Positions 1-64,000 of a DNA stretch of 64,000 bases are shown here, in pieces. Under the pieces are notes generated by a model. That model had not been told where the DNA came from. It worked only from the letters and a program-made list of their open reading frames with translations, and ran no database searches. Source of the stretch: Aedes albopictus (taxonomy: Eukaryota; Arthropoda; Insecta; Diptera; Culicidae); NCBI RefSeq assembly GCF_035046485.1, contig NC_085136.1, forward strand, positions 220,724,853-220,788,852. The letters run 5' to 3'. Position numbers and translations under genes: made by a program. How positions within the stretch are numbered: position 1 is the first letter of the stretch; each line of letters opens with the position of its first letter.

Positions 1-405
1 CCTAAATCTTCAAAAACCGGCGATCCAATTGATGCCTGGAGAAAAATACCCAGATATACCATGTGTAGGTTATAGACTTTTTTGAAAGTCTTTCTCAAAA
101 TATAAAAAAATACCTGATTTGTTCCTCCTATGGTAGACCAAACTCTTTTTCCATTTATTAAAACTTTTGCTGTAAGCAATCATGGTGTGTAATTATGTCT
201 CTTTCTCCCCCCCAGAGCAAAAATTTGTGAAACAAATTTTCAGTATAAAGCGCTTTGTGACGAAAAATTTTTTCGGCTTCGCCGCTATTTTCAATCTACG
301 AATTCTATTGCTCATTACTGTTGTTAAAATGTAAGAGTCAAATAAAAAAAGGTATCATTGACCGTTGAAAACCCCTCCCAGAGACAATTTCTGGCTACGC
401 CACTG
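1..405. mobile_element. Probable end of a hAT-like element, cut by the window edge
   Basis: Read on the minus strand, 405-391 is CAGTGGCGTAGCCAG, a terminus I associate with hAT-like elements of insects (family knowledge). The partner terminus and the target duplication would lie outside the window, so the extent is inferred. The stretch is A/T-rich with no credible ORF. Confidence 0.35.
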
Positions 406-859
406 GGTGTCGGGTAACATCATGAATTCACTAAATATTGGTGACGCAATAATCTCTGAAGCCGTTTCGCAGGTAAAATCATCATCATCAAAACTCAGTG
501 CAGACGGTATTTCTTCTATTTTCGTCAGGAAATTCATTGATAATCTTCTAGTTCCTCTTCGTCAAAGTTGCCATTATATGTCCTGTCCACAAAAAAGGTG
601 ACCGGAAGAACGTGAAATTTTTTCGAGGCTTATCATATCTATGTATGTGCTATTTTCAAGTTCTTCGAACTCATAGTTGAGCGATGACCAGCATGGCTCC
701 ATCTCGGGATAATCAAACTACTACAAATCTGGTGCGTCATAGAAGTATTCGTTGAAACTACTCAAACGGACGTCATTTACACAGTTGCCAAACTAGGAAG
801 GATAGGAAATAGCGGAAATATCTAGCAATGGTACGAGTCGTACCTGGTTAACCGAGGAT
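406..859. other. No gene seen
   Basis: Short open frames on both strands (60-78 codons) overlap each other and match nothing I recognise. No splice-bounded exon or repeat structure is visible. Confidence 0.4.
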
Positions 860-1420
860 GCACCGTATTAGTCTAAGGCTTTTGTTCTAAGGAGTTCCTC
901 TTCTGCTCCGGTATTCTGCAAGGAAGTCATCTGGGAGCACTAATATTCCTTCTGTACTTCAATGATGTAAACCACATGCTTTAATGTTCTCGCCTTTTCT
1001 GTGCAGATGACTTGAGGGTTTACTTGAGAATACGTTGCCCTTCTGATGCAGCTCGGCTTCAGAAAGATTTGAACAACTTCGGTCAATGGTAAACTGCATG
1101 GTCGTCAACCCATACAAATGTACCATAATCGCTTTCGCTCGTATCCGTAACTCCGTCATTTACAATTACATGCTTCGCGATAAAGTAATCCAACATGTGG
1201 ATCGCATAAATGACCTCGGAGTTATACTGGATGACAAGCTACATGTTTTATGTTTCGTAAATCGTGGAAAAAGTGGAAAGATTTCACTAGCGCGTACTGT
1301 TCGATGGTTCGATCACTACTTGAGTACGGCTCGGTTGTATGAAACCCATATTACCAAAATGGAATCCGTTCAGTGCCACTCCCTACGTTACACACTATTT
1401 TCATTTCGCTGGAAACCAGC
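860..1420 (+). pseudogene. LINE reverse transcriptase fragment (Jockey-like)
   Basis: This is the palm and thumb part of a non-LTR retrotransposon reverse transcriptase, decayed. From 899 one frame reads FCSGILQGSHLGALIFLLYF, the family's SG(V)PQGSxLGPLLF block, followed by FCADD, a damaged F/YADD catalytic motif. A stop codon interrupts between the two blocks and another follows at 1087. A second frame continues with VNPYKCTIIAF and NDLGVILDDKL, matching the NxxKC and LGVxxDxxL motifs downstream of the active site in Jockey-clade proteins. A frameshift follows, then YETHITKMESVQ, like the ESVQ motif of the C-terminal part. Endonuclease, ORF1 and poly-A tail are not visible. The element is clearly dead, and the assignment to Jockey rather than a neighbouring clade is family knowledge, not proven here. 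Confidence 0.8.
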
Positions 1421-1659
1421 AACATTTTGCTTTGCTGTTAAGCTAGCAGTTGCAATAATTGCTGACGTATCAGATCCCATTACTGATGTTTCAGCTAAAT
1501 AAAATTTGCTAGTTTCATTTCAGCATGCTGGATGAAAAAAGCAAAATTTGGTGTGTACGTTCTCCTCCAATTGCCTTGGTGTGATCCGCTTAGCCTATCT
1601 ACCTATATAAGTCGATGTCGGTTGATTCATCTGGATACACTGAGACTATGTTTAATTTT

Positions 1660-1800
1660 CACATCTTTTTGCCTTTCTCGTACACCAAGGTGTACCGAAA
1701 GGCTATATGTTCACTCCAAAAATGAAATTTTGATAGAGCCCCCGGAAGGGCAAGTTTCATATACCAATCGACTCAGCTCGACGAGTTGAGATGATGTCTG
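1660..1800 (+). repeat. Dispersed repeat, copy 1 (pair with 3130-3300)
   Basis: The segment with a 'cttgccttctcgtacaccaa'-like start, then 'aaaggctatatgttcactcc' and 'gacgag(t)tgagatgatgtctg', recurs in diverged form at 3130-3300. This end sequence is common in mosquito genomes (family knowledge). A T-rich run, 1803-1853, follows at once. Confidence 0.55.
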
Positions 1801-1802
1801 TG

Positions 1803-1853
1803 TGTTTTTTTTTTATTTTTTTTTATTTTTTTTTTTTTTAATTTTTTTTATTT
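1803..1853. repeat. T-rich low-complexity tract
   Basis: About 50 bp of T with scattered A. It may be the tail of the adjoining dispersed repeat. Confidence 0.8.
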
Positions 1854-1924
1854 TTGGTGGTAAACTTGGTGGTAAAGCCTTTCTGCCTTCCCGACACGCG
1901 TTCGAGAGACATGAAAATGCACCA

Positions 1925-2910
1925 AACCCATGCATGCGACCCATCAAACCACGGCATTTACGATTATCTGATGAATGGTAAGCAGGAAAATAGTCTCAGA
2001 CCATATCTGAACCGGTAGTGTTCCGGAACCGGTTCTGAATGTCCCGCCGCAAGTGGCCAAATATCAAATTGAACATAACTCATGCATGCGACACATCAAA
2101 CAGCGGCTTTTTCGATAACCTGATGAACGGTTAGCAGGAAAACAATATCAGACCACATCTGAACCGGTAGTGTTCCGGAACCGGTTCCGGATGTCCCACC
2201 GGGAGTGGCCAAATATAAAAGAGTACCAAACCCATGCATGCGACACATCAAACAGCGGCATTTTCGATAACCTGATGAACGGTTTGCAAGAAAAACAGTA
2301 TCAGACCATATCTGAACCAGTAGTTTTCCGGAACCGGTTCCGGGGGTCCCGACGGATTTGGCCAAATATAAAAGAGTACCAAACCCATGCATGCGATACA
2401 ACAAATAACGGCTTTTCTGATAACCTGATGACTGGTTATAGAATAAATAGGTTAGGACCACATTAGAGACAGCCGGTTGTGCTCCGGAACCAGTTCCGGG
2501 TGTCTCGCCGGAAATGGCCAAATATAAAAGTGAACGAAACCCATGCATGCGACACATCAAACAGCGGCATTTTAGATAACCTGATGAACGGTTAGCAGGA
2601 AAACAGTATCAGACCATTTCTGAACCGGTAGTTGTCCGGAACCGGTTCCGGGGGTTCCGACGGATGTGGCCAAATATAAAAGAGTACCAAACCCATGCAT
2701 GCGATACAACAAATAACGGCTTCTCTGATAAGCTGATGACTGGTTATCAAAGAAATAGGTTAGGACCACATTAGGGACAGCCGGTAGTGCCGTAACCAGT
2801 TCCAGGTGTCCCTCCGAAAGCGGCTAAATATAAAATTGACCTGAACCTATGTATGCGACACAGCAAAGCTAGGATTTTTTGATAACCTTATGAACGTTAG
2901 CAAGCAAACA
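1925..2910 (+). repeat. 152-bp satellite array, about 6.5 units
   Basis: The marker CATGCATGCGA recurs at about 1929, 2081, 2233, 2386, 2542 and 2693, with a diverged copy at 2848, so the period is 151-156 bp. Each unit also holds a GGAACCGGTTCCGG-type palindrome and 'gataacctgatgaacggtta'. Two unit subtypes, differing in the CCGGGGG / TTGCTGG part, alternate in places, which suggests a higher-order period. The open frames on both strands (154 and 98 codons) are produced by the repeat and are not genes. Confidence 0.9.
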
Positions 2911-2939
2911 GGTTCAGACCGGTGAAAAACATGTTTTAC

Positions 2940-3115
2940 GCTTGTGGCCAAATCTCAACCGTTACGTAATAATTGAACTTTACATGTTTTTGACTTTGCT
3001 TGTCTCAAACTGGCTATAAATTGAAAATGGTTAAACTTATCGCATTTGAAAGATTATTAAATTTGCTACCAAAAAGATCTTGGAATCTATTGGTTTAGTT
3101 AGATAACTAAAGCAA
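2940..3115 (+). repeat. Solo fragment related to the palindromic element at 52038-52991
   Basis: It shares, with divergence, the run 'gccaaatctcaaccgttacg', 'gaaaatggttaaacttatcg' and 'attggtttagttagataact' with the arms of the palindrome at 52.1-52.9 kb. It is an older, single-armed relative. No terminal repeats are visible. Confidence 0.7.
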
Positions 3116-3129
3116 AAAAGCTCGAAAGT

Positions 3130-3300
3130 AGTGTTTTGCCTTTCTTGCACACTTAGTGTACTAAAAAACTATATGTCTACTCAAAAAACAATTTTTCGAA
3201 AAAAGCCTCGGTGGATCAAGTCACATACCAATAAACTCAGTTCAACTAATTGATGTTATGTCTGTATGTGTGTATGTATGTGCGCAAAATAAGTTCACTC
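3130..3300 (+). repeat. Dispersed repeat, copy 2 (pair with 1660-1800)
   Basis: A diverged copy of the 1660-1800 segment: 'tgcacacttagtgtactaaa', 'aactatatgtctactcaaaa', then 'aactaattgatgttatgtct'. It ends in a TGTATG-rich stretch. Confidence 0.5.
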
Positions 3301-3369
3301 ACTTTTAAGGCACTTCCCATTGGCCGATTTTTCGGATTATAGCTTGAATCGAACCGGAATCGTTTGCTA

Positions 3370-3779
3370 CAGGTCGGACTCGATTATCCGGGGGTTCAAT
3401 TAACCGGAAAAATGGCCCGATTATCCGGGGACCAAATAATTTTTCGTTTTGTTTGCACAATTTAAGATGGCAATAAGTAAAAACATGTAGCAAATATCAA
3501 ATACAATACCCATAAATCAGATTCAGCCTATTTGAGTATTATTTTTATTAGGCAGATTTTTCGACTAAATTTTCATTCTCAATAAATATGGTAATAATCA
3601 TGCCAGCCGTTGAGTTTAAGGACTATAACATCATACAAGCTTGCTTCTATGTTTATCGAACTGTTTTTGATTGATAAATCTTAAAAATAAAATATAAAAA
3701 GTTTGGCTCGATTATCCGGAAATTCGATTATCCGGGGAGATTGTTTTTCGGAGTCACCCGGATAATCGAGTCCGACCTG
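3370..3779. mobile_element. TA-flanked MITE with pogo-like ends (410 bp)
   Basis: Terminal inverted repeats begin CAGGTCGGACTCGATTATCC at 3370, with the exact reverse complement ending at 3779. A TA dinucleotide flanks each side (3368-3369, 3780-3781). The internal 'cgattatccgg' repeats and CAGG ends resemble non-autonomous pogo/Tigger elements (family knowledge). No transposase remains. It sits between satellite-like pieces; 3782-3960 looks like a diverged unit of the 1.9-2.9 kb satellite. Confidence 0.85.
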
Positions 3780-3781
3780 TA

Positions 3782-3960
3782 TTAGAAATGGTCCAGATCG
3801 GCCAAGGCGTTCCGGAGTTATGGCCATTTCAGTGATCCGGACCAGCACCGGTAGAACTGGCCGTATATAAAACTGAACTAGTCCCATCATGTGATACATC
3901 AAACTGCGGCGATTTTTGTAACCTTTAACATGGTTGACGAGTTTTGTGCGGAAATCAACA
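3782..3960 (+). repeat. Diverged unit of the 152-bp satellite
   Basis: It keeps the order ccggtag / ggccgtatataaaactgaac / gatacatcaaactgcggc / gtaacct..aacatggtt seen in the array at 1925-2910. Mutation is heavy. Confidence 0.6.
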
Positions 3961-3964
3961 CTGA

Positions 3965-4984
3965 TCCCAGACAACCAGGAGTCGCATAAGAAACCACGTT
4001 GTACATCGTATAAAGTACTATTTTAAGTCACTATCGCATATATGTACGGCTGACTTACACATTTCATCGCATATGATATTATTATTTGAACTTATTACGA
4101 TGTATCAAGTAAAGTCATCGTAGTAGATGATATTCTGATGTTTTATTGCGATGAACTTTACTTACTCGCAAAAGCGTGCGAGCGAACTCGCAAAGTGTCA
4201 AATGAATTCGCATAATTGCGTACTGCGATGATTATACGACTTCGCTTGGTACTTTTCTTGTTGTGTCAGTTTACCTCGCATTGGTGTATGGATGAAATCG
4301 CATAAAAGTACAAACAAACTCGATGAAGTGTACATACAAACTCGCATAAGCTAGAAGCGTTTATGTTGGCATTACGCGATTTGATATGTGATAACAATTA
4401 AAGAGTTTCTGTTGCACTGTGGATATAGTGCCAATAAGCAACAAGAAAGTGAACAACCATGGTTGCAAAGTCATCATTATTTGTTTTGTTTGCTTGATAA
4501 TCAACAATGGGAGCTGTCAGCCAGAGAGGGGCAGTGAAAACTGTACGGGAAATCGTTTTTAACCTGCCAAACACGCACAGCGCAAGTGAACCAAGTGCGT
4601 TCCAACAAACACTGAGGTGAGTTAGAATATCATGATAATTAATCAGCTTGTTTCATAAGCAGCGTTTGGTGTTGTGTGTGAAGTGTGGCTCGACAATCCA
4701 GAGGTCATTAGTTCGATATCGAGCTGACAGAATTGTTTTTTTTTGAATATTATTAAATCGCATAAGATGCTAAATTGCATCGCAATAGTGCACGCGGTGC
4801 ATCGCATAAGATATCGCTTCAAGTCATATAGCGTTATTATTGTTCCGTCAATGCACGTATAGCGCCTCCACTTGTGTACGCATAAGGCACTTTTGCTGCA
4901 TCTTATGCGATGTAACTTTAACGCATAAAAGTACGTATAACATAAACATAAACTTCATTATACGTGCAAATTGGTTGTCTGGGA
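3965..4984. mobile_element. 1.0-kb element with 13-bp inverted ends and TCGCATAAG repeats
   Basis: TCCCAGACAACCA at 3965-3977 is exactly inverted at 4972-4984. The interior carries many copies of TCGCATA(A)G in both orientations, about 13-60 bp apart, plus a 'gtgaaaactgt' hairpin-poor core. No coding sequence is visible. I could not find a target duplication, so the family is unassigned. Non-autonomous DNA transposon is the best reading. Confidence 0.65.
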
Positions 4985-5560
4985 AGACCAGAAGCTCCAC
5001 GATGTCGGCCCAAAATTCAAGATGGCAGCCAAATGTTCAAGGTGGCGACTTAAAATTCAAGATGGCGGCTGTTTAATGGATATTTAGGGTCTTAAAGCAT
5101 GCTATATGGAAATATTTGATATGGGGAAGATGTCTGGACTCCTAAAATGGCGATTAGAATATCCAAGATGGCGGTCTGAAATCCAAGATGGTGGCTTCAA
5201 ATTCAAGATGGCGTCTGTTTAAAGAAGTTTAAGGCTCTAAACCATGCAATACGGCTATATTTGGTATGGGGAAGATGTCCGGAGTCAAAAAATGGCGACC
5301 AGAATCTACAAGATGGCGATCTAAAATCCAAGATGGCAGCTTCAGTTTCAAGATGGCGGCTGTTTTATGAAGATTTAGGCTCTAACGGCTGTTTAATGAA
5401 GTTTTAGGCTCTAAAACCATGCAATATTGGCATATTTGGTATGGGGAAGACTTCCAGAGTCCAAAATGACGATCAGAATATCCAAGATGGCGATCTAGAA
5501 TTTGAGATGGCGGCTCCGAATTCAATATCACGACTGTTTAATGAAGTTTTAGGGCCTGAA
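4985..5560 (+). repeat. Tandem 'aagatggcg' repeat, about 3 units
   Basis: Units of roughly 145-175 bp built from 'ccaagatggcg', 'tgtttaatgaagttttaggc', 'accatgcaatatggc' and 'ggtatggggaagatgtccg'. The last block recurs at about 5121, 5266 and 5441. Confidence 0.8.
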
Positions 5561-6610
5561 ATAATGCATTAGGTATATTTGGTATGCCGTCTTTTTCTTA
5601 AGAGTTTGAGGCTCAAGCATTAAAAGCCAGATAAACGATATGATTTCTGGTATCACGAAATGGATTTCTGTTAATTGTATGAAAGTGAGATATACATCAA
5701 CATTTCGCTTCAGTTTTATTGAAATGCATTTCATGGGGTTTCGAAGGCACGAGAAAGGCACCATCACCGCTAGGTGGATTAATTGGGGTTTTTCTGTGTA
5801 CATATAGCATTTTGATCAGTTTTTAATTGTATATTCAGCCGTAACCCAACCAATGAATCCCCGGTTGGGTGGCGAATCAGTTGATAAGTGGCCGCTATCG
5901 GGAAAAAACTGATGAAAAAAAAACTTTGAACCCGGTTTTCTCTGAAGTATAGTTTTATGAAATTTGAACCCCTATGCCCCCTCTGTTGCTTTAATTAGGA
6001 CATGCTGAAGAAAACTTTTGATCAATACAAAGATGTTTACTCTGATAAATTTATCGCAGGAAATAATAGTTTCTAAATGGCTTTCAGAAATTTTGAAAAA
6101 AAAACAATAAAATTTAAATATTTGGTTTCGATAGAGTTGCATTTATGAAAAATCAAATTGCATGCAAGTTTAATACCCTTCGGAATTGAACACCCGCAGT
6201 TTCCCCCACAAACTTTGGTTTTCGAACCGTTGAAGTTTTTCAAAAAGTTCTCCACTATGATTTTTTGGGGTCTCAAAACCCTGTTAAAACATATAATAAT
6301 ATTTGTCAATATTTCGTAAACATGTCTTTCATGAGGGAAATTTCATTTGGTTGAGCTTTCTACAAAATACTGCCATCCAGTTCACGCCCATCGAGATTTC
6401 TGGACTGTTTTGAATCAATTTAAATAACTTTTGATAAATGGTTACCTTGGGCCTGATGAGACACGAAATACAAATTTCTACAATAGCCGAAATATAAATG
6501 GCAGCGTGTTGTAGAAAACTGAACTGCGTCTCGAAGGAATTTAAAAACATTTAATAATTATATAACCACACCAAGTTTAAGAACATCATATTCTAGGGAG
6601 GACAAGGCGC
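5561..6610. other. No gene seen; A/T-rich spacer
   Basis: Short ORFs only. At 5740-5775 'ggcacgagaaaggcaccatc' followed by 'cgctaggtggatt' resembles the far end of the mosquito dispersed repeat seen at 1660 and 3130 (inference). Confidence 0.4.
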
Positions 6611-6821
6611 CTACAGGATAGTGGTGGGCAAAATGACTCACTTTAGTGAGCGGCTCAGAGCTACTCCGCTCATTAAGGTGAGCTAGTTCATTTGAACGGC
6701 TCATCCGCTCACTTTTTATTTATTATGTAAATTAAACACAAGTGTTTAAAAAATGCAAGATTTAATCATTAGATGCGATATAGATATCGTTCGGTTTTTA
6801 CCAACAGTATACCATGCATAT

Positions 6822-8012
6822 TAGGCCTGTCCACCTTTTAAAAAATGTTCTCTGATTCTCAAGTCCAGCCCCATATTTTGATTGGCATCCTAAAAGAAGT
6901 AACTGGTCAAAATTTCAGCCAAATCCATTGAAATTAAGAGGTGCATCACATCAATTTTGTGTTTTTCGACTATTTTTCAACTTCAAAAAATCATAACTAC
7001 ACTAAAACTTGTCAAAACTTAATTCTTTCGGCAGAAATTGAAAGCTATACTTGTTTGCTACAACTTCTCCGAACAACATGTGCCAATAAAATTGAAGGAA
7101 GCATGTGTAATTACCACATTTGTAATCAGAAATACCTTAAAAAGTTGATTTTTTGATAGATTTCGTTCTGGAACACCCTAATATACGTAATAAGTTTGAT
7201 ATTTTAAAACGGCATCATATTCTCCAATGTTTTTTGTTTATTTTCTTCTTTGACACCAATGCTGTAGGAGTTGAGCAAAAAATATTAAAATTCGGGAAAG
7301 TCAAATGTGGCCTAAAAACTAGCTTTTTGGGGGCAATCACGCTGTGGCGCGAAATTGTACTGAACGTAGTAGCTTTGCTTCCTTGTAGTTTGCCTTGGCT
7401 ACCTCCTACCACGGGTGATAACAAACAAGCGTTATGACAGGTGTTGGCTATCATATCAGTGCTGACGCGATGCCACTTTTTGCGCGCCAAAGCGTGATTG
7501 CACCCGATAAGCTAGTTTTTGGGCCACATTTGGCTTTCCCGAATTTTAGTAATTTTTGCTCAACTCCTACAGCATTGATGTCAAAGAAGCAAATAACCAA
7601 AAAACATTGGAGAATATTATGCCGTTTTGAAAAATCCAACTTATTACGTATATTAGGGTGTTCCAGAACGAAATCTATCAGAAAATCAACTTTTTAAGGT
7701 TTTTCTGATTACAAATGTGATAATTATTCATTTTTCCTACAATTTTATTGGCATACGTTGTTCGGAGAACTTGTAGCAAACAAGTATAGCATTCAATTTC
7801 TGCCGAAAGAATTAAGTTTTGATAAGTTTTAGTGTAGTTATGATTTTTTGAAGTTCAAAAATAGTCGAAAAACACAAAATTGATTTGATGCACCTCTTAA
7901 TTTCAATGGATTTGGCTGAAATTTTGACCAGTTACTTCTTTTAGGATGTCAATCAAAATATGGGGCTGGACTTGAGAATCAGAGAACATTTTTGAAAAGG
8001 TGGACAGGCCTA
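6822..8012. mobile_element. Nested long-palindrome element (1.19 kb, ~520-bp arms)
   Basis: TAGGCCTGTCCACCTTTT at 6822 is inverted at 8012. ATGCATAT (8 bp) flanks both sides (6814-6821, 8013-8020). The two arms, about 6822-7355 and 7487-8012, are near-complete reverse complements with a ~130-bp loop, so a transcript would fold into a ~500-bp duplex. No coding potential. The flank duplication is itself close to a palindrome, so its weight is slightly reduced. Confidence 0.9.
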
Positions 8013-8020
8013 ATGCATAT

Positions 8021-8692
8021 TCTTTTGCTCAAAAAGTTTCCCTGCTCTGTGTGACCGTTTATTTTCAAAAAAAAAAATAACTTGGGACAGCATCAACAGT
8101 GCGAACGAATACAAATGAGCAGTATTTGCAAGGTATTACGTGTAAACTGTTGTACCTGGAAGGTTTTTTTGTTTAAGAAAATGATTAACCACGAAAATGG
8201 AATCGTGAATGAGTCAACTGGCGAGATCAGACAACCCTGGCTTTACCCCGATTATACTAGTGAAAAACTAAAAAAAAGCAAATCGACCGCTTGGGCAGTT
8301 ATTCTATTTAAGATCTCTGAGTGTCATCAGTAATATAACGCTAATATTCGAACACCATATATTACAGTACCAATTGATTCCGTTCTTTTTCTTCTAATTT
8401 TTCTAACAAAAAAAAAAACAAAAATAAGAAACAAAACAAACAACCCTTCAACCATTTGTTTTGTGTAGGATGAAATTGGGAGCACTATTGTTAATAAGGG
8501 AGCCAATACCCTACTTTAATCTACCGTATTTGTTCGTACCAAATCCCACCCCACTTCAACCATCAATCGACTGCGTACAGCAGCAGAAGTCAACGCGATG
8601 ATGCTCAGTTGAACGCTAGCGTTCAGTCCGTTCCCGCTCTGTGGATCTCGTTCCCGCTCTCGCTCCCGTTTTGTACTGCACGGAAAGATCGA
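8021..8692. other. hAT element interior, no gene
   Basis: Unclassified interior of the 6619-9343 element. An A/C-rich low-complexity run lies at 8405-8450. The 83-codon frame at 8082 is unsupported. Confidence 0.5.
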
Positions 8693-8693
8693 T

Positions 8694-8879
8694 GTACACA
8701 GAGCAAGGAGTAACTTTCACGCAGCGATCGAAAAGACAAAAGATTTCATGCAAACTTGTGTGAAATTTTACGCTAATTTGTGTAACACCGGATCAGCACA
8801 TTTTTTGTGCTGATCCAGTCGTACGCAAATATGAGTGAAAAATCCTTTGTCTTTTCGCAAGTTACTCATTCGCTGTGTA
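8694..8879. mobile_element. Small palindromic MITE inside the hAT element
   Basis: 'tacacagagcaaggagtaac' at 8694 is matched in inverse by 'gttactcattcgctgtgta' ending at 8879. A central hairpin GGATCAGCACA / TGTGCTGATCC lies at about 8792-8818. TACACAG ends suggest insertion at TA. Confidence 0.7.
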
Positions 8880-9502
8880 CTTTCGTTTAAGGGTGTAAAG
8901 AACTAGTTCAGTGAACGAACGGTGGGAGCAAAAGAACGCACCACCACTGAGCTGGTTCTTCGGCTCGCTCGTGACATTCCAGTGTAAAACAGGAGCGAGA
9001 ACGAGATCCAAAGAGCGAGAACGGACTGAACGGTTTGAACTGAGTGCAGCGTCGCGTCGCCTCCTGCTGCTGTGCAAACTCGTGACGGCTGATGTGAGAC
9101 CTGGGGGAGGGGGTCGAGTAGAAAAACGAGAACGAACTAGACCACGTCCACGTGCTTTGTGGTGTTCGTTCATTTGCCGTATGCGCGGCAAACTATCCTG
9201 GCGAGCTGATGATGCAATGCAAAACAGATGGTTAGACAAAGTGAGCGGGTGAGCTACCGTTCTTTAAAAAAGAGCTGTCGTTCATTCATTCATTTTAAAG
9301 ATCTAGTTCTTTTGCTCCGTTCTGAGCGGAACGCCCACCACTACTACAGGATACAGATTCTGCGATGTTTCTTATGTTTTGAAATGGGCTCTAGTGTTGC
9401 CTATTGAACATGCCAGGGAATGCAACGCTGTTGACTTGAATCTCCTGAACGAATCCTGCGAAAACATGATCTTTTTGGTAACCATTCAATGGTTGCGGAA
9501 AA

Positions 9503-11163
9503 ATGTTCCAACAACAACTGATATGTCGTGAGAACGCGACAAATTTTCGTAAAAACATTGTATATGGTACGCTTATCAGTGGACACACATATGGAACTGT
9601 GCAGGATTTTCTTGCCACGCTTGACCAGGTAATGATGGGCAAAACATCATTCTACGAAGCTGAACGAGACATGGATAAAACCCTTGAGTCAGCTGTGGAG
9701 CTGTCTATGCAAATTGCATTGGAGGAAGAAAGAATGATAGCAATTGAAGAAGAGCGCTTTGACAACGATGGCTTTGCACACATTACTGTTGAATGTGATG
9801 GAGGATATTGCAAGAGATCATATAAATCAAAATATGATGCTGCATCATGTACAGGCATAACTGTAGCAGAAGCAACTGAAAAAGTTGTGCGGCACGAGGT
9901 GATGAACAAAAACTGTCTCTTTTGTTCAAAGGAAGAGAAACCCGGAATTGCCATTCAGCACAAATGCTTCAAAAACTTTGAAGGTCCTTCTTCAAAAATG
10001 GAATCTGCTGCAATTGTGAAAGGGTTCGATGAAACTTTGGAAAGTGGAGTCAAAATGACGCGTGTAATAACCGATGGAGATTGCAAGACCTTCAATAAAA
10101 TCAAGGATGAGTGTAGCTACATTTCGGAGATATCCAGGGACTTGTGTGCCAATCATGCTGTAAAAGCAACTGTCAATCGCCTGAGAAATTTGACAAAGGG
10201 AAAGAAAAGATGTGACAGTAAGAAATTTTTGAAACAGAGATTGACCAGAGTGTGCAATTGACCATTGTGCAACATATAATGAGAACGCTGATACCCTGCG
10301 GAAGGACTTGCAAAATGTTCCGTTTCACGTGTTTGAAGAACATTCCAACTGTCGAGAATATTTCGGCCCCAAAGATAAACGTAAAAATGACCGCTCAGCA
10401 CTGAATACTCTGATAATGGACCAAATGCTTAGTAAAATCAGACGGGAAATAGAGGTCATTGCAATGAAATCGGAGTCACTGATAAGAGGGAAAACTAGCA
10501 ACCGAGCTGAGCGTTTCTTCTCCGTGTTGGTGAAACTTATATCCGGTAAACGAATATATTTGAACAGAAGAGGATCGTACTACCGTCGGTCAAAACTAGC
10601 TGTCCTGTTTTATAACGAAGGATATGAATTCCACAAACAAAAAAAGAAAATTGTGGGTAGGACACCAGGAGAAACATTTGAGAAATATATGGAAAGCAGG
10701 AACAGAGAAAAGGATCGGACGAAACGAAAAGATTGGAGGAAGACAAGACCTTCCGTTAACACAGTAAAACCGCTCAGCACTAAAATGTGTAAGCCCTACT
10801 CACAAGTGCATAATTTCCAGACCACACAAAAATGTGTTGCAGTTACACATTCTCAAAAACAGCTCGTGCACTCGTCTAGATGCGAAATGTCTATATTATT
10901 TTTGTTTTCCAAGGTCACTAGTAAACCTAGCTAGATTGCTGTATACAAATTTTTGCGAATTTAACGATTTTGCGGACACAGGAGCTGATTTTGTGAATGT
11001 GCAAGGGTTACACATTTTTGGTGTAGTCTGGAAATTATGCCCTTTTGTGCTAAGCGGCGTAAGCGTGAACAAAAATGAGGGAGATTATGTTGCTAAAGCA
11101 GATGTTGAAAGCGAATGCGTGCTTGCGGAAGAAATTGAAATGATTAGGGACCAATATTGTAAG
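9503..11163 (+). pseudogene. Mutator-like (Phantom-type) transposase, exon 1, frameshifted
   Basis: A DDE transposase of the MULE/Phantom group found in insect genomes. Frame 1 (9503-10261) shows VYGTLISGH, then EEERMIAIEEE, then the first catalytic block ITVECDGGYCKRSY with its Asp. Next come NKNCLFC, HKCFKNFEGPSSKME, the second catalytic block VITDGDCKTFNKI, and CANHAVKATVNRL. A frameshift near 10255-10275 moves the reading to the frame of 10308-10800, which continues NVPFHVFEEHSNCREYF and AERFFSVLVKLISGKRIY, then RRGSYYRRSKLAVLFYNEG. The order and spacing match the family. A MITE (10770-11057) interrupts the exon. After it the frame resumes with KNEGDYVAKADVESECVLA up to a GTAAGA donor at 11164. 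The ATG at 9503 may be internal, since family similarity appears to begin upstream. With one frameshift and one insertion the gene is inactive but fairly young. It is not a host gene. Confidence 0.85.
10770..11057. mobile_element. Palindromic MITE inserted in the transposase exon
   Basis: The arms pair CCGCTCAGCAC...GCATAATTTCCAGAC..ACACAAAAATGTG on the left with its near-complement ending GTGCTAAGCGG at 11057. The left arm has an extra ~20 bp. Protein similarity stops and resumes exactly at its edges. The target duplication is not clear (gtaaaa / cgtaag). Confidence 0.75.
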
Positions 11164-11679
11164 GTAAGAGTTTAATTATTATGGTAAACATATGCTTAAG
11201 CAATATATCATTCCATCAAATTATCATACATGTTTATGTTTCCTACAGTTTTGGGCCCACAAGATTTTAAATATTTTGCGAAGATCGTAAAGTTTTATAT
11301 CATCGATTTGCAAACTTATGTTGTCTTCTAAACAACTCAGAATGACACAAGAGGATTTGCAATCTTTTAATATCACTAAAAATAATAACTAACAATGAAA
11401 ACAAAACTGCAATATAAAAATGCTGCAGTATTCAGTATTAGGTATATAAGTAATGAGCTAACGGAAGCTTAATTTCACATGTTAAAACAGGACTCATGGT
11501 TCTAGATTAACTATAAAAAACACGAAGAGAAGATTGTAAAACAAGAAATGTTAGCCTTATCCGCAAACTCGATTCTTTTAGGCCCTACACTGTACATAAT
11601 ATAATGTCAAACTAAATAGTTGATACGCATTTATTTGATGATTATGTGTTTACCGAATAATGCTCATTTCTTTTTATAG
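11164..11679 (+). other. Intron of the Mutator-like transposase gene
   Basis: It begins GTAAGA after ...YCK and ends TTTTTATAG at 11679. It is A/T-rich with no ORF. An intron in a MULE gene is compatible with eukaryotic autonomous copies. Confidence 0.55.
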
Positions 11680-11971
11680 CTTATGTCTGCTACAGAAATA
11701 AAACTACAGAATTCTGTGTCAGTTGCGGAAATTGAACAATATGCTGAAGGGCGGATACTAACAGAAGATATGGCAGATATTGTGAGAAGCAGAGCGTCAT
11801 CGTCGGTTAAGAAAAAGTTCAACAAGTTATTATCACGATCTCGATACTCGTCCGTGATAAACACATCCGGGTGTCTAAGTGGTGTTGCCGAGGACAGCTT
11901 GAATCAACAAATCGTTAAGAATCGTGTGTACATAGACAAATGTCAACCGTACATCTGCTCTGTCCCGCCAG
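11680..11971 (+). pseudogene. Mutator-like transposase, putative exon 2
   Basis: The frame from 11683 reads SATEIKLQNSVSVAEIEQY, then ILTEDMADIVRSRASSSVKK and LNQQIVKNRVYIDKCQPYIC, ending at a possible GTATTT donor near 11972. Composition is that of coding DNA, and it follows a good acceptor. Related insect MULE genes carry a YqaJ-type nuclease domain further downstream (family knowledge), which I do not see here, so the 3' end of the gene is missing or displaced. Confidence 0.5.
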
Positions 11972-12034
11972 GTATTTTTCTTGAAAAGATTTTTTTTTTC
12001 ATTATAAGAAACGGGTTTTTCTAAATCTAATAAC

Positions 12035-12344
12035 TAATTCGATTTGAAAATGTTTGTTTGTTGATTTTGGAAATAATATTGCATCGTGTTAAACATGATT
12101 ACACACTAAGATTCAGATGTTGCAGCTCAGTAATGTTTTCACTGATTTCAGTATTTTTCCATCTTTTTACTGAGTTTTCAACAGCAGATTTATCTCGGTA
12201 CACTCGGTAATCGTATTTACCGTTCACCAGTAACGATTTTTACCGTGCATCAGTAACTTTTGACAGTTTATTAGCTGAGCTCGGTAACTCATTTACAGAA
12301 TATCCGCAAAATAAACAACCGAGCGTACCGAGTTAAATCTGCAC
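12035..12344. other. Possible MITE with repeated cggtaa/cagtaac motifs
   Basis: Between 'acacactaagattcagatgt' and 'accgagttaaatctgcactc' the motifs TCGGTAA, CAGTAAC and TTTACCG recur in both orientations. It abuts the truncated end of the LINE at 12345. The ends are not defined. A similar 'acacactaag...' start occurs at 54880. Confidence 0.35.
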
Positions 12345-13055
12345 TCGCAAAAGCAGCCCTCGCCTTCTTGATCCGTGCACCTATGTCGATCTTGGTGCCG
12401 CCATCGTCGCCATTTGGCTACCAAGATATTGGAAAGGTTCAACATTCTCCACTGATTGCCCAACTACCGTAAAGCTAAAAAGGGTTGACCGTGTTTACAT
12501 CCAACGATTTGGTCTTGTTGACGTTGATTTTTTTATCTGTATTTACGAGATTATTAGTCCTTCCTAGTTCCATCTCGGGACCCACGCTGTACTTCCCCTT
12601 CCGAAGCAAGAACTCACATTTTAATTGTGAGTTTGTCGGGAGTGGGATTCGATCCCAGGTCCTCGGCGTGATAGTCACGTGTTTTAACCATCACACCAGG
12701 TCCGCTCCACGACGTTGATGTTAAGATCTGCCGCTGAGCAGCGATTGGCAAGATCATCGACATTGCTCTGCATATCAGAGCGCCGTTGAGCTAGGAGAGC
12801 AACGTCATCAGCCAGTTCAAAGTGATTTAGGTGCTCCATGGTAATGGGCTGCAACAGCAATCCACGATTTGGTTCACGGTCAACCGCACCTACCAGGATC
12901 TCGTCGATTACGACGCGGAACAGTAGCGGTGATAGTATACATCCTTGCCTCAGTCCAGCAACGACACGGATGGGATTGGACAAAACACCTTTGTGCAGTA
13001 CTCTGCACGAAAATGGCTTGTACTGTGCTTCAATGAGGCCGATGATTTTCTCAGG
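12345..13055 (-). pseudogene. LINE reverse transcriptase, distal part (minus strand)
   Basis: Reading down from 13055: SNPIRVVAGLRQGCILSPLL, the RT block 'RQGCxLSPLLF'. Then HFELADDVALLAQRR with the LADD catalytic motif, and AADLNINV. A SINE (12529-12710) splits the protein there. It resumes as INVNKTKSLDVNTVNPF and, after a frameshift and stops, GGTKIDIGARIKKARA, the C-terminal motif of this clade. The upstream part of the same protein is at 14522-14760. The clade is CR1/RTE-like; I cannot fix it further by eye. Stops and two insertions make it dead. Confidence 0.85.
12529..12710 (-). mobile_element. Feilai-like tRNA-derived SINE
   Basis: On the minus strand it starts 'gagcggacctggtgtgatgg', an A-box, followed by 'gggatcgaatcccactccc', a B-box. 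It ends in a short A-rich tail (12529-12536 as T on the plus strand). A 9-bp duplication GACGTTGAT flanks it (12520-12528, 12711-12719). The head matches the Aedes SINE family Feilai as I know it. It is inserted inside the minus-strand LINE, so it is younger than that element. Confidence 0.85.
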
Positions 13056-13067
13056 AAGACCCCTGCG

Positions 13068-14509
13068 ACTGAGTCCAGTTAAAGGCTTAAATACTTTGTG
13101 TTATAGTTTTGCTGTTCTTAATTCATGTTTGCGGTGGATGCGTGGGTTGATGGAATTATTGTGCGTTTAGCACTAAATTGATTTCCGAAAAAACTTCATT
13201 GACTTCCGCTGCCTTTCCTATGCGTTAAACATTACGTCGGAAGTAGTGCGCTGTATAGAAAACCAGATTTACTGTACAGCGCACTACTTCCGACGTTACG
13301 TTTAATGCATAGGAAAGGCAGCGGAAGTCAATGAAGTTTTTTCGGAAATCAATTTAGTGCTAAACGCACAATATTAACAGCAGTTCGGGGGAGCTCCTTT
13401 GGATCATAGTGCGTTCTAAAGTGGCTTATTATCTTTCTTTTTTTGTATAGTGCTTTGCATGCAGACGGTATGGACTTGCCCTGACTTGCCCATCGACGAA
13501 CGGCATTCACCCGACCCGGGGGCTCCGACACCGGAGCGGGACCGTTTTCAATCCGATTTTTCCAATGCTGAATGGAGGCGGTTCCGATCTGGTGTCGGAA
13601 CTCTCGGATAGGGTTGGTACTGTTCGTCAATGGATGGGTCCATCGTGTGAAACTGTGTGAAGAGAAACCAGCAGGTTTCGGATCAAATGTGTGCCGTACC
13701 ATCCCGAGTGTAATCTTTGTCAACCAATGCTCAAATATCTGGCTTGACTCGACCAATTCTTCATTAGTGTCAAACAGATACTTTGTTTTTAGTCATTCCT
13801 TGTCAAATATTTGACCACGTGCATTGAAAGATGGAGCACGTGGTTCCGCGGATGCTTCGATTTATGAGTGTAACCGTCAACGAGGATACATTTCAAACAT
13901 AAATTTCGATCTGGTTGTTTCCAGAGAGAAAAATTGTTATTCTTAGCAGGATCGATATTTGATATAATTTGCTCTATTTTTGCGTTCTGTTTTATGGTTT
14001 ACTACTTATAAACGTTTTATTTCAGGAGGATTCAGGTAAATCTACCATTTCCTATAAGAAAATTCAGGTAAATCTATAATTTTCCTTTTCTATTTCAGAT
14101 TTGAAATCGAACACCCAACACGGATCAAATTGGGAAAAGAACTAGGCATCAACCAAAAATAGTTTGTGAACCTGAACGTAGACCAAACGATTCCTTTGAA
14201 CTTTACCCTTCCACTAACACACAAATTCCCGTGACGCTTAGGCCTGAAAGAATGTAGAGGTCTCTATATTCTTTCATAGGTGTCCAACTAATCTTCCTTG
14301 CCCTTCCCTCAGCTGTCGCAAGGACGTGGCCTGGACAGTACTTGACCGTTGGAGGATTGCGTCAATCTTGTCTAAGAGTCAGAGATTAGTCCCAAATCTT
14401 TGTTCTTTGGTAACGGACAGGAAGGATGCAACCCTCATAACAACGATCCAGGGCTGTACCACCTACGAATTTGTGCGACTTGCTTTATGCTAATGCTAAT
14501 GCTAATGCT
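13068..14509 (+). mobile_element. 5'-truncated LINE insertion with GCTAAT-repeat tail
   Basis: A 12-bp duplication AAGACCCCTGCG brackets the segment (13056-13067 and about 14510-14521). The right side ends in a short tandem 'gctaatgctaatgctaatgc', a tail type used by some I/R1/Loa-like LINEs. A duplication of this length and a 3' simple repeat point to target-primed reverse transcription. A MITE (13159-13371) sits inside. The interior (13400-14450) has no reverse transcriptase signature; it is probably 3' UTR. The 135-codon minus-strand frame at 13756-13349 is unrecognised. Confidence 0.75.
13159..13371. mobile_element. Near-perfect hairpin MITE (213 bp)
   Basis: The ~98-bp arms are almost exact reverse complements around a ~16-bp loop near 13255-13270. 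The ends are TTGTGCGTTTAGCAC / GTGCTAAACGCACAA, with TA on each side (13157-13158, 13372-13373). Confidence 0.9.
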
Positions 14510-14521
14510 AAGACCCCTGCG

Positions 14522-14760
14522 CCTGAGGGCTTTCCACATGTTTCTGTGATTTAGACGGCCGAGAGCTTTTTCGTAATCAATGAACACCAGGTAGAGAGAC
14601 TCTTGGAATTCATTGATTTACTCCAGATAGATACGGAGCGTGACAATATCGTCCACACAGGATCGCCTGGCATTATTTTGTACAACACGTTGACAAAATC
14701 TCGCTTTTTGCACTCAGTATTAGCGTGGTGATGACGGTAATGGCCAACCACGCGAGTTAC
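14522..14760 (-). pseudogene. LINE reverse transcriptase, proximal part (minus strand)
   Basis: The minus-strand frame reads DIVTLRIYLEQ, then LYLVFIDYEKALGRLNHRNMW, the RT block with 'FIDYEKAF'. It continues into RRRG at the target duplication of the 13068-14509 LINE. It joins logically to 13055 (GLPEKIIGLI), so both pieces are one element. Confidence 0.75.
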
Positions 14761-17700
14761 GGAAGGTTAATAACGTAATTTATGATATGGAGTACTTTAT
14801 AAAAACACGTTTTTAATAGAATAATCTGCAAACGTTACGAAAATAGACAAAAGCTGTCAATACACAAACAATAATATCTGAATTTGAAGTCCTTCAATTT
14901 TTCTACCGATGAATCAAAATATATAACGTCACATTCGATTGATAAATTTTACGTTACAAAAATCTTCTACACTTAATTTACCGCAGCTCTGCAGTTGTAA
15001 ACATTCATCCTTTGAAGCAATTCCTTACCTTTTTGGATTCCTTTGATGCTCCCTTTTATATTTATCAACTTACCGAAATACCTTTCCAGTAAATTAGAGA
15101 TTGCCAAGCATTGCACTCCCTTATCTGCCTCACTCCGGCGGCCATTTCACGAAAGGTACCTACCTTTTGGAATGCAACTTTTCGCTGAGAGCCAAGCACT
15201 GAAAACTTCACCACCTCTACCCTAAGGGACTTTCTTCCAATTCTACGCCGTAGCATACACAGCAAACTTCTGTTAGTTTTCAACATTCCTCGGTATCATT
15301 TTCCGACCGCTTTATTTCATCTCTCTCTACACGCTTCCGCTTGATCATTTTCTGGTTTCCAGGCGCACAAAAGATTCATTTTTTCCTAAGTTCATATATG
15401 GTTCACCCTATATATGCGTTATATGCATCTAGCTTGTGTGTTTCACCTCGTTGACTGGCTGACTGACTGACTGACTAACTGGAGTGTATGCAGTCAAACG
15501 ACCTTTTCCGCAACAAAATATAACATTCATAGTTAGGGGCGGCGTGGAGCGAGCTACCGAGCTACTGTTTTCTGGTTACTTTTTCTTCGCTTTTGAAAGG
15601 ATATTTCTCGCACACATACATAGCCGTTCGTTTCTTTCCCGTCCCGTCCCAGTGATGCAACTGATTTTCGTAGGGTGACGGTACCAGTTAATGTCATAGT
15701 TGTTCGTTGAGCTTTGACTGTTCAACGGCAATATTGAAAGAAGCTCACGTTAATACCAATCTCTAAATGTATAAAAGAAAGATTGAAAAAAAAAAAACTC
15801 AATTGGCAACATTTTTATTTATCATCCAATTTCTTGTTCTAGCAGAATTCCTTAGAGGGCATGAACCGGAATTGGCAGACAATTTTCTGCAAAACAGTTT
15901 AATAAAATACATACCGATGTACAGAACCAAATTTGGCATCACTTCAAAGATCTGAAGACACTGATCGTAAAAAATGTCGTACAGGATATCGAGTTCTTTC
16001 TTCAGAAAGATATATGAAGATTTTTTTTTGATTTTTGATATTTTGTTCTTTTGACTTTTTGTATTTCGAACTTATGTTTTTTTTAACTATTCATCCTCAA
16101 AATTTTATTTATTTCTATATATTGCTTTTCTGTATTCATCTTGCAAATAAAAGGTTGTTGCAATTTGATAAATTTATTTAGACAATACATAAGCAATAAA
16201 ACCATAGAGATTTTTCAAGTTATTCCCACGGAAAAGTTTGGGTTAGAAATCAGTCGAATAGACTAGAAATGTAAACTTTTCTAGAACATAACAGGTATCC
16301 CTACCCTAGTTGCATCTAACTGGTTCTCTCAATGTCTTTGCTGCTACATCGAGCGACTGGTATGTTGTGTTTGAAACCCTCCAGCTCGGGGACTCTCGCT
16401 CACGCGTCCGTATGTTTTGTATGGTTGTTTCTCCGTGTCTTTTTTTTTTGTTAATTTCGTTTTGATACAACTTTTTGATATATATTTTATTTTTACTCTG
16501 TTGGTTTGAAAACTTAAACCCAGGGATGAAAGGATTTCGTTTGCTTCCCTATATGAATTCACTTCTTTTTTTTTTTTTTGCGTTTGTTTATATATCTGAA
16601 ACACACTTTTCAAGTTTGGTTTGGAGTTTGTTCGGTTCGTGTCTTTCTCCACGTGGGGAATGACCTGCGAGACATTTTCTCCTACCTAGACTAATTTGGT
16701 TATTGTTTCCTGTGTCGGTAACTTTTTATGGGACCGTGTCATTCCCGGGATTGCACCCGCCAGCCAGCTACGCAGAGTTTCAGTTCAAGACGACGGGAGA
16801 TGTTAGTTATAAAACGGTTGACTTCCTATGGTTAGAGTTTGTATATGTGTTTCTCGTTTCTCGTTATTGTTCATTGCTAAGACATTTCTTCACGTGAATT
16901 TGCTAGATAAAATAGATAACGCTTTCAAAAGTTTGTGAGTTCGAAAAAAATGTAATTTTGCTGATGCGCGCCATTTTCCTTTAAACGATTGCACAACGGA
17001 ACAAACTTCATTTTGCAATAAATACTCGTTCAAAGTGTGACGATTTGTGTGTGTTTGTATTTCTACATGTATTTGTGTACGTTTGTTCGTGTTTGTTGAT
17101 GATGAGCTTCGTTTTTTTTTGCAATGCTTTTAGAGTACAAATGTTTTCTATTATTTGTAAACTGATATGTATTAGTGTTTCGTGTACGTGTTTGTATCGT
17201 CATTCGTTCAATTTTCCATTGGACTACTAAAATTGTCGTCTTTTGCGATTTAACACTAACAAAAACTTATAATAACCATTCCAGTGGCCCGGAACAAAAA
17301 TCGAAGCCAATTTGGGGGTATGGATAAACTCCTCACCTAAAACCTTGTAGCAACATGATCTTCTGATAATATATTCCTAATTGTGTTTTATAGTCACCTC
17401 TAGCAGGGAATGGGAATCGATATTTACAATGAGATTATTGCTAACATATGCACACATCAGCTCACCATCCATCACGCACTAACAAATTCCATTCAACAGG
17501 TTAATATCTATGTTCATTATTTGTATTTCAGTTTCCCCATAATTTTCTTATATTCATACCTATCGAGCACTATTTTTTTAGTTATGTCCTAGTTTATTTT
17601 TCTCACCACCCTCAATTAGTATAGTTTATGTACATACAAACTAGTTTCTGCCTTTTCTTTCAGTTTTATTAAATTTACATATTTTTACTACTATTTAAAC

Positions 17701-18020
17701 ACATTTTTTGTTTTCAGGAAGACATATTTTTACGATTGTGATCTTATCATAGCTGTTGCTTGTTGTTTTACTGGTCACATACCATATTTAATTCATCGAT
17801 AGCTGATACATGCACGCACGCCCACACGCACTCAAGTCCCTAGCACACAAGGTTGTTCCTTCCTGCAAATAGTCGTGATTCAATAGGCAGTCTGAGTTGA
17901 TTGTTAATTCATCCAAAGATATTTCACCGATTGATTTAGGGGACAAATACTCAAGTATGCTACAGCCTCCCTTATCGTTGCACCGGGAGCTCACCACATC
18001 AGCCGAAATCGCAAATCAGT
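14761..18020. other. 3.2-kb stretch without recognisable gene or repeat family
   Basis: A/T-rich, with few repeats compared with the rest. Short ORFs (60-102 codons) show no motifs or splice logic. There is an (ACTG)n run at 15458-15476 and several T tracts (16021, 16441, 16566). It could be old unique intergenic DNA or an untranslated region; I cannot tell. Confidence 0.4.
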
Positions 18021-18029
18021 CATGTTCTG

Positions 18030-18845
18030 ATTGACGGACGGCACTTCTCTAACATTATCGACGTCGTGGCGTTAACATCGACTCCGACCACTATGTGGTG
18101 ATCGCCAAATTGCGCACAAAACTATCCATCATAAACAATGTACGGTACCGGCGATCGCCACGGTACTACCTAGAGCGACTAAATAAACCGGATGTCGTCT
18201 CAGCATACGCGCAGAATCACGACGCCATCAACGACGCAGCCGAGAACACTATCGGGTACGAGGATAAGATTCAACGAAACGATTGGTTCTACGAGGAGTG
18301 CAGAGCAGTTTTGAAGAAGAACGCAGTGCGGGCGGTAATGCTGCAGCAAGGTACCCGACAGAACGTGGAACGTTACATACAGAAGCGGAAACAGCAGACC
18401 CGCCTTTTTCGGGAGAAAAAGAGTCGCATGGAAGAAGCAGAGTGCGATGAAATGGATTTGCTGTACCGTTCCCAAGAAACATGGAAGTTCTTCCAGAAGC
18501 TCTACGCATCCCGCAACGGCTTCGTGCCGCGAGCAGAAATATGCAGAGATAAGGTCGGAGGCCTCTTGACGAACGGACGTGAGCTGTTTGAAAGGTGGAA
18601 GCAACACTTCGATAAGCACCTGAATGGTGTGGAGATTGAACCAACTCCCACGCTGAGGGAAGTTAAGGATGCCATTCATCAGCTCAAAACCAACAAAACA
18701 GCTTCCAAGGATGGAATCGCAGCTGAACTCATCTAGATGGGCCCAGACAAGTTGGCCACCTGGACCTGGGAAACCGAGTAGCTACCGGAAGAGTGGAAGG
18801 AAGGGGTAACCTGTCCCACTCACAAGAAAGGCGGAGCCTCTCAGG
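18030..18845 (+). pseudogene. LINE ORF2 fragment, endonuclease-RT junction
   Basis: After 'nidsdHYVVIAKLRTKLS', the SDHxxV end of an AP-endonuclease, an open frame (18095-18736) runs through VRYRRSPRYYLERLN, NDWFYEECRAVLKKNAVRA and EAECDEMDLLYRSQETWKFF. It then reaches EVKDAIHQLKTNKTASKDGI and AAELI, the start of the RT domain 'LKNNKAxGxDGIPAEL'. A stop at 18734 is followed in frame by MGPDKLATW and EEWKEGVTCPTHKKGG. The clade is the same CR1/RTE-like group as the minus-strand LINE at 12.3-14.8 kb. Truncated on both sides. Confidence 0.85.
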
Positions 18846-19930
18846 TGCGTTACATGGGGTTTAATGGAGATGTTAGAGGCATTTCTGGAAGATTCAGCGC
18901 ATATTCGGCTAGATTTATAGGCGTTACGTAAGCGTTATGGAGGAGTTTTCGTAGATTTAGGAGCCTCTTAGGTGCGTTACATGAGGTACGAGGGGGTTTC
19001 AGGGGGATTCTAGAGGAATTTCCGGAAGTTTCAATGCATTTTTAAAATTTGAAATTTCGAAATTCAGAGAATTTTGAAATTTCGGAATTCAGAAGCGTTA
19101 CAAAGGAGTTTTCGGGGGGTTCGGGCCGTCTCAGGTGTGTTACCTGCTATCCGAGGGCATTTCAGGGGGATCTTGGAGGCATTTCGGGAAGTTACATAGG
19201 ACTATTAGAGACCCCATCACATATCTTTTGGAACGCCCCTGAAATACTCTTTGATTTAAAGGTGTTCTTGAAAGCCCCTGATAAGACTTGGACCGCCCCT
19301 GAAACCTCCATAATTCCATTGCAGCGTGCTGGAAACCACCATAACCAATTTGAAATGCTTCTGAAACCCTTTTGGATGTCTTTAATAGGGCCCATAAGCC
19401 CCCTGAATGCTGTCAAGCGCCACTATAACTTCTAGGAGCGTCTTTAAAACGTGTGAAATAGCTGCAGTGTCCCAAACGAAAGTTGGAAGGAACTCCTGGA
19501 AGAATCCCAGAAAAAATTCCTGGAGGAAACTCAGAAAGAACTCCTACAGGAATCCCAGAAGGAACTCTTGGAGAAATCCCAGAAAAAACTCATGGAGGAA
19601 TCCTGCAGGAAACTCCTGAAGGAAGCCCAAAAGGATCTCCTGGAGGAATTCCAGAAAAAAACTCCTGGATGAATCCTGGAAAGAACTCCTGGAGGAGTCT
19701 CGGAAGGAACTCTTGGATAAATCTCAGAAGAATCTTTTGGAGGAATTTTTAGAAGTAACTCCTGGAGAAACCCTCGAATGAACTCCTGGAAGAATCCGCG
19801 AAGGAACTCCTGTAGGAATCCCAGAAAAAAGTCCTGGAGGAATCTCAGATAGAACTCCTAGGAATGTCTCAGAGTGATCACCGGGAAAAACCTGAGACTG
19901 AATTCCAGGAGAAATACCAGAATGCGAATT
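18846..19930 (+). repeat. Minisatellite block (ggaactcctgga type)
   Basis: 18846-19200 has repeats of 'tcaggtgcgttacatgaggt' and 'ggcatttctggaag'. 19480-19910 is a ~24-bp minisatellite of GGAACTCCTGGAGGAATCCCAG variants, about 18 copies. The same GGAATTCC-rich family occurs at 41.95-42.8 kb and 46.9-49.4 kb. The ORFs across it (GNSWRNPRKNSW... type) are repeat artefacts. Confidence 0.85.
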
Positions 19931-20450
19931 TGCGCGGTTGTATTTTTCAAACAGAGCAAATAAAAATAAAAACAAGCAAGCAGTTATTTATACAAGAGCT
20001 TTCCGTTCTCATTGTGTGCTGAAAACGACAAATCGGAACGACACAACGGCAACGGCAGTTTTAGTACACTCCTTTCTTGCCCTTTTTTCCATTCACATTG
20101 TGTTTGGCCCTCAAAACCTTGATACTGACCCAACTTCGACACCGACATGAGAGCGGAAGAACGAACCATATAACAAATAACGCAAGCCTTAACCCCTGCA
20201 ATACCCATGTTGGACCCGATTCAGGACATCGATCATACACTACGCCAAATGATCCCAAGCGATGTTTCGGTTCACATCGATAAGCCTCTAGCGGCAGTGT
20301 GCAACTCCAGTTCCCCGGATAGTATCACTAAACATTTGTTCATTAAAACCCAGTCGAATTCCTCAAGCGCTCTCTACAGGTTAGGTCCATACATCGGTGA
20401 CGTGAATCCTCGCAATTCTACCTTAACTAGCGGACGTACACGACGTCCCC
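19931..20450. other. No gene seen
   Basis: Mixed sequence with overlapping short frames on both strands and no recognisable motif. Confidence 0.4.
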
Positions 20451-20454
20451 CCTC

Positions 20455-20722
20455 TTCTTCTTCTTCTTCTTCTTCTTCTTTGTGGCTCTACGTCCCCACT
20501 GGGACTTGGCCTACCTCGCTTCAACTTAGTGTTCTTTGAGCACTTCCACAGTTATTAATTGAAGGGCTATCTTTGCCTGCCATTGCATGAATTTGTATAT
20601 TGTGAGGCAAGTACTATGCCCAGGGAATCGAGAAAATTTTCTCGACAGGAACGGGAATCGAACCCGCCGTTTCCGGATTGGCGATCCATAACCTTAACAA
20701 CTAGGCTAACCCAACGTCTCCC
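20455..20722 (-). mobile_element. tRNA-derived SINE with (AAG)n tail
   Basis: On the minus strand: 'gttgggttagcctagttgtt' with a TAGCCTAGTTG A-box, then 'cgggttcgaatcccgttcc', a clear B-box. The body follows, with a 3' tail of about eight AAG units (20457-20481 as CTT). It differs from Feilai in head and tail. The flank 'gtccccc / gtctccc' may be a target duplication, but I cannot set it exactly. Confidence 0.8.
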
Positions 20723-20929
20723 CTCTCGTCGCGTAATAACCTTCATCCTCTTGAACCCGGGAGTGGATGTCCGGGGGAAAGAAATGGCGCCAGTCACGAG
20801 CGTCTTATATTTCTTGCATCCTTCTGGAATCCAGTCGAGTCGGCCGACGGAAACTCAAAATAAACCACCGCTATCAACACCAGTGTGACTAAATCCATGA
20901 ACTCTGTGTCATCCTCCGCTAACCTTTGC

Positions 20930-21735
20930 ATAAAAACATAAAAACGGTTTTTCTGGATATGGGTCATTCCATATGAAGTGACCGAGAAAATGTGAAAACT
21001 TGCAACCGACCATCACGGATTTGAACCAAATTTGGTTGAAACATTTGTTTAGATGGAAAAAGAAAAAATCCAAATTTTGGTGTCGATCGGATCACCCCTC
21101 GGCCCGTGGCAGCACCCCTCGTTTTGGCCAATATGAAAATAATCCTCTCTTTCTTTTATTTTTATCACAGAAACGATTGCACCTACACATTTTCAGCCTT
21201 CGGCTTTTTTAAAGGAAATCGTTCAGGGAATCTAGAAAAAATATTATTTTTTTGATACAGTGTTCCCAGATATCATATTTTTCAATTTTAAAACTAAAAA
21301 TCGATTTTTCTCAAAATACGTATATTTTGATTTTGAAAATTTTGATTCCATCGTGTTTATCAGACGTTTTTCGATCGAAAAAGCTTAACTCCCCAAGGTA
21401 ATTTGCGTCGTTCCTGAGATATAGCGTTTTTATGAAAAAATATTATTTTTTTTTTCATATAAAGTATCATATAAAATCCGGTGCAGTTTATAAATTTCGC
21501 ACAAAAAATATTGTCCGATGCCATATAAAGACGTTTTGTGTTGATTTGAACAATATCAAGTATAATCAGGATTAAAAAAATGTTACAGTGTTGCCAATTC
21601 ATCATGTTCAGTAAGTCTACTGAATGTAACAGTGTTGTTTTTGTCAACTAAGCTTCATAACAGTAAGGAAGCCCATAATATCCCAAAAATGTATAACAAC
21701 GCTTATTGTTCCTCTAACTGCTTTGGTAAAAACAG
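20930..21735. other. Non-coding, A/T-rich
   Basis: It starts with 'tgggtcattccatatgaagt', which looks like the edge of a dispersed repeat. No gene seen. Confidence 0.35.
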
Positions 21736-23716
21736 TGCACAATGGGTCTAGAGCTGTATTTACGAAGACAAAAATGTTTGTGCCTAAACCATAAGTTTTA
21801 GATACATGGTGTCTTTGGGAAACTTTCTTCTTATTTTTCGACCTTTTTTCTCATTATTGTGAAATTAGGGTGGTCCCTCTAGTTTCGCTGATCCAAACAT
21901 CTGCTTTTTAATAGTTTTATGTACGTTCACAAAATGTTCTACAAAGTTGTAAAAGAACTTATTTGGAGCAAGTTTGCCGAAGAAACCATTATTCTATCTC
22001 TTATGGTTCCTAACTTATAATTTTTTTAAAGATTCATTTTAGGGTGATCCATGAATTTCAGTTTTCCTGAAATAACTTTTAATTCGTTCGTTTCTCGTAA
22101 ATACTTTGTTCCGAGCACTTTTAGAACTATCAACGACGCATATTTTTTCCAAAAAGCTCAAAGTTCTAACTCTCATAGTTAAGAATATATTGGCATTTTT
22201 CTTCGAAAAATCACTTTTTTTCAAAATGTCATATCTCAAAAAGGAGCAAATGGATTTTCAATCTCCCGGTTGCATTGGAAAGATCGTACTCTGTTCGATT
22301 TATGGTGAAAAAACTGTAGGTACCTTTTTTGTTAAAAGCTTTTTATTGAATTTTGAAAATACGATTTTTTTCATGGAAAAGCAGTTGTAACTTTGAAAAT
22401 CGATGAGATACAAACTTGGCGTCTTCCACAAAATTGTGAGTTTTTGTCTGCTATAAAAGTGCCCAGAACAAAGTATTGAGAAAAAATCAACACATAAAAT
22501 TATATTGAGTAAAAACAGATTTTCATATAAAAAATGACACATTTCTAGCAAATTCAACTCGTCTTTGTTAGATAGATCAAAGTAGTTTGGTAAATGGTCA
22601 TCCATTTCATTGTAGAACCAATGTTTATTTATACTGTCATCACCATTTAGGCACAATGTTGATATCAACATGTAAATCATGTAACTTTGATAGGCTTTTA
22701 CGTTAACCTAAACATATACAAGTGATTGACATTTTCACTATCCATACATTGAAGTGATGAAATTGAAATTAAATTGATGGAAATCAGCTCAAAATCACAT
22801 TTGAGGTTGAGTTCATTGACGAATTATGGATTATAAGCAAATTTAAATATTTTCGACATGGTTACTTCGATCTATCTAACAAAGACTAGTCGAGTTTGCT
22901 GAAATTGTTCCGCTTTCCATATGAAAATCTGTTTTTACTCAATATAATTTTATGTGTTGTTTTTTTTTTTTTTGCAATACTTTGTTCTAGGCACTTTTAT
23001 AACAGCCAAAAACTCACAATTTTGTCGAAGACGCCAAGTTTGTATCTCATCGATTTTCAAAGTTACAACTGCTTTTCCATGAAAAAAATCGTATTTTCAA
23101 AATTCAATAAAAAGCTTTTAACAAAAAAGGTACCTACAGTTTTTTCACCATAAATAGAACAGAGTACGATCTTTCCAATGCAACCGGTAGATTGAAAATC
23201 CATTTGCTCCTTTTTGAGATATGACATTTTGAAAAAATGTGATTTTTCGAAGAAAAATGTCAATATCTTTTCAACTATGAGAGTTAGAACTTTGAGCTCT
23301 TTGGAAAAAATATGCGTCGTTGATAGTTCTAAAAGTGCTCGGAACAAAGTATTTACAAGAAACGAACGAATTAAAAGTTATTTCAGGAAAACTGAAATTC
23401 ATGGATCACCCTAAAATGAATCTTTTACAAAAATATAAGTTAGGAACCATAAGAGATATAAAATGGTTTCTTCGGCAAACTTGCTCCAAATAAGTTCTTT
23501 TACAATTTTGTAGAACATTTTGTGAACGTACATAAAACTATTAAAAAGCAGATGTTTGGATCCGCGAAACTAGAGGGACCACCCTAATTTCACAATAATG
23601 AGAAAAAAGGTCGAAAAATAAGAAGAAAGTTTCCCAAAGACACCATGTATCTAAAACTTATGGTTTAGGCACAAACATTTTTGTCTTCGTAAACACAGCT
23701 CTGGACCCATTGTGCA
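21736..23716. mobile_element. 2-kb palindromic element, ~840-bp arms
   Basis: TGCACAATGGGTC at 21736 is inverted at 23716. The arms (about 21736-22575 and 22861-23716) are close reverse complements; the same 85-94-codon frames occur on opposite strands in each arm (22300 and 23153; 22106 and 23347). The spacer is about 285 bp. No transposase. No certain target duplication. A transcript would form a duplex of more than 800 bp. Confidence 0.9.
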
Positions 23717-23734
23717 GTGGATTATGTAACACTA

Positions 23735-24007
23735 CACAGATCGAAAAAAGAGTGTACAATTCTGTGACATATGATGCACATAATTGGAGCGTGGGATATT
23801 ATAGAAGTTTACATGACATATCATGTAAAGTTCATGAAACATCATGTAAACTTCCATTATATGTCATGTAATTCAGCATGACTCTGAGAGTTTACATGAG
23901 ATATAACACAAATTTACATGATATATCATGTAAACCGTCTGAACACTAAGTTTACATGACTAAAATGAAGTTTACATGACGTGTAAATCTCATTATTTTT
24001 ATCTGTG
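23735..24007. mobile_element. TA-flanked MITE with TTTACATGA palindromes
   Basis: CACAGAT (23735-23741) / ATCTGTG (24001-24007) ends with TA at 23733-23734 and 24008-24009. The interior is a series of TTTACATGA / TCATGTAAA in both orientations. Confidence 0.8.
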
Positions 24008-24619
24008 TACTTAACGCAGTTGCAAAAGCTATTATCACAAGTGTAGACCTGAAGCTATGGTCTCCGGAGTAGTGTTGATGATCTGGATTATCTCAAAACT
24101 ATCTTGAAATGTCTTATGACATGCTAGGGGGATTACAGATTACAGTTTATAGTTCATTGTGAGAATAATTACTGTTACTATCAAGAGCTAAACTTCAGGA
24201 TAGTTTGAAAGACCCTCAATGTCCCAAAGGTTCATAATAATACAATGTAGACTTCAGATTGGTCCAGTCACCGCGATTGATTATGAAACGTTACCCAGTA
24301 TGTCAGATATAGCTGTTGTTACGAGTGTAGACCTGAAGTCCAGAACTCCAAGGTAGTTTGGCTGACCTGAAATATCCCTGTAGTGTCTCTAAATGACATT
24401 AGAGATTTCAAGAGCTTCGAGGATCCCAACAGATTATGCAATACTATTATTTATGGTGAAAACACATAAAGTTGAATATGAAGGACTTCATTTTAGAACA
24501 GTTTAGACGACCCTGAATGTCCCAAAGGTTTATGATAAACAAGTAGACTTTAGATTGGTCCAGTAACTGCGGTTGATTATGAAACATTACTCAGTATAAC
24601 AGATATGGCTACTGTTACG

Positions 24620-25011
24620 CAGTGTTGGTAAAAACTCAAATGCTCAAATCTCATGGTTAAGTTGTTTCACGCGCGATTATTGACTCGCCAAACTCACTGC
24701 CAAAAAAAATCATGCATGAGTTGACTCGCGATTTCACTCATTGCCTTATTTCTTGGTATTCTTATTATTTACATCGCATTTTTTTAATTGTATGATAGAA
24801 CAACAGCAAATCCAGCGTACAACAACATTGAATGCCGTTCAAATTGATTTGGATTCGTTTTACAAGCAAATGAGATTTCGGCGCTTGACTCGTGAGAGTG
24901 AGAATTTGCATGAAAATCTCGCGCGTGAGAAAATGATGCAGAATCGCAGACAAGTTTTCTCACACAGGAGCGGCTCATGAGTGCGCTTTGAGTGTGAGTT
25001 TACCTACACTG
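24620..25011. mobile_element. hAT-like MITE (392 bp)
   Basis: CAGTGTTGGTAAA at 24620 and an inverted TTTACCTACACTG at 25011, with an exact 8-bp duplication CTGTTACG (24612-24619, 25012-25019). The interior repeats 'gactcgc / gcgagt' motifs in both orientations. Confidence 0.9.
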
Positions 25012-25078
25012 CTGTTACGAGTGTAGACCTGAAGTTCTGAACTCCAAGATTGTTTGGCTGACCTTGAATATCCCTATA

Positions 25079-25956
25079 GGGGAGACTTGTTCCCCCCATA
25101 TTTTCTCGGAATCAAAAACAGTTTTCTTCTAGCATATTTTTTCCAAAACAACATCTGGACAGACGACAATGTTTTGGCTACAATTGATTTTAATTGTGTA
25201 TTGCATTATTTTTTAATGGCTGATGGTTTGTTTTCAGTCTTTCAGAAATCTTTTAGGCGATTCCGAAAAATCTCAATAACTTAGTGAAAATTGAGCCAAA
25301 TCGTGTCAAAATTTCACAGCTCATAGTATAAATAAAATACTATCAAACATATTTATCCAAATAAGGTTGTTATATAAATATTTCAATTAATGTAGCTTAG
25401 TGTATACAACAGTGTCATGGGGAGATTTGATCCCTCGTGGATTACACACACATTATACATGTGAAAAATAAAATTCTATTTGGAAGCCTCTATTTACTCA
25501 GAATTCTAGTATATTCAGTGATAAAACGTGTCAGATAATTATTATTTTATTACACACCATTAAAAGGGGGATCAAGTCTCCCCATTTTCAAAATACGGCA
25601 TATCCTTAACAATTTAAGGAAATTTTATAATTTCAAATACACCATATTCATCAAAAATGTAAGAAAACTTGAAAAGAAAATGAAGAGGAAGCTTCTGGAG
25701 TTATTCTCCCTTTAAATTAAACATCTGTTCAAAAGGGGATCAATTGTGACCCATTTTAAAAAAATACATCATAAGACATGCCTCCATAAAAACACTGTTT
25801 TGAAAACTTTAACAATAATTTATAGTCCTTCTGTTGTGTATAAACTAGCAATAGATGTTTACCTACCATTCTGTACGAAAAAGGGATCTAGTTTTGTGTT
25901 TTTTTTAATGTTACAGGCAAATTAAGAAAAAGGGATCAAGTCTCCCCAGTCTCCCC
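25079..25956. mobile_element. TA-flanked MITE, GGGGAGACTTG ends (878 bp)
   Basis: GGGGAGACTTG at 25079 and CAAGTCTCCCC...TCTCCCC at 25956, with TA on each side (25077-25078, 25957-25958). The interior repeats GGGGATCAAGTCTCCCC (25566, 25735 and 25930 regions) and its complement at 25430. It lies inside a satellite unit, so the boundaries are confirmed by the resumed satellite. Confidence 0.85.
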
Positions 25957-26559
25957 TAGTGTCTATAAATGATATTGTAGATGTCATGAGCTTCATGAAT
26001 CCCAGTAGGTTATGCAGTACTATTGTTTGTAACGAAAATACATAAAATTATTCTTTTAGATTTGAAGGACTTTACTATAGGACAGTTTGGAACACTTAGA
26101 ATATCCCAGAATATAAAACACCTTTTGATAATCTTGACGAAGGCTAAATTAATACAAATAAACACAACCCACATACAAGTTCAGTTTTTAGAACAACTGG
26201 TATGTCAATTATTTCGTTTTTCCAAACTTCATGGTGTTCAGGATGTTCAAGATTATCAATAAAGTACCAAATACAAATATTCCCGTTTTTCCCTAATAAC
26301 AAAGCCGGCAATAAAATTGCCGAAGACAGTGTTCTGTTTTATCGAATGGGTGAATTTATACAGCCGTTTCTATGTTGGGGTCATATATGACCCCTCTGGA
26401 TCCAATGTGTTAACTACGATATTCGCAATCCCACCGCACAAAATATCTTCGAGAATCCAACATCATATCACTACGAAGCGCAAGTTATGTACAGAAACAC
26501 CTCACTATTTACTCTGCCACGAACCAGGCGTCCATAAACTGAAAGGCTGGGTATCACGT

Positions 26560-27110
26560 AATACAAGCCCAACTGAGGTAATTAGCCTGCTCCCAGCAAC
26601 TCCTATCCCTACTTCCCTGTGGCACCGTCCGGAAACTGCGAGCAAGCTTAGGGAAGATCGGGCAACCAGCCCCCGGTGGAAACTTTGGTCGTAATCTGAC
26701 AGGGAAGAAGGTGTTTGCTTCTGCAAGCCTGAGCGTCTGTACTACGGGAGGAGCGGCTCACATCAGCTGTTTTCTAGTTTAGGGGCGGTTGCCTAACGTC
26801 AGAGGGCGAAGTGAAGGACTCGAAGTACAACTGTCTACCGTGGTCCTCCGGTCCTCTGTCTACTGTCTACCGTGGTCCAGCCATTAAATCAGCATGCAGC
26901 AGAAACAAAGCGAGAGGAGATCACGCACCAGATTCAATGGCAACGACCCACGCGATGAAAAGGATTTGCGATTGGAAACTTAGTACGTAGAAGGAACTTA
27001 AGATCTTTTAATTTGATCGGGAGCATCTGCACAGCCGTCGATGAAAGGCCGTGGGGTTATCATCGTAGCGCTTTAGGAGGCGATCAGATTGCCCAACAGA
27101 ATGAATTTAA
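26560..27110 (+). pseudogene. LINE 5' fragment, start of endonuclease domain
   Basis: 'ggcaacgacccacgcgatga' followed by frames reading NDPRDEKDLRLET, then GASAQ and VIIVAL.EA. These match the start of the AP-endonuclease in the CR1/RTE-like LINEs (RLxxGTWNVRTL...ALQE). Several stops. The GC-rich 26400-26800 part is probably its 5' leader. Confidence 0.5.
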
Positions 27111-27399
27111 AAGTCATATTAGATCCTTGGGCACACTTACCTATATTAATGTAGTGATGTTTGTTCTGTCCACCCAAATCTGTTACATTCTATTACAATT
27201 CAGTCCAGTTCGGTCTGATTCAATGTTGAATTTAAATTGTCATCCTCCGGCATTGTTGATTCTATCCAAATTGCAACATTTACCAGATCAAAGGTTCTCT
27301 CATTTTTTTCCCGCGACCTCAAATATACAACAAACCGCCCCCAGTTCGACCTTTGAGCCTCCGCGACGACACCCACTCCAAAGCTCAACAAAAAAGAAA

Positions 27400-29408
27400 T
27401 GAGAACAACGGCAGCAGCCTCCCAACCAAACATGCAAGGATACACCATTCAAACAGGTTCTGTTTGGAAAAGCGAACGGTTACCTATCCCTTGGCGACAA
27501 TTACAGAGTTCATGTGACCTTCCCCCCACTGCACTGACTGCCTAGCTTTCGCTGAATTTTGACTCGCTGCTGGTACACTACTCCGATGCCATTGCTAGTC
27601 CTTTTCATGTATTTTTGCGTTCCGTTTTGCCGTTGGGTTATCGCTGAATAAATGCAACTACCATGGACACACAGCATCACACTGGTTGATGAGCAGTAAA
27701 TCTGTACGCAAGAATCCTCAGTTAAGCAAAAACACTGGATTTGATGAACACTTGTGATTTGCCAAGTTGATCGCTGAATTTAGCAGAGGATGGAGAAGTT
27801 CGCTGCCTCAATTCTACACTGCCAAGTCATACTTCAATTCTGTGAATCAACAATTAACAGTTGGTTGGTTAGCACATATTGAGTTGAGACCACTCAAATC
27901 AAACGTGCAGTGCAGATTTACCACTGAGTACAATGTTATGTTAGCAGACACACCTACGTCGTGGCAAACGTTGGTTTGGGAAGCAACGGGTACATGCTGG
28001 GTTTGCCGGTTCCGGCTTTATTTGAATTTCATTACCATTTTTCTCCACTTCCGATCCGATGGGTTGACTCGTTTAGCGAACGCGCACTGGCATTGCTTCT
28101 CGGAAAAGGATCCCGGGAAAGCCGTTAGATGTTGTAGTATGAAGCATCGCTCTTAGCTGATGAAAAATTCAGATTCGAATTGATTGAGATGGAAATGTAC
28201 ACATTTGGGATGGGGAGTTCCCGTAGCATGTAAGTGCGAGCCCGATTTATTAATGGTGTTCGCCGTTTTCCGCTTTCAATCAAATCAGACCACCTTACTA
28301 TAAGCATTACTTTTGACTTCTGAGTATACCTGACCCAAAGACCTACTAAAGCACTTTTCCTTCAAAACAGCCCCGTCGCAAAGTCTCACTCACTCGTACC
28401 GTTCACAACCAATTCCTGTTGCAATCGCTCACTCTTGGGAAATCTTCAGCACCCTCACCTCCACACACAGTCAGTCTGTTCTGATCCAATTTTAAAGTTA
28501 TTTTTTCAGTTAAGTTCTCCCAGCTATTCAAGTAAGTATGCGATAGCAGTAGTGGGACTAGTCATTCGGAGAGCGATGCACGAGTTCTAGCTCAGACAGA
28601 AGTCTTATAACGTCGTAGTTTCGCTTTGCGACATCACCCAGGAGAATGATCCTCTCTAACTACTCACAACTAACAACGAACACAAATTAAATATTCATTA
28701 TGCTACATTACAATTACCAGGTTTACCGCACACCAACGCCACCGAACTATGCTACCTGTCTGATTTTCTTTTGTTTGTTTTTCTAGAACACATTTGCTAC
28801 TACTGTCTGCTCACTCACACCGGCGCACACACTCGCCCCTAAAACACTCAAAAAACAACTTCTCAGTAAAAACCAAAAGCATCGCACATCTTTTTACAGA
28901 AACTCTCACACTTTGCAATTCTTATTCCCAGTAAAAAACGTAACTGTTTCCCTCTGTTTTGTTTAGAACAATATCTTCCTCTATAGCAATTTATTTCTCT
29001 TCTAAAAACTATGTGTATTGTATGACTAGAGAGGGCGCAATAGTGTGTGTGTAACAGTTCAATGGGTCAACATGGTTCCGTAGTATAGCGTGAGTTGGTA
29101 GGGATGACTTGTGTTATTCTTCACATATAAAACAAGTTCATTGTATAACGATGCCTGTGTAAATTACTGCTAGATCAGAGCGTAGGTATCTTGGGATGAA
29201 GCCGAAATAACGAAGCGTATCAATTTGTCATCTGATGTTTGTCTTTTCTTTCCATTGTTTCTATAGACGAAATATTAACAGAGCGCATCTACTTACATAC
29301 ACACAGGCGCGGTTTGGACGTGATATTACAATAGCCTATGATGACGATGACGACTACAGCGACGACGACGACGACGACGACGACGATGACCAACGATGAA
29401 ACCTAACG
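27400..29408 (-). other. Gfrl: Candidate 3' untranslated region of Gfrl
   Basis: This follows the Gfrl stop codon on the minus strand and is low in recognisable repeats. AATAAA signals on the minus strand occur at 28990-28995 and 28246-28251. The true cleavage site cannot be set by eye. Confidence 0.35.
29339..29392. repeat. GAC/GAT microsatellite in the Gfrl 3' region
   Basis: About eight uninterrupted GAC units with flanking GAT/GAC variants, directly after the Gfrl stop codon on its strand. Confidence 0.9.
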
Positions 29409-29663
29409 TCACGTGACGCTCCACCGAAGGGATGAAATCGACCCCCATCGGACGAATGGGATTACCGATGAAGCAACAAGCGCCAGAAGCAGAGTGACCG
29501 AGTGTGGTCCTCTGGTTGCGCCCGGGGTGGCTCGGTTCACCTCCGGCCAAACTACCTGCACTTCGGCCATTTTGAAGATGCTCAGCAAACGGTGGGCGGA
29601 CATCTCGACGTGCTGGTGGTTGATTTGATGGCTAATGGTTTCGAGGATCTTTGTACAATGGTC
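29409..29663 (-). CDS. Gfrl: Gfrl last coding exon
   Basis: Acceptor TCTCCCCGCAG, phase 0. It reads DHCTKILETISHQINHQHVE, then FKMAEVQVVWPEVNRATPG and the hydrophobic SVTLLLALVASSVIPFV, ending in TGA at 29409. Whether the hydrophobic part is a GPI signal is uncertain, because 13 mostly polar residues follow it. Confidence 0.8.
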   Translation of the reverse strand, partial: DHCTKILETISHQINHQHVEMSAHRLLSIFKMAEVQVVWPEVNRATPGATRGPHSVTLLLALVASSVIPFVRWGSISSLRWSVT

Positions 29664-32600
29664 CTGCGGGGAGAAAAGGTGAAAATAGTAATAAAAAGGT
29701 TTCAGTGTAAATGTACATGTTTGAGTGAACTTGCATTTATAATAATGGTCAAACAATTGCCATCAAAAATTAATTAGACTTAGCAGTTACATTTTTACAA
29801 TTCTCATCAACATAAACAGGTCAGTGTTCTGGATATCTGGAATGTAGATAACCCCTATCAACTATGCCGCCTCCGGACTCGTGAGCGACTGCACGCACAT
29901 GCACAGCGTGACACTGTAAAGATTACACGCTAATAAAACCGTTCCGAATTTCGTCAACCTTCAGCCACGAATTTTGGAACAAGCTGATTTTTCCTTTACA
30001 AATATACACCGTGATTTAATATCACGGAACCGAGAACTATGTTCAGCAAATCATGCGTAACGCCTGCGTTACGGAACAAAAATCATAAAAATGTAGTTTT
30101 AGTTCCGGTAATTGTGGTTCGGTTCATAGAAACTAGAACTATGTTCACGGTTTCGTTCTGGTTATTGAGATGGTTATCACGAAATCAGGAACGTACTTCA
30201 TGGTCTGTTTTCAGTATGAGACCTGAGCAATTTTCGTTTTCTTCATTTTTGCGACAATCAACAATTCAACACATAATAAATAAATAGCTTTAGGTCGAAT
30301 TTTAAAACAGCATGTTATTTTGAGGGATAAATTACCTTTTTCTATGACTTTACAATGCTTTTTAGCCTGCTCCGTCATAGGGAAGAGTCCATATCACAAC
30401 AATAATTCTATCCAATCTCCAATCCCAACAGCAGCTAATCCAAAGAAAGCTCCAACATACACTTGTTTGCACAGCTCTATCTTTTCTTTTAAAATAACAG
30501 ACACAAGAATTTGTGTGGAGTGCAATGTATAATAAGCAACATGTCTTTAGCGTATTTTAGAGTGTTGCCCCCAATCTACTAACGAACCGAAAACAGCCTT
30601 TTTCCAAGTAACGCCTAACGCCCTGCTGTCAGCGCGTTGTCAACCAGAACAAGGTTGGCCATGACTTTTCCTCTTTCTTCGGTTGGCCGTCGGACGCACC
30701 GGACGCATCGTTGCTCGCTACAGCAGACCACCAGTGGGTCAAAGCCGGACTTGCTCAATGGCGAACCTGCCAGGTTTATTGCGAATTTTCGCAATAAGCT
30801 GTGGCTTGCACTGGAGATTTGTAAGTATAATAAAGTGAAAAAAGTGAATCCCGCGGCTGGTGATTGTCGTCTGCAAGCAAATGTCGCGCATTGTTGGTCG
30901 TTTTTCACCAACATTTTTCATTAAAAAAACAGAACGTGAAAGGGTGAATAAGATAGAAATGTGTTGTTTAGTTTGGCAATTGAAAATGGCCGGGGAGCCA
31001 GAGGGAAAGTTTTTGAAGCGATATTGCTGGTTCCGGCTACTGTCGGAGGCGCTCTGGAAGAGCGCCGGAGTAATTCGGATCTCGGGTTCGAATAGGAAAA
31101 GTGGCCTGGAGGGCCACCGCAATATTTTTGTTTCGGCTGGTGATGCCGAAGGCGCTCTGGAAGAGCGCCGGAGTGATTCGATTTTGGGATCGAATAGAAA
31201 CGTGGCCTGGAAAACCACTGCAATGATTTGGTTTCGGCTGGTGATGCCGAAGGCGCTCTAGAAGAGTGCCGGAGTGATTCGATGTCGGTATCGAACAGAA
31301 ACGTGGCCTTGGTTTGGTTTCGGCTAGTGATGCTGAAGGCGCTCTGGAAGAGCGCCGGAGTTATTCGATTTCGGAATCGAACAGAAAACTGGCCTGGAGA
31401 GCCACCGAGTTGCTTAACATTTCGGCGGGTGATGTCGAAGTTGGTCTGGAAGAGCGCTGGATTGATTTTATATGGGGATCGAATTGTAAAAATGGCCCGG
31501 ATAGTCATCGGATTATTTCGGTTCTGGATGGTGATGCCATAGGCGCTCTAGAAGAGCGCCGGAGTGATCCATTAAGCAAATGTAGCCTTGAGAGTCACCG
31601 AGTTTAGGGTTCGGCTGATGACGCCGAAGTCGCTGGAGTGATTGAATTACGTCATGGTTTCAAATAATCAAAGATGGTTTCTGAAGAATCACCGAATTAT
31701 TTTGGCTCCGGCTGGTGATGCCAAAGGGTTGTAGTAAAGCACCACCGATTACAGAATAGATAAAAATAAAATGCTACTGATTTGTAGTTTTGGATTCAGA
31801 TGGCGAAGGTACTCTAAAGTTCCCCACACAATGCATACGTTTGCGTGTGCGTAACAGTAGTTTGACACATTTCCCATGAGAAAACGGTAAAAAAAACGCA
31901 AACCATTAATTTTGATGTTATTAGGTCCGCCCAGGAAGAGCGATTAAATAGTTTTTGGATCGAAAGATGGAATATTCTGCAAGCCTTCAGGGTTACAGAA
32001 CACTGTAAAAAAAGTTTTTTTTTATTGTCCGCTTTACTCTACATTTTGATGCAGGAAATGCTGTACAAACGATTAGTGATCTTGATGACGATGCAGAAAT
32101 GTTGAATTTGGAATTTGGTGTATTCAGTGAACGCAGAATATGGCACCGCAAGCAGAAAATAGGCAACAAAGAAGGCGCGGTAACAACGGTTTGTATTTTT
32201 TTTCGTAAAAAAATGACATAGATCACTCAAGAGTTTATTTGCCAGAAAGGCAGTGTCTCGCACTGTTTACACCGTGATTTTCGTATTGTTTTACAACTGG
32301 AATTCGAATTTGAGGTGTGCAAGAGTCGTATTTCGATAGTCGAAAATTTCTGCAGAAAACCCGGAATATAGACACACGCACAGCAAGTGATGTTTGTTTT
32401 ATTGCCATCGTCGCAGGATTTGCGTTTGTTGCGGAGCGCTTTTGTTGCCAACATACACCGCTTAGGGCTAAGTGTTTGTTATTCGGCGCAGTCCGCTTAT
32501 GCGTACCCCTGGATGTATTACTGTTTAGCTATCGAGGCCCTGTTTCAAGAAATTCCTATGATTTATTGAAAATGACAATCTGAACAGTTCAATCGCATTT

Positions 32601-35600
32601 TCCAACGAACGAAGTTTGATTTCTGAAAGCGAGTATTGTTAATGATATGCTAAACTATCTCGTAAACAGTTTCTCCGATAATAATCCGATAATGCAGCCA
32701 ATTGGAGAAAGGCGATTGAAAAATAACGAGACAATGCGCAAGGTCACAAATCCTATATTTTTAAGGAGTTGGACTTACAAAACATTAAATAGTTTCTGTC
32801 ATCACGTAAGCAATATGTAAAATAACTTGACTTGACTAATAGGGCTGTAAATAATATTCGATTATTTAAGTACTTAGTCTACACGAGATTCTCAAAACAA
32901 CGATAAATAAAAGGTACTTAACGGTAGAATGGTTCACAAGGACTAGTTCTCTTTAGAGAACCGTTCAATCGAGAACGATTTCCTTAAAGTTTTACCCATT
33001 ATTTCTAGACCAGTATTAAAAATCAGATCGTATGAAAAATCGCAAAAAGTATAGGAATTTGGAAAACAGAAAAGTTAGTGAATTGAAATTGAGAATTGCT
33101 CTGAAATGTATTATTTTTGTAAAATTCCGGATTCGGAGTGTATTTTCACTAAGAAATTGTGCAACAAATATAAGAAGTGCACTATCGTGAGACTAAAAAT
33201 TTGGATTCTTGTGCAACGTTTAGTAGTTCATGCTCCCGATGTTTAGGGAAAGCAGAGCAGAAATGATGGTGCACTTTGAATCCCGGCACTCCAGAAGTGG
33301 TATCCGAGCACTCGGATTTAAAAATGATAAAAGTTTTGAAAGCAAATCAGATATATTTTCATTGTTGAAAAAACGAATCTTGGCTGACAGGACAATTTCA
33401 TTAGGATTAAGAAGAGGGATGGCAAAGCCAAAAATCAGCATTCGATTCAACATGGCGTTTATTATGTTTGGATGTTTTATTGCTCAATTCATAGGAAAAT
33501 GAGCTTGAAGCCTCGCTGCTGCGTATAATATCATGCAAAGTAATAAACAAAGAGAAACAATCATCAAAACTAATGATTTCAATTGAATAGTGTATTTTTC
33601 AAAATAAGCACTAGCAACGCACGAGCCTTATACCCGAAAATGAAGAATAAGTTATGGTAAACCGACCTATCTGGGACTTGGTTAGTCTTCCTATATTAAG
33701 AATTTAACATTCATAATATGTGTTTTCAGCTCATTAATGTGTTTGCCGAGAACTTGCCGGCATGCACAGTGCGATGCTAAGGAGCCTATGTACAATCTCA
33801 AGTGCTTGTCTCCCTTTTTGCCGAGAGACAGAGATGTATGAATGAATGACGTATGAAGCCTTTTGTAACTTTGCGAGAGACAAATCGCAGCACTAGCTCT
33901 ACTATTGAGGACGCATAGAAGAATGCACAGTGCATTTGATTGATGCTTTCAACTAACAAAAAGACACTTGATAAACTAATTAGAGAGTTTTTGTTTTCAA
34001 CAAAGTTGTTAGGCTTGTCCAGGACTTACAACTGATGGATCGATTGATTTACAATCTTATCAATCTTGCGTAGAGTGCCAAGCACAGAAAAGCACAGAGA
34101 GAGTGCACTCCACAGAGAGTGAGAGACAGGATCTCTAGCACACTGCAAAGGAAGTGTGTAACACACAGCCAACTGCACGTACTCGCTTCCTTCTGATTTG
34201 TTGTGCAGCTTCGTGGAGCGTTTGCGGCGCACAAAGAATTTTGAGTCGCATCCTATCACTGACCCAAAACAGTTCAGTAGAGGCCTCAAGGGTAGAAAAC
34301 TTTAATGGTATGGTATTTGAAGCAGTTAGTATATAATGGTATTCGTCCCTCTTCATAATAAAGAGTGTCTGATCGATAGGCCTGGAAACTAAATACATGT
34401 ATCGAAGATATGAATTCCTCCGAAGAAATATTATTGCATGATGATAGCATTTTACAGAGTTCGATAATACCAACAGAACATTTCTCTCATTATTTTGGTT
34501 TCGTTTCTCTGTATTTCTCTGTAGGCCGATATTCGATTGTACATGGTTGTCGGACGAGTTTTACAGATTGGTTTTAAGAAAAACAGTGTAGCAAGAACTG
34601 ATTTGTTTATTCTCCGAGTAGATTATAGAGCGATCAACAGATAAAACTCGATTAATTGCAAGGGGAAGACAGCTTTTGCCCTTCAACTTGCTCTAAAGGT
34701 AGGCTTAGAGCAGCTCGTGTTACTCGTTTAAGAATGCTCATAGCCACATGTTAATATGTTGGATCCGTGCCTGTTAATGATAGGTTGCAACATGCGTTTA
34801 TATATAAACTCTAGAACGAGACGTGGACGTTCAAAGGTGTCTCTGTTCAGCAGAGCGTGATGCAGCTCAAATCCCAACCACGATCAGGTTTTCTCTGTAC
34901 TGTAAACTTCGTCCAGTTCCTGACCGGATGTAGTGTAAATAACCCGTAAATCGGTGACACGGGAGTACTCATCGCCTGTTAAAGATTGCTGATCTACACC
35001 CAAAAGTAGTTTGTAACGGCTAGATAGCAGTCTGATAATACATAGTAAAGTTGAAAGACTCCAGAAATAGATATCATCTGAAGTCGATAAAAGTGGCTCA
35101 GACTATATAATCTTCCAGTTAGACTGTTATTGTGAGTTTATTAAGTTTAGATCGAAGCTGAGGCGAGATTCGCGAGAAGAGAAAAAATAACGTCAAGTGT
35201 AGCCCAAATTCAGCTGTCATGAAATGACAGTTGCAGCTCGTTGGTTTTGTGACCGAAAACAAGGATCTTTGTCTTATTTTTTTTTAGAGAGGAGGAGGAG
35301 GATGTGTGGAGTGCAATGTATAATAAGCAACATGTCTTTAGCGTATTTTAGAGTGTTGCCCCCAATCTACTAACGAACCGAAAACAGCCTTTTTCCAAGT
35401 AACGCCTAACGCCCTGCTGTCAGCGCGTTGTCAACCAGAACAAGGTTGGCCATGACTTTTCCTCTTTCTTCGGTTGGCCGTCGGACGCACCGGACGCATC
35501 GTTGCTCGCTACAGCAGACCACCAGTGGGTCAAAGCCGGACTTGCTCAGAATTGTTTAATTATGAGCAAAAATACTTAATTTAAATCACTTCTCAGCACT

Positions 35601-38600
35601 ATATACAGGACGAACCGATTTTGCTTTTTTTACTCTGTTGCACTGCGCACATCGATTATTTTGACAGCGCGCATGATTTGTGTTCTCGATGTCAGGTACA
35701 AAATCACGTTTATCGTTGTGCGGGATCTCGCTATCGTGATTTGTGTTCCCAGTTTTTGAAAGCGTTACGAAATGAGCTGTGGAATAGAGCAGCCGTGAAT
35801 TGTGTTCTAGGATTTGGGATTATGCTTATGACAACGGGATCAATGAATCGCATTAACATGAACAAAATCACGAATTGGAGTATGTTTGAGGTTCTGCTTT
35901 ACGTGATATTTTGTTTACATATATTGGAACGGATTTTTCAGCGTGTAGCAACGTGGTTCAGTCCTTTTGTAAGACCTGTGGGATAATCTGGCATCACTAC
36001 CCGGCGAGTGTAAACAAAAGGAGTTCAGTAGGTCGATTCCAGAGGCACGTTCTCCTCCATTTGAGAAATGTGTGCCATATTTCGGTCGTAGACTGACAGG
36101 GAAGGCAAGGTTTACTTTTGACAACCTGAGCGGCTGTTCTCCAGGAGGAGCAGTTCATGGTAGCGTCTGTTGCGGCTAATCGACGTCCGAGTGCCAGGGA
36201 AAAACTCTAAACTCAATTGTGCACTATGATCCTCCGGAAAGTAGCTAGTTGGTGTCTGGCCGTGTGAGCCAGCCGTAAAAAAATCTGCAACATAATACAT
36301 AATAGGAACCGAGACCAACGGTTATTTACGACCCAAGCGAACCCAAAGGACTTGTGATTGAAAACTCGGTACGTGGAACTGCCGAACTCTCAACTTCATT
36401 GGGAGCACCCGCATACTCGCTGGTCTACTGAAGGTCTGCGGATTCGGAATCGTAGCGCTGCAGGAGTTGTGTTTAACAGGATCCATGTTGCTATCGTTCA
36501 GAGATAATCAGCTGGTGGCCGATAGACGAAAGAATGTGGCAGGTTGAGGATTAACTGATTCTTCAACTTCAGCAACGTGCATAGCTCTCACCCTGGAAGC
36601 AGTGATAATGACAAGAACGCAATCTACGCTCAGCCTGAATGCGATTATGACCACTGCCTCCCTCTGCTGTACTTAGGAGTCGTCTCTTTTCTACTCGGTC
36701 TATGGCTGTGTGTCTCCAGCTCCGCACTCTGCGAAGGGTCCGCAGATCGTCCTCTACTTGATCGACCCACCTAGCTCGCAGCGCACCTCGTCTTCTTGTG
36801 CCGGTCGGATAACTCTCGAGAACCATTTTAGTCGGGTTGCTATCCGACATCCTTATGACGTGACCCGCCCACCGTAGCTTCCCGATTTTCGCGGTGCGTT
36901 CGATGGTTGATTTTCTCAGCAGCTAATGCAATTAGTGGTTCAATCGCCTTCTCCAATTCCCGTCTTCCATCTGCACTCTGCCGTAGATGGTACTTCATCG
37001 TGTGGTTACGTATTACGCCAAGTGATTGTAGTTTGCCAAGATGGCTGGGAACGGGTTGATCCAGTGAGTTACGCAATATTGACATCATAATGCGAGGGCG
37101 GCAAAAAGTCGAAAAATCAACTTATGTATTTTGATTTAAATGTATTTTTTTATTTTTTCTCGACATCTGAATAGTCTAATTGAACGTTGTTTATTTTTCC
37201 AGAACTTTAAAGTGGGTGTCCATCATGCTTGAAATTTAGGCTCCCATATAAAATGTATAGAAAAACAAACTTCCTCTAAGTTTTCAAATATGAGCACACA
37301 TTTGTACACATTTGACGCAATATTCATTTTGAAGATTTTTTTGTCAGCTTTCAGAAAACCTAGGGGTTATTTTTCGCAAACTTGCGCAACATATGTTTTT
37401 GGCAAAGAAACAACTAGAAAGCCCTTTTTTTGAATGACTTTTGACCTCCTGCTTATAGTTAGCGTATTGCTTTACTTATACGAATAAAAGAAGATACATG
37501 TATATCTTCAAATTATTACGATTGTATTGCTTCCATTTCTTATCTTTTTATCATTCAACTTTTTATTTTCAAGTCTCAGTCGTCATGAAGCTTTACGGAG
37601 CCATGCAAGCAACTCATACATAGACAAGAGGTCAATGGGAAAACATTTTTATATCTAAATTATTTCCAATATTTTCTCAAACTCTACATTGAAGAAGTAT
37701 CTTTTCATTTGTATCGGCTCAGCTACCATAGTGTGCAACAGAGCCGATGTTTGTTGTAGAATGTTAACATTTTTATGTGTGAAAAGTATTTTAAGACAAG
37801 ACATAAATAGCTATTATGCGCGCAGGTATTCAGCAAGAGTACGTTGACGATGTCTGTGTTCGATTTATGACCGTTCCAGAATATTTTCGTATTTAAAATT
37901 TCAATTGCGATGGTGTCTCTTTGCGCCCTGTTCCTTAATTTTCTCGAAATAAAAAGGACCAATTTCGAATTAGAAAGCACCCTAATATTGATATGTTTGG
38001 TGGCATGAATTCATCAGCATAACTGTTATTGGAAGCAAAAGTTTGATATTCGCGCAAAACGTAACGCGTGGAATGTGTCAAACGTCAAAAAAGGTAAATT
38101 GGCATAGACAATTTTTCAGTAAATAACTACGGATGTCTTTAAAGAACTTTAATAGAAGCTGATGAGCAGATTTTGTTCTAGCTGGGACGTTACGACAATT
38201 AATAGAAGGAAGTTGTTTTAACCCACACATCTTAAATGAAAAAGAGACAACATACTTGAACTTATTAACCCATGTTAAATAATTCAGGTTTTGCAATCGT
38301 TTGCATTACATACTTATGGTAAACTTTTTTTTTGTCCTAAATGAGTAATTACATGCTTTTGTTTTTCTACCGGATATTTTGCCTAATTCAGATAGATCCT
38401 AATTTTCGTCAAACATTAACCAATAACACAATGCTCTGGCTTATTTTACCGGTAGCTATTCGAAAAATATTTCTTTACAATATTGTTCTTAGTATTGATT
38501 CAACATTTTTTGTGTTTATGAATTTTAGTATTTTTTGGAAAAAATAAAGAATTAAATAAATAAGTACTGGTACGAAATTGGTTTAGTTGGTTCAAAAGTG

Positions 38601-41600
38601 TAACGATTAAACGAACCGGTTCTTCTAATCAATTAGGAGGACCTCATATAGGAGAACTTCAACGTTTCTCAAACTGAACAATGTTTTATTTTAACCGGTT
38701 CATAACTAGGTTGGTTTTAGCCAGTTTGCAAAATCATTTAGTTTCATAATTATTTTTAAAGAATGACAGATCTCTTTAAAAATAATTATGTCTTTTACAT
38801 TGACACTGCACAGGCGGAACTTTTTTAATCTTTTCAACAGTTTATCGGATTAGTGAACCGGCTTTCCTTATCACTCATTTTGGTCCTATGTTTAATCGTT
38901 TATTAAAATAAATTATTAATTAACAATTATCAAGCTGGACAGCAAAATTAATTAACCGGTTCATAAATTATTGTTTTTAAAAATCGGCTCTCAAAATTAT
39001 CTTTTTTTTTGTCGAATGGGCATCCATTTACTAGTGGGATGAATTTCTTTATTTTAGCGGTTCGAAAATGAACCGGTTTTCCAAATTACTTATTTTATTT
39101 TTTGTGGAAGGTTAGCCATAAGAAATAATTATTTAACAACCATCCTCAAGAGATATAATGTAATTATTTTACCGAATTAAAAATATATCGGTTTAAACAA
39201 ACCGGTTCAACAAACAATGTATTCTCCACTCGTTTATCATCATAATATATAGAACATCAGCATAATACCAGTTGGACGAAATTCTTGATTTTAGCGGTTT
39301 AAAAGTGAACCGGTTGAGCAAACCGATTCACACAATCACACATTTTATTCATATGTTTTATTTCTCATGAAAATATATTATAAAAAAATAACGATGCCTA
39401 ATCGGAATTATAAAATATTTTTATCCGTTCAAAAATGAACCGGTTCGGCGAAATGAAGATTTCTATTGTACTATTCGCTTCTCACTCAAAAACAAAAATC
39501 TGTTTCTCCATTGGTCAAAAGGAACCAATGGAGAAAACAGATTTTTTTTTGAGTGAGAAGCGAATAGTACAATAGAAATGTTCTAACCCAAAAGGGGGTT
39601 GGAGAGTAAAAATATTCTTAAATTGTACCGACTTTTCGAACCCTCTAAGCAGAATACCCTCATTCGAAGATTCTCAAATTGTCCACTTATCCAGGGGAAC
39701 CAGGATTCCGGAACGGTCCTGAAAGTGGCCAATGTGGCCCATAGGAAGTCGACATGATTTCTAGTTAACGTATTCTAATAAATAATAAAGTTTTTATAAG
39801 CTTTGAACGAATATCATTCATGTTAAGACTTTTTGCCACCTTTTGTATAGAGCCGCATCACTGTGCTTCGGTGCGGATATCACAGTGTGAATACTGAGTA
39901 GACTGGACACAGGATAAATCAGATAGCTTCGCCTGACCGGCCTCTGATTCCCTCATGCTTGTCATGGACTCGGTAATGCGTGTAGCGTAATTCATTAGCT
40001 CTATAACAGATGGCCTAGTCTGGATTATCGGGGTTAAGGTGGATCCTATGTCGAATGTCGCAGTGTGAACGGGCTGTTTCACGATGGACATGCCAGAGAG
40101 CTTCTCCAGAGGTGGCTCTGGGTACTTCAAGGCTGCCACTGTCACAGAGCGGGGCTAGTTCCCACTTGACGTAGCTGCTCGAAACTAGTCGGCTTGGAAT
40201 GACCCTTACCAGTGGATTCGAGATGGACAACGGATATCGTAGAATGGACAATTTAATGCGATCTTGGCTGATTGGAGTGCCACTCGACAGCTACACACAG
40301 GACCAGCTGAGTAGCTTCGTGGGTATGAGCTCTGCATGAAGGGAAGCCCGTTTCTATCCCTTGTGTTGCCGATCTTCACTGCATGGTTTGCCTCGTATCT
40401 CGTTCGCGGTTTCCTCGTACAAGATAAACTACCGAGTTCCTTATAAACTGAATGTTTGGTTGGTCGTTGGATGTCTCAGAAGTTGCCGGTGTCTCTTGAC
40501 TAGACGAGTTGTAGATACCCTTTTTTTAGCGGATTCCACATTGTCGACGGTCGTCGCAACCAGCCAAGCTCACGGATAGCTGCTCTATCCTTAGCAGCCC
40601 ATCTGCAGCTCATCCTGCTACTCGAATTCTTATTCCGGGATGCGGTCCTAGATCTCCTGGTGAAGGCTGCCGTACACCTGGTAGTATAACTTCTACCTTC
40701 TTCTCGTATGCCCGAATGGAAATGGCGCTCTCACCTTCAGTGGATCGCGGTCCGCCTCCACTGTATTCTAAGATCTTCAGTGTGACCTGTTCACGGAGGT
40801 GGATGAGCCAGGGATGCCAGGTGATTTTTCGGAAAAATCTGTATCACTAATTTCAAAAATCTGTATCGCATACAAAACTAAAATAGCCCATCTTGCCCAA
40901 AAATCTGTATTTCATATAAAACAAAATCTGTGTGGATGCTCAAAAATGGAATCCCTGAGTATAACAAACCTCGAAGGTTGGTCGACAAGCCCTTTTTTGG
41001 CCAAGGGAAACATTTCTGCTGGGCGGCTGGTAGCCTCGGAAATCGGCGAAAAATTTTCTGTGTGATATTTCACTCGTCACTCTTGATACCGATCGTCCTT
41101 TGATTGGTAGGATTTCTCGGCTGGTTTTCTCGTAACAAGCAGAACAGAACGCTTCGATGGTAAACCGGGGCCTGTGGGCCGGCATCCCTCCAGAGGTACG
41201 GAACGGGCGACAAAACGCCGAAAGACAAAACGTCGAATGCCAAAACTGTGCACTTCTTAGACTTTTACCAGAAATCACCCGGGTCAATGGCCCTTTAGCT
41301 GCGACGTAACAATGGTTTAACAGTTGCAACGCTGTTGTAAGAGAAACTAAAGATGCTGGATTACAATATACTTTTGCTATGATTTTTTTGAATATCGAAA
41401 ATGTCACCCGTGTATATCGACTTTGTGCAAAGCGTTACTTCATGACGCATTCTACAGTAGTATAATATATATGTTCTCAATTTGCTAATGTTAGCCACTC
41501 AAAAATGTCGAAAGGACAAAACGCCGAAAGAACAAAACGTCGAAGGGAAAAAAGGTCAAAAGGACAAAGCTTCGAATAGAGAAAGAATTGAGATCCTTTG

Positions 41601-44600
41601 AAAGAGAATTTGACATTTGGTCGAAAGACATTTGGTCGAATGGCGTTTGCTCGAATGGCCTTTGATCGAATGACGTTTGGTCGAAAGTACATTTGGTCGA
41701 ACGGACATTTGATCGAAAGACAGGCAACTACTCAATTTTTAATTGGCAATAACCCTAGCATCAGTTAAGACTTTGAGATTCTCACGCTACGGTTCTGGAT
41801 GGAACACATGTGGAGGCACCGCAGTGCCTCAAGCGGGTAGTTCTCGTAACCCTGGCGAGATAGTGTCTCGCAAGGCCTAGGGTATCAAAAACTCTCCGTT
41901 GACTCGGGACCAAATGTTGAGACGCCACAGTGCCTCAACCAGTGAACTCTGAGAGTTACTCTTGGTGTTCCTCTAGGATTTACCTTTAGAATTTCTACTG
42001 GAATATCTCTTGTGTAATACTACATGAATTTCTCTAGTGATTTCTTCCGGAATCCCTGTAGGTAGATTATTCTTTAGAAATTCTTGCTGGGAATTCTTCT
42101 GGAATTAGTTCTAGAATTACTTAAGCCATTTGTGACGGACGATATTTCAGCAGAATTTTTTCCAATTAATCTCCTAGAACTTTTTCTAGGACTTTCTCCG
42201 TGGATTTATCTAGAAGTTTCGTCTTGAATCCGTATACAATGATTTTATCAGTTTTTAGAAGGATTACTCCAGGGGTTTTATCAAAAATTATGCAAGGGAT
42301 GCCTCCAAAAGTTTCTGGTAGGGTATCGCGCCACTTGGGCGGTGGCTTCTATATTTGTCTGTTTTCCACTATAACTCAGTCAATTTTGAACAAATTGACT
42401 TGAAATGTTGTACACGGGTATATACTATACCTATCTCAGCACATTCCAAAAGTTGTGTCAATTGGTTCAAATTTGACTGAGTTATAGTGGAAAACAGACG
42501 AATATAGAAGCCACCGCCCAAGTGGCGCGATTCCCTATACCGGAGATTTCAATAACGATCCCTTCAGAAATTACTCAAGTGATTTATCCGGAAACTGTTC
42601 TAGATGTTTTACCAAAATTTTCCATGAACTTCTGTAGGGTTTCGCTCTGTGATTCCTTGGTAATTCTTTCAGAAATTTCACCAGGAACTGCACCACGGAT
42701 TTCTTCATTGATTCCTCCTGGGATTTCCAGAGGTTTCTCTATGGGTGCTTCCACAGAGAATCCTCTACGGATTTTTCTAGTGATTTTCCTGTGAATTTCT
42801 TTAAGAGGTGTCCGCAGATCTATGTTTTTAATAATATCTTAAACGCCAAGTTTAAAAAAGAAATTTGGCATATTTAGCTAAATCTACTAAAAAAGTGCCT
42901 TCGAGTGGTGTATCCTACAACTTACCTTCTCTAGCCTAAGTAGCTCCATATTGGAAAGTTTGGAGTCTGGGGGTAGTCTTATCGATAGGATGATGTTCTC
43001 TTCGGTGATGTTGAATAATGTCAATATACAAGAGGTCTGCAAAAGAAACCGGAAAACATCCAAAATGCAAATTAATAACTCTGAACCGTCAATACTCGAA
43101 GCGGATGAAGTCCGTTCACCTCATTGTTGATGTGCTGCTGCACATACTGCTGCAGCGCTCGAACAGCGTCCTGAACTCCTAGATTAGTGTGCGGTCTTAA
43201 CAGTGCTTCGTCGGTAGAACTATAACCTAATAACAGAAAAATGCCACCTGGAACGATTCGGAGAAAAGATGGTTAGGAACGGGGACTGATTGTTGAATGA
43301 TTGGGATGTACCTGGTAGCGAATACTCTCCAGGTGGTGGTCGCATACAGATGAACCTGCCCGAATAGCACAGGCATCGCCCCCGATAGGCTTGGTAGGCT
43401 GGCGCAGCGTGACTGTAGTATGCCAGCGACGTCCGACACGGTGCCAGGGGTACACAGAGTGCGTGACATGAAAGCGAAAGTGTTTCTCCAGCCCCGCAGG
43501 TGCATAGCTCACTGCACTCGGCATCGTCCAGCATGTAGAGCTGTTTGGAAGATTGAGAGAATTAGCGTTGTAAGATTCGTCGATGCATGGAAGATTTGCG
43601 GAACTTACCCTTCGACTCTTTCCTTCCGCTATGTGCTGGTCGGACTGTTGCGATCGTTGAACAACGCAATACCCTAAGGAGAAAAGAACCCAGTTATAAT
43701 ACAACTCTCTTATTCTAGATAAAAGTATGGAAACTCACGAATCGGCACCGGCGTAGTCGTTGGCTCTGTAGTTGTCGTCGTAGTGGTTGTCGGAGGAAGT
43801 GTTTCAATTTCAGCTTCCGTCGTCAGCATCTGCAGCACCTGTTCGTCGGGTCGCTGATGGGGTATCCTATTGTTGCCATTCGTATGCCTATAATGGTCTT
43901 CTTCCTCATGATCCTCTTCTTGATGATCGACTTCCGGGAAGGAATGAACGCTTTTGCCCCGGGGTTCGAGCTCTGTGGGATGAAGGTCCAGGTCGGTTCG
44001 AACGATCAACTCATTGCCTTTGTGTACCAGGGTTTCCGGGCGGGTATCAGGAGTTTCGATGTAGTTTGTCTCGATTGGTTGGGCTACGGTTGGCTTCGGA
44101 CGGTACTGTTGGTAAAAAGGATTCTCAGTTATAAGCGTCGATTTAGATCTATGTAGTTATACTCACGACTGGTTTCGGTTTCGTTGGTGGTGGAGTTGGG
44201 GCTTGCGTAGTACGAGTTGTGCGCATTGTCGTTGTGGTAGGTGTCGTAGTCGTGGTTAACAAACCTAGCTCAGCTAGACGTTTCAGGTGGAAATCTTTTT
44301 GGGACTCAACTGCAAAAAATGGTCAAATGGTTAGAAGGCCAAAACAAAGTCATTCAGAAGACTTACCGACACAAGGATTTAACCAGAGTAATCGCTGCCA
44401 ACCGAGACAGTCGTACAGCTGCTGCACTTCCGAACCCTGGCAGGCACAGTTCGTCCGAAGCGGTGTTCCCAGAATACCCAGCATGGCTTGCCTGCAAGCA
44501 CTGGTCTTTCCAGCACACTTTTTCGTTACGCTGTCTACGGCGCAGGATTGCTCGAACACCTCCAGCCGTGAACGGCAGTCATCTTCCTGTCGGCACATTT

Positions 44601-44998
44601 CGGCAACCGCGTGGCAGGACGGTGGCGGACTGAACAAAGCTCCATTCGACGACTCCTGTGCACTTAGGTTCTCCGGTGGTCTCTGGGCACAAGCAGGATG
44701 CAGCTTTTCCTGTGCAATCATGCAGCTGTCGTGACGGTTTGGAGTTTTCCTGGAAGTTGAAAAAAAAATCGTCAGCATCATTTCGCTCAAACCAATGATG
44801 ACATTCAACAAACCTGCACAAACAGAACGCAATGTCCAGACTGAGGTCGTCGTGGATGCCTTTGTAGAAACTTTGCAGCGAGTTCATGCAGGCGTTTCGA
44901 TTGCACCGATGCAGATCACAGTGCATCATGACCGTCTTGAAGGCCGGATAGCACGACGAATCTGACCGGCACGCGTCCATGGCCAGGTGACAAGTACT
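29409..44998 (-). CDS. Gfrl: GDNF receptor alpha-like protein (Gfrl), nine exons
   Basis: A cell-surface receptor of the GDNF-receptor-alpha family. In vertebrates this family binds TGF-beta-like ligands and works with RET; the Drosophila homologue is Gfrl (family knowledge). Exons, in gene order: 44998-44814, 44749-44367, 44309-44167, 44105-43739, 43673-43609, 43540-43312, 43247-43096, 43036-42926, 29663-29409. All introns are GT-AG and every phase joins, giving 629 codons to a TGA. Cys-rich domain 1 is residues 1-82 (STCHLAMDACRSDSSC, FCLC). Domain 2 is 106-189 (PSCHAVAEMC, CACQ, LLWLNPCV). Thr-rich linkers follow (about 207-224 and 340-355). A nine-Cys module is at 382-450, and a conserved-looking tail with an N-I-T glycosylation site is at 517. 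A hydrophobic stretch at 600-616 may be a membrane or lipid-anchor signal. The signal peptide must be upstream; see 56049-56306. The last intron is 13.3 kb of transposons. Confidence 0.85.
30512..30757 (+). repeat. 5' LTR of element A
   Basis: TG...CA ends; contains TATAATA near 30527. Same sequence as 35303-35548. Confidence 0.9.
30759..30776 (+). promoter_or_regulatory. Primer-binding site of element A
   Basis: TGGCGAACCTGCCAGG begins one base after the LTR. TGG is the complement of tRNA 3' CCA. The tRNA species is not identified. Confidence 0.65.
31030..31735 (+). repeat. Hairpin array of element A (~102-bp unit, six units plus remnants)
   Basis: The GGCGCTC core recurs at 31048, 31151, 31252, 31338, about 31440 and 31542, with decayed remnants to 31735. 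Each unit is a row of stem-loops: TTCGGC-TGGTGAT-GCCGAA; GGCGCTC-TGGAA-GAGCGCC; ATTCGAT-TTTGGG-ATCGAAT; GTGGCC-TGGAG-GGCCAC. Between units several changes keep pairing: G-U in GAGTGCC at unit 3, and TTCGATT-TCGG-AATCGAA at unit 4. Others break pairing, mainly in the fourth stem. Frames on both strands stay open across much of the array only because of its composition. Confidence 0.85.
31736..35285 (+). other. Interior of LTR element A, no coding sequence seen
   Basis: 3.5 kb of A/T-rich sequence with short frames only (up to ~112 codons). I see no RT (YxDD), protease (DTG/DSG), integrase (HHCC, DDE) or zinc-knuckle motif on either strand. Confidence 0.65.
35286..35302 (+). promoter_or_regulatory. 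Polypurine tract of element A
   Basis: AGAGAGGAGGAGGAGGA directly abuts the 3' LTR, where second-strand DNA synthesis would start. Confidence 0.8.
35303..35548 (+). repeat. 3' LTR of element A
   Basis: Copy of 30512-30757, followed by the GAATT duplication. Confidence 0.9.
35554..36059. other. No gene seen; 'tgatttgtgttc' repeats
   Basis: Contains 'atcgtgatttgtgttccc'-type repeats near 35660-35810 and a 121-codon frame from 35621 that I do not recognise. Confidence 0.35.
36060..36560 (+). pseudogene. LINE 5' part, start of endonuclease (plus strand)
   Basis: After a GC-rich leader, frames give GTWNCRTLN, then GSTRILAGLLK and FGIVALQELCLTG, with frameshifts. This is the N-terminus of the AP-endonuclease of CR1/RTE-like LINEs (GTWNVRTL...ALQE). 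It stops where the minus-strand piece begins. Confidence 0.6.
36569..37090 (-). pseudogene. LINE ORF2 C-terminal fragment (minus strand)
   Basis: The minus frame reads ISQLRNSLDQ...HLGKLQ and then MSDSNPTKMVLESYPTGTRR, RRGALRARWVDQVEDDLRTL and WRHTAIDRVEKRRLL. This is the typical post-RT tail of the CR1/RTE-like group (GTRRRGxxRxRWxDxVxxDL). The head-to-head arrangement with 36060-36560 means two different insertions or a rearrangement. Confidence 0.8.
37100..38560. other. Non-coding, A/T-rich, no repeat recognised
   Basis: Intronic to Gfrl. Only short frames; no motifs found on either strand. Confidence 0.4.
38605..39450. repeat. Degenerate tandem array centred on AACCGGTT
   Basis: The exact 8-bp palindrome AACCGGTT occurs at 38614, 38693, 38954, 39071, 39200, 39308 and 39438, with a one-base variant at 38856. 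Spacing is mostly 98-130 bp. The surrounding sequence (attttagcggttcaaaa..tgaaccggtt) is weakly repeated, so this is an old satellite whose motif has been kept. Confidence 0.75.
39460..39579. mobile_element. 120-bp near-perfect hairpin
   Basis: Arms of ~57 bp, TTTCTATTGTACTATTCGC... and its complement ending at 39579, around a short loop near 39517-39524 (ccattggtcaaaaggaacca). Probably a small foldback MITE. No clear target duplication. Confidence 0.8.
39840..40800. other. Unassigned GC-richer block
   Basis: Higher GC than its surroundings and long minus-strand frames (95 and 78 codons, frameshifted relative to one another). It may be a decayed retroelement on the minus strand, but I recognise no motif. 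Confidence 0.3.
41200..41730. repeat. 'tttggtcgaa' short-repeat block
   Basis: Many 12-20 bp variants of CGAAAGACATTTGGTCGAA and its complement (gacaaaacgtcgaa), in both orientations (41500-41570 against 41600-41720). Confidence 0.8.
41940..42800. repeat. GGAATTCC-type minisatellite, copy 2
   Basis: Degenerate ~24-bp repeats of 'gaatttctcctgtgatttc' character, interrupted by the MITE at 42321-42535. Same family as 19.48-19.91 kb and 46.9-49.4 kb. Confidence 0.7.
42321..42535. mobile_element. TA-flanked MITE (215 bp)
   Basis: GGGTATCGCGCCACTTGGGC at 42321 and its inverse (GGCGCGATTCCC) ending at 42535, TA on each side (42319-42320, 42536-42537). Arms of about 65 bp continue through 'ttttccactataactcagtc'. 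Confidence 0.9.
42926..43036 (-). CDS. Gfrl: Gfrl exon (37 codons)
   Basis: Acceptor TTTCTTTTGCAG, donor GTAAG, phase 0 at both ends. Reads TSCILTLFNITEENIILSIR, then LPPDSKLSNMELLRLEK. N-I-T is a potential N-glycosylation site. Confidence 0.85.
43096..43247 (-). CDS. Gfrl: Gfrl exon (50 codons)
   Basis: Reads GIFLLLGYSSTDEALLRPHT, then DAVRALQQYVQQHINNEVNG and LHPLR. Flanked by 59-bp and 64-bp introns. Confidence 0.85.
43312..43540 (-). CDS. Gfrl: Gfrl exon, nine-cysteine module
   Basis: Reads LYMLDDAECSELCTCGAGET, SCHALCVPLAPC, RGRCLCYSGRFICMRPPPGE. Nine Cys in about 65 residues. Confidence 0.85.
43609..43673 (-). CDS. Gfrl: Gfrl small exon (65 bp)
   Basis: Reads YCVVQRSQQSDQHIAEGKSR, with acceptor TTCTCCTTAG and donor GTAAGT. 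Its phase agrees on both sides, which is the main support for so short an exon. Confidence 0.75.
43739..44105 (-). CDS. Gfrl: Gfrl exon, acidic and Thr-rich linker
   Basis: Reads YRPKPTVAQPIETNYIETPD through a His/Glu-rich part (HQEEDHEEEDHYRH) to PPTTTTTTTTEPTTTPVPI. Probably a flexible, O-glycosylated stalk. Confidence 0.85.
44167..44309 (-). CDS. Gfrl: Gfrl exon, first Thr-rich linker
   Basis: Reads ESQKDFHLKRLAELGLLTTT, then TPTTTTMRTTRTTQAPTPPP. Follows WLNPCV of domain 2. Confidence 0.85.
44367..44749 (-). CDS. Gfrl: Gfrl exon, second GDNF-receptor domain
   Basis: Reads KTPNRHDSCMIAQEKLHPAC, then PSCHAVAEMCRQEDDC, CAGKTSACRQAMLGILGTPL, NCACQ and DCLGWQRLLWLNPCV. The Cys spacing and the CACQG...C...NPC ending are diagnostic of GFR-alpha domains. 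Confidence 0.9.
44814..44998 (-). CDS. Gfrl: Gfrl exon, first GDNF-receptor domain
   Basis: Reads STCHLAMDACRSDSSCYPAF, KTVMMHCDLHRCNRNACMNS and DLSLDIAFCLC. Acceptor TTATGTTACAG, phase 0. The upstream exon must supply the start codon and signal peptide. Confidence 0.9.
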
Positions 44999-45149
44999 CT
45001 GTAACATAAATGGATAAATGGTTTGGTTAGTTGAATGCATTTTTTTAATCATTTGATTATACACGTATGTAATTATTTCAAGACAAGACATTTACTTAAA
45101 TATGCTCATGAAAATAAGACTTGATCGAAAAATCGTTAAATCTTTAATG

Positions 45150-45868
45150 TCCAAGGAACAAAGATAAGTGACATTCTCCTTGGGTGTCCATCCCCTAGCA
45201 AGCTTCGATGACAGAAAGCATCATGACGAGGTGGGAAATGTGATGATACCTCATTGAGGAGTGAAGTTTTGGCGGAGCAAGTCGCCTGCATCGCGAAGTC
45301 CCGTATCATTCCAAGTGATTCTACTTTAGTTTGCTGAAATGGAAATGGAACGGGTTGTTCTTGTTCCAATCAGTTACACAATCTTCACATCGTTGAACAA
45401 TTACAATCTTATCAGGATGCTGTTATCAATCATTATTATCTGATAAATTATAAGTAGTTTTGCCCTTGTTACTATTATTATTGCGTAACTCACCGGATCA
45501 ATCCGTTTCACGCCATCTTAGCAAACTACAGTGGAATCACTTGGCATGATACGGGACCTCGCGATGCAGGCGACCTAGGATAGGATGTGACAACAGAAAT
45601 TCGCCTGCCTTGTTATTTTTTCGTTCGATTTCGTCGACGATGGAAATCTAGTGCTGCCGTTTTTCTTTATTCTAAATCTTTCAAACGATTGAAATTTTGG
45701 ATTCATATTTTGCACCGTAAATTATTAATTGCACCTGGAATAGCATAACTTGCTTTCAACCAATCGGCGACTAGTCTCCGTTTGACAGCAAAATGGTCTC
45801 AAATCGGCTGACTACGTGACGCATCCTATCCTAGCAGGCGACTTGCTCCGCCAAAGCTCCTCTCCTCA
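45150..45868. repeat. Inverted pair around a MITE
   Basis: 45242-45335 ('ttggcggagcaagtcgcctg', 'tcgcgaagtcccgtatcatt') recurs inverted as 45520-45574 plus 45835-45868, separated by the MITE 45575-45834. 45160-45247 also recurs inverted at 50461-50560, just outside the large inverted repeat. Confidence 0.75.
45575..45834. mobile_element. MITE with 8-bp target duplication (260 bp)
   Basis: CTAGGATAGGATG at 45575 is inverted as CATCCTATCCTAG at 45834. Exact duplication CAGGCGAC (45567-45574, 45835-45842). The surrounding inverted copy confirms the empty site. Confidence 0.9.
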
Positions 45869-48800
45869 ATAGGGCACTGCACGCCGCGGTTGCTAGGGAA
45901 AATTCTTTTAAGTCCTTGACGTTTCGTGGCCTTGTTGTTTACGATTTGGACTTAGAAAACTTTTGCTGGTTTTACTGAGGTGCACCCAGGTGGGCAGGGT
46001 GGCTTTGATTGAAATTATCAACGCGTGGTTCGTGGGTGGCGGAATGCGCGCGTTCGGGCTCCTACTTGCAAGATTATGAAACCTGACTTGACTACAGTTA
46101 TGAAGTTCAGCAATTTGTAAGGCATGATTAGCTGATGTCAGGATGAATCATTGACCACATGGTCATCACTGGCCACTCCGGGAACTTCCGGGATGATCCG
46201 AAACAACCTGGAGAACCGGTGATAGGGGTCAATTACGTTTATTTAGCAAAACATGATGAAAAACACCACGGCTCTTTTTTTTATGATTTTTCGTCAATTC
46301 ACTTGTGACTGCATAGCAATACTGGCCATGGTTCCCATGTGCCACTTCCGAAACTTCCGGGATGCCCTGAAGAACCGACATTAGAGGATAATCATATTCT
46401 AACAGAAAAATGTGTCATGCGACGGATCTTCCTTCATGAATTTTCATAGATATGTTTGAGGTTGTATCGATGCTAGACATGGCCCCCATTATTGGCCACT
46501 TCTGGAACATCCAGGTACCCGACGGAAACGACAACAAAAGCTAATTACGATCATACAACAAAACATGTAATGTGACCATCATGATTTTTAATTCCTATGT
46601 ATGTGGTCGTATCAAAAGTGGCCACACTCTTGGTTGACCATTTCTGAAAATTTCTGGGGCGCCCTGAGGGAACCGATGGCCAGAATCAATTTGGTTCATT
46701 CAGCAACGGTTTCATCATGTTTTTCGAGAATATGCTTGTGGTTACTGCTAAAACTTAGAGAATGCCCTCAAGAGACTGATGGCATATTGAACAAACGCGT
46801 TCATATGACAAAATGTGGTGTGTAACGCATCTTGGCTAGGTCCAGAGAAATATCTGACAGGATAAAATAATGCCTGATGGAACTTCCGAAGGATTCCCTG
46901 GCGTAATTCCTGGAGGAATCCCTTTCAAAATGTTTGAAGGCATCCTCAACGGAATTTCTTGAGAAACGTCCATCTGGGAATTCCTCCGGGTTCTCCTCCT
47001 CCAATTCCTCCAGGAGTTTCTCTAAGAGTTCATCCTAAATTTTTTCCTTAAGTAAGTATGAGAGTTTCTTCCAAAACTTCTCCGGGAATTTCTTCTGTAA
47101 TTCCGCACAAAGTCCTTCCTGGGACTCCTCTGGGAGTTTCTTCTTAAGTTCCTCTGGAATTCCCCCCGGCAGTCCCTTTTAAATTACACCAGGAGTTTCA
47201 CGTAGAATTTCACTGTGAGTTGTCATAATTTCCCTCGAGAGTTTATGCTGAAATTCTTCCACAGGCAGTTTCTCATGAAATTCCTTCGGGAATTTTCCCA
47301 GGAATTCCTACGGAAGATGCTTGTAGAATTTCTTTAGTTCATTCTAGAATATCTCTGGAAGTTCCTTCTGAAATTCCTCCGAGAGTTCATCCTGGAATTC
47401 TTCCGGGAGTTCACTCTGAAGTTCACGCGGAAACTCCAACGGTAGTTCGACCTAGAATTTATCTGTGAGTTCGCCATAGTATTCCTTCAGAGTACCATCC
47501 GGGAGTTTCCTCCTAGAATTCCTCTTGAAATTCCTCATGGAACTTCCTGGATCCCAAAAATGCTTCAGGAGTTTATCACAGAATTGCTCGGATGTTCCTC
47601 TTGAAAAACATCCGGGAGTTCCTTCAGGAAATCTTCCGGAAGTTCCTCTGGAAGTTCGTCCTGCAATTTCTCATAAAGTTGTTTCTGGAATTCCTTCTGG
47701 AATCCTTCTAGGAGTATCTCTGGAGTTAATCTGAGAATTCCTCAAAAATTCCTCCTTTCTTACCGAAATTTCTCTGAAGGGTCACTTTGAAATACCTTCT
47801 GAAATTCCCACAGGAGTTGCTCGTGAAATTTCTCATTAAATTTCACAGGGGACTCTACTCTTATTTCTTAGGGGGGTTTGCCTTAGAATATCTCTAGGAG
47901 TTTCTCCTAAAACTGTGGGACTTCCTGTTGAAATTCCTTCTGGAGTTCCTCCTCCTCTGAGAGTTCACGCTGGAGCCCCTACGAGAGTTCATCCTGAAAT
48001 CCTCCGGGAGTAAGTCATAGTATTACTTCGGATTCTCCACTTGAATACTCTCCACGAGTATCCTCCTGGTACCTCTATGAGAGTTCCTCGAAGATCCTGG
48101 AATTCCTCTATGAGTTCGTTATATTATGTCTTCGGATGTTCCTCTTGAATACCCTCCTGGAATTCCTTCGAGAGTTCCTCATGAAATGTTACCAGGAGTC
48201 CCTTCTGAAATTTCTCTAGGAATTCCTTCTGGCAGATCCTCCTGGAAATCATCAGATAGTTACTCCTAGAATTCCTGCGGAAATCCTTTCGGTAGTTCCT
48301 CCTGAAACTACTTCGTGAGTTCATCCTAGAATTTCACAGGGAGTTTCTCATGATATTCCTGCGAGAGTTTATGCTGGAATTTCTTCGGGAGTTCCTTCTT
48401 GAGTTTCTTAGGTTATCATTTTGAAATCCCTGGTGAAACACTACGCACAATCCTTTACGAAACTCATGGAATGATACATGGTGGAGCTTCTGGAACAATA
48501 ACTGGCACAGCATCTGTCAGAAATCACCAGCGCCACAAATTATTTTTAACGACTTTTGATAGGGATTTCTCCAGGAACAAGACCAGGGAATCTCCCAGAA
48601 GTTCCTTAACTTTGGTGTAGCTAGAGCGGCCACCAGGATCCGTACAATCAGTGGAACATTTGAAGAAATACTCTTACGAACTCTCGAAGGTATTACAGGA
48701 AGGACTACCGAAGGAATTCTAGGAGAAATCGCCATAGGAATTTTGGGAGGAAATCCCAGGGGAACTTCTACGGAAATTCCAGGTCAAACTCCCGTGGGAA

Positions 48801-50460
48801 TTTCAGGAGAAACTTCAGTTGACTTTCTAGGAGAAATTCCACGAGCAGCTCCCGCAGGAATTCCTCGAGGAAATCCTGAAGGAATTTCAAAAAAATAACC
48901 TAAGAAACTCAAGAAGGAACTCCCGAAGAAATTCCAGCATGAACTCTCACAGGAATTTCAGAAGGAACTTCCAGAGATATTCTAGAATGAACTAAAGAAA
49001 TTCTACAAGCATCTTCCGTAGGAATTCCTGGGAAAATTCCCGAAGGAATTTCATGAGAAACTGCCTGTGGAAGAATTTCAGCATAAACTCTCGAGGGAAA
49101 TTATGACAACTCACAGTGAAATTCTACGTGAAACTCCTGGTGTAATTTAAAAGAGACTGCCGGGGGGAATTCCAGAGGAACTTAAGAAGAAACTCCCAGA
49201 GGAGTTCCAGGAAGGACTTTGTGCGGAATTACAGAAGAAATTCCCGGAGAAGTTTTGGAAGAAACTCTCATACTTACTTAAGGAAAAAATTTAGGATGAA
49301 CTCTTAGAGAAACTCCTGGAGGAATTGGAGGAGGAGAACCCGGAGGAATTCCCAGATGGACGTTTCTCAAGAAATTCCGTTGAGGATGCCTTCAAACATT
49401 TTGAAAGGGATTCCTCTAGGAATTACGCCAGGGAATCCTTCGGAAGTTCCATCAGGCATTATTTTATCCTGTCAGATATTTCTCTGGACCTAGCCAAGAT
49501 GCGTTACACACCACATTTTGTCATATGAACGCGTTTGTTCAATATGCCATCAGTCTCTTGAGGGCATTCTCTAAGTTTTAGCAGTAACCACAAGCATATT
49601 CTCGAAAAACATGATGAAACCGTTGCTGAATGAACCAAATTGATTCTGGCCATCGGTTCCCTCAGGGCGCCCCAGAAATTTTCAGAAATGGTCAACCAAG
49701 AGTGTGGCCACTTTTGATACGACCACATACATAGGAATTAAAAATCATGATGGTCACATTACATGTTTTGTTGTATGATCGTAATTAGCTTTTGTTGTCG
49801 TTTCCGTCGGGTACCTGGATGTTCCAGAAGTGGCCAATAATGGGGGCCATGTCTAGCATCGATACAACCTCAAACATATCTATGAAAATTCATGAAGGAA
49901 GATCCGTCGCATGACACATTTTTCTGTTAGAATATGATTATCCTCTAATGTCGGTTCTTCAGGGCATCCCGGAAGTTTCGGAAGTGGCACATGGGAACCA
50001 TGGCCAGTATTGCTATGCAGTCACAAGTGAATTGACGAAAAATCATAAAAAAAAGAGCCGTGGTGTTTTTCATCATGTTTTGCTAAATAAACGTAATTGA
50101 CCCCTATCACCGGTTCTCCAGGTTGTTTCGGATCATCCCGGAAGTTCCCGGAGTGGCCAGTGATGACCATGTGGTCAATGATTCATCCTGACATCAGCTA
50201 ATCATGCCTTACAAATTGCTGAACTTCATAACTGTAGTCAAGTCAGGTTTCATAATCTTGCAAGTAGGAGCCCGAACGCGCGCATTCCGCCACCCACGAA
50301 CCACGCGTTGATAATTTCAATCAAAGCCACCCTGCCCACCTGGGTGCACCTCAGTAAAACCAGCAAAATTTTTCTAAGTCCAAATCGTAAACAACAAGGC
50401 CACGAAACGTCAAGGACTTAAAAGAATTTTCCCTAGCAACCGCGGCGTGCAGTGCCCTAT
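45869..50460. repeat. Large inverted repeat, 1.51-kb arms
   Basis: Left arm 45869-47379 and right arm 48951-50460 are reverse complements that look identical apart from a one-base length difference. The same 74-codon frame occurs at 46601-46825 (+) and 49504-49728 (-), and the same 67-codon frame at 46801-47004 (-) and 49325-49528 (+). The pairing resumes inside (48359-48430 with about 48880-48949), so the left side carries an extra ~980 bp (47380-48358). The outer third is unique-looking; the inner part is GGAATTCC minisatellite. No transposase. The ends are ATAGGGCACTGC. Confidence 0.9.
46890..49400. repeat. GGAATTCC-type minisatellite, copy 3 (core of the inverted repeat)
   Basis: About 100 degenerate ~24-bp units of GGAATTCCTCCGGGAGTT character on the left, switching to the complement on the right at about 48600. 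Confidence 0.85.
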
Positions 50461-50560
50461 GAGGCAGTTTCACACTGACAACGTCGTCATGGTACTGGCT
50501 GTCACTTATGCTTGCTAGGGGATGGATACGCAAGGGGAATAACACTAAACTATATTCACA

Positions 50561-51119
50561 CCCCACAGTTCAAGTTTATCTCGAGATTATGTTAGAGCAT
50601 CAACATGTCAACACCTTAATACGAAAAAAAACAACATTATGCTGAATCTGTCACTCAAGCCAACATCACTTCGCGAAAATCGATGTCGAGCACTAACGGC
50701 CAATTCCAATACTATCAACCATTCTTTTTTCTCACTCATTCTCCTTGATAAACGCAAGAAAGAGCGGAATGGAAGATGGGGCCTGTGCGCCCTCTTTCAC
50801 TCTACTCTGTCATGTTAAGGGAGTGAGTGTGAAAAAAAGATAAGGATAGCTACGCCAATGTCGTCAACATTCTATCCTTTTAGTATGGTCGTGTGACATT
50901 GACCTGAAACTGTCTGTGTCACCTGACGTACCGTGGAACTGTGAGCAGGCCTTAAAGTACGCTCCCGATCTGTATCCGGTCCAGGCAAATAACTGGGTAC
51001 TGGGCTCTGAGATCAGCCCTTATAAGAGGCCGTGCCAATCATCATCGGGTGGCCTCCCTGCTTGACTTTGATAACCACTAGGTTCACTGGCGACTACTGC
51101 ATTAGCAGAGAAGGATAAG
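50561..51119. other. No gene seen
   Basis: Spacer between the inverted repeat and the R1-like LINE. Short frames only. Confidence 0.35.
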
Positions 51120-52030
51120 CAGGTTTAAGGGACACGCAACAGAGGGGTCAGGGTTAGGGTCAGAGAAGAAGAAACCCCCGTAGTGTTTAAGACCGTGGCA
51201 AAGCCGCTGTAATACGCCGAGGTGCTGAGGGCCATGAGAGGGGGAAATTGGATCTCAGCGGAAGTGAAAAGCGAACAGCGCATCAGAACGAGTGGAATGA
51301 TGCTTGTGCTGAAAAGGTAGGCGGCGAAAAAAGGCACCTCCCCCAAGGTACTAGCTCAAGAGGTTCTAGGCTAGAAGCTGCAGGTAAGATCCCTGAGGGA
51401 GGAGTTGACTTCAGTGTTAAAACCTGGACGAGTTGAGATCGCCACGGTTATGCTCCCGTAGGGCAGGTTTTAAGGCGGCTGCAGACGGAAGGTCAGAGTT
51501 ACCTGGTCAGTGTGCCCGGTCAGCATTTATGAGTCGAAGCAGGCATAGCTACACGAAGTGCATTGAGCAAGGCCACAAGCCGTGGACATGCAAAGGCTCC
51601 AACAGGAGTGAATTCTGAGGAAAGTGCGTAATGCCCGAATTCTACGGCGAACGAGAGTCATACTACTGGTGCGCCTGGGCATTTAGGCATACTTGGAGGA
51701 CAAAACAACCGACAATAGCGTAATCAGTTTTTGAGAGAAGTAGAGTTATCGCTCAACTGGCGGACTCATACCGCAACCGCATTCTTTTCGACAACAGGAT
51801 CTAGGTGGCGAATTACCCAAGAAACATAACTAGCTGAATAACAGTTTCTTAAGCTGAAGTTTACTTAAGAGAGGTTTGTTCCACTCTTGTACAACCAAAA
51901 TGTTTGTTGGGTAGGCTTACCTAGCGGTGATCTGTACAGCTGATTAGTTTGTTTCCAGTTCAAAAGTTAATTTCCACGTCGAAGTAGGGCAACATTATAG
52001 TTGCTATGCCTACCACCCAAGCAACACACA
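51120..52030 (+). pseudogene. R1-like LINE, ORF1 (gag-like) remnant
   Basis: Frames give GSRLEAAGKIPEGGVDFSVK, then a zinc-knuckle-like YTKCIEQGHKPWTCKGSNRS, the H and last C spaced as in CCHC knuckles. A further Cys-containing stretch follows after a stop (GKCVMPEFYGE...YWC). This is the expected order for an R1-clade ORF1 upstream of the RT at 53-55 kb. Frameshifts and stops throughout. Confidence 0.6.
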
Positions 52031-52037
52031 TGTTATA

Positions 52038-52991
52038 CAGGGTGTTAGGTTCCTGAGTGCAAACTTTTTAAGAGGTGATAGAGGACCATAAATGGAGAAA
52101 AAAATTGTTCTACGCATATGGTCAAATCTCAACCGTTACGTAGTTATTGAACTTCCCATGTTAATGATTCTTATTGCCTTAACTGGCAATAACTTGAAAA
52201 TGGTCAAACTTATCGAAGTTTTTTTACCCTTATTCGAAAGATTATTGAATTTTCTAACAAATGGCATCTTTGAATCGATTGGTTTAGTTAAATAACTAAG
52301 TTTTTTAAAACAAAATAGCTAAAAATAGTGTATTTTTATTGGGTTTTGTCAATTATCTTTGAAACATGCGTAATAAAATTCTTTCTTTGGCAAAGTTGTG
52401 GCCCCTGTTACACTCTACAATTCGTTCTTTGGCACCAAACTTCTATCTCTTATCGTTTTGTTGCAATTTTGATTTTAACATCGCATTTCAGATCATAAAT
52501 TTGCAACTGTCATGGAAAGCACTTTTTTGCGCATTGTGCCGCACATTTAAATCAAAATTGCAACAAAACGATAACAGCTAGAAGTTTGGTGTCAAAGAAC
52601 GAATTGTAGAGTGTAACAGGGGCCACAACTTTGCCAAAGAAAGAATTTCAATTTATTACGCATGTTTCAAAGATAATTGACAAACCCCAATAAAAATACA
52701 CTATTTTTAGCTATTTTGCTCTAGAAAACTTAGTTATTTAACTAAACCAATCGATTCAAAGATGCCATTTGTTAGAAAATTCAATAATCTTTCGAATAAG
52801 GGTAAAAAAACTTCGATAAGTTTGACCATTTTCAAGTTATTGCCAGTTAAGGCAATAAGAGTCATTAACATGGGAAGTTCAATAACCACGTAACGGTTGA
52901 GATTTGACCATATGCGTAGAACAATTTTTTTCTCCATTTATGGTCCTCTATCACCCTTTAAAAAGTTTGCACTCAGGAACCTAACACCCTG
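52038..52991. mobile_element. TA-flanked palindromic element (954 bp)
   Basis: CAGGGTGTTAGGTTCCTGAG at 52038 is inverted at 52991, with TA outside (52036-52037, 52992-52993). The arms of ~440 bp differ at only a few bases (the same 67-codon frame occurs on both strands, with one visible residue change). The loop is about 70 bp near 52480-52550. A decayed single-arm relative lies at 2940-3115. Confidence 0.9.
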
Positions 52992-53019
52992 TATAAAAGT
53001 TACGACAGTGCAAGTTAGG

Positions 53020-53473
53020 GTTGTATAGAGTTTATTTAAGAGCTGGAAGGGGGATGTATAGAGCTCGCACCGATGAGGGTAGAATGGAACGAAGTGAGGC
53101 CTACAGGGTGGCCTAACTAGCACTGAATAAAGAGATTAGGGCGCGTAAGCGGGCGTGCTTCGAAAATGTCTGCCAGGCAGCCAACACGACCCCCTGGGGA
53201 GATGCCTACAGAGTAGTCATGGCCAAAACGAAGGGCGCGTCAGCACACCCAGAATGTTCTTTCGAGATGCTGCAGAAGATCGTGAAAACGTTGTTCCCGC
53301 GCCACGATACAACACCATGGTCAAAGCGAGGTCTCCCCGGTGATGAACGACGGTGATGAACTTCGCAATAGCGAAGTTGCTTAAGTTGAACAAGGCTCCG
53401 GGTCCACACGGTATCTCGACAGTAACCATCAAGATGACCATCGAAGCTATAGTCCTGACAAGCTCAGAATAGC
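53020..53473 (+). pseudogene. R1-like LINE, ORF2 between endonuclease and RT
   Basis: Reads LNKEIRARKRACFENVCQAA, then NTTPWGDAYRVVMAK and KLLKLNKAPGPHGISTVTIK, the start of RT in R1-clade elements (LKxxKAPGPDGIPN). It stops at a palindromic insertion and resumes at 54427. Confidence 0.8.
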
Positions 53474-53475
53474 TA

Positions 53476-54424
53476 CAGTGTATCAAACAATTGTCCGTAC
53501 AGCAATTTTTTGGCCAAACTAATTTTTCATTCAAATAGTCATAACTTTTTTATACGTTATTCAAAACCGCTGAAATTTTGACCAATCATGAATCATGTAT
53601 TATAACTTCATTGGTAAAATTTTGAGCGAGATCGAATAAGTTTTCTGAAAGTTGTAGAACTTTTAGAAAAACTTATAAGATTTTTGAACACATTTTTAAA
53701 ACATTATATCTCAGTATGTACCCAATGAAACTTTTTCAATTTTTTTTTTGTGTAACAGCTGATACCCAAGACTTCCATATGCAGCTACTTTTGAGGATTT
53801 CTATTCACTACAAAAAATATGAAAAATGTGCTTATGTAGTTGACGATGTTTAAAAATTTATCATATTTTGCACATATAATCTGCCAAACGTTTTCCACCA
53901 ATAAAAGTGCATTAACTGAACGAAAAATATATAGAACCTACTCTTCATATGTAGTTTAGTAGGTCCTGTATAAAAATATTACATTAAGCGAATTTAAAAT
54001 CGTTGAAAACACTTGGCACTTTTATTGATCAAAATATGATAAATTTCCTAATGACACTCTGAACATATACAGATATTTCATATTTTTTGTAGTGAATATA
54101 AAAGCTCAAACGAAGCTGCATATGAAAGCCTTAGGTATAAGCTGTATCGCAGAAAAAAAAATGAAAAAGTTTCAATGAGTACATATTGAGATATAATGTT
54201 TAAAAAATGTGTTCAAAAATTTTATAAGTTTTACTAAAAGTTCTACAACTTTCAGAAAACTTATTCGATCTCCCTCAAAATTTTACCAATGGAGCTTTGA
54301 TATATGGTGCATGATTGATTAAAATTTCAGCGTATTTGATTGATGTATAAAAGAGTTATGATCAATTGAATGAACAATTATGTTGACCAAAAAATTGCTG
54401 TACGGACAATTGTTTGATACACTG
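53476..54424. mobile_element. TA-flanked palindromic element with Tc1-like ends (949 bp)
   Basis: CAGTGTATCAAACAATTGTC at 53476 and its inverse at 54424, TA on each side (53474-53475, 54425-54426). The arms are about 430 bp and somewhat diverged. CAGTG...CAAA ends resemble Tc1/mariner relatives (family knowledge). It splits the R1-like LINE reading frame, which confirms the ends. Confidence 0.9.
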
Positions 54425-54426
54425 TA

Positions 54427-54880
54427 TGCAGATGTGCCTAGACAAAGACGAATTCCCGGAGAGGTGGAAAAGGCAAAGATTGGTTCTACTACCCAAACCC
54501 GGGAAGCCAACTGGCGCCCCATCGGCAAACAGATCAATTTGCCTTCGGTACACCGATTGAAAACTGTTAAAACGGATCATTCATCGATACTGATGGACTA
54601 TGCGGAGAAACCAGATGACTCTGAGCTCTCGGATAACCAGTTCGGCTTCCGGAAGTATTGATCGACGGTGGACGCTAATAGGACTATAACCAAAACGGTC
54701 AAGATAGCGCTCCAAAAGAAGCTAAGTGGAATTCGCTATTGCGCAGTCGTTACGCTGGACGTGAGAAATGTGTTCAACAGCGGCAGCTGGGCCGCCATTT
54801 GGAAGGCGCCATTCACCACCTAGGAGTGCCGGATAGCCTATGCCGGATACTGGGGAGCTACTTCCAAAATACACACTAAG
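54427..54880 (+). pseudogene. R1-like LINE reverse transcriptase, N-terminal half
   Basis: Frames give RRIPGEVEKAKIGSTTQTRE, ANWRPIGKQINLPS, then DSELSDNQFGFRK and, after a stop, STVDANRTITKTVK and RYCAVVTLDVRNVFNSGSWA. These are RT motifs 1-3 of the R1 clade (WKxxKLVLLPKPGKP..YRPICLL; LSDxQFGFRKGRSTVDA; VTLDVRNAFN). Confidence 0.85.
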
Positions 54881-55250
54881 AAAAAATCACCGACTTCGTT
54901 AAGGTTTTACCTAGGGCTCCCATCTATTCAGCCTAGAAAATCAGGACATTTCATGTATTTTCTTGAAAATGAGTAAAACTCCTTGGATTTGTTAAGAAAT
55001 TTTTGCCAAATTTAGGCCAAAATCAGGACGGATGGTAACCCTAGTTTTACCGAAATCTCAACCGTTAAGTTGTTTTACAGGACAAACTCGGTTAAGCTTG
55101 CAACTTCTACCGAACTTCGTTAGAGTTTGACAGATAAACGATGACATTTTACCGAAATTTTGTATTTTTTTACAGAATTTCGGTAAAAATCCACTACCGA
55201 ACGCTCAGCGGTTGCGATTTCGGTAAAAAATACCAAACGCGATTAGCTGT
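54881..55250. mobile_element. Insertion with ttcggtaaaa motifs in the LINE
   Basis: Between 'acacactaagaaaaaatcac' and 'gcgattagctgtgtagc' LINE similarity is lost and CGGTAAAA / TTTTACCG motifs recur. The start resembles 12.1 kb. The ends are approximate. Confidence 0.5.
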
Positions 55251-55420
55251 GTAGCTTGCGAATATATGATACCGAGGAAGGCGAGAGGAACTACAACATC
55301 AGCAAAGGGGGTAATCTCAGGGTTCCATCTTGGGCTCGGTACTATAGAACGCGGTGTGTGATGGCGTATTGAGGCTCAAACTCAAAGGCCCCATGGCGAG
55401 GTGAATTTCCACCAAACATG
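55251..55420 (+). pseudogene. R1-like LINE reverse transcriptase, catalytic region remnant
   Basis: Reads IYDTEEGERNYNISKGG, then in shifted frames QGSILGS and GVLRLKLKGPMAR, which equals the R1 'YDTxxGxxxYxIxxGVPQGSILGPxLWN' block. The ADD motif is lost. Confidence 0.75.
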
Positions 55421-56040
55421 TCGGATCTTCGATGCTTTAAATCGGTCGAGGAACTTTTCGGTAATGAAATTCCCTTGACTTCCTTGGGCATATAGTAACT
55501 TCGATGTCATATGATATACACATACGAAATGGTTATTGACAGAGGAAAGTCTCAGTTAATAACTGAGTTGAAAAAAGTTTGTTATAATGAGTTATATAAA
55601 ATAAAAAATATGATACTGAATTGCATAAATATCGGTACTGCTATAGTCTTATTTAGGTGAGTCAAACGTTTTGTGAAGCTTAGTATATAATTAGCAACTG
55701 TCCAAATTTTCTTTTCATTCGGTTAATTGATTCTGTGGATATAACAGTTTAAAAATTTCTGTCAGATTATTAAATATTTTTCTAGAAACGCTTAAACTTC
55801 ATTATTATTATTATTAGCTTTATTAGGGAGATTTTCAGCCCGAGGCTGGTTCATCTCCAATTTAAACTTTATGTAGAATACCTGTCAAAAATAGTAACAG
55901 TCCTGATCATTTTGTCTATTCCCTGTTATTGAAACCAATAAGATCAACTTTATTTGGTTGAAACGCTTTCGTATTATTACTTCATTATTGCCCATCATTA
56001 AAATATATCCATTCACATCACACAATAAAAAATCCGCTTT
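55421..56040. other. Non-coding spacer
   Basis: A/T-rich; a 'ttattattatta' run at 55804. Nothing recognised. Confidence 0.4.
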
Positions 56041-56048
56041 ATGCTCAC

Positions 56049-56306
56049 CTGGAAATGGATGAAACTCATCTCGGCTTCCTTCTCCTCGATATCGTCCGAT
56101 CCGACTGCAAGGCGATGGGGCAAGCCAGCCCAGTTGATTGCACCAGTTAGCACCAAAGGATGTGTGAGTGGGTGGTCCAAAGTTGATTCCAAAATTCGCC
56201 AGAAAAAGCGAGCGCGGATCCGATTCCGGTTTGGAAAGTGTACAGCGTACAGCGGGTTTCGGTTGATTGACGATCGCGCCACCAGTGCAGGGCCAAGCAG
56301 TAACAT
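56049..56306 (-). CDS. Gfrl: Candidate upstream coding exon of Gfrl
   Basis: From an ATG at 56306 the minus strand reads MLLLGPALVARSSINRNPLY and ends IEEKEAEMSFIHFQ at a strong GTGAGC donor. Its phase (0) fits the acceptor at 44998. Composition is GC-richer than its surroundings. Against it, the N-terminus is a weak signal peptide, and a 1-in-3 phase match is not strong proof. The exon may start further upstream at another acceptor, or be 5' UTR. Confidence 0.4.
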
Positions 56307-56636
56307 TGGGAAAAAGACAGAGAAAAAACGAGAAAAAGAAACGAAGGAAATCCGGTCAGTGTGAAAGATAAATCTTCGAATCCCGTTGGGATCCTCTCAG
56401 GTACGGCGAAGTAGGATGATTCTGTGTGTACAAACGGGTGGGAGGAAAATTTATTGTATCATTGCGCTCGTCGTGCACTCAGTTTTTAGACGGGGGGTGT
56501 TCAAGGAATTTGTGCTACAATCGTACAGCTCTTTTTGCGAATTTTCAAAACCGAGGGATTTATTCGCCAGGCGTTTACAACTGTGTTTGGCAGTAGTCAT
56601 CAAAGTAAAATTGAAATATTCAAAACACCTACACTA

Positions 56637-56852
56637 AGGTACACCGGGGAAAGTTGAAATGGGTGGGGCAAGATGAAACGCGAATTTTTGAAATAGATTT
56701 CAAAGAATTTGGAAATTTATCCTTCGTTAAAAGATTGTTTGAATCAAAAAGTATGTGTTATGTCAATTGAATTGTTTATTATCATCCGAAAACATCATGT
56801 AAACCCGCTGTTTCATCTTGCCGCGCCCGTTTCAACTTGCCCCGGTGTACCT
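56637..56852. mobile_element. TA-flanked MITE, ACACCGGGG ends (216 bp)
   Basis: AGGTACACCGGGGAAAGTTG at 56637 and its near-inverse ending GGTGTACCT at 56852, with TA on each side. The subterminal 'gggcaagatgaaac' is also inverted. Confidence 0.85.
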
Positions 56853-57399
56853 TACAAAATAAGTGAATATGGCGATTTCGTGAATTAATCCACTGAATCC
56901 TACTAGATTCGAACCCACGAAAATCAATTCGTTAGACTTGCGCTTCTATCCCCCACCAAAACGGAACTATCTACTCCCGCTATCGACAGTCGATGACATT
57001 TGAATATCCTTGTAACAACTAAAAGGCCGTGCTTGCCAAATTACAATGCCAATTAATGGATTGGGGCAGCCTACCCGAGCAAAGGCGGATAACAAAGTGA
57101 TATCACTTTGATAACAAACTGTGTTATCGGTGTTATCATTTTGTTATTTTTGTTATCATCTTTTTCAATTGATGACAACCAGATGATAACAAATTTAGTT
57201 ATCGATAATTTTGGTCTAAAGCGATAACTTAAAAATACTAAATGATAACAAAATATGTTATCTGTTTCCAAACGCACATTTCAAAGCTATCCCAAAACTA
57301 AGAGTCTGATGAAGCTTGATTCTAAAAATAGATTCCAATTTGCCCCTTCAATGCGACTGTAGTACGAAAGCGTAGCCTTTTATTACTCTCGCTCTCAAT

Positions 57400-57474
57400 G
57401 ACTCCCGTTGGTATAGGGGCTATCGGCTGCGACCGACATTCACTCGATCAGGGTTCGAGACCCACCTGGGCGCA
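57400..57474 (+). ncRNA. tRNA-like sequence (SINE head or tRNA pseudogene)
   Basis: TGGTATAGGGGCTATCGG resembles an A-box with D-arm, and GGGTTCGAGACCC is a B-box with T-arm. The acceptor ends do not pair well (ctcccg / gggcgc), so a working tRNA is unlikely. It lies inside the 'ataac' element. Confidence 0.5.
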
Positions 57475-57762
57475 ATAGTTGAAAACATTGGTTTAAATTA
57501 TAAGAAACTTTTTTCAGTAGGTGGTGATGTCGGTAAAGTAGATTTTTACTATTTTGGTCGGTAAAATAGCACTGAATGATAACTTATTGATAACAAAACC
57601 AGTTATGAATCAGATGTATTTTTTCGTGTTGATAACTAAATATAATGTTGAGCAAATATTGTATAACACGATGAGTTATCAACTTGAACTTGATAACATA
57701 ACTTCTTATCATTTTGGTATTCGAGAAGTAAATCTGAGTTATCATTTTTGTTATGTTGGCTC

Positions 57763-57942
57763 TGTAGGGTCTGGATCAGTGACGCACGAACACACCTGAC
57801 GCGAGAGGACTTTGGATTGGGGAGTGCGCGAGGAAACGTGATTAGTGGCGGCTGCTACGAGGAAGCAGAGAATCCGGATTCTGGCGGTTACCTGGACCAG
57901 AAGGCAGAAACCATCGAAATGTGGTCACCGGCGGATACTACA
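57763..57942 (+). repeat. 5' LTR of element B
   Basis: 180 bp, TG...CA, matches 62398-62577 except for the third base. The 73-codon frame over it is a by-product. Confidence 0.9.
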
Positions 57943-57944
57943 AA

Positions 57945-57962
57945 TGGCGACGAGGATGAAAA
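57945..57962 (+). promoter_or_regulatory. Primer-binding site of element B
   Basis: TGGCGACGAGGATG, two bases after the LTR. It shares TGGCGA with element A. Confidence 0.65.
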
Positions 57963-58685
57963 ACCGTGAGTAAAACGAACCAAATTTCTTATCATTTGAA
58001 AGAAAATCAAATGAAAAAAAAAAAAACGATGAGGGAGAGAGGTGCTGAGTGACGTCTTGCTGAATGCCCTACTGCAATTGAAAACAGGTTCGGATGAGGG
58101 CAGTCGGGACGTAACGTATACACGGAAAATTAGCAGATTTCGTTGTTGTTTTATGTGGATGACTCAGTGGATGATAATTCACTGATTATATGTCGAACGT
58201 TTTAGATTTTTTTAGGTTGCATAATGGATTGGTTGGATAGCGTCTGAGACTAATTCAGTATGTAAAAAAAAATGTAAGGTTTACCCAAGGGTTTACCTCT
58301 TATTTTGAAAATTTTCTTTCGGAAAGCTTTGACCAAACCTCGGACTAAAGCTTTGTGTACCTTGAAGGAAAAAAGAGCAACTGATTCGTGCATTAAAAGT
58401 TGGGGCTGTGGAATAAACACTTTTGACCTGTTTTGGGAGTCATATAGAATGGTCTTTGACGCAATGGATTGGGTCTTGTTAATTTAAATAACAAAATTTA
58501 ACTTTATCAAGGGAGTGTAAAACGGTCTATACCGGCGTAGTGTGCCAGTTTATTTTTCACAACTCCCATCGATCACATCGTCGCATCACAGCTTCAAAAG
58601 ATATGTATGTGCAACCAAATAAAGTTTCGATCAGTACTTGGTTCGGTATCATCATCACTAGAGATTTTTGAATTTATTAGTGTTC
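57963..58685 (+). other. Leader of LTR element B
   Basis: A/T-rich, with a 60-codon frame at 58305 that I do not recognise. In an autonomous relative this region would hold the packaging signal (inference). Confidence 0.4.
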
Positions 58686-60670
58686 GCTGATTTGGGAATC
58701 AGTTGATTGGTTCGAGAATCAATCGAACTATGTCGATTTGGGAATCGACCTGTGGTTGCTAATTTGAGAATCAGTTGATTGGTTTGGGAATCAATCGAAA
58801 TATATCGATTTGGGAATCTACCTGCAAAATTACTGATTTGGGAATCAGTTAATTGGTTTGAGAATCAATCGAACTTTGTCGATTTGGGAATCGACCTGTG
58901 GTTGCTGATTTCGGAATCAGTTGATTGGTTTGAGAATCAACTGAAGTATGTCGATTTGGGAATCGACCTGTGGTTGCTGATTTAGGAATCAGTTGATTGG
59001 TTTGGGAATCAATCGAAATATGTCGATTTGGGAATCGACCTGAGTTTGCTGATTTGGGAATCAGTAGATTGGTTTGACAATCAATCAAAGTATGTCGATT
59101 TGGGAATCGACTTGAGTTTGCTGATTTGGGAATCAGTGGATTGGTTTTACAACCATTAAAAATATGTCGATTTGGGAATCGACAAGAGTTTGCTGATTTG
59201 GGAATCAGTTGATTGTAGATTGGTTTGACAATCAATCAAAGTATGTCGATTTGGGAATCAACCTACAAAATTGCTGATTTGGGAATCAGTTGATTGGTTT
59301 GAGAATCAATCGAACTACGTCGATTTGGGAATCGACCTGTGGTTGCTGATTTGGGAATCAGTTCATTCGTTTGAGAATCAATCGAAGTATGTCGATTTGG
59401 GAATCGACTAGAGTTTGCTGATTTGGGAATCAGTTGATTGGTTTGGGAATCAATCGAAATATGTCGATTTGGGAATCGACCTGTGGTTGCTGATTTGGGA
59501 ATCAGTTGATTCGTTTGAGAATCAATCGAAGTATGTCGATTTGGGAATCGACTAGAGTTTGCTGATTTGGGAATCAGTTGATTGGTTTGAGAATCAATCG
59601 AACTACGTCGATTTGGGAATCGACCTGTAGTTGCTGATTTGGGAATCAGTAGATTGGTTTGACAATCAATCAAAGTATGTCGATTTGGGAATCGACTTGA
59701 GTTTGCTGATTTGGGAATCAGTGGATTGGTTTCACAACCATTACAATATGTCTATTTGGGAATCGACCTGAGTTTGCTGATTTGGGAATCAGTAGATGGG
59801 TTAAACAACCATTAAAAAAATGTCGATTTGGGAATCGACAAGAGTTTGCTGATTTGGGAATCAGTTGATTGGTTTGATAATCACTCAAAATATGTCGATT
59901 TGGGAATCGACCTGAGTTTGCTGATTTGGGAATCAGTAGATTGGTTTAACAACCATTGAAAATATGTCGATTTGGGAATCGACTTGAGTTTGCTGATTTG
60001 GGAATCAGTTGATTGTAGATTGGTTTGACAATCAATCAAAGTATGTCGATTTGGGAATCGATCCGAGTTTGATGATTTAGGAATCAGTTGATTATTTTGG
60101 CAATCAATCAAAATATGTCGATTCGGGAATCGAGCTGAGTTTGCTGATTTAGAAAACAGTTTATTGGTTTAAGAATCAATTGAAGTGCATATGTTCGTAG
60201 TTACTGATTTGGGAATCAGTTGATTGGTATGACAATCAATCAAAGTATGTCGATTTGGGAATCGACCTGAGTTTGCTTATTTGGAAATCAGTTAATTTGT
60301 TTCACATTCAATACAGAATGTCGATTTGGGAATCGACCTGAGTTAGCTGATTTAGGAATCTGTTGATTGATTTGAGAATAAATTGCAGCTTGTCGATTTG
60401 GGAATCGGCCTTAGCTGCTGATCGGATGATTGGTTTGACAATCAATCAAAATATGTAGATTTGTGAATTGACCTTAGTTGCTGATTTTGGAATCAGTTGG
60501 TTAATTTGAGAATCGATCGAAATATGTCGATTTGGGAATCGACCCGAGTTTTCTGTTATGGGAATCAATTCATCGGCTTGAAAATCAATTGAAGTGTCGA
60601 TTTGGGAATCGACTTGAGTTTGCTAATATGGGAATTAATTGATTGGTTTGAAAATCAATTTTAGTTTGTT
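58686..60670 (+). repeat. Hairpin array of element B (72-bp unit, ~27 units)
   Basis: GTCGATT recurs at 58878, 58950, 59022, 59094 and 59166, exactly 72 bp apart, and onward with small indels. Each unit is three stem-loops in fixed order: GTCGATT-TGGG-AATCGAC, then CTGATT-TGGG-AATCAG, then TTGATT-GGTTTGAG-AATCAA. The three stems have different sequences but each pairs with itself. Some units replace the third by TGGTT-TTAC-AACCA or by TTGATTG-GTTTGA-CAATCAA, which also pair. Decay increases towards 60.2-60.7 kb. The period is a multiple of 3, so the minus strand stays open for up to 136 codons. Confidence 0.92.
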
Positions 60671-62382
60671 GATTTAAGAATAAACATTGGTTTGCTGAGT
60701 TGGGAGAAACTTATCCATTGAATCGAAGGTTGTTTACTGATTTGGGATTCAGTTCAACTATTTGAGAGTCTGTAAGGTAGTGTTGATTTGGGAGTCTTTG
60801 AGACATAGACAGGATCGAAATGATTTGGAATACGTGAGTTAAAAAAAATCAAGTGCGTAGAAGTCTATTAAAATATTATACTGCTTTGGGGACCAGTTAG
60901 TGGACTTGAGAACCAATAAATTAATGATACGATTAAATTGGATTAGGCTAGGATCCACTGATTTAATTATTTCTGTTAGTCGATTTAAGAAGAACTGACT
61001 GGTATTTATATTTTATAGGTTCGAGAAGCAAATATGGAGTACAACTAAGATGAATAACTTTACCAAGTAGTAGTAGTACATAGTTCAAGTATAAGATGAT
61101 CAATTCCACCAATGGATTTAGAGAACAGCCAACTGAAAAAAAAAATGAATGTTAAAGTCTTGTATGGGCTACTAATTGGTGTATCGGTTAATCCATTAAT
61201 CCTTGGATTACTGGATGTGAAGATAGAATTTTTTTATTTAAGAATAAATTGAACAATTTGATTTGTTAATCGATTTCTGTCTAACGGATGTAATTCAGTG
61301 AATGGATAAGACTAATGGAGTTACATATTTGGATTCGAACATCGATTAGTTTGTTGGTACTCAAACATCATCTGGTTCGATATTTTATGGAATGAGACAA
61401 TGGAACACTAAGTTAACAAATATAGCATAGAATTATTGTTTTAACCTGGTTCTATCGAGTGTTGTAGAAAAAGGATTGCTCGGAGTTGCTACGGATTTCA
61501 CAGGGTCTTGCTCCTAGTGCGGGTTTATGTTTTTGGATATGTTAGTGTTTGAGATTATGAGGTGTACAGTTGTAGACTTGTGAAGTTTTCTTAGGTATAT
61601 TTTTAGGTGATTAGTTAAACGAGCATGGCAGTTGAGAGTGTCTGGGAAATAAATGCGATCTGCTTTTCAGTGAACTACAGTTGACGTTCGATAACTGCAA
61701 CAGGTTTTAGTTCTACTTAGCGAACGATTCAATAACTGCAACGTCTGATAGACGTCAACTTTCAATACGTTAAAGTTAAACTAACGTTCAGTTTACCAGG
61801 CTGTTGATTTGGGCTAACTTGGAGCATCATTATGACGGATAGCGGTGCAATAACTGCAAATTTGTTTAACTTAACAGACTTGAAGTTAAAAAGCATTGCA
61901 GTGAACTGTTTGCACAGACCGAACGTCTACTGTAGTCTGATCTTTGATTTTGATAGTTTTTTCTAAACTTGAAATCTCACGGAAATAGCATTTTTTTCGA
62001 TATTTTTTTTCTGAACTTATATGCAGAATATTAGTTTACATTTTTAACGCGCTATAGTGCCGTGCCATGTAACAAAACAAAAAATTAAAAAATCAAGTGG
62101 AAGGAGGGGAAGTATCATACTTTTTGGGGTATGTCATACACAAGTCTAATTGTTTAGAATTTACGGACGATATAAGATACGAACAAGCACATAATCATTG
62201 CTTATGGAAGTAGGTATGCATCATATGATAAGTGGCTCGGCAGGATGAATTAAGATATAAAGACTGCACTCAATTATGAGGCATTTTATGACATCAGGGA
62301 TGGTATCAATATTCTTCGGAATGTTATATGGCGTAGCTTCTTGTAAAATGAAGTATTATAATTTTCATATTTTTCTTGATTT
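60671..62382 (+). other. 3' interior of LTR element B, no coding sequence seen
   Basis: A/T-rich, with stray gatttggga-like motifs up to ~60.8 kb and no conserved protein motif on either strand. Confidence 0.6.
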
Positions 62383-62397
62383 AGAAGAAAGGTGGGA
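62383..62397 (+). promoter_or_regulatory. Polypurine tract of element B
   Basis: AGAAGAAAGGTGGGA ends directly at the 3' LTR. Confidence 0.8.
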
Positions 62398-62577
62398 TGC
62401 AGGGTCTGGATCAGTGACGCACGAACACACCTGACGCGAGAGGACTTTGGATTGGGGAGTGCGCGAGGAAACGTGATTAGTGGCGGCTGCTACGAGGAAG
62501 CAGAGAATCCGGATTCTGGCGGTTACCTGGACCAGAAGGCAGAAACCATCGAAATGTGGTCACCGGCGGATACTACA
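62398..62577 (+). repeat. 3' LTR of element B
   Basis: See 57763-57942. Followed by GGCTC. Confidence 0.9.
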
Positions 62578-62679
62578 GGCTCTTAATTCAACCTAAATGA
62601 TAACAAACTCAATTATCAAACGAATGATAACCAGGTAACAGAACTTGTTATCATTTTGTTATCCGCCTTTGCTCGGGTA

Positions 62680-64000
62680 TACTGCACTTTAATACAATTT
62701 CGGATGATTCCCTTGAAGATGAATAAATAAAAATCAATCAAATAGAAGTTCCCATAATAAAAGCTACTATCAGTTATCAGTAGGTCTGATCCAGGTGCTC
62801 CTTTATTTGGGAAATTTATGTCATCGCCATAAACATGAGCCTATTCATCATTTACACGAGGAATAGGGCGAGGAATAAGAGATGGGATGGGAAAAAAGGA
62901 TAAGAATGGGGCCGTCATAAAAGCATAAGTACCCAATAATGTGTTCTAAGAGCACCCTGAAAAGGACACTGTAATGACGCATATAGCGTAAAGAGAGCCT
63001 ACAGCTCTTTATCACAGCGGGTCGAGAACAACAGAACGTTAGTTAGTTAGTTAGTTAGTTTTTATTTTTAACCAAAATTTAGAAAGAGGGAAAAGCCCCT
63101 TTGAGTGATTTCTTTAACAACAGAACGTCTTGAAGTCAGGTTTTTGAAGTCAGTTTCACTTAAAATTATTATTCGACTGTTACATACCAAATGATAAGAA
63201 GCTTCATAATCGGATTCACAGCTATCTTCTTCTTCGACATCGTGGCGTTGCAGGACCTTTGTTGGACTAGACAGAAAGTGTGGCAAGGATCGGTATATTC
63301 GCCTCTCTCTATTCATATTCACTCCTCTTTACTGAAGCGAATCGAGAAAGATGCAGCAAACGGATAGTCATGATCAAACATGCAACCCCATCACCAGTGA
63401 GAAGCGATGGGCAAATTGTTCGACATGGATATTCGTTGCCGTTCGTTGCAGTTTGGATCGCACGCGAATGAATGAATGGTGAATGGTGAAGAATGCTGGT
63501 GAGCGATCGAAGCGGCTATTATCATAACCAGAAGAGAATTTTTGTATGTAATGCATACATTTTAAGTGTATTGTTGTTGAAATGCTAGATTAGCAAAGAA
63601 AATAATAAACATTCTTTGGGAACATCAAAAATTCGTATGCACAATATCACTCACGAATTGCATCACCGCTCGATCGCTTGCGATGCGAATGTGGACGAAT
63701 GAGTACTTTCCAAGTGTGGCTTCCCACCATTCGCCGGAGTTTGCTGTCGTCGCTGACAAGCAAGCACACAAACTAAAGCGACAACCGTTCGCTGCTGACT
63801 GTCTTCGCATGTGGAAGAAGATAAAAAGTGGAAATCAGGAACCCTGAGTGTGGAAAAGTGGGCATCGAGCGGCTACCTTCTACCAAAGTACTGTGGCACC
63901 ACCAATTAACTGGGAACAGGATTTATAGTATTGGACAAGATGCGACAACGTGTGATCGGGTGGCAGCCGATTAAAGCAAGGATGAGCCTGTTGAGAGTTA
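62680..64000. other. No gene seen
   Basis: An (AGTT)n run at 63039-63060; GAATG-rich short repeats at 63468-63490. Short frames only. It could hold 5' untranslated or promoter sequence of Gfrl (minus strand), but nothing shows this. Confidence 0.35.

Follow-up and report, generated by a model that had tools for sequence, protein, structure and literature searches.

LTR elements at the locus

The window analyzed here, a 64,000-nucleotide stretch of the Aedes albopictus genome, contains two LTR retrotransposons. The element designated E1 is complete and spans positions 57763-62577 (4815 bp), with LTRs of 180 bp each that run from TG to CA and are 99.4% identical. Its LTRs lie at 57763-57942 and 62398-62577, and the target-site duplication GGCTC flanks it on both sides. 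This confirms a first-pass annotation of this DNA, which had placed a repeat array inside an LTR element. The other LTR element in the same window, E2 (30512-35548, 5037 bp), has LTRs of 246 bp with 100% identity and the target-site duplication GAATT. Judged on their sequence, E1 and E2 are both young LTR elements. Directly after the 5′ LTR, each carries TGGCGA..., a putative primer-binding site, and the polypurine tract of E1 contains one T. Their features are as follows.

57763-57942, plus strand: E1 5′ LTR, 180 bp, TGTAGGG...TACTACA, 99.4% identical to 62398-62577
57945-57956, plus strand: E1 primer-binding-site-like sequence TGGCGACGAGGA, directly after the 5′ LTR
57966-57971, plus strand: E1 candidate splice donor GTGAGT, 24 nt past the LTR
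58682-60689, plus strand: E1 array of three-hairpin, 72-bp units (n = 28), with decayed extra units to about 60918
62378-62397, plus strand: E1 T-rich tract ending with AG, then polypurine tract AAGAAAGGTGGGA, preceding the 3′ LTR
62398-62577, plus strand: E1 3′ LTR, pairing with 57763-57942
30512-30757, plus strand: E2 5′ LTR, 246 bp, TGTGTGG...CTTGCTCA, 100% identical to 35303-35548, with the GAATT duplication
30759-30769, plus strand: E2 primer-binding-site-like sequence TGGCGAACCTG, following the 5′ LTR
30776-30797, plus strand: E2 leader hairpin TTATTGCGA-ATTT-TCGCAATAA, from a hairpin scan
30821-30826, plus strand: E2 candidate splice donor GTAAGT, 64 nt past the LTR
31048-31725, plus strand: E2 array of four-hairpin units of about 101 bp (n = 7), from TRF, folding and profile
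35283-35302, plus strand: E2 T tract ending with AG and polypurine tract AGAGAGGAGGAGGAGGA, preceding the 3′ LTR
35303-35548, plus strand: E2 3′ LTR, 100% identical to the 5′ LTR

The two elements share an architecture of short LTRs, a length of 4.8-5.0 kb and a 5′ array of multi-hairpin units. Sequence similarity between them is limited to short chance matches (best E 0.25), and a single family comprising E1 and E2 was rejected on this basis.

Coding potential of the element interiors

Coding sequence was not found in the interiors of E1 and E2, the basis for E2 being Pfam and frame lengths. No Pfam family was matched at its cut-off by any of 10 stop-free pieces, four from E1 and six from E2. 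The longest stop-free frames, of 162 amino acids in E1 and 208 amino acids in E2, both lie on the minus strand, within or across the arrays.

Because 72 bp corresponds to 24 codons and one minus-strand frame stays open for 162 amino acids, the E1 array could be read as encoding a protein of 24-residue repeats. Plus-strand frame 2 is also open in the consensus, with 63 synonymous changes counted by cells compared to 45.8 expected. The count of distinct changes gave 25 synonymous changes compared to 26.1 expected in the minus-strand frame and 25 compared to 22.4 expected in plus-strand frame 2, indicating that the excess by cells reflects the shared ancestry of the units. Frame-shifting indels among the E1 units also speak against a repeat protein, as does the plus strand of the E1 interior, where all stop-free stretches are 69 amino acids or shorter. 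A search for homologues of the E1 frame returned none at E ≤ 0.001, and its weak Pfam matches were all below cut-off. On the codon test, the homologue search and Pfam, a protein-coding E1 array was rejected and is, in our estimate, extremely improbable.

Structure of the hairpin arrays

TRF placed the E1 array at 58682-60659 with a period of 72, 27.6 copies and 81% matches, and tiling carried it through 28 units up to 60689, followed by decayed units that a profile search located at 60732-60796 (E 1e-4) and 60880-60918 (E 1.2e-4). Within the array, GTCGATTTGGGAATCGAC occurs 25 times at no more than 2 mismatches, 19 times exactly, compared to an expectation of 0.01. The consensus unit contains three hairpins: H1 (GTCGATT-TGGG-AATCGAC) and H2 (CTGATT-TGGG-AATCAG), which are probably related to each other, and a third, TTGATT-GGTTTGAG-AATCAA. 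Three hairpins were reached in 0 of 5000 shuffles. The first-pass description of a 72-bp unit with three hairpins, repeated about 27 times, was accurate. Perfect hairpins, defined by a stem of at least 6 and a loop of 3-8, number 51 in the 1979-bp array, while 20 shuffles gave a mean of 3.75 and a maximum of 12. The accompanying figure of about 80 stem-loops was too high, as there are 51 perfect sites with a 6-bp stem and 59 with a 5-bp stem. Distant units of the array are closely related, its 3′ edge is decayed and frame-shifting indels are present.

On either strand, a 721-nt piece of the E1 array had a better fold than each of its 20 shuffles (z −6.5 for the plus strand and −11.3 for the minus strand). 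In the minimum-energy fold of the plus strand, local hairpins occur alongside long-range helices that join different units, indicating that the cores pair between units too and that the simple chain of stem-loops envisaged by the first-pass annotation does not describe the predicted RNA. For H1, a homodimer was predicted at −18.5 kcal/mol, compared to −6.0 for the single hairpin. The replacement of whole stems by TGGTT/AACCA, reported earlier for variant units, is real in 4 of the 28 units (59116, 59701, 59772 and 59916), with pairing limited to GGTT/AACC in unit 59772. TGGTT exists in ordinary units already, however, and 59116, 59772 and 59916 are linked to one another as nearest units, so that the swap looks like roughly one event.

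The E2 array is built from four different hairpins, namely GGCGCTCT-GGA-AGAGCGCC, ATTCGATC-TCGG-GATCGAAT, GTGGCC-TGGAG-GGCCAC and TTCGGC-TGGTGAT-GCCGAA. Perfect hairpins number 11 compared to 0.55 in shuffles, and the array folded as plus-strand RNA with a z of −5.6. The E2 consensus contains four hairpins when the third is taken in its first-unit form and three as printed by TRF; with either form, three hairpins were reached in 0 of 5000 shuffles. This third hairpin is the weakest, being paired in 69% of cells. The hairpin design recurs in E2 with unrelated sequence and is therefore no peculiarity of a single array. The earlier interpretation is supported in part, by a hairpin design far beyond chance that lies within an LTR element with no detectable coding and recurs in E2.

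Across both arrays there are seven hairpin types whose stem sequences differ, and every one of them has GG in its plus-strand loop. GG was present in 47 of 51 loops in E1 and 9 of 11 in E2, compared to 13 of 138 elsewhere in the window (46 of 322 when 5-bp stems were included), counts that are to be read knowing that the motif was chosen after inspecting the loops and that the E1 loops are for the most part mutual copies. CC was found in none of the loops of either array and in 12 of 138 elsewhere. Hairpin density reached 25.8 per kb in E1 and 16.2 per kb in E2 compared to 2.25 per kb in the rest of the window. For six further tandem arrays checked within the window, the density was 0-9.2 hairpins per kb, the top value representing 1 hairpin in 109 bp.

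Conservation and covariation of the stems

Stems vary less than the spacers between them in both arrays. Changed cells in E1 amounted to 51 of 1050 in stems, 51 of 446 in loops and 92 of 493 in spacers, and distinct changes per position were 0.97 in stems compared to 1.83 in spacers (p = 2e-4). The corresponding values in E2 were 0.59 and 1.04 (p = 0.02, or 0.05 by cells). When the stem mask was slid around the unit, an equal or better result was obtained at 2 of 72 positions in E1 and 1 of 101 in E2, the true position counted. Counted as distinct changes, loops were not clearly better conserved than spacers (p = 0.17 and 0.12), and in H1 of E1 the loop and stem were equally conserved, with 0.036 of cells changed in each.

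Single changes in E1 stems mostly break pairs, producing 39 broken cells and 5 wobble cells. Covariation in E1, assessed on two alignments, was limited to 3 double-sided changes, compared to 0-4 pairs in slid controls; as many were obtained in 16 of 500 shuffles. Among the 7 units of E2, pairing survives changes on both sides at 4 pairs, a result matched in 13 of 500 shuffles and compared to 0-3 in slides. One of the 4 is the loop-adjacent pair of the second E2 hairpin; four units have it as CG, UG, GU and UA, and in two units it is unpaired. Taken over both arrays, 8 of 9 double changes restore pairing, and in all these counts the related units of an array are not independent. The covariation check suggested by the first-pass annotation thus gave no excess over slid controls among the E1 units alone, and a moderate one among the E2 units, so that putative covariation in the E2 array is moderately supported by its alignment. 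Wobble-making distinct changes were 13 of each kind in stems and 15 and 33 outside them, where there are 25 C+A and 54 G+T positions; once composition was allowed for, no plus-strand preference of wobble-making changes was present.

Relation to known elements

Coding-less LTR elements are known from other organisms. The LARD elements of plants are large, without coding capacity, and thought to be mobilized in trans; to our knowledge, they are not defined by tandem arrays of hairpins. TRIM elements are likewise coding-less and mobilized in trans, and are much smaller than E1 (4.8 kb) and E2 (5.0 kb). The gypsy element of Drosophila is autonomous, unlike E1 and E2, and we know of no tandem hairpins among its insulator sites. 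The gypsy leader insulator does resemble E1 and E2 in having tandem sites downstream of the 5′ LTR (cited in PMC3286476).

The closest match in structure is a set of 38 coding-less LTR families with tandem repeats, termed cqUNK, that was described in Culex quinquefasciatus in 2012 (PMC3286476). According to that description, their LTRs are more than 98% alike and measure 125-390 bp in 33 of the 38 families, and a primer site, a polypurine tract and a target duplication of 4-5 bp are found where determined (PMC3286476). Examples are cqUNK_14 (4105 bp, LTR 176, period 93 × 16.7) and cqUNK_28 (5520 bp, LTR 197, period 72 × 12) (PMC3286476). E1 and E2 resemble these elements in being coding-less, with short LTRs, a target duplication and tandem repeats between the LTRs, and they are of the cqUNK kind by structure, as compared by description only. 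The Culex families had no known master copy, regulatory roles or passive mobilization were discussed for them, and their tandem repeats had no settled explanation (PMC3286476). The word hairpin is absent from the main text of that report, and no account of pairing within the repeats was found in the sections consulted (PMC3286476). The earlier statement that no LTR element of this design had been described does not hold for coding-less LTR elements with tandem repeats, known since 2012 (PMC3286476), and applies at most to the hairpins. As far as the literature was searched, the hairpin design is what is new in E1 and E2 compared to the Culex elements; among the titles and abstract openings listed, with the subscription literature mostly outside the search, no description of hairpin or stem-loop arrays in LTR elements was found. 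Exact-pattern searches for relatives outside the window gave 0 matches in viral and genome contig collections, neither of which is meant for insects, and this is not evidence of absence.

Retroviral packaging signals offer a further likeness, since those of HIV-1 (SL2 with GGUG, SL3 with GGAG; PMC7599994) are short hairpins of the 5′ leader with an exposed loop G. The 5′ portions of the E1 and E2 RNAs are likewise predicted to form hairpins in which a G is exposed. The HIV-1 signal comprises few hairpins, whereas E1 has 28 × 3 tandem sites, and a Gag gene was not found in E1 or E2, making the retroviral signal an analogy rather than a class to which the arrays belong.

Interpretation of the hairpin arrays

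We tentatively read the hairpin array as a multivalent RNA signal for packaging by a helper Gag, and hold this reading at well below even confidence. The predicted hairpins, their location, the common loop motif and the lower variation of the stems are observed. The combination of unlike stems that keep their symmetry, a shared G-rich loop on the strand of the transcript, a 5′ position and the absence of recognizable genes suggests a platform for a zinc-knuckle protein supplied in trans, of which helper Gag is the simplest candidate. E1 and E2 would then be non-autonomous elements moved by the proteins of an autonomous helper, and we infer a plus-strand transcript displaying many short stem-loops with G in the loop (UGGG in E1; GGA, UCGG, UGGAG and UGGUGAU in E2). 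The arrays start about 740 nt (E1) and 290 nt (E2) past the 5′ LTR, within the 5′ region that in retroviruses holds the packaging signals, and would bind the nucleocapsid part of the helper Gag, whose zinc knuckles would read the unpaired loop G. Repetition would raise avidity, giving the parasite RNA the presumed advantage of outcompeting helper RNA for packaging, and the partly self-complementary cores may aid RNA dimerization. This is consistent with the binding of HIV-1 nucleocapsid to exposed guanosines of the GGAG and GGUG loops (PMC7599994). Replacement of the GGAG loop did not significantly affect HIV-1 packaging (PMC7599994), however, and this result, together with E1 covariation that does not exceed the slides and the lack of a wobble strand preference, counts against a packaging signal, as does the stronger fold of the minus strand of E1.

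Almost as likely is that the arrays are neutral passengers, in which slippage, unequal exchange or template switching by reverse transcriptase amplified a hairpin segment and template-switch mutations made the stems perfect and kept them so. The kinship of distant units and the decay of the 3′ edge are normal for minisatellites, E1 covariation does not exceed the slid controls, and tandem repeats without an assigned function are shared by the 38 Culex families (PMC3286476). Template switching is known to create and maintain hairpins (PMC8794818), in work that concerns DNA replication and that we extend here to reverse transcription. Neutral amplification fits less well with stems that vary less than spacers in two unrelated arrays, with an H1 loop conserved as strongly as its stem, with GG loops common to two unrelated elements, and with six other checked arrays that are not hairpin-rich. 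Conversion between the core shared by H1 and H2 could explain part of the conservation in E1.

Packaging and neutral amplification are both more likely than DNA-level sites, control of splicing or export, or a decoy role. An enhancer or insulator made of palindromes to which a chromatin or transcription factor binds, comparable to the tandem sites of the gypsy leader, would account for arrays downstream of the 5′ LTR and for the conservation of H1 as a whole 18-bp word, and a regulatory function of the repeats was proposed for the Culex elements with reference to the gypsy insulator (PMC3286476). Such sites are nevertheless unlikely, as each of the three different half-sites of E1 and the four of E2 retains a dyad symmetry of its own, something that a single dimeric factor would not require and that would fit base pairing better than a fixed DNA half-site, and as loops with GG and not CC point to a strand-specific bias. 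Still less probable is control of splicing or nuclear export, with an interior that is nearly all intron and a structured array that keeps the unspliced RNA intact or exports it. GTRAGT lies 24 nt (E1) and 64 nt (E2) past the LTR, and 3.4% of 100-nt windows contain one. In both elements the polypurine tract comes after a T-rich stretch that ends in AG (AG sites 62384 and 35287), so that the interiors may be introns (57966-62384 and 30821-35287) whose removal, if it occurs, would leave a TRIM-like mini-element. This splice-site pattern was found after the fact, and T-rich boxes before polypurine tracts also arise for other reasons. As a nuclease or small-RNA-pathway decoy, or as a scaffold for condensates, double-stranded or hairpin RNA would draw on cores able to pair between units and between molecules; the 6-8 bp stems fall far short of the length of Dicer-type substrates, nothing specific to such a role was found, and we regard it as very unlikely.

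Should the packaging reading apply more widely, the interiors of a class of coding-less LTR elements would have converged on arrays with as many as dozens of G-loop hairpins, a selfish super packaging signal drawing in helper Gag through avidity, with fast-evolving unit sequences in which the hairpin and loop are kept, many of the Culex repeats included; we consider this extension doubtful. If the tandem repeats of such coding-less elements are made of hairpins that share a loop, they would form a naturally occurring series of multivalent RNA-protein binding sites, and packaging theft between genome parasites would become testable in cell culture.

Other features of the window

The window also carries a 152/308-bp tandem array at 1914-2920, with about 6.5 copies of 152 bp and 5 hairpins. 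Inverted repeats of 1.56 kb at 45864-47423 and 48906-50464 are 99% identical and form a foldback-like element, and further long inverted repeats, 87-98% alike, are located at 21733-22584/22863-23719, 6820-7354/7480-8014, 52033-52996 and 53474-54426. An open frame at 9503-10261 matches a Mutator-like transposase in Pfam (PF20700, E 7e-48). The single Rfam match at the gathering threshold in the window is a tRNA at 20643-20715, annotated as tRNA-Gly (GCC) on the minus strand at 20642-20716.
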